From: Rhodopila sp. | GTDB lineage: Bacteria > Pseudomonadota > Alphaproteobacteria > Acetobacterales > Acetobacteraceae | Direction: 5' to 3' | DNA: 39,997 bases | NCBI GenBank assembly: GCA_025355085.1 | Contig: JANXLQ010000299.1 | Coordinates: forward strand, 1-39,997 | In this document: in pieces, positions 1 through 39,997 of the stretch | Layout: every line of letters starts with the position of its first letter | Position numbering within the stretch: the stretch's first letter is position 1 | Made by a program: the position numbers and the translations under genes | Notes under the pieces: generated by a model | Told to the model about the DNA's origin: nothing | The model's input: only the letters and a program-made list of their open reading frames with translations | The model's database searches: none

Positions 1-1482
1 TTTAATGGCTGCAATCCCGGCCAGCTTCGAAGGCGGTAATTTGCGGTAGCCCACCTCACGCTGGGCGGTCTCCACTTCCATATACATTTCGGTATTGGAC
101 AGCAGGGGGCAGGGCACAAAAGCGATGAACCCGCAGCGCGAGTCGTCGAAACCATGTTCGGCACCCACACTGGCGGCAACGTCCGGTCTTTGTATTTTAA
201 TACAATTTTCAAAATCCACCGGCTCGCTCATCGTACTCGACCTCAGTCGTATCGAGCGCACGATTCCTGGCTTGGCCAGGAACCATCCCATGATCACCAC
301 CCCGCCCGGCGGGCAGGCGATAACCTCATCGAATTCCAAAAAAATCCTATCCGAGAGCGCCGACAGCGTATCAATCCCGACATACTGCTGACGGGACAGG
401 AACGACTGTAGCGCGACGTTGGTATCGAGGTCGGCCACCTGGACATTGATCGGTCGCAGACGTGCGACCAGTTCTGCCTCCCGCAGGCGCTGCGTGGCCG
501 CGGACGCCCGAATGAACGACGGTACCCCGCCTGACAACACTTCAATGGACGTCAGGCTACCAAGGGGGCGGCCGGATCCGCGCACGAACATGACAAAGCC
601 GGTACCACGGCCCTCCATATCGTCGCGGGGATAAAAGCCGGTAACGGTTTCATCGCTGGCAAGGCTGCCATCGACAAAGCGGACAATGAACGCGTCGGGC
701 CCTACTTGGGTGTCCCACGATCTTGTGACCCAACCGCAAAAGAACCAGCCACCGGAGGCAATGTGGTAGCCGCACAGATCGACGAAGCCATCCAACGTAT
801 TGAGCGGGTGCCTCAAACGCCCATAACCGCTGGTGGAAATCAGCATGAACAGTTCGCGGCAGTGGGCGGATTCCGATTCGGCCAACAGTATCTGCCGAAC
901 CGTGGACGCGACGTCCTGATCCGACATTGCCCGGGCACCGGACTCGACGGCGATCGTCAGCAGTTCGCCATCCACCCGTAACTCGATGGAGGCCAAACCA
1001 CCGAGCAATTCGTTGCTACCTTGAATGAACAGGACGAGGCCGATGCCGCGTCCCCTCAGCCCATCCCGGCGGTAGAAGGCTGTTATGGATTCACCCGCCA
1101 CATCGCCATCGTTGAACCGGGCAACGATTTTGGCCGCTTTCGTTTCATCCCAGCGTTCCGCGGACCAGCCACAGAACATCCAGCCGCCAGCGAGTGAGTT
1201 GTACCCGCAGAAATCTATATAGGCTTCGATCTGCCGACCGTGCCGCAGAAGGTGGCTGTAGAGCGAGATACGCTCCTCATGCCGGCCGTGGTCCATGTAA
1301 TGCTGCAACGGCGAGTTACAAATCCCGTCGGCGATAGCCTGCGCCACGTCTGGAAACGCTCGGAGGTAGGTGTTTTCATCGAAGTTATCTGGAGCAAATG
1401 CCGACATCTCGCCAGCGGACGGAACCGCTTCAGAGTCGAGCTCGGTGACGTCGGAGAAGTCTTGCGTGTCTTGGTCACCCAT
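1..1482 (-). CDS. Large modular protein, partial (continues past the left edge)
   Basis: Reading the minus strand from the ATG at 1482 gives 494 codons with no stop, running off position 1, so the C-terminus is missing. Residues about 37-75 carry a YLRAFPDVAQAI ... HYMDHGRHEER motif, a short module that I associate with alphaproteobacterial glycosyltransferases and surface-polysaccharide proteins. Two related modules of about 85 residues follow: one near residues 88-175 with GGWMFCGW and RGRGIGLVLF, the second near 232-320 with GGWFFCGW and EGRGTGFVMF. A third, diverged copy starts near residue 385 (GGVVIMGWFLAKPG). No signal peptide or membrane segment is seen. An alternative in-frame ATG at 1530 would add 16 residues; 1482 is preferred because GGGAT lies just upstream and the protein then starts acidic and hydrophilic. 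The function is not recognised; a glycan-related role is only an inference from the N-terminal motif, and glycosyltransferase domains could lie beyond the edge. Confidence 0.8.
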   Translation of the reverse strand, partial: MGDQDTQDFSDVTELDSEAVPSAGEMSAFAPDNFDENTYLRAFPDVAQAIADGICNSPLQHYMDHGRHEERISLYSHLLRHGRQIEAYIDFCGYNSLAGGWMFCGWSAERWDETKAAKIVARFNDGDVAGESITAFYRRDGLRGRGIGLVLFIQGSNELLGGLASIELRVDGELLTIAVESGARAMSDQDVASTVRQILLAESESAHCRELFMLISTSGYGRLRHPLNTLDGFVDLCGYHIASGGWFFCGWVTRSWDTQVGPDAFIVRFVDGSLASDETVTGFYPRDDMEGRGTGFVMFVRGSGRPLGSLTSIEVLSGGVPSFIRASAATQRLREAELVARLRPINVQVADLDTNVALQSFLSRQQYVGIDTLSALSDRIFLEFDEVIACPPGGVVIMGWFLAKPGIVRSIRLRSSTMSEPVDFENCIKIQRPDVAASVGAEHGFDDSRCGFIAFVPCPLLSNTEMYMEVETAQREVGYRKLPPSKLAGIAAIK

Positions 1483-1738
1483 TCTTATCCCGCAAAGCGC
1501 CCTTCCAGATATAATCGGCCATTCGCACATGAAAGTGTTGTAGGCTCATGTCCGACATAGGCAGCTTCTAGCGCATGCCAGGATAGAACGTCGCTAAAAT
1601 TATATGGTGGTCGATCCTAATTCGCCGACCGCAGCTATTCGTTTGCTATTTTGGCAGTCAGCATCGCGCCCGCTTTCGGGCAGTATTCTCCGGGCAATGG
1701 GAATTTAACCTTTTTCTGCAATAATCTTCGGACTATAA

Positions 1739-2176
1739 TCAAGGTCCACCAGGCCCGAGCAATTGGGTGAACGTCAGACTACCCCTGCTATTGCGAGCGC
1801 AGCGAAAAAATCTTCTGAAATCGGGGCGCCTGTCAGGTCGGAGAGCTTGGTAAGCTAAACCTTGACTCCTCATCATGCCGCCCAACCCACGCCTCCGCAC
1901 CACGCTTATCGGCCGGAAGCTATCGCCAAAAAGATCGTGCCCCATGAGCAACTCACCGATCTTGGCGTGCAGCCTGGAAAGCTCCGCCGGCCCCGCACCC
2001 GGCGCGAACGTTCCCGTCATCCAATGAATCGCGGCTCTTTTCCAAGTCACAACCAGGGTCGGATGAACGCCGTGTTCGGCGCCGATCTCCCACAGCGTCT
2101 GTTCGTTCTCGATGGCTTCCAACGCAACACGCGCCTTGAACTCAGCCGTGTGCCGCTTGCGCGTAACCTAACGCAT
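1739..2176 (-). pseudogene. IS3-family OrfA transposase, decayed
   Basis: The frame reads RKRHTAEFKARVALEAIEN, then TLWEIGAEHGVHPTLVVTWK and LHAKIGEL. This is the classic helix-turn-helix N-terminus of IS3-family OrfA, a DNA-binding subunit that works with OrfB in transposition. The natural ATG at 2174-2176 is followed by CGT and then an in-frame TAG (2168-2170), where relatives usually have a lysine codon, so translation from the normal start would end after two residues. After the LHAKIGEL segment the sequence no longer resembles OrfA, which suggests further frameshifts or a junction. The frame stays open to 1739 but is not a functional transposase. Confidence 0.75.
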
Positions 2177-2235
2177 CTACCGTCCTGGAACCGGTCGGGA
2201 TTAGTTTATCCAACTGTCCGAATTTCCGGGACCGC
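1739..2235 (-). mobile_element. Remnant of an IS3-family insertion sequence
   Basis: The segment contains a decayed OrfA transposase frame. At its upstream side (minus strand 2233 down to 2214) there is a GGTCCCGGAAATTCGGACAG-type sequence resembling an IS3-group terminus, shortly before the orfA start. No orfB (integrase core) and no second terminus can be seen, so only one end of the element survives. It lies directly next to the broken kdsD tail, and insertion followed by deletion could explain the loss of the kdsD 5' part. The exact boundaries are uncertain. Confidence 0.6.
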
Positions 2236-2301
2236 CTCTCAACTTGACCCGGGCCACGCGGCAAGCCCATAGAACCGCGAAATCCTGGAATCGCATCGAT
2301 C

Positions 2302-2710
2302 TTGAGCCATTTTATCGCCGCCTCTGCCGTTCACTTCGCCAAAACCTCCACTCTCCAGATTGCCCGGAATGTGCTGAAAACGGAAGTCGCCGGTCTGGTA
2401 TCCCTGGCTGCGAGCCAGGATGAGCGGTTTGGCAGCCTCGGCGTCATCCATAAGAATGGCGTCCAGTTCTGTACTCTTACCAACGGTGATTTGCGGCGCT
2501 CGATGGAACCCGATTTGCAGACCCGCCTGGCCGGTGAGGTGATGACACCGTCGCCCCGCACCATCGGCCCGGACGCGCTGGCCGTTGAAGCGCTGCTCAC
2601 GATGAACCTGCACGAACCGCCCGGTTGCATCACCGCTCATCGTCGATACGGCTGGCAAACCTCCCGGCATCCTGCACGTTCATGCCCTGCTGCGCATGAG
2701 GATTGCATGA
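2302..2710 (+). pseudogene. kdsD: Arabinose-5-phosphate isomerase C-terminal fragment (KdsD/KpsF type)
   Basis: Only the regulatory CBS-domain pair of a KdsD-type isomerase remains. The first frame (2302 to about 2630) contains FGSLGVIHKNG, TNGDLRRSMEPDL and EVMTPSPRTIGPDALAVEAL, all typical of KdsD CBS1 and the start of CBS2. The rest of CBS2 (IVDTAGKPPGILHVHALLRM) continues in another frame from about 2636 to a TGA at 2708-2710, so there is at least one frameshift near 2615-2638. The N-terminal SIS isomerase domain (about 200 residues) is absent and an IS3 remnant lies where it should be. KdsD converts ribulose-5-phosphate to arabinose-5-phosphate, the substrate of the neighbouring kdsA, so an intact copy elsewhere is expected if Kdo is still made. 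Confidence 0.8.
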
Positions 2711-2768
2711 ACGCTCGATCCGCCCCTTTTCTGCTGGCAACAACGATCGGCTCATCGGGAGTTCAAAC

Positions 2769-3608
2769 ATGACATCCGCATCTTCACGCGTCGTCCGGGT
2801 CGGCAATATCGAGATCGGCAATGACCTGCCGTTCGTGCTGATCGCCGGTCCCTGCCAGATCGAATCCCGCGCCCATGCGCTGGAAATCGCCTGGGCACTG
2901 CGGGAAATGTCCGACCGCACCGGCGTGCCGGTCATCTACAAATCCAGCTACGACAAGGCCAATCGTACCAGTGCCTCGGCTGAACGCGGGATCGGCATGG
3001 ACGCGGGCCTTACGATCCTAAGCGATGTGCGCGAGGCAACCGGCCTGCCAGTGCTGACGGACGTGCATACCGCCGACCATTGCGCCCCGGCGGCTCAGGC
3101 TGTGGACGTGCTGCAAATTCCGGCGTTCCTGTGCCGCCAAACCGACCTGTTATTGGCCGCCGGAGAAACCGGACGCGCGATCAACATCAAGAAGGGCCAG
3201 TTCCTCGCGCCGTGGGACATGGTGAACGTAGCCGCGAAGATCGCCAGCACCGGCAATCACAACATCATGCTGTGCGAGCGTGGTGCCAGCTTCGGCTACA
3301 ACACCCTGGTCAGCGATATGCGCAGCCTGCCGATCATGGCGCGCACCGGCTATCCCGTGGTGTTCGACGCAACGCATTCGGTACAGCAGCCGGGTGGCCA
3401 GGGCACCTCATCGGGCGGCCAGCGAGAATTCGCCCCCGTCCTGGCTCGGGCGGCTTTGGCGGTCGGTGTGGCGGCGGTGTTCATCGAGACGCACCAGGAC
3501 CCGGACAAAGCACCCAGCGACGGCCCGAACATGATCCCAATCAGCCAGATGGAACCGCTGATCATCCGGCTGGCAGCGTTCGACCGGCTGGCGAAGCAAA
3601 AAGGGTAA
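2769..3608 (+). CDS. kdsA: 3-deoxy-8-phosphooctulonate (Kdo-8-P) synthase, metal-dependent type
   Basis: The 279-residue cytoplasmic enzyme condenses phosphoenolpyruvate with arabinose-5-phosphate to Kdo-8-phosphate, for the LPS inner core. The length is normal for the family. [10 protein letters not shown] near residue 25 has Cys29 where metal-independent enzymes such as E. coli KdsA have Asn; His203 (FDATHS), Glu240 (FIETH) and Asp251 complete the expected metal site. [10 protein letters not shown] and [12 protein letters not shown] are substrate-binding signatures. The ATG at 2769 was chosen because it begins just before conserved sequence; an upstream in-frame ATG at 2703 would overlap the dead kdsD tail. 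The gene keeps its ancestral place behind kdsD although that partner is broken. Confidence 0.95.
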
Positions 3609-3640
3609 GCATCCCGGGCCGGCCAGCAGGGCGACCGTCG

Positions 3641-3922
3641 CGATCCGGCCCCGAGCCGACCCGGCGTTTCGTCGGCATCACCGCTACGGCCAGACGCCCC
3701 GCGGCAGCAAAACTTTACCTGGATTGGTGCCTATCGGATGATAGCCAGCCGGTACTGATCCGCGATCTCGGCTACCTCTCGGCATTGAGGGGCCAGCCGG
3801 TCAGCCCTCCCGGCCTCGGTTCGGAAGTCCAGAAGCTGTGGTTCGCCGATCGGACCAAGTCGGACAGCGTCAGCCAAAGTTGGTTGAAGGACTGGACCAG
3901 GGCCTACGGAGTCCGACAGTAG
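3641..3922 (+). pseudogene. C-terminal fragment of an ABC solute-binding protein
   Basis: In one forward frame the sequence reads ITATARRPAAAKLYLDWCLS, then a LGYLSALRG segment, KLWFADRT and WLKDWTRAYG, ending in TAG at 3920-3922. This resembles the C-terminal region of periplasmic binding proteins of the iron(III)/polyamine type, where AAK.FLDW.LS..GQ is common. No start codon, signal peptide or N-terminal lobe is present, and the frame runs back into kdsA out of phase, so this is a truncated relic and not a gene. The family assignment rests on sequence character alone. Confidence 0.5.
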
Positions 3923-4123
3923 CGACTAACGCCGGACCGGGCTAAAGAGTGGAAAATACAGACTAGGAAATCCTGTTTGGGTGGGATTTGCACGCCTTCT
4001 CCCTCCGCGTGATGGCGAACCAGCATCGGTGCCGCGACAGGTGGCACGGACATGCCGGGCCATGACGGGGTAAGAAGAAGCGTCTGCCTACCGAAATGGG
4101 AACGACCGCAAGAGGAATCGTCC

Positions 4124-5569
4124 ATGCCCGATACCGCCACCGTGCCTGCGTCCGCACCAACCGCCGCCTTGCTCGACGCCATCCGCGCCATCGTCGGCGA
4201 CCGAGGCATCTTGACGGAACAATCCGACACCGCGCCGTATGCCGAGGACTGGCGCCGCCTGTACCAAGGCCGCACCGCTGCCGTCATCCGCCCAGGCACC
4301 ACGCAGGAACTCGCTGCCGTCGTGACGTTGTGCGCGCGCTCCGGCACGCCGATCGTCCCGCAAGGCGGCAACACGTCGATGGTTGGCGGCGCCGTCCCGA
4401 ACGCCGATGGGTCCGAACTGATCCTGTCCACGTCGCGCCTGAACCGCATCCGCGACCTTGACCCCGCCGACATGACGCTGACGGTCGAGGCTGGGGTGAC
4501 GTTGAAAGCCGCCCAGATCGCCGCTGCCGAACAGGGCTGCCTGCTGCCGCTATCGATCTCATCGGAAGGCACCGCGCAAATAGGCGGCGTGCTGGCGGTG
4601 AACGCGGGCGGCAACAACACGGTGCGCTATGGCAACGCCAGGGACCTGGTTCTGGGCCTGGAAGTCGTGCTGCCGGACGGCACGATCTGGAACGGTTTGA
4701 GGCGCTTACGCAAAGACAACACCGGCTACTGTCTGCGCCAGTTGTTCGTTGGGTCCGAAGGCACGCTCGGTATTATAACCGCCGCTGTTCTGAAACTCGC
4801 ACCGCAGCCGAAAGAGATCGCCGTCGCCCTTTGCGGCGTGGAAAGCCCCGAGGCGGCGCTGCAACTCTTTACCCGCTTCCAGGCGCACGACGCCGCGTCT
4901 ATCAGCGCGTTCGAGTTGATGTCCGGCCTTGGGATGTCGTTTGTCCTAAAGCACATTCCCGGCGCCACAATGCCGCTGGCATCCCCCGCGCCGTTCTACG
5001 CCCTTGTCGAACTCGCCTCCCCCCGGCCCGGCGCCGGCCTGCGCGGCATGCTGGAGCAAATCCTGGAACAGGCGCTGGCGGACGAGATCGTCCAGGACGC
5101 CGCCATCGCCGAATCCGATGCGCAACGCGCCGCCCTCTGGCGCCTGCGCGAAGAACACTCCGAGGGCCAGAAACGCGAGGGCGCCAGCGTCAAAAACGAC
5201 GTTTCGGTGCCGGTTTCCAAGGTTCCCGCGTTCATTCGCAAGGCGACCGCCGCGTGCGAGGCGTTGATGCCGGGCATTCGGGTCGTGCCGTTCGGCCACA
5301 TGGGCGACGGCAACATCCACTTCAATCTCGAACAACCGATCGGCTCCGATGGGGCCTGGTTTCTGGCGCAGGACCACGCCATCATGGACGCAGTGAATGA
5401 GATCGTGCGGGAATACGACGGCAGCTTTTCGGCCGAACATGGGATCGGAAAGCTGAAACCGTATATGATGCCGGATTGGCGCGGTGGCGCGGAACTCGCG
5501 CTGATGCAACGGATTAAAGCGGCGATCGATCCGGCGGGCATCATGAACCCCGGCAAGGTGCTGCCATAG
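4124..5569 (+). CDS. FAD-binding 2-hydroxyacid oxidase/dehydrogenase (GlcD / D-2-hydroxyglutarate dehydrogenase-like)
   Basis: A 481-residue flavoprotein of the VAO/PCMH fold with an FAD-linked oxidase C-terminal domain. PGTTQELAAVV and PIVPQGGNTSMVGGAV (residues about 65-110) and GTAQIGGVLAVNAGGNN form the FAD pyrophosphate-binding region, and LFVGSEGTLGIIT closes it. The C-terminal half has PFGHMGDGNIHFN and SAEHGIGKLK, the metal- and substrate-binding signatures of D-lactate, glycolate and D-2-hydroxyglutarate dehydrogenases, and ends with the family's IDPAGIMNPGKVLP. The ATG at 4124 has AGAGGA about 8 bases upstream; an earlier in-frame ATG at 4052 lacks this. It oxidises a D-2-hydroxyacid, but the substrate cannot be told from sequence. 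The next gene starts 2 bases after its stop. Confidence 0.9.
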   Translation: MPDTATVPASAPTAALLDAIRAIVGDRGILTEQSDTAPYAEDWRRLYQGRTAAVIRPGTTQELAAVVTLCARSGTPIVPQGGNTSMVGGAVPNADGSELILSTSRLNRIRDLDPADMTLTVEAGVTLKAAQIAAAEQGCLLPLSISSEGTAQIGGVLAVNAGGNNTVRYGNARDLVLGLEVVLPDGTIWNGLRRLRKDNTGYCLRQLFVGSEGTLGIITAAVLKLAPQPKEIAVALCGVESPEAALQLFTRFQAHDAASISAFELMSGLGMSFVLKHIPGATMPLASPAPFYALVELASPRPGAGLRGMLEQILEQALADEIVQDAAIAESDAQRAALWRLREEHSEGQKREGASVKNDVSVPVSKVPAFIRKATAACEALMPGIRVVPFGHMGDGNIHFNLEQPIGSDGAWFLAQDHAIMDAVNEIVREYDGSFSAEHGIGKLKPYMMPDWRGGAELALMQRIKAAIDPAGIMNPGKVLP

Positions 5570-5571
5570 AG

Positions 5572-6273
5572 GTGCCTGCTCTTCCGGTGCGCGAAAGCGA
5601 CCTTTACGCCCCGGTGAAACGCCATCTGGAAGACCTGGGCTATGCCGTGCGCGGGGAGGTCGGGAAATGCGATATCGTCGCGGTCAGCGGCGAATCCGTG
5701 ATCGCGGTCGAACTGAAACTGACTTTCGGTCTGCCGGTGCTGTATCAGGCGCTGCAACGCGTGCCGTCCGTGGACCTTGTTTATGTCGCCGTGGCGGTCG
5801 CGCCGGGACGTAAAGCGCGCGGCAACTGGGACGCTCAGGTGCCGGATGCGTCCCGTCTCTGCCGGATGCTCGGTGTGGGTCTGCTATCCGTGCGCGACGG
5901 CATGATCGTCGTACATGCCGACCCCGGCCCGTTCCAGCCGCGCAAACAACCGAAACAGCGCGCCCGCCTGCTCAGTGAGTTCTGCCGCCGCACCGGCGAC
6001 CACAATTTGGGCGGTACGAACAAGCAGCCCCGGATCACGGCGTATCGAGAAGAGGCTTTGGACTGCGCCAACCTGTTGGCCTGCCACGGGCCGATGAAAG
6101 CCGCCGCCATGCGCGAGGCGACGGGGTCCGCAAAAGCCACCGCCATTCTGCGTAACGACGTCTATGGCTGGTTCGAAAAAATCGCCCGCGGCACCTATGC
6201 CATCGCGCCGGCCGGCCGGCTGGCGCTTGCACTGTATGCCGACGTGCTTACCGCCCGGGCTGCTGTGCGATAA
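5572..6273 (+). CDS. DUF2161 family protein, predicted PD-(D/E)XK nuclease fold
   Basis: A 233-residue protein starting at GTG 5572, two bases after the stop of the FAD oxidase, so probably co-translated. RESDLYAPVKRHLEDLGY, GEVGKCDIVAV and VIAVELKLTF near the N-terminus fit the PD-(D/E)XK core (Asp in CDIV, E-L-K in VELKL) described for DUF2161 'putative phosphodiesterase' proteins. The second half (YREEALDCANLL, HGPMKAAAMREATG, DVYGWFEKIARGTYAI) is the conserved C-terminal winged-helix-like part. The protein has no signal peptide, so it is cytoplasmic. The family is common in alphaproteobacteria but has no proven role; nuclease activity is inferred from the fold only. Confidence 0.85.
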   Translation: MPALPVRESDLYAPVKRHLEDLGYAVRGEVGKCDIVAVSGESVIAVELKLTFGLPVLYQALQRVPSVDLVYVAVAVAPGRKARGNWDAQVPDASRLCRMLGVGLLSVRDGMIVVHADPGPFQPRKQPKQRARLLSEFCRRTGDHNLGGTNKQPRITAYREEALDCANLLACHGPMKAAAMREATGSAKATAILRNDVYGWFEKIARGTYAIAPAGRLALALYADVLTARAAVR

Positions 6274-6380
6274 CCAGGATTTCCGGCGTGCGATGCCCAG
6301 ACATGTTGCATCGACTGCACCCCGCCCTGGCGAAACGGCCCGGACTGCCCACATCATACGGAAACCATAAGGGACCAACC

Positions 6381-7436
6381 GTGACCCAGGCATGGATCAA
6401 CAGCATCGGTACGGCAGTTCCCCCGCATGACATCCACGCAGCATTCGTCGAGTTTGGCCGGGACACCCTCACCGACTGGCACAAGCGTATGCTATTCGAC
6501 CGCATGGCCAAGCTGTCCGGCATCGAGCACCGCTACTCGATTTTCGAGCCCGGCCCGAAACCGCGAGACCAGGTCGTGGACGCCACCGGCTTCTACCGGC
6601 GCGGCGCTTTCCCCTCCACCGCCGCCCGCATGGCGCTATATGAGCCGCACGCCCTCGATCTCGCGATGCAGGCCGTCCGCAAGCTGGACGTTGACCCGGC
6701 CGGCATCACCCACCTGATCGTCGCGAGTTGCACCGGCTTCTCGGCCCCCGGCCTGGATTTCCAGATCATGCGCGCAACTGGTATGCCGGACAGCATACAG
6801 CGCACGATCGTCGGCTTCATGGGTTGCTTTGCCGCCGTCAACGCCCTGAAACTCGCCGATCAGATCGTCCGGGCCGACCCGGCGTCGCGCGTGATGGTGG
6901 TGAATTTGGAACTGTCCAGCCTGCACCTGCAGGAGGACTTCCAGGACGTGCCAAAAATGCTGAGCTTCCTGCTGTTCGCCGACGGCGCCGCCGCCGCGCT
7001 GATCACTGCCAATCCAATGGGCGTTGCGCTCGGGCGCTTCCAGGCCACGGTCATCCCACGCAGCCACGACCTCATCACCTGGCGCATTGGCGACACCGGG
7101 TTTCAGATGCATCTGTCCGGGCAGGTTCCCGGCCGCATCCGCCGCTGGCTGCCAGAGTTCGGACCCGCGCTGCTGCCCCCTGAACCGCCCGTGCTGTGGG
7201 CCGTGCATGCCGGCGGCCGTTCGATCCTGGACTCGGTCCAACAGGGTCTTGGCCTCGCGCCGGACGCATTGCGGTTTTCCCGCGAGATCCTCCGCGACTA
7301 CGGCAACATGTCGTCGGCGACGCTGATGTTCGTGTTGCAAAAGATCATGACCGAACCGGATGCGCGCGGCCCCGGCATGGCGATGGCCTTCGGGCCCGGG
7401 CTGACGGTCGAGACGTTCGCGTTTGCCCGCCCATGA
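6381..7436 (+). CDS. Type III polyketide synthase (chalcone/alkylresorcinol synthase family)
   Basis: A 351-residue homodimeric-type ketosynthase. It extends an acyl-CoA starter with malonyl-CoA units and cyclises the product to an alkylresorcinol or alkylpyrone. The catalytic triad is visible: Cys149 in GFMGCFAA, His276 in WAVHAGG, Asn309 in YGNMSS. VASCTGFSAPGLDF is the conserved segment upstream of the active-site Cys, and the C-terminal AFGPGLTVET is the family's GFGPG loop. The GTG start at 6381 is preceded by TAAGGGA at 6368-6374; there is an upstream in-frame frame to 6288 without family similarity. It overlaps the methyltransferase by ATGA. The starter chain length and ring type cannot be read from sequence; the downstream partners suggest a phenolic lipid. 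Confidence 0.93.
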   Translation: MTQAWINSIGTAVPPHDIHAAFVEFGRDTLTDWHKRMLFDRMAKLSGIEHRYSIFEPGPKPRDQVVDATGFYRRGAFPSTAARMALYEPHALDLAMQAVRKLDVDPAGITHLIVASCTGFSAPGLDFQIMRATGMPDSIQRTIVGFMGCFAAVNALKLADQIVRADPASRVMVVNLELSSLHLQEDFQDVPKMLSFLLFADGAAAALITANPMGVALGRFQATVIPRSHDLITWRIGDTGFQMHLSGQVPGRIRRWLPEFGPALLPPEPPVLWAVHAGGRSILDSVQQGLGLAPDALRFSREILRDYGNMSSATLMFVLQKIMTEPDARGPGMAMAFGPGLTVETFAFARP

Positions 7437-8110
7437 ACCTGTCCCGGCGCAGCACCCAGCAAGAGCGCATGGACACCGACTGTGCCGATTATGCCGACTA
7501 CAGCCGGTGCCTGCGCGACCTGTCCCGGGTGAACGTCGCCACCATGACCCATCGTCCGATGCTGTCCTGGCTGGCCAGGCATGCGCACGGCGAGTTCTCG
7601 GTGCTGGACATCGCCTGCGGCCACGGTGACGGATTACGGAAAATCCGAGCGCGCTATCCCGCCGCCAAATTGACCGGCATCGACCTCAATCCCTGGGCAA
7701 CCCAAGCCGCGCGGGAGGCGACCGATCCAAACGCGCGCATCGACTTCCTCAACGGCGATGCGTTCGCTTTCAAACCCGTCGAAAAATTCGATTTCATCGT
7801 TTGCTCGCAGTTCACCCACCACCTGACCGACGAGCAAGTTGTCACTTTCCTGCGCTGGCTTCCGCGCAATGCCGAAAAGGGCTGGTTCATCAGCGACCTG
7901 CATCGCCATGTCTTGCCCTATTATGGGTTCCCGATCCTCGCCCGGCTGATGTTCTGGCACCGGTTCGTGCGGGAGGACGGCCAGATATCCATCGCCCGCG
8001 CCTTCATCCGCGCCGAGTGGCAAGCGCTGCTGGGTCAGGCCGGGATCACCGAACAACAGGCATTCGTCGCCTGGTACATCCCGTTCCGACTGTGCGTCGG
8101 GTCCCGGTGA
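7433..8110 (+). CDS. Class I SAM-dependent methyltransferase of the PKS operon
   Basis: A 225-residue cytoplasmic methyltransferase. SVLDIACGHGDGL (residues about 56-68) is motif I of the SAM-binding Rossmann fold, and LTGIDLNPWA is the acidic loop that holds the ribose. FDFIVCSQFTHHL is motif IV. The ATG overlaps the PKS stop (ATGA), and the gene's own end overlaps the following FAD gene, so the three are surely one transcript. It probably methylates a phenolic oxygen or ring carbon of the polyketide. It is a soluble Rossmann enzyme, unlike the membrane isoprenylcysteine-type methyltransferases found in some bacterial type III PKS operons, such as srsB of Streptomyces. Confidence 0.88.
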   Translation: MNLSRRSTQQERMDTDCADYADYSRCLRDLSRVNVATMTHRPMLSWLARHAHGEFSVLDIACGHGDGLRKIRARYPAAKLTGIDLNPWATQAAREATDPNARIDFLNGDAFAFKPVEKFDFIVCSQFTHHLTDEQVVTFLRWLPRNAEKGWFISDLHRHVLPYYGFPILARLMFWHRFVREDGQISIARAFIRAEWQALLGQAGITEQQAFVAWYIPFRLCVGSR

Positions 8111-9213
8111 TTATTATCGGAGCTGGCCCGGCCGGCACCGCCGCGGCGATCACCTTCGCGCGCGCGGGCCACCGCCCGATTTTGATCGAGCGGACCTCCA
8201 GGCCAACGGACAAAGTCTGCGGCGACTTTCTCAGCGCGGATACCATTCAGCGTGCCCAAGCCCTCGGCGTCGATCCCGCCGCGCTTGGTGCCGCGCCAAT
8301 CCGGCAGGTTCGACTGATCCACGGCGACCGAATGGCCGAAACCACGCTGCCGTTTCTGGCAATGGGATTATCCCGGAGGGTGCTGGATGCCGCCTTGCTG
8401 CATCAGGCTGAACGCGCCGGAGCCGACATACGGCTAGGGCAAACCGTTCGACACCTGACGCGCAATGGGGACCGCTGGACCATTAAAGCCGGCGAACACG
8501 CTGAGATAACGGCCCGCTCCGTGTTTCAGGCCACCGGCAAGCACGATTTGCGAGACCTGCCGCGCCGGCACACCGGCCGCGATGCCATCGGCATGAAAAT
8601 GTATTTCGCCCTGCCCCCTGAGTCGGCGAAACGACTGGACGGTGCCGTCGAACTGACACTGTTCCCTGGTGGTTATGCCGGCATGCAACAGGTCGAGGAG
8701 GGCCGGACCGTCCTCTGCATTGCTGTCCAACGCGCCGCGTTTCAGTTATTTGGCGGAAGCTGGGCCAGCCTGATCGCGGCGATCGCGCACCGTAGCCGGC
8801 GGTTCGCGGCGATACTTCCTGGCGCCCGGGCGCTGCTGCCCCGTCCGCTGGCGGTGGCCGGAATTCCGTATGGGTATCGGGCTGGATCCTCTTGCCCCGA
8901 CGAATTGTACCGTCTCGGCGATCAGGCAGCGGTGATCCCATCCCTGACGGGAGATGGCATCGCCATCGCGCTGCACAGCGGAACCGCCGCAGCCGAGACA
9001 TGGCTCTCCGGTGCAACCGCACCAACCTATCAGCAGACGCTCGGACGCACGCTGGCTGGCCAGATGCGCCTTGCCGGTATTCTTCATCGCGCCTGCCTGA
9101 GCGGCCCAATCCAATCCGCCGTCGTGCGTGCCGCCGCCGTGTTTCCCGGCGCTCTGCGGCGGGCCGCGACACACACGCGACTACCTTCCCGCGCCAGCCT
9201 TGCCCAACCATGA
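8092..9213 (+). CDS. FAD-dependent oxidoreductase/monooxygenase of the PKS operon
   Basis: A flavoprotein of about 373 residues in the geranylgeranyl reductase / aromatic hydroxylase superfamily. VIIIGAGPAGTAAA at the N-terminus is the GxGxxG FAD-binding motif, CGDFLSADT follows as in geranylgeranyl-reductase-like enzymes, and LGDQAAVIPSLTGDGIAIAL is the second FAD contact (GD motif). GTG 8092 is preferred because it places five residues before the first beta strand; GTG 8107 would begin at the strand itself. The overlap with the methyltransferase is 19 bases (4 if 8107 is used). In phenolic-lipid operons a flavin hydroxylase oxidises the methylated resorcinol towards a quinone; that role is inferred here. 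The predicted frame extends much further upstream, but that part has no family similarity. Confidence 0.85.
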   Translation: MRRVPVIIIGAGPAGTAAAITFARAGHRPILIERTSRPTDKVCGDFLSADTIQRAQALGVDPAALGAAPIRQVRLIHGDRMAETTLPFLAMGLSRRVLDAALLHQAERAGADIRLGQTVRHLTRNGDRWTIKAGEHAEITARSVFQATGKHDLRDLPRRHTGRDAIGMKMYFALPPESAKRLDGAVELTLFPGGYAGMQQVEEGRTVLCIAVQRAAFQLFGGSWASLIAAIAHRSRRFAAILPGARALLPRPLAVAGIPYGYRAGSSCPDELYRLGDQAAVIPSLTGDGIAIALHSGTAAAETWLSGATAPTYQQTLGRTLAGQMRLAGILHRACLSGPIQSAVVRAAAVFPGALRRAATHTRLPSRASLAQP

Positions 9214-9259
9214 AGAATTGCCCGGTTGCATCGCGCCCTGGCCTGTCGCAGAAAGCCAC

Positions 9260-10384
9260 ATGCGCTCCGGAAAGACGTTCACGCGGTTGGATATTTATAT
9301 CTTCCGTCAGGTGCTGGTCGCGCTGGTGGTTGCGACCAGCGGTCTGACCGCGCTTATCTGGCTGACTCAATCGCTCCGGTTCGTGGATCTGGTGGTCAAT
9401 CGCGGCCTGTCATTTGCCGTCTTCATCCACCTCACATCGCTGCTCATACCCAGCTTTGTCGCGGTGATACTGCCGATCATGACCTATGTGGTGATCCAGT
9501 TCGTCTATCAACGCATGTCCGCGGATCGGGAACTGACGGTGATGCGTGCCTCGGGTCTGTCCCCCTGGGCGCTGGCGCGGCCGGCCCTCGCGGTTGCGGT
9601 GCTGGTGACGCTGATCGGATACGGTCTGAGTATTTGGGGCGTTCCCTCCGCGATGGCGGACTTCAAGGAGTTTCAGTGGCAGATCCGCAACCGGCTGGCC
9701 GCTTTCTTGCTCCAGGACGGGGTCTTTACTCCACTATCGGACAAACTGACGGTGTACGTGCGTTCCCGCGATCAAAACGGAACCTTGCGGGGCATCTTCG
9801 TGGACGATGCCCGCGACCCGTCGGCCCATGCCACGATCCTGGCAGAGCGCGGGCGGCTTCTGGATGGTCTCAACGGGCCACGGGTACTGCTGCTGGACGG
9901 CAGCCGCCAGGTGGTTGACCATCAGTCCGGCCGGCTGGACATCCTGACGTTCCGGGAGAACCAGATCGATCTGACCGAAGCCGTCAAGGATGGCACCGCC
10001 CGTCCGATCGACATGTCGGAACTTCCATTAAGGCAACTGCTTTACGATGCCCCCTATTTCGAACGCGACCGGCCTAAATGGATTGCTGAAGGCCACAAGC
10101 GACTGACGGCACCCCTGGCCACGTTGTCCTATGCCATGGTCGGCCTGTTTTCAGCATTGGGCGGGACGTTCCGGCGTCACGGCGGTATTCTGCGCCCCCT
10201 GGTCACAGTTGGCGCCATGGTCGCCCTACTGGCGCTCGGTCTGGCGTTCGGCACACTTGCCGCGCGGGACAACAACCTGCTGATACTCATTTGGCTGCAC
10301 GCCACTGTACCCGGCGTCGTTGCCGGCTGGCTGTTGCTGGGACCTCGGTTAGAGTTTTTCCACACGCAGCGGGCAGAAGTCTGA
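9260..10384 (+). CDS. lptF: LPS export ABC transporter permease LptF
   Basis: A 374-residue inner-membrane protein of the YjgP/YjgQ family. LptF and LptG form the membrane part of LptB2FG, which extracts LPS from the inner membrane and passes it to LptC/A/D. TRLDIYIFRQVLVALVVAT is the typical N-terminus running into the first membrane helix; MSADRELTVMRASGLSPW is the cytoplasmic coupling-helix region that contacts LptB. A periplasmic beta-jellyroll domain (about 120-255) separates helices 1-3 from 4-6. The ATG at 9260 was chosen because it begins at the conserved start; upstream in-frame codons overlap the FAD gene. lptG follows 4 bases after its stop. Confidence 0.95.
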   Translation: MRSGKTFTRLDIYIFRQVLVALVVATSGLTALIWLTQSLRFVDLVVNRGLSFAVFIHLTSLLIPSFVAVILPIMTYVVIQFVYQRMSADRELTVMRASGLSPWALARPALAVAVLVTLIGYGLSIWGVPSAMADFKEFQWQIRNRLAAFLLQDGVFTPLSDKLTVYVRSRDQNGTLRGIFVDDARDPSAHATILAERGRLLDGLNGPRVLLLDGSRQVVDHQSGRLDILTFRENQIDLTEAVKDGTARPIDMSELPLRQLLYDAPYFERDRPKWIAEGHKRLTAPLATLSYAMVGLFSALGGTFRRHGGILRPLVTVGAMVALLALGLAFGTLAARDNNLLILIWLHATVPGVVAGWLLLGPRLEFFHTQRAEV

Positions 10385-10388
10385 CCGC

Positions 10389-11501
10389 ATGACCGCCGCC
10401 GTCACCCTGTCGCTTTATATCGTCCGCCAGTTCGCTTTGTCTGTCGGCGGGATGCTGCTGGCGCTGGCCGGGCTGGTGGCAATGTTCGATTTTATCGAGT
10501 TGTTGCGCCGGTCCACCAGCCGTCCCGATGTCAGTTTCGGCCTGGTCAGTCAGATTGCCGCGCTGCGACTGCCCTATGTCGCCATGCAGATACTGCCGTT
10601 CGCGGTGTTGCTGGGCGGCATCCTGTGCTTCTGGCGCCTCACCCGGTCATCGGAATTGATCGTGGCCCGGGCATCGGGGATTTCGGCGTGGGAGTTTTTG
10701 ACGGCGCCGACGTTTTTCGCGGTGCTGCTGGGTGTGATCGCCACGGTACTGGTCAGCCCGGTCTCCTCCGTCATGCTGGCGAGGGCCGAGGCGCTGGACA
10801 ACGCTTACCTGCGCGCCGGCGGCGGCCCACTGGCGCTGAACGGCGGGCAGCTTTGGCTGCGTCAGTCGGATCGGCAGACCACGCCGCGCGGGATCGCCAT
10901 TATTCATGCCCAGCGGGTGGAACTGCGCGGCAAGCAGCTAATCGCGCAACAGGTGAGCGTGTTCCGGCTGGATGAGACCGACAGATTGTTATCACGGATC
11001 GAGGCAACCCGAGCGACGCTGGGCAATGGAAACTGGGTGCTGGAGGATGCACGGGCGATTCGCCCGGACCAGTTGCCGGAGCCCGCGCGCCTGATCAACC
11101 TTCCTACCGACCTCACGGTTAGCCGGGTGCAAGAAAGTTTCGCCTCACCCGACACATTGTCGTTCTGGGCGTTGCCCGGTTTTATCTCCTTGTTGGACCG
11201 ATCGGGGTTTTCTTCGATCCGGCACCGGCTGCATTTCCAGGCGTTGCTCGCCCTGCCGTTGCTGGCGGGAACGATGACGTTGGTGTCGGCCGGGTTCTCT
11301 ATGCGACCGGCCCGCCGCGGCGGCGTGGCGAAGATGATCGGCAGCGGAGTCGCTGCTGGATTTGTGTTGTTTGTCGTCTCCAAGATCGCCGAAGAGATTG
11401 GTCAGTCGGGTGCCCTGCCCGTTGCACTCGCGGCCTGGGCGCCGGCCGCATCCGGCCTTATGCTGGCCGTCGCCCTGCTGCTACACACGGAAGATGGCTG
11501 A
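10389..11501 (+). CDS. lptG: LPS export ABC transporter permease LptG
   Basis: A 370-residue partner of LptF with the same six-helix plus periplasmic-domain layout. LYIVRQFALSVGGMLLALAG starts helix 1; LTRSSELIVARASGISAWEF is the cytoplasmic coupling region. The C-terminal helices follow RHRLHFQALLALPLL, with the conserved RRGGVAKMIGSG stretch in between. It acts in LptB2FG at the inner membrane. The gene sits 4 bases behind lptF and 3 bases before lptD. This co-location of lptF/lptG with lptD-surA-rsmA is an alphaproteobacterial arrangement and would tie synthesis of the LPS transporter at both membranes together. Confidence 0.95.
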   Translation: MTAAVTLSLYIVRQFALSVGGMLLALAGLVAMFDFIELLRRSTSRPDVSFGLVSQIAALRLPYVAMQILPFAVLLGGILCFWRLTRSSELIVARASGISAWEFLTAPTFFAVLLGVIATVLVSPVSSVMLARAEALDNAYLRAGGGPLALNGGQLWLRQSDRQTTPRGIAIIHAQRVELRGKQLIAQQVSVFRLDETDRLLSRIEATRATLGNGNWVLEDARAIRPDQLPEPARLINLPTDLTVSRVQESFASPDTLSFWALPGFISLLDRSGFSSIRHRLHFQALLALPLLAGTMTLVSAGFSMRPARRGGVAKMIGSGVAAGFVLFVVSKIAEEIGQSGALPVALAAWAPAASGLMLAVALLLHTEDG

Positions 11502-11504
11502 ACC

Positions 11505-13871
11505 ATGGATCGTGCGCGCCGCCCAAGACCAGAACGATACGCCTTCCGCGTGGCCGGGTTCCGCGCGGCGCCGTGGAGCAAAGCCTTCCAGGCGATGCCG
11601 CATGTAACCGCCCTCCAGGCAATCCCGCGTATAACTGCCTTTCAGGCAATCCCGCGTATAACTGCCTTTCAGGCCATGGCGCTCATTGCCATGGCGTGTT
11701 GCTTCGGTGCGAACATCGCGCAGGCGCAGTTGAGTACGCTGACCACGCGAACCGGCAACGACGCGTCCAAGAATGAGCCTGTGACGTTTTCAGCCGACCA
11801 GGTGGAATACGACAAGGACAAGTCCCTGGTCACCGCCACCGGCCATGTGGAGGCATGGCAGAACGGACATGTCATGCGGGCGGACAAGATTACCTTCGAT
11901 CGCAATACCGGCGTCGCCGCCGCCACGGGGCACGTCGTACTGCTGGAGCCGAACGGCGAGACGATGTTCGCCGACTACGCCGAGATGCAGAACAACATGC
12001 AGGACGGTATCCTGAAGGATATGCGGGCGTTGTTGCAGCAGAACGGCAGGCTGGCGGCGAACGGCGTCCAACGCACCGGCGGACAGATCAACGAACTCTC
12101 GAAGGTCGTTTATACCACCTGTAACCTGTGCGCGGACGACCCCAGCCGTCCGCCGCTGTGGCAAATTCGCGCCGCCTCGGCGGTGCAGGATCTGGAACAC
12201 AAGAGGATCGAGTATCACGACGCGACGCTGGACATGTTCGGTGTGCCGGTCGCCTATTTCCCGTATTTCTGGCACGCCGATCCCTCGGTCAAGCGCGAGT
12301 CCGGCATTCTCCCGCCGCTGTTTGGCATATCGTCCAATTTGGGTGCATTTTATGGACAGCCCTACTACGCGGTGATCGACGATCAGTCGGACGCGACATT
12401 GCTGCCGATGATGACCACGCGGGCTGGGCCGCAGCTCGATATCGAGTATCGCCGGCGGTTTAACGAGGGGTCGCTGCTGTTAAATACCTCGGCCGGGTAT
12501 CTGAATAACTCGACCCAGGGGTCGTTTACGGCCAACGGCCGGTTCAATTACGACGATACCTGGCGCTACGGTTTCGACATCAACCGTGCGTCGTCGGTCG
12601 AATACGTGCGTGCATTCCATGCCGTGCAGGGACTCGGCAGCGACCCGAACGTGCTGACCAGTCAGTTCTATTTGGAAGGCTTCGGCGAAGGTTCGTACAC
12701 ACGGCTGGATTCTAAGATCTATCAGGGCCTGAGCTCGGCGATCAATACCGGCACGCTTCCCGTGGTGCTGCCGCGCTATCAGTACAGCTTTTTCGGCCGG
12801 CCGGATTCTCTGGGCGGGCGGCTGTCGGTCTCAACCGGCGCGTTCAACGTCGTCCGCACCACCGGCACCAACACCCGCCGCGGAGCGCTGACGGTCGATT
12901 ATGAGCGTCCGTTTGCCGGCCTGCTGGGCGACCAATGGAAAGTCACGTTGCATGGCGATGCCAATGCCTATGACGCATCGATGGTCAATCAGTTGCCAAA
13001 TTTCAGCCCTTACAACAACCTGAACTCGGCGCGCGCGCTACCCCAGGTGGCGGTGGATTTCCGTTGGCCGTTCGCTCGGGATGGCGGCGCCTGGGGAACC
13101 CAACTGATTGAGCCGATCGCGCAGATCATTGTCGCGCCGCAGGCTGGCGACAGCCAGCTTCGCCGGTATCCGAACGAGGACAGCCTGGATTTTGAATTCA
13201 CCGACGCGAATCTGTTTGGCTTCAACCGGTTCTCCGGCACAGATCGGCTGGAAGGCGGCACGCGCGCGAATGTCGGGCTGCATGGGGCGTGGTATCTGGG
13301 CGGCACCACATTCGACGGGTTGGTCGGACAATCCTATCGCACCGGCAAGGACAACATCTTTCCCGAAGCCTCCGGCCTGCATGACCGGGTATCGGACATT
13401 GTCGCGCGCGGCAGTTTCGCGCCCGCCCCGTGGTTGGACCTGACCTACCGCACGCGCCTGGCCAAGGACACACTGGCGACCAGGTTCGCCGATGCAATCG
13501 CAACCGTCGGTGTCGAGAAATTTCGTCTATCCGCCGGCTATACCTATACCAGCTTCAACCCCTACACGTATTACGATCAGGCGCCGCCGCCCCCGGCGGG
13601 GAATGCGTACTATTTCCCCCGCAACGAAGCGACCATCGGCGTGTCGTCCAAGTGGGGCGACTACCGGTTCAGCGGCTACGCCCGCCGCGATCTGGCCAAG
13701 AATGAAATGGTCGCGGTCGGCGCCGACGCAATCTACGAAGATGAGTGCTTCATCTTTGATTTACGGGCGTTCCGTCGCTATACGACCATCAATGGAGATA
13801 ACGGCGCCACCACCGTGTTGTTCCTGTTGACCTTCAAGACGATCGGCCAATTCGGCTATCGCGCGCTATGA
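11505..13871 (+). CDS. lptD: LPS-assembly outer-membrane protein LptD
   Basis: A 788-residue outer-membrane beta-barrel that inserts LPS into the outer leaflet with LptE. After the signal sequence (cleavage probably after the AQA near residue 73) an OstA/LptA-like beta-jellyroll reads VTFSADQVEYDKDKSLVTAT, then TTCNLCADDPSRPPLWQIRA and VPVAYFPYFWHADPSVKRES, all LptD signatures; the barrel follows to an aromatic-rich end. The start at 11505 gives an unusual n-region of about 57 residues containing a nine-residue tandem repeat; ATG 11676 (MALIAMACC) lies immediately at the hydrophobic core and ATG 11592 inside the repeat is also possible. Only one Cys (near the C-terminus, DECFIF) can pair with the N-terminal CNLC pair. 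Confidence 0.95.
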   Translation: MDRARRPRPERYAFRVAGFRAAPWSKAFQAMPHVTALQAIPRITAFQAIPRITAFQAMALIAMACCFGANIAQAQLSTLTTRTGNDASKNEPVTFSADQVEYDKDKSLVTATGHVEAWQNGHVMRADKITFDRNTGVAAATGHVVLLEPNGETMFADYAEMQNNMQDGILKDMRALLQQNGRLAANGVQRTGGQINELSKVVYTTCNLCADDPSRPPLWQIRAASAVQDLEHKRIEYHDATLDMFGVPVAYFPYFWHADPSVKRESGILPPLFGISSNLGAFYGQPYYAVIDDQSDATLLPMMTTRAGPQLDIEYRRRFNEGSLLLNTSAGYLNNSTQGSFTANGRFNYDDTWRYGFDINRASSVEYVRAFHAVQGLGSDPNVLTSQFYLEGFGEGSYTRLDSKIYQGLSSAINTGTLPVVLPRYQYSFFGRPDSLGGRLSVSTGAFNVVRTTGTNTRRGALTVDYERPFAGLLGDQWKVTLHGDANAYDASMVNQLPNFSPYNNLNSARALPQVAVDFRWPFARDGGAWGTQLIEPIAQIIVAPQAGDSQLRRYPNEDSLDFEFTDANLFGFNRFSGTDRLEGGTRANVGLHGAWYLGGTTFDGLVGQSYRTGKDNIFPEASGLHDRVSDIVARGSFAPAPWLDLTYRTRLAKDTLATRFADAIATVGVEKFRLSAGYTYTSFNPYTYYDQAPPPPAGNAYYFPRNEATIGVSSKWGDYRFSGYARRDLAKNEMVAVGADAIYEDECFIFDLRAFRRYTTINGDNGATTVLFLLTFKTIGQFGYRAL
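11583..11675 (+). repeat. 27-bp in-frame tandem repeat in the 5' part of lptD
   Basis: Units start at 11583, 11610, 11637 and (partial, 12 bp) 11664. They encode AFQAMPHVT, ALQAIPRIT, AFQAIPRIT and AFQA. Units 2 and 3 differ at only one or two bases, so the duplication is recent; unit 1 has diverged. The repeat lies just before the hydrophobic core of the LptD signal peptide and could alter its n-region length by slippage. Confidence 0.9.
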
Positions 13872-15259
13872 ATTCGGGAGTGCCTGCCATGCCGACTCTT
13901 CTCCGCGGCCATCTTCCCCGGGGACTCGCCGGCGCGCTTATGCTGTTGCTGGCATTGCCGGCCTCGGGCTTCGCCGCCGAGGTGCCCGGGAAACCCGCAT
14001 CCTCCAACCCTGTCGCTGCGAAGACCGGCGAACAGCCCCTTACCGGCGGCAGCCGCATCGCCGCCGTGGTCAATGGTGACGTCATTAGTGAAGGCGATAT
14101 CGCCAATCGCGCCCGCTTGTTCGCCATTTCCACCGGCCTGCCGATGTCCAACGACGTTATCGAACGGCTGCGGCCGCAAATCCGCAAACAGTTGATCGAC
14201 GAACGGCTGCGCGTCCAGGAAGCGCAGAAGCGCAAGATCGTCATCCAGGATGCCCAGATCGCCGCCGCGATCAAGGAAATCGAAGCCCGCAACAACATGA
14301 AGCCCGGCGCATTGCGGGCAAAACTGGCGTCCGATGGCGTCAGCACGCGCACCTTGATCGACCAGATCCGCGCCCAGCTCGCGTGGTCGCAGATGCTGCG
14401 TGGCGCGATCAGCGATCGGCTGACAATTGGCGAGGCCGAGATCGCGGAACAGCAGAAGCTGGTGGCCCAGCGCGCCGGTCAGACGGAATATCGCGTGGCG
14501 GAAATCTTTATTCCGGTCGATGACCCCGCCAACAGTGCCGACGCCCGGCATTTCGCCGAAACGGTGATCACCGAGTTGCATGCCGGCGCACCGTTCCCGT
14601 TAGTTGCGGCGCAGTTCAGCCAAACCCAAAGCGCTCTTGAGGGCGGTCAACTTGGTTGGGTGCAGACCAACCAGCTCGATCCCGCAGTCGCCCAGATCGT
14701 GACCCAGATGCCCGTCGGTGCGATCAGCAATGCAGTTAGGGTGCCGGGCGGCTTTTCGGTCATCGCATTGCAGGGCAAGCGTGAAATCGGCCGCGACATG
14801 GCGACCATCGTAACGCTGCGGCAGGCGTTCTTTGCATTCGCCACGCCACTAACCGATCCGCAGAACCCAACCGAGCAACAGCGTGCCGCGTTGTCTAAGG
14901 CGCATGTGGCGGGGGAGACGATCAAGGGCTGTGAGCAGATGGACACGTATGCGAAGGCCAACAACCCCGGCAGTCGCGCGGTCGATCCTGGCGAGGTCCG
15001 GGCCGATACGGTCAGTCCGCCGGCGTTCCGCCAGTTGCTCGCGACAATCCCCCTTGGCAAGCCCAGCGAACCGCTGATTTCCGGTGACGGCATCGCGGTG
15101 ATCACAGTCTGCACGCGGGAGCAAAAGAACGTCGGCGAGGTCAGCGCGACCGAGATCGAGCATCGGCTGGTGGGGGAGCGTGTGGAGATGCTGTCCCGGC
15201 AGATGATGCGCGACCTGCACCGCAAGGCCAACATCGACCTACGCGATCGGGGAGCCTGA
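13868..15259 (+). CDS. surA: Periplasmic chaperone / peptidyl-prolyl isomerase SurA
   Basis: A 463-residue periplasmic chaperone for outer-membrane proteins, LptD among them. A signal peptide is seen (hydrophobic LAGALMLLLALPASGFAAE, cleavage after FAA). The SurA N-terminal chaperone domain follows: AAVVNGDVISEGDI, LRPQIRKQLIDERLRVQEA, typical of the family. One clear PPIC rotamase domain reads EYRVAEIFIP ... FPLVAAQFSQTQSALEGGQLGW ... ISNAVRVPGGFSVI; a second domain is degenerate. The ATG overlaps the lptD stop by 4 bases. An internal ATG at 13889 (MPTLLRGHL) is an alternative start. The neighbour is rsmA, 14 bases downstream, without the usual pdxA. Confidence 0.93.
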   Translation: MNSGVPAMPTLLRGHLPRGLAGALMLLLALPASGFAAEVPGKPASSNPVAAKTGEQPLTGGSRIAAVVNGDVISEGDIANRARLFAISTGLPMSNDVIERLRPQIRKQLIDERLRVQEAQKRKIVIQDAQIAAAIKEIEARNNMKPGALRAKLASDGVSTRTLIDQIRAQLAWSQMLRGAISDRLTIGEAEIAEQQKLVAQRAGQTEYRVAEIFIPVDDPANSADARHFAETVITELHAGAPFPLVAAQFSQTQSALEGGQLGWVQTNQLDPAVAQIVTQMPVGAISNAVRVPGGFSVIALQGKREIGRDMATIVTLRQAFFAFATPLTDPQNPTEQQRAALSKAHVAGETIKGCEQMDTYAKANNPGSRAVDPGEVRADTVSPPAFRQLLATIPLGKPSEPLISGDGIAVITVCTREQKNVGEVSATEIEHRLVGERVEMLSRQMMRDLHRKANIDLRDRGA

Positions 15260-15273
15260 GCCGAGAGCCTCCC

Positions 15274-16086
15274 ATGACCGAACTGCCACCACTCCGTGAC
15301 GTCATCGCCCGGCACGGCCTCGCCGCCCGGCATTCGCTCGGGCAACACTTCTTACTCGACGGCAATCTGACCGATCGGATTGTGCGGGAAGCCGGGGATC
15401 TGTCCGGGCGGCACGTCATCGAGGTTGGACCCGGGCCGGGCGGGCTGACGCGGTCCTTGCTGTCATCCGCCGCCGCCACGATTACCGCCGTGGAACTGGA
15501 CCGGCGTGCAATCGGCGCCATGACTGACCTGGCGGCGATCGCCGGCGACCGGCTTCGGGTGATAGAGGGCGATGCGTTGTCGGTCGATATGACCACGCTG
15601 GTGCCGGAACCGCGGCAGATTGTTGCGAACCTGCCCTATAATATCGCCTCGCCGCTGCTGGTACGCTGGCTACGGCAGGCCGCGTCGTTCGAGCGTCTGA
15701 TTCTGATGTTCCAACAGGAAGTGGCGGAGCGCATTTGCGCCGAACCCGACACGTCGGCCTATGGGCGGTTGTCGGTGTTGACGCAGTGGACGTGCGAGGC
15801 GCGGATCGTCATGCGCCTGCCACCAACCGCGTTTACCCCGCCGCCGAAAGTTTTCTCGGCCGTGGTCAGCCTGACGCCGCTGGTGACGCAACCCGACCCG
15901 AAGCTGTTCTCCCGCATGGAGGCACTGACGGCCGCCGCGTTCGGTCAACGCCGGAAGATGCTGCGTGGATCGTTACGCGGCCTGGGCGGCGAAGCGCTGC
16001 TGAACCGCGCCGGAATCGATCCCGAGCGGCGGGCGGAGACGTTGTCGGTGGCGGAGTTCGACCGGTTGGTGAAGCTAACCGGCTAG
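15274..16086 (+). CDS. rsmA: 16S rRNA dimethyladenosine transferase RsmA (KsgA)
   Basis: A 270-residue SAM-dependent enzyme that dimethylates two adjacent adenines in helix 45 of 16S rRNA during 30S maturation. SLGQHFLLDGNLTDRIV is the signature N-terminus, EVGPGPGGLTR (50-60) is motif I, EGDAL (98-102) contacts adenine, and NLPYN (119-123) is the catalytic N6-adenine motif. The C-terminal helical domain has FGQRRKMLRGSL and the usual length. It is the last gene of the lpt/surA operon; about 130 bases follow before the arsenic operon. Confidence 0.97.
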   Translation: MTELPPLRDVIARHGLAARHSLGQHFLLDGNLTDRIVREAGDLSGRHVIEVGPGPGGLTRSLLSSAAATITAVELDRRAIGAMTDLAAIAGDRLRVIEGDALSVDMTTLVPEPRQIVANLPYNIASPLLVRWLRQAASFERLILMFQQEVAERICAEPDTSAYGRLSVLTQWTCEARIVMRLPPTAFTPPPKVFSAVVSLTPLVTQPDPKLFSRMEALTAAAFGQRRKMLRGSLRGLGGEALLNRAGIDPERRAETLSVAEFDRLVKLTG

Positions 16087-16195
16087 GGCCGAACCCGAGG
16101 TCAATTTCAGGCGGCATTCATCTCCTCTCATCGAGAACGACACGCACTGCCGCGATCGTCGCATCCGGCTGCTCTTCCATCTTGTGTCGATCTTA

Positions 16196-16219
16196 CATTT
16201 CTGTCATTCTAGAAATATG
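16196..16219 (+). promoter_or_regulatory. Candidate ArsR operator overlapping the ars start
   Basis: ATTTCT at 16197-16202 and AGAAAT at 16211-16216 form an inverted repeat with an 8-base spacer, and TTCTAGAA at 16207-16214 is a perfect 8-bp palindrome inside it. The repeat ends right at the ATG (16217) of the ArsR-ArsC gene, which has no clear ribosome site, so the message may be leaderless or very short-leadered. ArsR proteins bind imperfect palindromes at their own promoters; the operator role is inferred. Confidence 0.45.
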
Positions 16220-17080
16220 GAATCATTGGACGCCGCGACCGCCTTCGCTGCCCTCTCGCAGACAACAAGGCTCGATCTGATGCGGCTGCTCATAGCCGAA
16301 GGTGCCAGCGGGATGCCGGCCGGGGATATAAGCCTGCGCCTTGGCCTTCCGCCCTCGACACTATCGTTCCATCTCGCCGCACTCGAACGCGCCGGACTGA
16401 CCCAATCGACCCGCCACGGCCGGCACATCGTCCACGCGGTGCGGTTGGCAGGCCTGCGCCAGTTGCTCGCATTTCTCACCGAAACCTGTTGCGGCGGCCG
16501 TCCCGAACTCTGCGGCGATATCGCGCGCCTGCTGCCCCCGTTGCCGGAAGAGGATCAATATATGACTCCCGCGTTCAACGTCTTATTCCTATGCACGCAT
16601 AACGCGGCCCGTTCGATCATGGCCGAGGCGATCCTGCGGCAGATCGGCGGCACACGGTTCCATGCCTACTCCGCAGGGTCCAACCCGAACGCCGCACCCA
16701 ACCCCGAGGTGATCGAGAAGTTGCATGTCTTCGGCCACGACACCGGTTCCCTGCACAGCAAGTCCTGGCATGAATTCACCGGCCCGAATGCGCCGCGAAT
16801 GGATTTCGTCATCGCGCTCTGCGACACGCTGGATGATCGAACCTGCCCGGATTTTTCCAAATTCGCCATCACGGCGGCATGGCCGCTGCCCGATCCCGCC
16901 AAATTCACCGGCAACGCAACGGAACGCGCGACGATGCTGAACGAGCTGTATGCGAGCCTGCGCCGCCGCCTGGAGATTTTCACCGCCCTGCCGTTCGCCT
17001 CGCTCGATCGCATGGCGATGAAAGCGCGCCTGGATGAGATCGCCGGCAACGGCATCCCCGCCCGAACCGGAGGACGTTGA
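16217..17080 (+). CDS. ArsR-type arsenic sensor fused to an ArsC arsenate reductase
   Basis: A 287-residue fusion. Residues 1-110 are an ArsR/SmtB winged-helix repressor ([32 protein letters not shown]) with Cys91, Cys92 and Cys99 in [11 protein letters not shown], close to the arsenite-binding Cys trio of Acidithiobacillus-type ArsR. Residues 117-287 are a low-molecular-weight-phosphatase-type arsenate reductase: P-loop CTHNAARS with Cys126 and Arg132 (CX5R) and the catalytic Asp in WPLPDPA. It would repress the operon until arsenite binds, and reduce arsenate. Met116 (ATG 16562) has AAGAGGA about 8 bases upstream, so free ArsC may also be made. The chosen start ATG 16217 begins the ArsR fold. 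Confidence 0.93.
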
Positions 17081-17082
17081 GC

Positions 17083-18123
17083 ATGCGTGTTGGCATCAAT
17101 GGCATGGGCCGGATCGGGCGCCTGGCGCTGCGGGCGGCGATGGGCGGGATATATCGCGACCCAAACGACCCGCGTGCCGCGAACCGCCTGGACGTGGTCC
17201 ACATCAACGAATTGAAGGGCGGTGCCGCGACGGCTGCGCATTTGTTGGAGTTCGACAGTATTCACGGCCGCTGGCGCTCGTCATTTGACACCAACGAATG
17301 CTCGGTTTCAGTCGCCGGCAAGCGGATCGGCTTTTCCGCCGAACCGACGGCCGATGGAGTCGCATGGGGCGATCTTGGATGCGATATTGTCCTTGAATGC
17401 ACCGGGAAATTTCTGACCGAGGCAACACTGGCCGGCTATTTCGCACGCGGCGTGAAGCGGGTGATCGTTGCTGCACCGGTGAAAGAGGCCGGTGCGCTGA
17501 ACATCGTTGTCGGTGTCAACGATCATCTTTACGATCCGGCCCGCCACAGCCTGCTGACGGCAGCATCCTGCACGACGAACTGCCTCGCGCCCGTGGTTAA
17601 GGTTTTGCACGAGGCCATCGGTATCCGGCATGGCCAGATCACGACGATCCACGATCCCACCAACACCAACGTCGTGGTCGATGCGCCGCATCGGGACCTG
17701 CGCCGGGCACGGTCGGCCATGCAATCGTTGTCGCCCACCACGACGGGCAGCGCTACCGCCATCGCGCTGATCTATCCAGAACTGAAGGGTAAACTGAATG
17801 GCCATGCGATCCGCGCGCCCGTGCTGAACGCCAGCCTGACCGATTGCGTGTTCGAAATGTCCAGGCCGGTGACCGTCGAAGAGGTCAATGCGTTGTTCCA
17901 GACCGCCGCCGACGGCCCGCTCGCCGGTATCCTGGGTTATGAGACCCGGCCGCTGGTGTCCGCCGACTATGCCAATGATACGCGCAGCGCGATCGTGGAT
18001 GCACCGAGCACTATGGTTACCGATGATACTATGGTGAAGGTTTATGCCTGGTATGACAATGAAGTCGGGTACGCCTGCCGCATGGTCGATCTCGCCAACA
18101 TCGTGATCGACAGGGGCCACTGA
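17083..18123 (+). CDS. ArsJ-associated glyceraldehyde-3-phosphate dehydrogenase
   Basis: A 346-residue GAPDH. With arsenate in place of phosphate it makes 1-arseno-3-phosphoglycerate, which ArsJ exports. [14 protein letters not shown] is the NAD-binding start; the catalytic Cys163 lies in AASCTTNC and [15 protein letters not shown] and [12 protein letters not shown] are family hallmarks. The ATG at 17083 is preferred, with GGAGG at 17069-17073 nine bases upstream, over the TTG at 17077 that overlaps the previous stop. Its stop overlaps the ArsJ start. The position between an ArsC fusion and arsJ, not the sequence alone, shows it is the arsenic-dedicated paralogue and not glycolytic gapA. Confidence 0.92.
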
Positions 18124-19349
18124 TGTCCGGCGTTCGCAACTACACGGTCGTCACCGCGAGTTACTGGTGCTTTACCCTGACCGACGGCGCATTGCGCATG
18201 CTGGTTCTGCTGCACTTCTATGCGCTCGGTTACACGCCATTGATGCTGTCCTTCTTGTTCCTGCTGTACGAAACGGCCGGCATTTTCGCCAATCTCGGCG
18301 GCGGCTGGCTTGCCTTGCGGTTCGGCATTCCGCGCATGCTGATGACCGGGCTTGGCTTACAGATCGCCGGCCTGATGGTACTGTCCGCACTGGCCCCCAA
18401 CTGGAGCGCAACAATGTCGATCGCCTGGGTGGTCGCCGCGCAAGGGATCGCCGGGGTGGCGAAAGACATTACCAAGACAGCATCTAAATCCGCGATCAAG
18501 GCGACATCGGAGGGCGGTTCGGGCCAGTTGTTCCGTTGGGTGGCATGGTTCACCGGGTCGAAGAACGCAATGAAAGGGGTTGGCTTCTTCGCCGGCGGTC
18601 TGTTGCTGGAAACGATCGGATTCCGCGGCGCGCTATGGTCGATGGCCGGCGTGCTCGCCTGCGTGCTGTTGGGCGTGTCACTCAGTCTGCCGCGCACGCT
18701 GGGCAGCGCCAAGGCGTCTAAATCGTTCCGGGAACTGTTCGCCAAGACCCGTGGCATCAACCTGATGGCGGCGGCACGGATTTTCCTGTTCGGCTCTCGG
18801 GATGTATGGTTCGTGGTCGGTTTGCCGGTTTTCCTCTACAGCCAGGGCTGGCATTACATGCAGGTCGCCGGTTTCGTTGCCAGTTGGACCATCGGCTATG
18901 GACTGGTGCAGGCCATCGCGCCATTCGTCATCCGCCGCAGTAACGACGGCCTGTCCCGAGAAGTCCCTGAGGCTCGGCTTTGGGGCGCCGTCCTGACCGC
19001 GATTCCGGTGGTCCTTGCCATCGTGCTGGGCAGTGCGCCGTCCGGCAGGCCCGATCTGATTGTGACGGCCGGCCTTGGCCTGTTCGGCTTCGCCTTTGCT
19101 GTGATTTCGTCGCTGCATTCCTATCTGATCCTGGCCTATGCCGGATCGGCGAAGGCAGCCGAAGATGTCGGCTTCTACTATGCCGCCAATGCCGGTGGCC
19201 GGCTGGCCGGAATCGTGCTGTCAGGAGTGTTGACCGGCATTGGCGGCCTCGCTGCGTGCCTGTGGGGATCGGCGGCGATGCTGGCAATTTGCATGGCGAT
19301 TACCTTCATGTTGCCCACCGCCGTCGCGCCAACGCGGCTACCTGCCTGA
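18123..19349 (+). CDS. arsJ: Organoarsenical efflux permease ArsJ (MFS)
   Basis: A 408-residue major-facilitator protein with about 12 membrane helices that exports 1-arseno-3-phosphoglycerate, giving net arsenate expulsion. The start NYTVVTASYWCFTLTDGALR is characteristic of ArsJ, as is QGIAGVAKDITKTASKSAIK after helix 4 and FRWVAWFTGSKNAMKGVGFF. The ATG at 18123 overlaps the GAPDH stop (TGATG), so translation is coupled. It works in the inner membrane together with the preceding GAPDH; this pair alone is known to give arsenate resistance. Confidence 0.93.
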   Translation: MSGVRNYTVVTASYWCFTLTDGALRMLVLLHFYALGYTPLMLSFLFLLYETAGIFANLGGGWLALRFGIPRMLMTGLGLQIAGLMVLSALAPNWSATMSIAWVVAAQGIAGVAKDITKTASKSAIKATSEGGSGQLFRWVAWFTGSKNAMKGVGFFAGGLLLETIGFRGALWSMAGVLACVLLGVSLSLPRTLGSAKASKSFRELFAKTRGINLMAAARIFLFGSRDVWFVVGLPVFLYSQGWHYMQVAGFVASWTIGYGLVQAIAPFVIRRSNDGLSREVPEARLWGAVLTAIPVVLAIVLGSAPSGRPDLIVTAGLGLFGFAFAVISSLHSYLILAYAGSAKAAEDVGFYYAANAGGRLAGIVLSGVLTGIGGLAACLWGSAAMLAICMAITFMLPTAVAPTRLPA

Positions 19350-19370
19350 CCCATCGACAAGGCCGAGCGC

Positions 19371-20420
19371 ATGAATGAAACCCGCCCGATGCCTGCCATG
19401 GGCATGTTCGAACGCTTCCTGACCCTATGGGTCGCACTTTGCATCATCGCCGGAATCGGTCTCGGCCAACTCACACCCGGCATCTTCCAGGCACTTGGCA
19501 ACGCCACCGTGGCACAGGTGAATTTGCCGATCGCCATCCTGGTCTGGCTGATGATCGTTCCGATGCTGCTGAAAATCGACCTCGGCGCGCTGGCACAGGT
19601 GGGGGAGCACTGGCGCGGGATCGCAACAACGGTCGGCGTGAATTGGTTGGTCAAACCGTTTTCCATGGCGCTGCTTGGCTGGATCTTCATCGCCCATCTG
19701 TTCCGGCCGCTACTGCCGCCGGACCAGATCGATGCATACATCGCCGGCCTGATCCTGCTGGCCGCCGCACCCTGCACAGCGATGGTGTTCGTCTGGTCCA
19801 GCCTGGTGGACGGCGAACCGCATTTCACCCTGTCGCAAGTCGCGCTGAACGACATGATCATGGTCGTCGCGTTCGCCCCGATCGTTGCTTTCCTGCTGGG
19901 GTTGTCGTCGATCGCGGTACCCTGGGACACGCTGGTGCTGTCGGTCGCGCTGTACATCGCCGTCCCGGTTATCGTCGCCCAGCTCTGGCGCCGTTCGTTG
20001 CTGGCCGGGGGCGGGTTGGAGCGGACGCTACACCGTCTGACACCGTTGTCGCTGTCCGCACTGCTGCTGACCCTGGTGCTGCTGTTCGGTCTGCAAGGCG
20101 GACAGATCATCCGCCAGCCACTGGTTATCGTCTTGCTCGCGGTGCCCATCATCATCCAGGTCTATTTCAATGCCGGACTGGCCTACTGGCTGAACCGCCG
20201 GCTCGGCGTCGAGTGGTGCGTCGCCGGCCCCTCGGCCCTGATCGGCGCCAGCAACTTCTTCGAACTCGCCGTTGCGGCCGCGATTGCCCTATTCGGCTTT
20301 CAGTCCGGTGCGGCATTGGCAACCGTCGTCGGCGTGCTGGTAGAGGTGCCGGTCATGCTGTCGGTGGTCCACATCGTGCGGCGGTCGCGGGGATGGTACG
20401 AAAAGGATCGATCGGCGTAA
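19371..20420 (+). CDS. acr3: Arsenite efflux carrier Acr3
   Basis: A 349-residue, roughly ten-helix carrier of the bile/arsenite/riboflavin transporter superfamily that exports arsenite using the proton-motive force. MFERFLTLWVALCIIAGIGL opens helix 1; LAAAPCTAMVFVWS carries the essential Cys of helix 4, and ASNFFELAVAAAIALFG is the helix 9 signature. The gene follows arsJ by 21 bases with no terminator between. It removes the arsenite produced by the ArsC domain of the first gene, while ArsJ handles the organoarsenical, so the operon covers both routes. A 25-bp hairpin follows about 40 bases after its stop. Confidence 0.95.
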   Translation: MNETRPMPAMGMFERFLTLWVALCIIAGIGLGQLTPGIFQALGNATVAQVNLPIAILVWLMIVPMLLKIDLGALAQVGEHWRGIATTVGVNWLVKPFSMALLGWIFIAHLFRPLLPPDQIDAYIAGLILLAAAPCTAMVFVWSSLVDGEPHFTLSQVALNDMIMVVAFAPIVAFLLGLSSIAVPWDTLVLSVALYIAVPVIVAQLWRRSLLAGGGLERTLHRLTPLSLSALLLTLVLLFGLQGGQIIRQPLVIVLLAVPIIIQVYFNAGLAYWLNRRLGVEWCVAGPSALIGASNFFELAVAAAIALFGFQSGAALATVVGVLVEVPVMLSVVHIVRRSRGWYEKDRSA

Positions 20421-20459
20421 CAGCGCATGGCGCCAAGTGCCTGCAAAGTCGCATCAGGG

Positions 20460-20517
20460 TGTTGGGAGCGGATGAGTTGTCCGCGTTTTGAAGCGGACAA
20501 CCCGTCCGCTCCCAACA
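20460..20517 (+). terminator. Long hairpin between acr3 and moaE
   Basis: The arms 20460-20484 and 20493-20517 are inverted repeats (25 bp with one G-U-type and one true mismatch) around an 8-base loop GTTTTGAA. No T-tract follows on the plus strand, so if it ends transcription it is not a classic intrinsic terminator. It could instead stabilise the 3' end of the ars message. Confidence 0.5.
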
Positions 20518-20571
20518 TTCCGGACTGCCCCCCATGACAAACCCGCCGCCACGGTCTAGCCTGATTTCCCA

Positions 20572-21096
20572 ATGGCACACATCAAGGTCCAGACCGAGGA
20601 TTTCGACGTCGGCGCGGAGATCGCGGCGCTAACGGCTGGCCGCAGCGATGTAGGCGGCATCGGCTGTTTCGTCGGCGTCGTCCGCGACAACGGGCCATCC
20701 GTCACCGCCCAATCTGTTGCAGACCCATCTGTTACAGACCCATCTGTTACAGCCCCATCTGTTACAGCCCCATCTGTTACAGCGATGACGCTGGAACACT
20801 ACCCGGGCATGACCGAACGCGCCATTGCCCGGATCGTCGAGCAAGCCTCGGAACGGTGGCCTTTGCATGGATGCACCGTCATCCACCGGGTCGGGACGCT
20901 GCTGCCGGGCGAGAACATCGTGCTAATCATCGCTGCGTCGTCGCATCGTCAGGCGGCGCTGGACGCGACCGCGTTCCTGATCGACTGGTTGAAGACCAGG
21001 GCACCGTTCTGGAAGCGAGAAGACCTCGCAAACGGAGACGGTGCCTGGGTGGACGCGCGTGAGGAGGACAACGCGGCGGCGTCCCGCTGGGGTTAA
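20572..21096 (+). CDS. moaE: Molybdopterin synthase catalytic subunit MoaE with a repeat insertion
   Basis: A 174-residue protein; typical MoaE is about 145-150. MoaE with MoaD converts cyclic pyranopterin monophosphate to molybdopterin by transferring two sulfurs. IKVQTEDFDVGAEIAAL, GCFVGVVRDN, LEHYPGMTERAI, HRVGTLLPGE, SSHRQAALDATAFLIDWLKT and APFWKRED are the family motifs, including Lys141 and Lys148 of the active site. Between VRDN and MTLEHYPG (residues about 42-71) lies a 30-residue PSVTA-type repeat where other MoaE have a short surface loop. The frame is intact and the flanks conserved, so the protein is probably functional. It is orphaned from moaD in this window and followed 34 bases later by the Rieske gene. 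Confidence 0.93.
   Translation: MAHIKVQTEDFDVGAEIAALTAGRSDVGGIGCFVGVVRDNGPSVTAQSVADPSVTDPSVTAPSVTAPSVTAMTLEHYPGMTERAIARIVEQASERWPLHGCTVIHRVGTLLPGENIVLIIAASSHRQAALDATAFLIDWLKTRAPFWKREDLANGDGAWVDAREEDNAAASRWG
20695..20784 (+). repeat. 15-bp minisatellite inside moaE (six units)
   Basis: Six head-to-tail 15-bp units start at 20695, 20710, 20725, 20740, 20755 and 20770. The commonest unit is CCATCTGTTACAGCC, encoding PSVTA; the encoded series is PSVTA, QSVAD, PSVTD, PSVTA, PSVTA, PSVTA. Units 4 and 5 are identical and unit 6 differs at its last base, a sign of recent slippage expansion. Codon choice (TCT, GTT, ACA) differs from the GC-rich codons around it. Confidence 0.95.
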
Positions 21097-21130
21097 TCCC
21101 GCGGGAGCCTAACAAGGGAGCAAAGGCAGA

Positions 21131-22480
21131 ATGACAACAACACTGCCCATCGATCGAATGATCGATACCGAACGCGGCACGATCAGCCGGGAAATCTTCG
21201 TGTCACCGGAATTCCACCGGGAAGAACTGGAGAAACTGTTTACCCGCGCCTGGTTGTTCGTCGGGCACGAAAGCCAAATCCCCAATCCGGGGGATTTTTT
21301 CGTTTCGCGCATGGCGGAGGAATCCGTCATCCTCTGCCGCGATACCATGGGCACGGTGCATGTATTCCTGAACTCCTGCCGGCATCGCGGAATGAAGGTC
21401 TGCCGGTATGAATCGGGCAATACCTCTCTGTTCGTCTGCCCTTATCATTCGTGGAGCTACACGACCGACGGCAAGCTGCAAGGCGTGCCGCTGTACCGGG
21501 TGTTGTATGAAGGCCAATTGGACCGGTCCGAATGGTCGCTGATCGAAGTCCCCAAACTGCATCTGTATAAAGGAACGGTGTGGGCGTCCTGGGATGCCGA
21601 GGCGCCGGACTTCATGACCTATCTCGGCGACGCGGTGGATCACCTGGATCAGGTGCTGGACTGCCGCGACGGGCGGCCGGGCGGTTCGGAAGTCATTGGT
21701 ATCCACAAATGGATTTTGCCGGCCAACTGGAAGTTCGCTGCGGAAAACTTCCTCGGCGACACCTATCACAATCCCTCGCATCGCTCCGTCGATATGATCG
21801 GCATCGGCCCCAGCGCGCGTGCCGGACAAACTGGCCGGCGAGATAACGAATACAACAAGGGCCAGCACGTCTGGGCCAGTTTTCCCGCCGGTCACGGCGT
21901 GCATAGCGTCTGGATGCCGGAAGAGTTCGACTACCAGCCGTCCTACGCGCAATACCCCGTTGTCGATGAGTATTTCCGGCATTGTTTCTACGAACGCAAG
22001 AAACGTCTGGGCGACAAGGCCAGGATTATGCCGTTCACCGGCAATCTGTTTCCGAACACCTCGTACCACGGCCGGCAGCCGCGCGCGCTGTGCGTGTGGC
22101 ATCCGCACGGCGCGACCCAGACCGAGGCGTGGCGGTTCTTCCTGGTCGATGCCGATGCTCCGGCCGAGGTGAAGGACGTTTTGCGCCGTTTCTACATGCG
22201 CTACTCAGGCCCGGCGGGGATGACGGAGCAGGACGATATGGAAAACTGGTTGTACGCGACGGCGTCAAGTACAGGCACGATCGCGCGCCGGTACCCGTTC
22301 AACTACCAGCAATCGATGGGCGCGTATAAGCACAACGATCCCATCCCCGGCGATGTCAGCACGCAAATTACCGAACAGAATGCCCGCAACTACTATCAGG
22401 TCTATGCGCGCTATCTGAAAGGCGAATCCTGGGCCTCTCTGTTGGGAACCGGCGACGCGGTGCGGGCGGCGGCGGAATGA
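21131..22480 (+). CDS. Rieske non-heme iron aromatic-ring dioxygenase, large (alpha) subunit
   Basis: A 449-residue oxygenase subunit of the biphenyl/benzene/naphthalene type. The Rieske [2Fe-2S] ligands are Cys83 and His85 (SCRHRG) and Cys103 and His106 (CPYHSW). The catalytic mononuclear iron site is in ENFLGDTYHNPSH (His213, His217, with bridging Asp210); a later Asp in TEQDDMENW supplies the third ligand. It adds O2 across an aromatic ring to give a cis-diol, with electrons from a ferredoxin and reductase not present here. The start ATG 21131 has AAAGGC just upstream. Its stop overlaps the beta-subunit start. The substrate is unknown; the family includes both catabolic and biosynthetic members. 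Confidence 0.93.
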   Translation: MTTTLPIDRMIDTERGTISREIFVSPEFHREELEKLFTRAWLFVGHESQIPNPGDFFVSRMAEESVILCRDTMGTVHVFLNSCRHRGMKVCRYESGNTSLFVCPYHSWSYTTDGKLQGVPLYRVLYEGQLDRSEWSLIEVPKLHLYKGTVWASWDAEAPDFMTYLGDAVDHLDQVLDCRDGRPGGSEVIGIHKWILPANWKFAAENFLGDTYHNPSHRSVDMIGIGPSARAGQTGRRDNEYNKGQHVWASFPAGHGVHSVWMPEEFDYQPSYAQYPVVDEYFRHCFYERKKRLGDKARIMPFTGNLFPNTSYHGRQPRALCVWHPHGATQTEAWRFFLVDADAPAEVKDVLRRFYMRYSGPAGMTEQDDMENWLYATASSTGTIARRYPFNYQQSMGAYKHNDPIPGDVSTQITEQNARNYYQVYARYLKGESWASLLGTGDAVRAAAE

Positions 22481-23013
22481 GCCGCCTTGACCGCCTCGCG
22501 CTGAAGCAGGAGATCGAGGACTTCCTGTATATGGAAGCCGATCTGCTCGATCAACGGATGTTTCGGGAATGGCTGGATTTGCTGGCGGAAGACCTGATCT
22601 ATTTCATGCCGATCCGCCGCAACGTAAAGTTCGGCCAACACGCGGAAAAGGAAAACACCAAACAGGGCGAGGGCATTTCCTGGTTCGATGAAGACAAATG
22701 GACATTGGGCAAGCGGGTCGAGCAAATTCTGACCGGCGTTCATTATGCTGAGGAACCGCTGTCACGGGTCACTCACATGGTCAGCAATGTGCGTCTTCTG
22801 GAGGTCTCCCCATCAGTCGAAGACCCGCGGGATGTCGTCGTAGGGTGCCGATTCCTGGTCTATCAGAATCGCGTCGAATACGAATCCAACACCTTCATCG
22901 GCCGCCGCATCGATACGCTGCGCCGCAACGGCGAGTCATGGCTGATCGCCCGGCGGGAACTGATCCTGGAGCAGAACGTCCTGCTGGCGAAAAACCTGAG
23001 TATCCTGTTCTGA
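22477..23013 (+). CDS. Rieske dioxygenase small (beta) subunit
   Basis: A 178-residue protein of the ring-hydroxylating-dioxygenase beta family with an NTF2-like fold; it builds the alpha3-beta3 hexamer and helps shape the complex. IEDFLYMEADLLDQRMFREW, YFMPIRRN, RVTHMVSNVRL, and RRIDTLRRNGESWLIARREL with a terminal NLSILF are typical. Its ATG overlaps the alpha-subunit stop by 4 bases (ATGA), giving stoichiometric coupling. Two small genes follow with almost no gap. Confidence 0.95.
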   Translation: MSRLDRLALKQEIEDFLYMEADLLDQRMFREWLDLLAEDLIYFMPIRRNVKFGQHAEKENTKQGEGISWFDEDKWTLGKRVEQILTGVHYAEEPLSRVTHMVSNVRLLEVSPSVEDPRDVVVGCRFLVYQNRVEYESNTFIGRRIDTLRRNGESWLIARRELILEQNVLLAKNLSILF

Positions 23014-23026
23014 TGGGGTGTCGAAC

Positions 23027-23203
23027 ATGCTGGCGGTAAGCGATGTCGCGGTGGGTACGAAACTGGTTATCGCAGGTGGCCTGTCAGCCGAAGTCATAGA
23101 AAACATGGGCGATGGCGAATGGCTGCGGGTAAGAATATTGTCCGGTCAGGACATCGGTTCGGAGGAACTCTGTCACGCGACGGATGTGCTGGACGTCGCA
23201 TGA
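23027..23203 (+). CDS. Small unknown protein of the Rieske operon (58 aa)
   Basis: A 58-residue open frame between the beta subunit and the next gene, starting at ATG 23027 with GGGG at 23015-23018 about 8 bases upstream; a GTG at 23018 would add three residues. The sequence is mixed hydrophilic and acidic with AVIENMGDGEWLRVRIL-like beta character (residues about 22-40) and no membrane segment or signal peptide. I do not recognise the family. Its position and tight spacing suggest an accessory role in the same transcript; nothing shows what it does. Confidence 0.55.
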   Translation: MLAVSDVAVGTKLVIAGGLSAEVIENMGDGEWLRVRILSGQDIGSEELCHATDVLDVA

Positions 23204-23595
23204 TGCGCATCGGCTTTTTGCCCAGTGATTTCAATCCGATGATCCTGATGCTGGGCGAAGCAGAAGACTGCCGTGCCCTCAGCGGTGTATTGCGCCGCTT
23301 CGCTCGGGACCGTGAGGACGTGGCCTTCGCCGGCCTCGGATTTTGTCGATCGGCAGGGGCAGATGTGCTGCTGACCGCGGCCGGCGGACCGCCGGGGGTG
23401 CAGCAATGTAAGGGTCACGCCTTCATCTGGCGCGTACCGGCGGACATGGCGGCCGGTTTCGCGGCGCGGCTGGACGATTTAGCCGAACCGGGACGTGTTG
23501 CGGGATCGGAGGAACTCGCATGCGGGACCGAGGACGGGATCGCGGTAAAAGTGTCGCGCGGTGAATATACCGATGATTTTCTGGGAGGCGATTAG
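23200..23595 (+). CDS. Unknown protein of the Rieske operon (131 aa)
   Basis: A 131-residue frame whose ATG (23200, followed by a second ATG) overlaps the stop of the 58-residue gene. It begins MRIGFLPSDFNPMILMLGEAEDC and continues with LRRFARDREDVAFAGLGFC and a GGPPGVQQCKGHAFIWRVP region. It has three Cys (two in the first half and CK in the middle) and no transmembrane helix. No known domain is recognised; a role in electron supply or substrate handling for the dioxygenase would be a guess. The upstream codons of this frame overlap the previous gene and are not needed. Confidence 0.55.
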   Translation: MMRIGFLPSDFNPMILMLGEAEDCRALSGVLRRFARDREDVAFAGLGFCRSAGADVLLTAAGGPPGVQQCKGHAFIWRVPADMAAGFAARLDDLAEPGRVAGSEELACGTEDGIAVKVSRGEYTDDFLGGD

Positions 23596-23624
23596 ACCGG
23601 TCATCCCCGTACCGTTTGTCCATC

Positions 23625-23653
23625 GTCATGGCCCGGACATGCCGGACTATGAC
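23625..23653. repeat. REP-like short palindrome
   Basis: GTCAT at 23625-23629 and ATGAC at 23649-23653 flank two CCGG blocks around ACATG, giving a hairpin between the Rieske operon and the convergent TauD gene. A similar GGCACGGACATGCCGGGCC-type hairpin occurs near 4040-4065. Confidence 0.6.
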
Positions 23654-23699
23654 GAAATGTGGGGCCTAACAGGCGAGTCGTTTATTGTAGGGCGTCGCT

Positions 23700-24527
23700 T
23701 TAGCCGGTTAGCGCACACCCTTCGACCGTGATCCGGTGCATCAGCCGGCGCTCCCCCTGGTAATCGTTCAGGGCGTAGTGCCATGTGGAACGATTGTCCC
23801 AGAACGCGATCGATCCCTTTTGCCAGGCGAACCGGCAGCCGAATTCCGGCTTCGCCGCATGGCGATACAGATACTCCAGCAACCCACGGGATTCATCGCC
23901 GGTCCAGCCATCGAACCGCAGCGTGAAGCCAGGATTGACGTACAATGCCTTTCGCCCGCTGTCGGGATGCGTGATGACCGCCGGATGCACCGCGTCCTGT
24001 GTCGCGGCTTCCGGATTGCGGAAACGGTCATCTCGCACCACGCCGAAGACATGGCGGCTGGAGTGGACGGCCCGCAGCCCGCCGAGCGTGTGCTTCAAAC
24101 CGTCTGACAATGCGTCGTAGGCGGCGTACATACTGGAAAAGAGAGTATCGCCGCCGATGGGTGGAACCTGCCGGGCATATAGCATGGACCCGAGGGCGGG
24201 GATTTGGTCGTAGCTGTGGTCGGTGTGCCAGCCGCCGCCGATGTTGCGGGTTTGGTCCGGCTCCTTCACCACCAGGGCGATCTCCGGGTAGCCCTCGGCG
24301 TGGGCGAAAAAGCGATTGATATTGATGTTGCCGAACTGGCGCGCCAAACCAATGTGCTGTTCCGGGGTCAGATCCTGGTCTCGGAAAAACACGACGCCAC
24401 GGTTGGCGAGTGCGCTTCTGATCGTGTCCCTGGCTGGACCAGCCAAGGGTTCGGACAGATCGATACCAGTGATCTCAGAGCCGATCGCGGCGCCAACAGG
24501 CTTTATCTGGATCGTGTTGCTCAACAT
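23700..24527 (-). CDS. TauD/TfdA-family 2-oxoglutarate dioxygenase
   Basis: A 275-residue Fe(II)/2-oxoglutarate-dependent dioxygenase that couples decarboxylation of 2-oxoglutarate to hydroxylation of a substrate, often one bearing a sulfonate, phenoxy or carboxylate group. His101 and Asp103 (GWHTDHSY) and His250 (TWHYALND) are the iron ligands; Arg261 or Arg265 (ERRLMHRI) binds 2-oxoglutarate. The ATG at 24527 has GGGAGGC about 6 bases upstream; an earlier in-frame ATG at 24578 lacks support. It converges with the Rieske operon. The substrate is not deducible; taurine is possible but no tauABC is present. Confidence 0.93.
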   Translation of the reverse strand: MLSNTIQIKPVGAAIGSEITGIDLSEPLAGPARDTIRSALANRGVVFFRDQDLTPEQHIGLARQFGNININRFFAHAEGYPEIALVVKEPDQTRNIGGGWHTDHSYDQIPALGSMLYARQVPPIGGDTLFSSMYAAYDALSDGLKHTLGGLRAVHSSRHVFGVVRDDRFRNPEAATQDAVHPAVITHPDSGRKALYVNPGFTLRFDGWTGDESRGLLEYLYRHAAKPEFGCRFAWQKGSIAFWDNRSTWHYALNDYQGERRLMHRITVEGCALTG

Positions 24528-24711
24528 GTTTGCCTCCCCGGATGCGTCAGTCTGACAGGATGAGTGCCCTGCATGCAATATCGGGTCACCGAAAGGGCGC
24601 CTTGACGTTTAGGCTGCCGTCACCGGGTTGTCCCGGGCCACTGATCGCAATTGACTTGCCGCACCCTGGCTTTCCGGGCATCACAGGCAGAATGACGTTC
24701 GTATATGCCGA

Positions 24712-25188
24712 ATGAACCCGATAGCGTGGCTGATCGGCCTGGCGCTTCCCGTCTGCGGCTTCCCCGCGGCGGAAGGGTTGCCTACGCCCCGGCCGATGGA
24801 CGTGGCGCTGATCGTCAGGCCCGCCAGCCCGAACACCGCACTGGCCGCGCCAGACGGCTTTAGTCCCTCCCCCGATATCGTCACCCCTTCCTATCGAATG
24901 CCGGCCGGCGAACTGTTCGCCCTGGTCCAGGCGGTCGGCATCAGCCAGCCGCGGACGTTCCAGTCGGCGCTGTTTACCGAACAGTTTCAGGCCCACTACG
25001 TCGCGCGCACCGCGGTTTTCAATTTTCCCGATCTGATCATGGTACAGGTGCGGCAAGAAGGCCCGGACAGCAGCGAATTGATCGTGTATTCTCGCAGTGT
25101 CTATGGCCAATCCGACTTCGGTGTGAACCGCAAACGCATCGAGGCTTGGCTGGCCGGGCTGCGAACCAGACTACCACCAACACGTTAG
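24712..25188 (+). CDS. Exported DUF1499 family protein
   Basis: A 158-residue protein with a short hydrophobic N-terminus (MNPIAWLIGLALPVCGF) fit for a signal peptide. It then has ALIVRPASPNTALAAPDG, an internal region of about 50 residues, and the DUF1499 hallmark LIVYSRSVYGQSDFGVNRK followed by RIEAWLAGL. The family is widespread in proteobacteria and has no known function; envelope location is inferred from the signal. It precedes the SbmA-like ABC transporter by 28 bases and is likely co-transcribed. ATG 24712 lacks a clear ribosome site; ATG 24796 would lose the signal. Confidence 0.85.
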   Translation: MNPIAWLIGLALPVCGFPAAEGLPTPRPMDVALIVRPASPNTALAAPDGFSPSPDIVTPSYRMPAGELFALVQAVGISQPRTFQSALFTEQFQAHYVARTAVFNFPDLIMVQVRQEGPDSSELIVYSRSVYGQSDFGVNRKRIEAWLAGLRTRLPPTR

Positions 25189-25216
25189 CCCCCAACCAGC
25201 GAGAGATAACCCGTTC

Positions 25217-26995
25217 ATGCGTGGTATTGGCCCGTTTTTGAAAGACGCCTGGCAACTCAGCCGTCCCTATTTCATGACGTCGGACGAAAAGTGGTCCGCA
25301 CGCGGGCTGTTGCTGTCGGTCGTTGCCATCAATCTCATGCTGGTCGGACTGCATGTCGTCCTCAGCTATTGGCGGCGGGAGTTCTATAACACCCTCCAGG
25401 ACAAGAACTGGTCCGCGTTCCTCGATCTGCTGTTCTGGTACCGCAACACAGAGAGCGGCCTGTTGCCCGGCTTTTGCGAGGTTGCCGCTGTCCTCATCGC
25501 ATTGTCGGTTTACTCGGTCTATCTGAACCAGTTGCTGCAAATCCGCTGGCGCCGGTGGTTGACCCGGCAGTTCCTGACCGAATGGCTGGCCGATCGGGCC
25601 TATTACAACATCAGCTTGACTGCCGATCGCGCCGCCGTCGGCACCGACAACCCCGACCAGCGTATCGCCGAGGATTTGCGCGATTTTTGTCGAATGACCC
25701 TGACGCTGTCGCTGGAGCTATTGTCCAACATCGTGTCCCTCGGCAGTTTCGTGGGCATACTGTGGGGCCTGTCGGGTGCCATCGAGGCGTTCGGCATCCC
25801 TATCCCCGGCTATATGGTCTGGGTCGCCCTGGCCTATGCTGTGGTCGGAACCACGCTAACGCATCTGGTCGGCCGGCCGCTGTCGGTCCTGAATTTCCGC
25901 CAGCAACGGGTGGAGGCGGATTTCCGCTATGCCCTGGTCCGTATCCGGGAAAACATGGAAAGCATCGCCCTTTACCGGGGGGAGCAGGAAGAGGGCGTTA
26001 CCCTGCGTCAACGGTTCGCCGAGGTCATCGGCAACTGGCATCAGATCATGACGCGGACGAAACTGCTGAACTCCCTGGTGAACGGATACGCCCAGATCGC
26101 CATCATCTTTCCTATCGTTGTCGCGGCGCCCCGTTATTTCGCTGGCGACATGCAGTTGGGTGGGTTGATGCAAACGGTCGGCGCGTTCGGCTCCGTGCAG
26201 CAATCGCTGTCCTGGTTTGTCGAATCCTACGCCCAACTCGCGGAATGGCGCGCCATCGTCGAACGTCTCGCAACCTTCGACCGAGCCATCGTGAAAGCGC
26301 GGGCGGAGTCCAACGGCGGCTTTACCGTGGCCGGCGCACCAGACGGCTCCGTGCATCTTGACGATGTGACCATGAGTCTGCCGGATGGCACGAAACTGCT
26401 GGACGGTGCCAATATTCAGTTTACCGCCGGACATTCGGTGGTGATCACCGGGCGCACCGGCTCCGGCAAATCCACCCTGTTCCGTGTGTTGGCCGGCATC
26501 TGGCCGTTCGGGCATGGGGCGATCCGAATCCCGCCCAACGCCTTCTTCCTGCCGCAACGGCCGTATATTCCGCTGGGCACTTTACGCCATGTCATCACCT
26601 ATCCCAACGCGGTGGAATCCTTCAGCCAGGAGGATGTCGCCCGGGCGCTGACAGATGCCGGCTTGCCGCAACTGGTCTGCCGCCTGGACAGCGATGACAA
26701 CTGGCCGCAACGCCTGTCGGGCGGGGAGCAGCAGCGAGTCGCCCTGGCCAGGGCCTTGTTGGCAAAACCTGATTGGATATTCCTGGACGAGGCAACCGCA
26801 AGCCTCGATCCGGCCGCCGAGGCCGACCTGTATGCCGTGTTGAAGGAGCGGCTGCCGCAGGCCACGCTGGTGTCAATCGCCCATCGCCCGTCGGTCGCGG
26901 CGTTCCATGACCAAAAGCTGATATTCGCGCGGGCCGAGGGTTCGGCGGGAACCTTGGTGGCCGCGTTAGCCAATCCGGCGGTGCCCGGTGAGTAA
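25217..26995 (+). CDS. SbmA/BacA/YddA-type ABC transporter (permease and ATPase in one chain)
   Basis: A 592-residue fused transporter. An SbmA/BacA-like membrane domain (residues about 20-330, with the WRRWLTRQFLTEWLADRAYYN signature) is followed by an ABC ATPase: Walker A GRTGSGKST (about 412-420), signature LSGGEQQR (about 500), Walker B WIFLDEAT, and a switch His in SIAHRPS. Relatives import peptide antibiotics, bleomycin or cobalamin (mycobacterial BacA) or act in long-chain fatty-acid and stress traits. It spans the inner membrane and probably dimerises. The stop overlaps the GTG of the following M3 peptidase. The substrate cannot be known from sequence. Confidence 0.92.
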   Translation: MRGIGPFLKDAWQLSRPYFMTSDEKWSARGLLLSVVAINLMLVGLHVVLSYWRREFYNTLQDKNWSAFLDLLFWYRNTESGLLPGFCEVAAVLIALSVYSVYLNQLLQIRWRRWLTRQFLTEWLADRAYYNISLTADRAAVGTDNPDQRIAEDLRDFCRMTLTLSLELLSNIVSLGSFVGILWGLSGAIEAFGIPIPGYMVWVALAYAVVGTTLTHLVGRPLSVLNFRQQRVEADFRYALVRIRENMESIALYRGEQEEGVTLRQRFAEVIGNWHQIMTRTKLLNSLVNGYAQIAIIFPIVVAAPRYFAGDMQLGGLMQTVGAFGSVQQSLSWFVESYAQLAEWRAIVERLATFDRAIVKARAESNGGFTVAGAPDGSVHLDDVTMSLPDGTKLLDGANIQFTAGHSVVITGRTGSGKSTLFRVLAGIWPFGHGAIRIPPNAFFLPQRPYIPLGTLRHVITYPNAVESFSQEDVARALTDAGLPQLVCRLDSDDNWPQRLSGGEQQRVALARALLAKPDWIFLDEATASLDPAAEADLYAVLKERLPQATLVSIAHRPSVAAFHDQKLIFARAEGSAGTLVAALANPAVPGE

Positions 26996-28667
26996 CACGC
27001 CCCGGTTCGATCGTATCGCGGAACCCAAACCGGCTCAGGCGGGTCTAAAGCAGGCTTATGCCGAGATCGGTGCGGCACTGGATCGCGGCGACCGAGCGAG
27101 GGCGTTGGCGGACTGGGACGGATTGCGCCGGCGCTACGATACGTGGTCGGCATTGGTGCATCTGCGGTTCGCGCAGGACACCACGGACGAGGCCGCCAAG
27201 GCGGATCGCAATTATGCCGACGCGCTATCGCCCGAAGCCGCCGATCTGGAAGTCTCGCTGAAGCGCCGGCTGCTGGCGGATGGCGACAGGCCCGGTTTGG
27301 CTGCACTGGTTGGTGAACATGCGCTGCGCCTGTGGGAAACCGACATCACGACGTTCGATCCCGCGATCAAGCCGGACCTGGAAGAGGAAGCCCGGATTTC
27401 GGCCCGCTACACCGAGTTGCTGGCGTCCGCGAAGCTGGAGATCGGCGGCAAAACCGTCAACCTGGCCGGGCTCGGACCCTATGCCGAGGACCCGGATCGG
27501 CCGGTGCGGCACAAAGCCGAACAGGTGCGCTGGGCTTTTTTTGAGGCGAATGCCTCGGCGCTGGATGAGATCTACGATCAACTGGTCAAGCTGCGTCACG
27601 GGATGGCGGTGAAGCTGGGTTTTGCCAGCTATACGCCGCTGGGGTATCGCCGCCTGCGCCGCGTGGACTACGGCCCGGACGATGTCGCCCGGTATCGCGA
27701 ACAGGTCGTCCAACACGTTGTCCCCCTCGTCAGCCGGCTACTGGAGGCTCGGCGTGCTGAAAACGGCTGGGACCGGCTGCGCTATTGGGATGAGGCACTG
27801 GTCGATCCGGCCGGCAATCCAAAGCCCGCCGGCGATCACGACACACTGGTCGATGCGGCGGCGGCGATGTTCGACGGTATGGACGATCGGCTGGCCGCCT
27901 TCTACCGGCTGATGCGCCAGGGCGGGTTCATGGATTTGAAGAACCGGCCAGGGAAATCCGGCGGTGGGTTTTGCACGTCATTTCCGACCGAAGGCGTGCC
28001 GTTCATCTTTGCCAATTTCAACGGCACTCACCACGATATCGGCGTGTTCACGCATGAAATGGGGCATGCGTTCCAGAACTGGGAAAGCCGTGGCCTGAAC
28101 GGGGTCGATTACCTGTGGCCGACGATGGAAGCGGCCGAAATCAACTCCATGGGGCTGGAGTTCCTGTCGTATCCAGGAATCGGCCATCTGGTCGGGGACG
28201 ACGCCGCCGACCGGTTCCGGCGGATGCACCTGATCGGCGCGTTGGCGTTCCTGCCATACGGTGTCTGCGTCGATCATTTCCAGCACGAGGTTTATGCCAA
28301 CCCGGACGCATCGCCGGCGGATCGTCACGCGATGTGGGCGCGGTTGGAAAAGATATACCTGCCTTGGACCGATTACGGCGATTTGGGGTTCCTGACCAAG
28401 GGTGGAAGGTGGCAGGCGAAATCGCATATCTATGGGTCGCCATTTTACTACATCGACTATACTTTGGCACAGTGCTGCGCGATGCAGTTCTGGGTAAAGT
28501 CGCGACACGATTACCCGGCGGCGATGGAGGCTTACGTCGCCCTGTGCGGACGCGGCGGGTCGGCGCCGTTCCAGGAGTTGGTGCGGTCGGCCGGACTGGT
28601 TTCTCCGTTCGCGGACGGTGCGCTGGAGGCTGTGGTGAAGGAAGCCGCGGCAGTCCTGGGAGTTTAG
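26988..28667 (+). CDS. M3-family oligoendopeptidase
   Basis: A 559-residue cytoplasmic zinc peptidase of the thimet/oligoendopeptidase F group. The zinc site HEMGH lies at residues about 356-360 (FTHEMGHAFQNWES), and a Glu in TMEAAEINSMGLEF about 25 residues later is the third ligand. A helical N-terminal half reads WDGLRRRYDTWSALVHLRF and TLVDAAAAMFDGM. It degrades short peptides. The GTG start at 26988 overlaps the transporter's end by 8 bases, so translation is coupled; peptide uptake followed by peptide breakdown is a plausible pairing, but this is inference. The C-terminus ends just before a repeat-rich spacer. Confidence 0.93.
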   Translation: MSNTPRFDRIAEPKPAQAGLKQAYAEIGAALDRGDRARALADWDGLRRRYDTWSALVHLRFAQDTTDEAAKADRNYADALSPEAADLEVSLKRRLLADGDRPGLAALVGEHALRLWETDITTFDPAIKPDLEEEARISARYTELLASAKLEIGGKTVNLAGLGPYAEDPDRPVRHKAEQVRWAFFEANASALDEIYDQLVKLRHGMAVKLGFASYTPLGYRRLRRVDYGPDDVARYREQVVQHVVPLVSRLLEARRAENGWDRLRYWDEALVDPAGNPKPAGDHDTLVDAAAAMFDGMDDRLAAFYRLMRQGGFMDLKNRPGKSGGGFCTSFPTEGVPFIFANFNGTHHDIGVFTHEMGHAFQNWESRGLNGVDYLWPTMEAAEINSMGLEFLSYPGIGHLVGDDAADRFRRMHLIGALAFLPYGVCVDHFQHEVYANPDASPADRHAMWARLEKIYLPWTDYGDLGFLTKGGRWQAKSHIYGSPFYYIDYTLAQCCAMQFWVKSRHDYPAAMEAYVALCGRGGSAPFQELVRSAGLVSPFADGALEAVVKEAAAVLGV

Positions 28668-29071
28668 GGCCGTCACTATTGGGTCAAGCCTGGAAACGAC
28701 ACCAAAGAACACGATAGTGCCGGACGCAGCCCAGCCAATCGGCGATTATTATACCAATCGGCGTTGATATTGACGTATCGCCGACAGCGCTCGCATCGTC
28801 ATGGTGCGCGAAGGCGCACCTTCGCATCGTCATGGTGCGCGAAGGCGCAACATTCATGTCTTTGTTTGGACGACCAAAAGACGTGGATGCCGACCTTCGC
28901 CGGCATGACGGGTTATACCAATGGCCCAATATTTTGACCGTTCAGCCCCTTCTCGTCATGGCAGGCGAAGGCCTGCTATCCACGTTTTTGTCTGAACCAG
29001 CATCGCGTTTCGTGGATGGCGGGACTTCGCCCGCCATAACGGTGACAGGTCAGAATATAAGGCCGTTGGTA
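28668..29071. other. Gene-free spacer filled with REP-like repeats
   Basis: No credible coding sequence is seen. It holds a lone TTATACCAATCGGCG-type end at 28748-28773, a 31-bp-period tandem pair at 28791-28849, and a MITE-like inverted-repeat element at 28913-29074. Confidence 0.75.
28791..28849. repeat. Tandem pair, 31-bp period
   Basis: A 28-bp segment beginning TCGCATCGTCATGG occurs at 28791-28818 and again at 28822-28849, containing the GCGCGAAGGCGC palindrome of the REP-like family in this window. Confidence 0.8.
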
Positions 29072-29074
29072 TTA
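28913..29074. repeat. MITE-like inverted-repeat element
   Basis: About 160 bp. The ends TTATACCAAT (28913-28922) and GTTGGTATTA (29065-29074) are inverted repeats, and similarity continues about 30 bases inwards. Inside lies a second palindrome: arms 28954-28984 and 29011-29041 match at 26 of 31 positions, around a 26-base centre. The right end contains the stop codon of the neighbouring SMP-30 gene. No ORF is present, so any movement would need a transposase in trans. Confidence 0.75.
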
Positions 29075-29980
29075 GAAATTCAGCTTCAACCCCGGTGTTT
29101 CCCACTGCATCGTGCCCAAACGGCCTGTATCCGACAGCGTAATGTACGCGGTTCGCATATCCGCGCCGCCGAAGCAGATATTCGTCGGATACGCATCCGG
29201 CATCTTCACCGCCCGCACGATATCGCCGCCGGGAGAAATCTCTGTGATAAACCCCGTGTTCAGCGTCGCTACCGCAATGTTTCCATTTGCCAGCACCGCC
29301 AGACTGTCAAACCGGGCGTTGGAACCCAGGCCGCAGATCACGCGTCCGCTGTGATGCACATGCGGTTCCGGCTTGCGCAGGACGCCCGGCGACACAATGT
29401 CAAACGCCCACAGCCAAGCATTTTCTGTATCGGCAACGTAAAGGATTTTACCGTCCGGCGACAGGCCGCAGCCGTTCGGGCTAAGGATCGGGTGCGCGAT
29501 TTCGGTGACTTTCGATCCGTCGGGCAAAGCGTAGTAAAGGCTGCCGTGGTCGCGATGCCGGGCGTAACGTTTGCCCAGGTCGGTGAAGTAGAAGCCACCT
29601 TGTGTGTCGAACACGATGTCGTTCGGGGCGGATAATTTGTGGCCATCGACTTCGGTGTACAGCGTCTTCGCCTCACCGGATTTCGGGTCGATCCGCTGGA
29701 TGTATCCGAACTTGTAATCCGGGTGCGGCGCTATGCCCATCGAGTAACCCTCGACGTATTTGCTGCCGCCGTTGTTGCACAGGTACAGCGCGCCGTCCGG
29801 TCCGATTGCCAGCCCGTTGGGGCCGCCGCCGCAACGGGAGAACACGCTCGTCGTGCCATCCGGAGCAACCCGGGACAACTGATTGTAGCGGATTTCGGTC
29901 AGGATGACAGAGCCGTCCGGGCAGACGACGGGGCCTTCCGGGAAGCCGAGGCCGGTGGCCAGGATTTTAACGTCGCTCAT
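29072..29980 (-). CDS. SMP-30/gluconolactonase-family protein
   Basis: A 302-residue six-bladed beta-propeller lactonase. GFPEGPVVCPDGSVILTE near the N-terminus carries the metal-binding Glu; CGGGPNGLAIGPDGALYLCNN and SAPNDIVFDTQGGFYFTD supply the metal-binding Asn residues, and GCGLSPDGKILYVADT the Asp. It probably hydrolyses a sugar- or aromatic-acid lactone. The ATG at 29980 has GGGGAAAA about 8 bases upstream; the in-frame codons up to 30169 lack family similarity. No signal peptide is seen. Its stop codon (TAA, read from 29074) lies within the end of a MITE-like repeat. It is divergent from the aldolase at 30400. Confidence 0.9.
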   Translation of the reverse strand: MSDVKILATGLGFPEGPVVCPDGSVILTEIRYNQLSRVAPDGTTSVFSRCGGGPNGLAIGPDGALYLCNNGGSKYVEGYSMGIAPHPDYKFGYIQRIDPKSGEAKTLYTEVDGHKLSAPNDIVFDTQGGFYFTDLGKRYARHRDHGSLYYALPDGSKVTEIAHPILSPNGCGLSPDGKILYVADTENAWLWAFDIVSPGVLRKPEPHVHHSGRVICGLGSNARFDSLAVLANGNIAVATLNTGFITEISPGGDIVRAVKMPDAYPTNICFGGADMRTAYITLSDTGRLGTMQWETPGLKLNF

Positions 29981-30399
29981 TGTGGTGTTTTCCCCTTCGT
30001 ACGATTGAAGCAGTCTCCTCCGAATGATCGCTGCGTCAAGCCAGGCTGAGGCGCCGTCAACAGGAAGGCCGCCGGATTCACCCGTCACGGCAAGCCGGAT
30101 GTGCAGTCCATCGAAGACATTCCTGACCTGACGCCGGGGGCGGGGGAGCAGGGGAGGGTCGTGCTGCAACCACAGTCACTCGTCGCATCTCCACAGGAAC
30201 CGCCTGAAGTTTCATTCGGGGCGGATCGGCCATTTGACTACGTTATGCGGACGCAGACCGGTATCCGCATCAAAGAGGGGGCGGATTCAAGTTCCGCAGC
30301 GAACACCCCCGGGAGAAAAGCAACGCCCGGCCCGCGTTGACGGTCCAACGCCCCACGCCTAGCGTGCCGCCCGCGATCAAATTCAGGAGAAACGCCCTA
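29981..30399. other. Divergent intergenic region
   Basis: About 420 bp between the divergent SMP-30 lactonase and aldolase genes. No coding sequence with family similarity is seen. It contains a candidate promoter (30337-30365), a GCGGACGCAGACCGGTATCCGC-like partial palindrome near 30250-30271 and a possible binding site for an unlisted regulator. Confidence 0.5.
30337..30365 (+). promoter_or_regulatory. Candidate sigma-70 promoter for the aldolase
   Basis: TTGACG at 30337-30342 and TAGCGT at 30360-30365 are separated by 17 bases. The -35 matches five of six consensus positions and the -10 three of six. The ribosome site AGGAGA follows near 30384. Confidence 0.3.
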
Positions 30400-31179
30400 A
30401 TGCCGACAAAACTCAAGGCACGTATCGACGCCGGTAAGGCCAGCGTCAACGGATGGCTGGCGATCCCATCGGGCTTTTCCGCCGAAGTCATGGCCCAGTG
30501 CGGCTGGGACAGCGTCACTGTCGATATGCAGCACGGCGTGCAGGACTATCAGTCCATGGTGCAGTGTTTCCAGGCTATGCAGGCCCACCCGGTTACCCCG
30601 CTGGTGCGCGTGCCCTGGAACGAACCCGGCATCATCGGCAAGGCACTGGATGGCGGCGCCATGGGTATCATCTGCCCGATGGTGAACACCGCGGCCGAAG
30701 CGAAGCAGCTTGCGGACGCATGCCTGTATCCGCCGATCGGCAAGCGCAGCAACGGCCCGATCCGCGCCGCGATGTACGGTGAGGCCAGCAGCTACCAGTC
30801 CACCGCCAACGCCGAAATCCTGGTCATCCCGATGATCGAGACGCAGCAGGGCATCGACAATATCGACGAAATCCTGAGCGTCCCGGGCATTAACGGCATC
30901 TATATCGGGCCGTCGGACATGGGCCTGTCGCTGGGTATGATCCCGATCCTGGATCGCGAGGAGCCGATCATCCTGGACATCTACAGCAAGCTGCTGGCGT
31001 CTTGTAAGAAGCACGGCAAGTTCGCCGGTATCCACAACGGCACGGCGGCTTATGCCGCCCGCATGATGAAAATGGGTTTCCAACTCTGCACCATCGCCAA
31101 CGACAGCGGCCTGATGGCGCGTGCGGCCCGTGAAGCGGTTGGGGCGACACGTAAGGCGGCTGGCGACATCGCCAGCTAA
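30400..31179 (+). CDS. HpcH/HpaI-family aldolase
   Basis: A 259-residue class II (metal-dependent) aldolase of the 2,4-dihydroxyhept-2-ene-1,7-dioate / 2-dehydro-3-deoxyglucarate type, which cleaves 2-keto-4-hydroxy acids to pyruvate (or a similar keto acid) and an aldehyde. SGFSAEVMAQCGWDSVTVDMQHG contains the catalytic His; IPMIETQQGI and YIGPSDMGLSLG carry the metal-ligand Glu and Asp. ATG 30400 has AGGAGA about 10 bases upstream. A 15-bp hairpin directly after its stop ends the unit. Next to a sugar-lactonase-like gene, a role in sugar-acid breakdown is plausible but unproven. Confidence 0.93.
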   Translation: MPTKLKARIDAGKASVNGWLAIPSGFSAEVMAQCGWDSVTVDMQHGVQDYQSMVQCFQAMQAHPVTPLVRVPWNEPGIIGKALDGGAMGIICPMVNTAAEAKQLADACLYPPIGKRSNGPIRAAMYGEASSYQSTANAEILVIPMIETQQGIDNIDEILSVPGINGIYIGPSDMGLSLGMIPILDREEPIILDIYSKLLASCKKHGKFAGIHNGTAAYAARMMKMGFQLCTIANDSGLMARAAREAVGATRKAAGDIAS

Positions 31180-31183
31180 TGAT

Positions 31184-31220
31184 CCGATCCCAACGCTGAC
31201 ATTCCCAGCGTTGGGATCGG
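31184..31220 (+). terminator. Hairpin after the aldolase gene
   Basis: A perfect 15-bp stem, CCGATCCCAACGCTG at 31184-31198 and its complement at 31206-31220, with a 7-base loop, begins four bases after the stop codon. No T-run follows, so it may work as a bidirectional or Rho-assisted terminator between the convergent aldolase and binding-protein genes. Confidence 0.75.
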
Positions 31221-31342
31221 CCCGCCCACTCAACGGCGAATGGAGACATCTGACAGTAACCGCGGTCAGATTTTATCCACTGGCTGGCTCTGGAAGGCAG
31301 CCCGGAGAGATCCGGGCGCCCCCCTGTGTTCATTGGCTCAGA

Positions 31343-32683
31343 TCAGCGGACAAACCCCTCGAGTTCATGGGAAGCCCAGTCGAGCGCCTGTTTGATCGTC
31401 TGGCCGCTGTGCAGCTTCGCCCACATGGTGGGAATGACGGCGCGATTGAACATCTGCACCGCGATCTCGGGAGGCGCCGGGTACCCTGTCAAACTGGCTT
31501 TAGAACCGTGCCAGGGGCGGGGCGGATAATTGTAAACGGTGCCTTTCGGTGGCTCCACCTCTTCCCATATCTTGAAGTCGGACATGCTGGTTTGCGGCGG
31601 CAGATTGAATCCTTCGACTACGGAAGTCCGCTCTTCGATCTGCTGGCGTTCCATCAGAAAGCGAATCAGATCCTTCGCCGCAGTCTTGTTTTTGCTAAAT
31701 TTCCAGATGCCGTAGAAGACATAGACATAGGGGATCGACCGCTCCTTCGGCCCCGCCGGGCAGGGGAATGTCCAGCAGTCTTCCGCAATAGCAGGCGCGT
31801 CGCGCTTGGCCACCGCCCAGGCTGAGGGTGGGTTGTAAATCAGCGCACTTTTACCCGAGATCAACGCCCGGTTGTTCGATGCATCGTCATAGCTGACCGT
31901 ATCGGCCGGCAGGAATTTCACCAGGCGCTGCCCATACTCCATCACCTCGCGGACTTTGTCAGAATTGACGGTGATCTGACCGTCGGCCCCAACCAGTGCG
32001 GCACCATACGCGCTGAAGATCGCGCCGGTATTGTTGACCGAGTCCCCGGTCGAACCAAGCCCCATGCCGAACGGCACGCCGGCTTTATGGCAAGCCTCGG
32101 CGGCTTTCAGGAACGCCTCGTAAGTCCAGCTCGCGGCGTGGCCCGGTTCGGTGGGGTGGGCCGGATACAGCGCCTGTATATCGATCCCGGCATGTTGCTT
32201 CATCAGGCTGATCCGCGCGCAGCAGGTCAGATTGACCGTTGGATCGGTGCCGGGCACCGCAGCCCAGTGGCCCGTCGCTTTGGCGAGATATTCGATAACC
32301 GGATCGTATTTGCCGTATTTGTCGCTCAGATGTTTGATGACGTCGTCCACCGGCTCCAGATGATCGGCGTAGGCGATCGTGTCCCACTGGAGGAACGGGA
32401 TGAAGTCATGCCCGGTTTTCGCCTGTGCTTCAGCCGCAGCCGTCAACAACAACTTGTTGCCTTGCGATGTAATATAGTCCTGTTGGACCTCGACGTGATT
32501 TTGCGTGGCCCAGGTGTCGATCTGTTTTTTCATGACGTCGTTGCCGCGTGGCACCCAATGGTCCCAAAGGCCGACATTCAATTTACCGGCAGCCCCTGCG
32601 GTGCGGATATGCACAAGTGGCAGGGCGGCGGCCACGGCACCCAGCCGAACGGCGCGACGGCGGCTCAGTGGTATTGATTTCAT
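31343..32683 (-). CDS. Family 1 extracellular solute-binding protein, Tat-type signal
   Basis: A 446-residue periplasmic binding protein of the sugar (carbohydrate-uptake-1) type. The N-terminus SRRRAVRLGAVAAALPLVHI is a twin-arginine-like signal with cleavage probably after TAGAA. GLWDHWVPRGND, FIPFLQWDTIAYADHLEPVD, and PYVYVFYGIWKFSKNKTAAKDLIRFL carry the family's typical substrate-lobe motifs. It would deliver a sugar or sugar-like ligand to an ABC permease. No permease or ATPase genes of that kind are adjacent in the window, so it is an orphan or its partners lie elsewhere. The gene converges with the aldolase. Confidence 0.88.
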   Translation of the reverse strand: MKSIPLSRRRAVRLGAVAAALPLVHIRTAGAAGKLNVGLWDHWVPRGNDVMKKQIDTWATQNHVEVQQDYITSQGNKLLLTAAAEAQAKTGHDFIPFLQWDTIAYADHLEPVDDVIKHLSDKYGKYDPVIEYLAKATGHWAAVPGTDPTVNLTCCARISLMKQHAGIDIQALYPAHPTEPGHAASWTYEAFLKAAEACHKAGVPFGMGLGSTGDSVNNTGAIFSAYGAALVGADGQITVNSDKVREVMEYGQRLVKFLPADTVSYDDASNNRALISGKSALIYNPPSAWAVAKRDAPAIAEDCWTFPCPAGPKERSIPYVYVFYGIWKFSKNKTAAKDLIRFLMERQQIEERTSVVEGFNLPPQTSMSDFKIWEEVEPPKGTVYNYPPRPWHGSKASLTGYPAPPEIAVQMFNRAVIPTMWAKLHSGQTIKQALDWASHELEGFVR

Positions 32684-32934
32684 TGATTATAACTCCCTGT
32701 CGCCGCAATGAAATGCGGTCGCTTTTAATCGTATGGCTGTTCGGGGGCCGGGTCCAGTCTATTATAGCGATTACTTCTGAAGCGGAAAAAATTCCAGGTC
32801 CAAATCCCCCTGTCATCTATCGAAACCGTGGAATGAGCGTCCTCACGACGCAACAATGATCCGCAGGACCGTCAGGACCAGCTTAACACTGCCGCTGACC
32901 AGCGGATCGCCGGGAAGGTCCGGCAAGGGCCGAT

Positions 32935-34059
32935 TCAGTCCAGCGTCTCCCGATAGCACAGGGTCGCGATAACCCCCACCACCAGCGTGAAAGCCGCCAT
33001 CGGCCATAAATCCGGCGCGATCTCCGCCAAACCGTTCCCCTTCAGCAGCATTCCACGCACGATCCGAAGCGCGTGCGTGGTCGGCAGCAGTTCCCCGGCC
33101 CACTGCGCCCAAATCGGCATCCCCTTGAACGGGAACATGAATCCGGACAATAAGAACGACGGCAACAACGTGAACTGTGCCATCTGGATCGCCTGCATCT
33201 GGTTTCGCGCGAGGGTCGAGAACGTGATCCCAAGCGCCAGATTGCTGGCGATGAACAGCCCGAGCGCCACGGTCAAAAGCGGGATGGAACCTCGGACAGG
33301 CAGCCCGAACACCGCCACCGCGATGGCCATGATCATGACCACCTGCGCGTAGCCGATCACGATATAGGGCACGAGCTTGGCGAGCATGACCTCAATCGGC
33401 CGCACCGGCATCGCCAACAGGTTTTCCATCGTTCCCCGCTCGGTTTCCCGCGTGATCGATAATGTGGTCACGAAAAGCGTCGATATGATCAGCACAATGC
33501 AGATCAGACCCGGCACGATATTCAGCACGGTCAACTGTTCGGGGTTGTATCGCGCATGCAGGTCGAACCGAAACGGCACTTTGCCCGGCGTGGACCGCAG
33601 CGACGGCGGCAGGTCCCGGTCCAGCGCGGTCATCAGGCCGGCGAGTGCCGCCGCTGCGTTGCCAATCGCCGACGGGTCGGTGGCGTCGGCATCCACCAGA
33701 ACCGGCGGCTGGTCGCCACGGTCAACCGAGCGGTCGAAGTTGGGCGGGATTTCGACGACGAAGAGAAGTTCGCCGTTGGCAAGCCCTCGTTCCGCCTCCG
33801 CTTCCGACGCCAACGGCCTGATATCGTAGTATCCGGTATTCTTCAGTGCCATGAGCAGTGTGCGCTCATAGGTGGAATGATCGACCGACAGCACACCGGT
33901 CGGCAAATGCTTAGGATTGGTGTTGATCGCGTAACCGAACAGGAAAAGCTGCATCACCGGCAAAGCAATGATCATGCGCAGGGTAAACGGATCGCGGCGA
34001 ACCTGTATCCATTCCTTGCGCAGCAGTGCCAGGAAACGCCGGAAAGAAAAGCCGTTCAT
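32935..34059 (-). CDS. ABC-2-type efflux permease (YbhS/YbhR-like)
   Basis: A 374-residue membrane protein of the ABC-2 export family. A short N-terminal helix (RRDPFTLRMIIALPVMQLFLFGYAI) leads to a large extracytoplasmic loop (about 40-175) and five more helices. NIVPGLICIVLIISTLFVTTLSITRETERGT is the family's ABC-2 signature, followed by LLAMPVRPIEVMLAKL. The ATG overlaps the end of the ATPase gene by 4 bases. With the ATPase and the HlyD protein it makes a YbhGFSR-like exporter of drugs or lipids. Only one permease is seen; E. coli YbhS/YbhR is a pair, so this one may homodimerise. Confidence 0.9.
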   Translation of the reverse strand: MNGFSFRRFLALLRKEWIQVRRDPFTLRMIIALPVMQLFLFGYAINTNPKHLPTGVLSVDHSTYERTLLMALKNTGYYDIRPLASEAEAERGLANGELLFVVEIPPNFDRSVDRGDQPPVLVDADATDPSAIGNAAAALAGLMTALDRDLPPSLRSTPGKVPFRFDLHARYNPEQLTVLNIVPGLICIVLIISTLFVTTLSITRETERGTMENLLAMPVRPIEVMLAKLVPYIVIGYAQVVMIMAIAVAVFGLPVRGSIPLLTVALGLFIASNLALGITFSTLARNQMQAIQMAQFTLLPSFLLSGFMFPFKGMPIWAQWAGELLPTTHALRIVRGMLLKGNGLAEIAPDLWPMAAFTLVVGVIATLCYRETLD

Positions 34060-34976
34060 AGGGCACCTTTGACCGGATGGCTGAGCAGGTGGATGAAGAC
34101 ATCCTCAAGTTGCGGGGGCACCTCGCGCCAGACCAGTGCCCCGTCCAGCGATTTGGCCGCTGCCTCCAGTGCGATGCGATCCATACCGGCGATATGCAGC
34201 GCCGAGCCGAACACCGCCGCGGATTCGACGCCGGGCAGCCTGCGCAGGGTTCGGGCCGCCAGATCCAGGCCGTCGCCGGTTGCCGCGAATGTCACCAGAC
34301 CGCTGCCCTTCGCCACCTCATCGGGTGTGCCTTGCACAACGATCTTGCCATCCGAAAGGTAAACGATCCGGGCGCATCGCTCAGCTTCGTCCATGTAATG
34401 GGTTGAGACGAGAACGGTCAGCCCGTCGGCCGCCATATCGTGGATCAGGTCCCAGAACTCCCGCCGCGCCTTGGCATCCACACCCGCCGTCGGCTCATCC
34501 AGCAGCAGTAGTTTCGGCCTGTGCAGCACGCAGGCCGCCAGCGCGAGCCGTTGCTTCCACCCGCCCGACAACTGACCGGCCAACTGATTCGCCCGGTCTG
34601 CCAGGCCCATGCGATCAATGATCGCCTTGACGGCTTCGGCGCGGTTTTCAATTTCATACACCGCAGCAACGAAATCGAGATTCTCCATGACCGTGAGATC
34701 TTCATAGAAACTGAACCGCTGTGTCATATAGCCAATTTGCCGCCGGATTTGCGGCGCATCGCGGACGATATCGAACCCAAGGCATGTGCCGCCGCCGCCA
34801 TCCGGTTTTACCAGTCCGCACAGCATCCGGATCGTGGTCGTCTTGCCGCTGCCGTTGGCACCGAGAAAGCCGCAGATTTCTCCCGCCGTGACCGCCAGTG
34901 TCAGGCCATCGACAACTTTACGTTCGCCGTAACGCTTGTGCAGGTCGCGGACATCGATGACACGGTCCGCCGTCAT
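34056..34976 (-). CDS. ABC exporter ATPase (YbhF/CcmA-like)
   Basis: A 306-residue ATP-binding subunit that powers the ABC-2 permease. Walker A GANGSGKTT (39-47), signature LSGGWKQRL (136-144), Walker B LLLLDEPTAGVD (156-167) and a switch His in VLVSTHYMDEAERC are all intact. A C-terminal extension of about 80 residues (VTFAATGDGLDLAARTL) follows, as in single-domain YbhF-half homologues. It overlaps the HlyD stop by 4 bases and the permease start by 4 bases, giving one transcript hlyD-ATPase-permease. Confidence 0.93.
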   Translation of the reverse strand: MTADRVIDVRDLHKRYGERKVVDGLTLAVTAGEICGFLGANGSGKTTTIRMLCGLVKPDGGGGTCLGFDIVRDAPQIRRQIGYMTQRFSFYEDLTVMENLDFVAAVYEIENRAEAVKAIIDRMGLADRANQLAGQLSGGWKQRLALAACVLHRPKLLLLDEPTAGVDAKARREFWDLIHDMAADGLTVLVSTHYMDEAERCARIVYLSDGKIVVQGTPDEVAKGSGLVTFAATGDGLDLAARTLRRLPGVESAAVFGSALHIAGMDRIALEAAAKSLDGALVWREVPPQLEDVFIHLLSHPVKGAL

Positions 34977-35980
34977 GGCGCACGAAGCGGCGAAATTGCC
35001 CGCGCCTCGATGGGCCGCACCTCGATAGGCTGGCCCGGATGGAGCCGGACTGCCTGTTCGCGTGCCGGGCGGGCTTCGACAACAAATACCAACTTGGCTT
35101 TACTTGATTCGCTGTAAATAAGCGGCGGGGTATATTCGGCCCGCGGCGAAATAAACGATACCCGAGCGGACAGGTCTGCCGGACACCCATCGCAGGCGAG
35201 GGCGACCGGGTCTTCGAGGTGGACTGTCGAAAACAAAGGCTCGGGTACAAAGAAGCGGACGAAGATATTGCCCGGCGGCAGCAGCGACACCACCGCCACG
35301 CCCGCCGCGAGTGTTTCGCCCGGACGCGCCAGAACGTCGGCCACGCGGGCGCTAACCGGAGCAACGACCCGACGCTGCGCCAGCCGCCATTCCGCCATGT
35401 CCAGATCTGCCCGGGATGCCCCAACGGACGCACGCTGCGCCTCTATTTCGCCCTGCCGCCCCATCGGGCCGCGTGATTGTCTAAGGACCGCTTGCAGTGC
35501 CTCGACCCTGGCCTGCGCCGACCGGTGATCGGCACGCAGTTGATCGACACTTTGCCTGGTGGCGCTGCCTCTGGGCAGCAACGCCTCGCCCCTTGCCAGA
35601 TCGCCTGCAATGCGCCCCAGGGTGGATTGGGCGTCCGCCAGATTGGCCTCGGCCTGCTCGATTTCGGTTGCCTTGCCACCGGCCATCAGGTTGGCAAGTT
35701 GCCGTTCCGCCCGGGCCAGCATCTGTGCGGCCTGATTGCGGGCCGCACGGTCGTTCGCGTCGTCCTGGGTGAACAGCGGCGCGCCGGCCTCTACCGCATC
35801 GCCCCGCGCGACTGCAACCGAGGTCAGCAACCCCTGCTGGGTCGGGCCTACCTTGACGAAGTCCGCCTCCACATAGCCTTGCCACATGATGGGCGGCGGC
35901 CGGCTTGTGGACCGCCACCACCAGGCGCCCCCGCCGGCGGCGACTAACAACACGATCGCCAGTAACAGACGTCTCGTCAC
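34973..35980 (-). CDS. HlyD-family membrane-fusion protein (YbhG-like)
   Basis: A 335-residue periplasmic adaptor anchored by a single N-terminal helix (LLLAIVLLVAAGGGAWWW). The half-motifs GYVEADFVKVGPTQQG and VAPVSARVADVLARPGETL form the lipoyl/beta-barrel core, and a long coiled-coil hairpin (about 75-190, rich in Ala/Gln/Glu/Arg: QMLARAERQLANLM, AEANLADAQSTLGRIAG) spans the periplasm. It links the permease to an outer-membrane channel not in the window. GTG start at 35980. It is the first gene of its operon and is divergent from the lactonase operon, sharing a 300-bp upstream region. Confidence 0.9.
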   Translation of the reverse strand: MTRRLLLAIVLLVAAGGGAWWWRSTSRPPPIMWQGYVEADFVKVGPTQQGLLTSVAVARGDAVEAGAPLFTQDDANDRAARNQAAQMLARAERQLANLMAGGKATEIEQAEANLADAQSTLGRIAGDLARGEALLPRGSATRQSVDQLRADHRSAQARVEALQAVLRQSRGPMGRQGEIEAQRASVGASRADLDMAEWRLAQRRVVAPVSARVADVLARPGETLAAGVAVVSLLPPGNIFVRFFVPEPLFSTVHLEDPVALACDGCPADLSARVSFISPRAEYTPPLIYSESSKAKLVFVVEARPAREQAVRLHPGQPIEVRPIEARAISPLRAP

Positions 35981-36284
35981 ACGGCACGGTCCTTCTGAGC
36001 GGGCTGGTCAGCCCTGGAAGCACGGTTTAACTATCAGCGGACGATGCGTCCCGGGAAGAATCGGAAACTACGTAGAAGTCAGCGAAAGTAGCCCCGCTGC
36101 CGGAGTACTATCCGTCGGGTTGGAACCAAAGGCAGCCCCCCTGGAAGCCCGCCCGGAGAAGATTTCTCCGCATAGGTCAACGCCGTTGAAGGTGAACAAC
36201 CTTTCAGATTACCGGGCGGCATTTCCTCTCATCCAGGCAGGCAGTGCAGTATCCGGGCGGGCTCGGTTTTGCTAGCGTCAGCGG
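35981..36284. other. Divergent spacer with a structured segment
   Basis: No coding sequence is seen. The left part (35981-36095) has a GGGCTGGTCAGCCC palindrome at 36001-36014 but nothing else clear. The right part (36096-36270) is a candidate structured leader listed separately. Confidence 0.6.
36096..36270 (+). promoter_or_regulatory. Candidate structured leader with alternative stems, upstream of the MBL hydrolase
   Basis: Helices read directly from the sequence: GCTGCC 36096-36101 with GGCAGC 36131-36136, enclosing GGTT/AACC and CGGA/TCCG; CCTGGA 36140-36145 with TCCAGG 36232-36237; CCGCCCGG 36149-36156 with CCGGGCGG 36212-36219; within it CGGAGAA/TTCTCCG (36154-36170, 3-base loop), TCAAC/GTTGA (36177-36189) and AAGGT/ACCTT (36189-36203). 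The same 5' arm, GCCCGCCCGG (36147-36156), pairs perfectly over 10 bp with 36253-36262, followed by TCGGTTTT, i.e. a possible alternative terminator just before the ATG at 36285. It matches no riboswitch class that I recognise. High GC makes chance pairing easier. Confidence 0.4.
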
Positions 36285-37328
36285 ATGCAGATCTATCCCC
36301 CGTCCAAACTGACGTTCCCCATCCCGGTCCCGCCGGCGCCTGGCACGGTGACCGATGTCGCCCCCGGCATCCGTTGGTTGCGTTTGCCCCTGCCATATCG
36401 GCTGGATCACGTAAACATCTACCTTATTGAGAACGAGGGCGGCTGGACCGCGCTGGACAGTGGCCTGGGCACTGACGACTGCAAGAACGCGTGGCTGGCG
36501 GCGCTGGCCGGGCCGTTAAAAGGTCAGGACCTGAAATCGCTGATCGTATCGCATTTCCATCCCGATCATGTCGGGCTGGCCGGTTGGCTGTGCGAGCAAT
36601 ACAGTCTGGAACTGACGATGCCTCGTCCGGAATACCTGCACAGCCTGCTGCTGCAGTTCGCCCCGGCCGACTACGGCGAGGACGTGTTCCGGCCATTTTA
36701 CAAGCGGCACGGCCTGTCCGCCGAGGCGACAGAGATCGTTTTGAGCCGTGGGCACGAATACCTGACGCGCACGACCGGCGTGCCGGCATCGTATCACCGC
36801 ATCAAGCATGGCGACACGCTGGCGGTTGGCGCGCGCGACTTCCAGGTTCTGACCGGCGGCGGACACGCGCTGGAACAGGCGATGCTGTACCGGCCATCCG
36901 AAAAACTGTTCCTGGCCGCCGATCAGGTGATCGCCCGAATTTCCCCGAACGTCAGCGTGCATCCGATGGAGCCGGGGCTGGACGCGCTGGGGATCTATCT
37001 GTCGTCGCTGAAGGCAATCAAGGCAAGTGTAGCCCCCGATGTCCTCGTGCTGCCCGGCCACGGACTTCCCTTCCACGGCTTGCACGACCGGGTGGACGAA
37101 CTGATCGGCCACCACGCCGCGCGCTGCAACGATATCGTCGTGGGCTGCAAGGATGCGCCGCTGTCGGTGGCGGAACTCGTGCCGGTGCTGTTTACCCGCC
37201 CCCTGGACGCGCATCAGACCGGATTCGCCTTCGGTGAGGTTCTGGCGCATGTCAATCACATGCTGGGCCGTGGAGAACTGCGGTTGGATACCGATGCCGG
37301 CGGGGTGGATCGGTACCGAACAATCTAA
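36285..37328 (+). CDS. Metallo-beta-lactamase-fold hydrolase
   Basis: A 347-residue MBL-superfamily hydrolase, cytoplasmic. The dinuclear metal site is visible: His90, His92, Asp94, His95 in SHFHPDHVG, His194 in GGGHALEQ, Asp213 in AADQVI and His259 in PGHG. A C-terminal region (DRVDELIGHHAARCNDIV, SVAELVPVLF) is of the RNase-Z-like/glyoxalase-II or LACTB2 type. It could cleave a thioester, lactone or phosphodiester; no substrate is set by sequence. The ATG at 36285 lies 15 bases after the TTTT of a candidate structured leader. A SMP-30 lactonase starts about 20 bases after its stop. Confidence 0.88.
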   Translation: MQIYPPSKLTFPIPVPPAPGTVTDVAPGIRWLRLPLPYRLDHVNIYLIENEGGWTALDSGLGTDDCKNAWLAALAGPLKGQDLKSLIVSHFHPDHVGLAGWLCEQYSLELTMPRPEYLHSLLLQFAPADYGEDVFRPFYKRHGLSAEATEIVLSRGHEYLTRTTGVPASYHRIKHGDTLAVGARDFQVLTGGGHALEQAMLYRPSEKLFLAADQVIARISPNVSVHPMEPGLDALGIYLSSLKAIKASVAPDVLVLPGHGLPFHGLHDRVDELIGHHAARCNDIVVGCKDAPLSVAELVPVLFTRPLDAHQTGFAFGEVLAHVNHMLGRGELRLDTDAGGVDRYRTI

Positions 37329-37349
37329 TTGTATGGGGAGACCAAGAAA

Positions 37350-38210
37350 ATGACTGCAATGTCGGATATCCTTGAAACCACTGTGTTGGATAAGGTTGCA
37401 ACCGGTTTTATCTTCACCGAGGGGCCGGTCTGGCACCCCGAGGGATTTTACTACTTCGTCGATATCAAGTCGAACCTGTTGTATCGTATGGTTCCGGGTC
37501 AGGCCCCCGTGAAGGTGCGGGAAACTCTCGGCGGTAACGGCACGACGTTCGATCTGCAAGGCCGCCTGATCAACTGTGAGGGCGATGGACGGCGCGTGAC
37601 CAGGACAGAGGCCGATGGAACCGTAACGGTCCTGGTGGATCGGTTCGAAGGCAAGCGGCTCAATCGTCCGAACGATGTGATCTGCCATTCCAACGGTTCG
37701 CTGTACTTCACCGATCCCGGGATACTCGTGCCCCTTGCGGAGCGGGAGTTGGAGAACGCCGCGGTTTACCGTATCGCGCCGGATGGCGCGGTGTCGGTCG
37801 TGGCACTGTTCGAATACCCCAACGGGCTGGCGTTCTCGGCGGATGAGCGGACGTTGTACGTCGCGAATACCCGCTGGACTCAGTATATCCATGCGTTGGA
37901 ACTGGATGCGGCCGGATCGATGGTGCGGCGCCGGGTGTTCGCCGATATGTCGGCTGACGGAACGAACGGCGTGCCGGACGGGATGAAGATCGATGCGGCG
38001 GGACGGGTGTTCTGCACCGGCACCGGCGGCGTATGGGTATTCGAACCGGATGGCACGCGCATCGGGATTATCGAGACGCCGGAGGTCTGCGCCAACGTCG
38101 CATTCGGCGGTCCGGATCTGCACACGCTGCTGCTCACCGCATCGACATCGGTCTATAGTTTGCGAGTAAAGACTCCCGGTCTGCCGCTGCCGTTCTACAA
38201 GGTGCGTTAG
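37350..38210 (+). CDS. SMP-30/gluconolactonase-family protein
   Basis: A 286-residue six-bladed beta-propeller. The metal-binding Glu is in FIFTEGPVWHPEG, the Asn in LNRPNDVICHSNGSLYFTD, and another Asn/Asp pair in YPNGLAFSADERTLYVANT and DGMKIDAAGRVFCTG. It probably hydrolyses a sugar-acid or related lactone. ATG 37350 has GGGGAG about 10 bases upstream; a TTG at 37329 and an ATG at 37359 are weaker. It is a diverged paralogue of the protein at 29072-29980. Its stop is 2 bases before the SDR start, so they are co-transcribed. Confidence 0.92.
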   Translation: MTAMSDILETTVLDKVATGFIFTEGPVWHPEGFYYFVDIKSNLLYRMVPGQAPVKVRETLGGNGTTFDLQGRLINCEGDGRRVTRTEADGTVTVLVDRFEGKRLNRPNDVICHSNGSLYFTDPGILVPLAERELENAAVYRIAPDGAVSVVALFEYPNGLAFSADERTLYVANTRWTQYIHALELDAAGSMVRRRVFADMSADGTNGVPDGMKIDAAGRVFCTGTGGVWVFEPDGTRIGIIETPEVCANVAFGGPDLHTLLLTASTSVYSLRVKTPGLPLPFYKVR

Positions 38211-38212
38211 GC

Positions 38213-38998
38213 ATGGGACGCCTGACCGGTAAGGTCGCCATCGTCACCGGGGCGGCCTCTCGCGGCGCAGGCGTCGGCAACGGCGCCGCCACCGCCATCT
38301 TGTTTGCTCGGGAGGGCGCCAAGGTCGTCCTGGTCAATCGTGACCAGAAACGAGCCAAGGCACTCGAAGAAGAAATCCGGGCGGAAGGCGGGGAGGCTTC
38401 GGCCTTCGCCGCCGACGTGACCCGCCCCGAGGATGCCGAGGCGATGGCGGCGTTCGCGGTCGAACGTTACGGCCGACTGGATATCCTGCACAACAACGTC
38501 GGCATCGGCACCCCCGGGACGCCCGAAACGATCGACATTACCGACTGGAACCGCGTATTTGAAACGAATCTGACGTCGGCCCTGCTGTGCTGCCGGTCCT
38601 GCATTCCACGGATGCGCACCAGCGGCGGGGGTTCGATCATCAACGTGTCTTCGACGGCCGGAATGGTTGGGTTGCAGGGCGCGACCGGCGCGGTAGCTTA
38701 TGTCGTAACGAAATCAGGCTTGCAGGGCATGACCCTATCACTGGCCGCCGACTACGCAGCCGAAGGAATCCGCGCCAACTGCCTGGTCGTCGGGACCGTC
38801 GCAACGCCGATGGTCGCCCATCTGGGCGAAGAAGGGCGGGAACGCCGCCGCAAAGCCGTGCCGCTGCAAACCGAAGGCACCGGATGGGACGTCGCATACG
38901 CGGCGGTGTATCTGGCCAGTGACGAATCGCGGTGGGTGACCGGCGTGATGCTACCCATCGACGGTGGCTTTCTCGCCATTCGGGCATGGCCACGTTAA
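38213..38998 (+). CDS. Short-chain dehydrogenase/reductase (SDR)
   Basis: A 261-residue classical SDR that oxidises or reduces a hydroxyl/keto group with NAD(P). IVTGAASRGAGVG is the cofactor-binding glycine motif; NNVG (94-97) is structural; the catalytic Ser146/147 (NVSSTAG), Tyr163 and Lys167 (AYVVTK) are intact. Asp69 (FAADVT) binds the adenine ring. It starts two bases after the lactonase stop. In this operon a hydrolase, a lactonase and a dehydrogenase could act in sequence on a sugar- or aromatic-acid substrate; the order is inference. A REP-like repeat follows. Confidence 0.93.
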   Translation: MGRLTGKVAIVTGAASRGAGVGNGAATAILFAREGAKVVLVNRDQKRAKALEEEIRAEGGEASAFAADVTRPEDAEAMAAFAVERYGRLDILHNNVGIGTPGTPETIDITDWNRVFETNLTSALLCCRSCIPRMRTSGGGSIINVSSTAGMVGLQGATGAVAYVVTKSGLQGMTLSLAADYAAEGIRANCLVVGTVATPMVAHLGEEGRERRRKAVPLQTEGTGWDVAYAAVYLASDESRWVTGVMLPIDGGFLAIRAWPR

Positions 38999-39012
38999 GG
39001 AATGCGCCTTCA

Positions 39013-39134
39013 TACCATCGGTTCAGTATTTTGACCGTTCGGCCCCTTCTCGTCATGGCAGGCGAAAGCCTGCCATCCACGTCTTTGTCCGAACAAGCAT
39101 CGCGAGGCGTGAATGACGGGGCGTGAATGACGGG
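39013..39134. repeat. REP-like repeat, second copy
   Basis: The start TACCATCGGTTCAGTATTTT and the arm 39051-39081 match the element at 28916-28984 closely. The right arm is lost and replaced by a direct duplication of GCGTGAATGACGGG at 39107-39120 and 39121-39134. Confidence 0.75.
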
Positions 39135-39198
39135 GCGTGCCCTCATTCCGCCCTGTCAATTTCCGTCCGATCGCGCACTTTCTTCTCGACGCTGCCGA

Positions 39199-39843
39199 TC
39201 ACCTGATCCCGAGATGCTTGTGCGTCTGCACACTCAGCCGCCAGCGCGGCCGGCGCAGGCACAGTTCGACGGCGAGGCGCGTGTTTTCTACCACGTCCGG
39301 CCCGTCCATCGCCTGGAGTGAAAAGCGCCGAAACGCCAACCTTTCCAGCGCGTCCAGGTCCTGTCCGGCCTGTGGCACCACAACCTTCAGTTCGTCGCCT
39401 GCAAGCAACCGCAATGGCGCACCCACTTTCGGGCTGACGCATACCCAGTCAATGCCGGCCGGCGCCGGGGCTACCGTTCCATTTGTTTCTACAGCGATCT
39501 CGAACCCGCGCGCATGCAGTTCTGTTACCAGCGCATCATCGAGTTGCAACAATGGTTCGCCGCCCGTGCAAACAACGAACCGCACAGCATCGCCAGCCTC
39601 CCCCGGGGGCCACTCGGCCGCCACGGCATCAGCCAACGTCGCAGCGGTTGCAAAGCGGCCACCGCCCGTTCCGTCGGTTCCCACGAAGTCGGTGTCGCAG
39701 AACCTGCAAACCGCCGATGCGCGATCCTGCTCCCGCCCCGACCACAAATTGCACCCCGCGAACCGGCAAAACACAGCCGCCCGGCCCGCCTGGGCGCCCT
39801 CGCCTTGCAGCGTATAGAAAATCTCTTTGACCGCGTAACTCAT
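39199..39843 (-). CDS. queE: 7-carboxy-7-deazaguanine synthase QueE
   Basis: A 214-residue radical-SAM enzyme that converts 6-carboxytetrahydropterin to 7-carboxy-7-deazaguanine in queuosine and deazaguanine biosynthesis. FYTLQGEGAQAGRAAVFCRF starts the protein and the [4Fe-4S] ligands are Cys31, Cys46 and Cys49 (CX14CX2C in place of the usual radical-SAM CX3CX2C, as in QueE). CTGGEPLLQLD is the SAM-binding GGE motif. The C-terminal end ...SVQTHKHLGIR is conserved. No other queuosine gene lies in the window. The region upstream (39844-39997) holds only a REP-like palindrome. Confidence 0.95.
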   Translation of the reverse strand: MSYAVKEIFYTLQGEGAQAGRAAVFCRFAGCNLWSGREQDRASAVCRFCDTDFVGTDGTGGGRFATAATLADAVAAEWPPGEAGDAVRFVVCTGGEPLLQLDDALVTELHARGFEIAVETNGTVAPAPAGIDWVCVSPKVGAPLRLLAGDELKVVVPQAGQDLDALERLAFRRFSLQAMDGPDVVENTRLAVELCLRRPRWRLSVQTHKHLGIR

Positions 39844-39917
39844 AAGCCAACGGTTTTCATGCGGGTTAGGCCACGCCCAAATATTACCTCTCTGGTTGGG
39901 TCGAGGCTACCCGATCC

Positions 39918-39997
39918 CGTCATGGCGGGCGAAGGCCCGCCATCCACGTCTTTCTTGAGCCAGGCACAGCAAGGCGTGGATGGTGGGCCTTCGCCCG
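39918..39997. repeat. REP-like palindrome, third copy (cut by the window end)
   Basis: The left arm 39918-39948 is near-identical to those at 28954 and 39051. The right arm begins at 39975 (CGTGGATGG...) and is truncated by the window edge; the 26-base centre is like that of the first copy in length. Confidence 0.75.

What the first reader, a model, noticed from the sequence alone, without database searches (positions are those of the whole stretch)
6381..9213. Three-gene type III PKS operon of phenolic-lipid layout
A type III PKS with an intact Cys-His-Asn triad overlaps a soluble SAM methyltransferase, which overlaps a flavin oxidoreductase. This matches the srsABC logic (resorcinol formation, methylation, oxidation to quinone) but with a Rossmann methyltransferase and a geranylgeranyl-reductase-like flavoprotein. 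The product may be a new methylated alkylresorcinol or quinone, placed next to the LPS-export operon.
Basis: partly seen in the sequence, partly recalled or inferred. Interest (0 to 1): 0.65.

Follow-up and report, generated by a model that had tools for sequence, protein, structure and literature searches.

The report
Methylated alkylresorcinol operon in Rhodopila relative
Three overlapping genes in a Rhodopila-like bacterium look like a known, widespread kind of phenolic-lipid pathway (build a long-tailed resorcinol ring, methylate it, probably hydroxylate it), so the find is real but largely ordinary.

Summary
PKS 6381-7436 (GTG), methyltransferase (MT) 7433-8110 and FAD enzyme 8107-9213 are joined by ATGA and GTGA overlaps, carry an intact Cys149-His276-Asn309 triad and are under purifying selection (dN/dS 0.09-0.26). 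It is not an srs operon: the MT is a soluble class I enzyme. It matches the hid type (hierridin and planctomycete alkylresorcinol operons). Of 72 distinct loci picked by PKS similarity, 65 carry both partner genes (62 as PKS>MT>FAD), in several phyla, and 0 carry the isoprenylcysteine-type MT motif; a distant PKS clade shows the reverse (this MT in 0 of 34, the motif in 23 of 34). PKS Trp234 sits where ArsB has the Trp tied to resorcinol formation. In two Deinococcus operons the FAD slot holds a protein with no significant BLAST similarity to the window's but a good PF01494 match, which suggests a ring hydroxylase. The PKS+MT+FAD cluster was already reported for Acetobacteraceae (PMC8776678). 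lptF lies within 2 kb in 6 of 10 relatives only. New member of a known kind; product and role unproven.

The parts
6381..7436 (+). type III polyketide synthase, 351 aa, GTG start; catalytic Cys149, His276, Asn309; Trp234, Met243, His182
7433..8110 (+). soluble class I SAM-dependent methyltransferase, 225 aa; nearest NCBIfam model NF004851/PRK06202 (below its cut-off)
8107..9213 (+). FAD-dependent oxidoreductase, 368 aa, GTG start; fold shared by class A flavoprotein monooxygenases, phenolic halogenases and geranylgeranyl reductases; probable ring hydroxylase
7433..7436 (+). ATGA start/stop overlap PKS-MT
8107..8110 (+). GTGA start/stop overlap MT-FAD
9260..10384 (+). lptF (name and start given by me from the ORF), 46 bases downstream of the FAD gene; neighbour, not part of the cassette (adjacency not conserved)

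Best explanation
A hid-type phenolic-lipid operon. Step 1 (supported by family): the PKS loads a long-chain acyl group (acyl-CoA or acyl-ACP), extends it three times with malonyl-CoA and closes the tetraketide by C2-C7 aldol condensation with decarboxylation, giving a 5-alkylresorcinol. Step 2 (supported by homology; site unknown): the class I methyltransferase puts one or more methyl groups on ring carbon or oxygen. Step 3 (inferred): the FAD enzyme hydroxylates the ring, as needed for the third oxygen of hierridin B; the product could go on to a benzoquinone, chemically or enzymatically. The ATGA/GTGA overlaps suggest coupled translation. The biological role (membrane lipid, redox carrier, antibiotic) is open.
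For: PKS: Pfam and fold (VIA-align Z 42-43, rmsd 2.0-2.5 over 331-343 residues for the best rows, among them Steely1, the M. marinum enzyme, PKS11 and PKS18). Trp234 aligns with the Gly of plant chalcone synthases; its +9 spacing to Met243 equals ArsC Gly284/Met293, where ArsB has Trp281: ArsB W281G loses resorcinol and gains pyrone, ArsC G284W shifts the other way (PMC6274091, passages). PMC5916927 (passages) lists this Trp in other resorcinol formers. PKS18, a pyrone maker, has Leu266 there. Cassette: 62 of 72 distinct loci PKS>MT>FAD and 3 more with both partners rearranged. Planctomycete PKSs from such operons or variants made pentadecyl- and heptadecylresorcinols in C. glutamicum; adding the G. 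maris MT+FAD pair gave one probable C-methylation; the three planctomycete proteins share 48-55% identity with their Hid counterparts; hierridin B carries an extra 4-hydroxyl (PMC10896814). A Paludisphaera operon (MT>FAD>PKS) is homologous to all three window genes: PKS 40%, MT 32%, FAD 27% over the aligned parts. FAD slot: in two Deinococcus operons it holds a protein with no significant BLAST similarity to the window's FAD (best expect 0.12 each) that matches nearly the whole PF01494 profile (3.9e-51, 2.8e-49). S. yanoikuyae has a carrier protein and a ketosynthase just before the PKS.
Against: I found no product, expression or enzyme data for an alphaproteobacterial cassette of this type (searches; RpsA of R. 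centenum is characterised, but I could not tell which clade it belongs to). The planctomycete experiment left the role of the FAD enzyme open (PMC10896814). Trp234 also occurs in all 34 clade B loci and in PKS11, whose PDB entries are titled for alkylpyrones, so it does not prove resorcinol. The class A DG motif (recalled) is altered: ATGK in the window. The best fold matches of the FAD model are halogenases (Z 34-36), ahead of monooxygenases (Z 30-32), with a geranylgeranyl-reductase-like structure, 3OZ2, at Z 31.0. The Deinococcus swap is not clean-cut: my FAD profile still hits both proteins weakly (1.3e-7 and 4.6e-9), PF01494 also matches L018 (4e-25), L082, L115 and the window to falling degrees, and the NCBIfam hits of the L081 protein shown all lie below their cut-offs. 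No direct comparison with HidA, HidB or HidC was possible.
Confidence: 0.65

Rival explanations
1. The PKS makes alkylpyrones (or a mixture with resorcinols), and the MT and FAD enzyme decorate a pyrone.
For: The best solved relatives by profile are the M. marinum enzyme 7CB3 and PKS18, and PKS18 is an alkylpyrone enzyme (PMC5916927); in the tree PKS18, 7CB3 and L085 sit next to clade A, whose basal node has support of only 0.118. Clade B and PKS11 share the Trp. RpsA of Rhodospirillum centenum, also alphaproteobacterial, makes dimethylpyrones and/or dimethylresorcylic acids (PMC6274091); I could not place RpsA in my tree.
Against: PKS18 has Leu266 where the window has Trp234. Planctomycete PKSs from operons of this type gave resorcinols (PMC10896814).
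Confidence: 0.17
2. The FAD enzyme is a halogenase acting on the phenolic ring, as in chlorinated hierridin C, whose chlorination is unexplained (PMC8086630).
For: The top VIA-align rows include PltA, ChlB4, Mpy16, Bmp2 and RadH (Z 34-36). Pfam Trp_halogenase is above its cut-off in L016 (50.7 against 21 bits, residues 9-70 only) and L018 (37.4 bits, residues 86-156 only).
Against: The WxWxIP halogenase motif (recalled) is absent from 71 of 71 cassette FAD frames; the 71 include five repeated copies, and at least three are cut short before its place. The window's own FAD has no Trp_halogenase hit at E<=0.001. In Deinococcus the slot holds a PF01494-type protein. Monooxygenases score nearly as high on fold.
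Confidence: 0.1
3. The FAD enzyme is a reductase or dehydrogenase of the geranylgeranyl-reductase type that reduces the ring or the alkyl chain.
For: TIGR02032 is the best NCBIfam hit of the window's FAD (1.6e-29) and of L016, L018 and L082. The reductase-like 3OZ2 (Z 31.0) and the 'flavoprotein/dehydrogenase' 3NIX (Z 33.8) are among the fold matches.
Against: 103.6 bits is below the cut-off of 158.8. The [YFW]xWxFP motif (recalled) is absent in 71 of 71 frames, with the same reservations as above. QhpG, a flavin-dependent monooxygenase, is the second hit, also below its cut-off. The Deinococcus protein is PF01494-type.
Confidence: 0.15

Closest known systems
hidABC hierridin operon of picocyanobacteria and the methyltransferase-oxidoreductase-type III PKS operon of Planctomycetota (PMC10896814, PMC8086630)
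   Same: Same three kinds of gene; hidC>hidA>hidB is one of the two cyanobacterial gene orders and equals the window order; a planctomycete operon of this layout (L082) is homologous in all three genes
   Different: 27-40% identity to L082; order differs from nearly all planctomycete operons; methylation site and final product unknown
PKS + methyltransferase + FAD-dependent monooxygenase cluster of acidophilic Acetobacteraceae (PMC8776678, section 16 read)
   Same: Same bacterial family; the same two partner proteins in all their type III PKS clusters
   Different: That paper worked on type strains, does not name Rhodopila in its main text and calls the metabolite unknown
srsABC of Streptomyces griseus and PKS + isoprenylcysteine-type MT pairs (bps-like; recalled)
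   Same: General logic: alkylresorcinol, methylation, oxidation
   Different: Methyltransferase family differs: the RHPNY signature is in 0 of 72 clade A loci and 23 of 34 clade B loci; no Srs sequence was compared
PKS18 (M. tuberculosis) and its M. marinum ortholog 7CB3
   Same: Closest solved structures by profile
   Different: Pyrone enzyme; Leu266 at the position of Trp234, Asn208 at the position of His182

Membership tests
type III polyketide synthase | Cys-His-Asn triad in the chalcone-synthase fold | tested here: met
   Pfam over cut-off; Cys149/His276/Asn309 invariant in 18 sequences; Z up to 42.8 to solved type III PKSs
type III polyketide synthase | Extends acyl-CoA/ACP with malonyl units | not testable with these tools
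   needs an enzyme assay
hid-type three-gene operon (PKS, class I MT, FAD enzyme) | All three genes together, in a published order | tested here: met
   window order PKS>MT>FAD; 62 of 72 distinct PKS relatives have it; equals hidC>hidA>hidB (PMC8086630)
hid-type three-gene operon (PKS, class I MT, FAD enzyme) | Sequence homology with HidA, HidB, HidC themselves | not tested
   no Hid sequence was fetched; a planctomycete operon of the same layout stands in: 40%, 32%, 27%
hid-type three-gene operon (PKS, class I MT, FAD enzyme) | Product is a methylated, hydroxylated alkylresorcinol | not testable with these tools
   needs chemistry
srsABC operon | Membrane isoprenylcysteine-type methyltransferase (SrsB type; recalled) | tested here: not met
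   the MT is Methyltransf_25/12/11; RHPNY in 0 of 72 clade A loci
geranylgeranyl reductase family (TIGR02032) | Score above the curated cut-off | tested here: not met
   103.6 against 158.8 bits
flavin-dependent halogenase | WxWxIP motif (recalled) | tested here: not met
   absent from the window's full-length FAD and from 71 of 71 cassette FAD frames, at least three of them cut short
class A flavoprotein monooxygenase | Fold, FAD-binding GxGxxG and GD motifs | tested here: met
   Z 30-32 to TrlE, MNX1, HpxO, 3HB6H, PHBH and others; invariant G5, G7, G10, G271, D272; PF01494 38.4 bits over cut-off 22, residues 2-127. Halogenases and reductases share these features.
class A flavoprotein monooxygenase | DG motif for NAD(P)H/FAD binding (recalled) | tested here: inconclusive
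   ATGKHDLR in the window, AHGKRS in Bacteroidota, ADG in L018

The most novel reading that the evidence does not exclude
The cassette makes a methylated hydroxy-alkylresorcinol that is oxidised to an alkyl-benzoquinone used as a redox carrier or outer-membrane lipid in Rhodopila relatives, here one without a detected photosynthetic reaction centre. The hydroxylation slot has been filled more than once by different flavoprotein lineages (QhpG/geranylgeranyl-reductase-like in most cassettes seen, PF01494-type in Deinococcus), so the step and not the enzyme lineage is what selection keeps.
Probability: 0.2. Interest if true: 0.55.

Novelty: new member of a known kind. Interest (0 to 1): 0.3.

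Why it matters
A three-gene phenolic-lipid cassette was found here in Alphaproteobacteria, Gammaproteobacteria, Bacteroidota, Deinococcota, Planctomycetota, Bacillota and (with a PKS that reads in two frames) Actinomycetota, on plasmids and on other contigs. The first two steps are anchored by published planctomycete and cyanobacterial work; the FAD step is the published gap. The odd FAD gene in Deinococcus and the cassettes without a methyltransferase (L121, L018) are natural comparisons that make that gap directly testable. The window itself adds one more member, next to the LPS-export genes in only part of its relatives.

Tried and rejected
srsABC membership: rejected on the methyltransferase family. 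Halogenase and reductase readings of the FAD enzyme: recalled motifs absent, kept as rivals. lptF coupling as a functional clue: within 2 kb in 6 of 10 loci, within 0.2 kb in 3. Promoter and terminator scan: 0 promoter-like sites; 6 terminator-like against a mean of 2.6 in shuffles, uninformative. Shine-Dalgarno pattern: 2 matches, as by chance. Tunnel-based chain-length prediction: not done; no model coordinates in the script box. Trp234 as sole proof of resorcinol chemistry: rejected because clade B and PKS11 share it. Direct alignment with ArsB/ArsC: not obtained; 3VS8/3VS9 were not among the best 60 chains shown. PKS tree (FastTree): clade A without L085 forms one group, but its basal node has support of only 0.118, so 'clade A' rests on shared residues and gene context rather than on that node. 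Mantel correlations of PKS, MT and FAD distances (0.83-0.88; largest permuted value 0.30-0.40; 65 loci) include host relatedness and are no proof of functional coupling. The MT and FAD profiles were built from cassette members; loci were picked by PKS alone, so co-occurrence is not circular, but divergent partners can be missed (the FAD of L087 is annotated, but was missed). Left out before the count of 72: four loci with the same PKS as others (L020, L021, L025, L026), L001 (the window again; counted once as L019) and L085 (Streptomyces; it groups with PKS18, has no MT or FAD hit, and has His at position 182 but Leu at 234). L113-L121 were fetched later and are not in the 72. In clade B, 5 of 34 loci have weak FAD-profile hits (E 3.6e-7 to 9.5e-6). 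Clade B and most clade A loci reach only 1.5 kb to each side. In one search my spacing pattern for the GD motif matched only 21 of 71 frames, partly because many are cut at the locus end; it was not used.

Papers: PMC10896814 (abstract, passages, sections 13 and 15), PMC8776678 (passages, section 16), PMC8086630, PMC6274091, PMC5916927, PMC6159551 (passages only; the last gave one reference-list passage, not used); all others search listings only. Costa 2019, Anand 2015, Satou 2013 and Awakawa 2013 were not read; known only as cited in those papers or recalled. Paper searches. In those listings and in the passages I read I saw no experimental work on an alphaproteobacterial cassette of this type (RpsA excepted, clade unknown); the library lacks most subscription journals.
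Full report
WHAT IS THERE. The window is a whole contig (C399) of a 4.94-Mb assembly whose nearest named PKS relatives are mostly Rhodopila MAGs. On the + strand lie PKS 6381-7436, methyltransferase 7433-8110 and flavoprotein 8107-9213, tied by ATGA and GTGA overlaps. Upstream is a DUF2161 gene (5572-6273); 46 bases downstream begins an lptF-like gene. The GTG start of the PKS fits the conserved N-terminus of its relatives. All three genes are under purifying selection against L002, L005, L008 and L009: dN/dS 0.09-0.20 (PKS), 0.13-0.25 (MT), 0.17-0.26 (FAD).

THE PKS. Pfam and fold identify a type III PKS. Cys149, His276 and Asn309 are invariant in 18 sequences. By the alignments, Trp234 occupies chalcone synthase position 256 and Met243 position 265 (numbers counted by me back from the catalytic His303, recalled), and Leu266 of PKS18. 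The same +9 spacing links ArsC Gly284 and Met293; ArsB has Trp281 there, and exchanging the residue shifts ArsB and ArsC between resorcinol and pyrone (PMC6274091). That these are the same position is inferred from spacing; I had no ArsB or ArsC sequence. PMC5916927 reports this Trp in alkylresorcinol formers and names PKS11 among them, while the PKS11 PDB entries are titled for alkylpyrones. So Trp234 favours resorcinol without proving it. His182 (CHS position 197) is present in all 72 clade A loci and in none of 34 clade B loci; Trp234 is in all of both.

THE CASSETTE ACROSS GENOMES. Searching with the PKS alone: 85 of 299 genomes drawn from the family hit at E<=1e-20, 80 of them (own included) at 48% identity or more and 5 at 28-32%; 80 of 385 drawn from the class, 13 of them (own included) at 47% or more, the rest at 35% or less; 31 of 398 drawn from the phylum, 12 of them (own included) at 46% or more and only one of those outside the class. 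Of 7 genomes of the genus in the family draw, 4 have it (own included), so it is accessory. Neighbour analysis, 72 distinct clade A loci: 62 PKS>MT>FAD; 3 with all three rearranged (L082, L083, L086); 3 PKS>MT (L006 and L013 cut by the contig end; L087, whose FAD gene is annotated but missed by my profile); 2 PKS alone (L023 at a contig end; L058, confirmed alone over 6 kb to each side in L113); 1 FAD>PKS (L018); 1 PKS>FAD (L042; no MT in about 6 kb to each side, L121). The cassette is found in Bacteroidota (L016, L017), Deinococcota (L081, L119), Planctomycetota (L082), Gammaproteobacteria (L083), Bacillota (L084) and Actinomycetota (L087, PKS in two frames). Clade B, 34 distinct loci: none has this MT; 23 have an open frame with RHPNY, a signature of the isoprenylcysteine-type methyltransferases that I chose after seeing the neighbours; 0 of 72 clade A loci do; 5 of 34 have weak FAD-profile hits. 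The two alphaproteobacterial PKS lineages thus mostly keep different methyltransferases.

THE METHYLTRANSFERASE. The nearest NCBIfam model is NF004851 (PRK06202, 'hypothetical protein'): 119.8 bits against a cut-off of 243 for the window, and the top hit for the four other MTs tried (L016, L081, L082, L119), of which L081 and L119 pass the cut-off. C- or O-methylation cannot be told from sequence: the G. maris enzyme is probably a C-methyltransferase, HidA an O-methyltransferase (PMC10896814).

THE FAD ENZYME. The AlphaFold model is good (pLDDT 88.0, pTM 0.89). VIA-align places it with phenolic and other halogenases (PltA, ChlB4, Mpy16, Bmp2, RadH: Z 34-36, rmsd 2.8-3.2), 3NIX and FasV (Z 34), the monooxygenase TrlE (Z 32), hydroxylases (Z 30-32) and the reductase-like 3OZ2 (Z 31); fold alone does not decide. 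The window protein lacks the recalled halogenase and reductase motifs and scores below the TIGR02032 cut-off. The most telling fact is Deinococcus: PKS and MT are of the same families, but the third gene has no significant BLAST similarity to the window's (best expect 0.12 for L119 and for L081) and matches nearly the whole PF01494 profile (2.8e-49 and 3.9e-51). L081 is also hit by monooxygenase, MhpA- and UbiH-type models, all below their cut-offs in the 25 shown. The contrast is one of degree: my FAD profile still finds both proteins weakly, and L018 matches both TIGR02032 and PF01494 well. If the slot does one job, hydroxylation is the most likely one. This agrees with hierridin B, which has an extra 4-hydroxyl (PMC10896814). 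It remains inference: that paper could not assign the FAD enzyme.

CONTEXT. Neighbours vary: an efflux permease before the PKS in Methylobacterium oryzae; an efflux permease and an outer-membrane component near it in Sphingobium indicum; a carrier protein and a ketosynthase before the PKS in S. yanoikuyae; siderophore uptake genes in Falsirhodobacter; a cyclopropane-fatty-acid-synthase family gene and IS elements in Mesorhizobium. Of 10 Acetobacteraceae loci with 2 kb or more beyond the FAD gene, 3 have lptF within 0.2 kb, 3 at 1.4-1.9 kb and 4 not. I read nothing into lptF.

WHAT IS KNOWN. [quoted passage not shown] PMC10896814 reports 58 of 96 planctomycete PKS genes in three-gene operons and alkylresorcinol products. 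PMC8086630 gives the order hidC>hidA>hidB in some cyanobacteria. The window cassette is therefore a new member of a known kind; what this work adds is the residue and gene-context split from the second alphaproteobacterial lineage, and the odd Deinococcus FAD gene.

HOW SURE (my estimates). Type III PKS: near certain. Three-gene operon of hid type: about 0.9. Alkylresorcinol product: about 0.75. Methylation by the MT: about 0.85. Hydroxylation by the FAD enzyme: about 0.6 to 0.65. Quinone end product and respiratory or envelope role: speculative.

Noticed in passing
window 16184-20420: By eye, an arsenic island: ArsR-ArsC fusion, GAPDH, an ArsJ-like permease and an ACR3-like transporter (ORFs; names recalled, not searched).
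   Followed up: no
window 11505-11690: The LptD-like ORF begins with a short repeated peptide (AIPRITAFQ twice), perhaps a wrong start codon or a small tandem repeat.
   Followed up: no
G000 whole genome: No photosynthetic reaction centre gene (PF00124) at E<=0.001 in an assembly rated 100% complete, although Rhodopila globiformis is a phototroph (listing).
   Followed up: partly
L081 5822-6967; L119 6812-7954: Deinococcus cassettes carry a PF01494-type protein, dissimilar by BLAST to the window's FAD enzyme, in the third slot.
   Followed up: yes
L121; L113; L018: Clade A PKS genes without the methyltransferase (L121, G217, about 6 kb to each side) or without both partners (L113, Hyphomicrobiales UR115, 6 kb to each side); Phycisphaeraceae L018 has FAD>PKS and no MT hit.
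   Followed up: partly
L118 1409-2637; L087 3746-4992: The PKS of Paracoccus liaowanqingii and of Microbacterium sp. read in two frames: possibly broken genes or sequencing errors.
   Followed up: no
L117 4560-5992: Sphingobium yanoikuyae has a phosphopantetheine-binding protein and a ketosynthase directly before the PKS, suggesting acyl-ACP starter supply.
   Followed up: no
L062 2-955; L068 3-1079: Two clade B PKS loci have a nearby gene that by eye looks like a histidine-rich alkane hydroxylase or desaturase.
   Followed up: no
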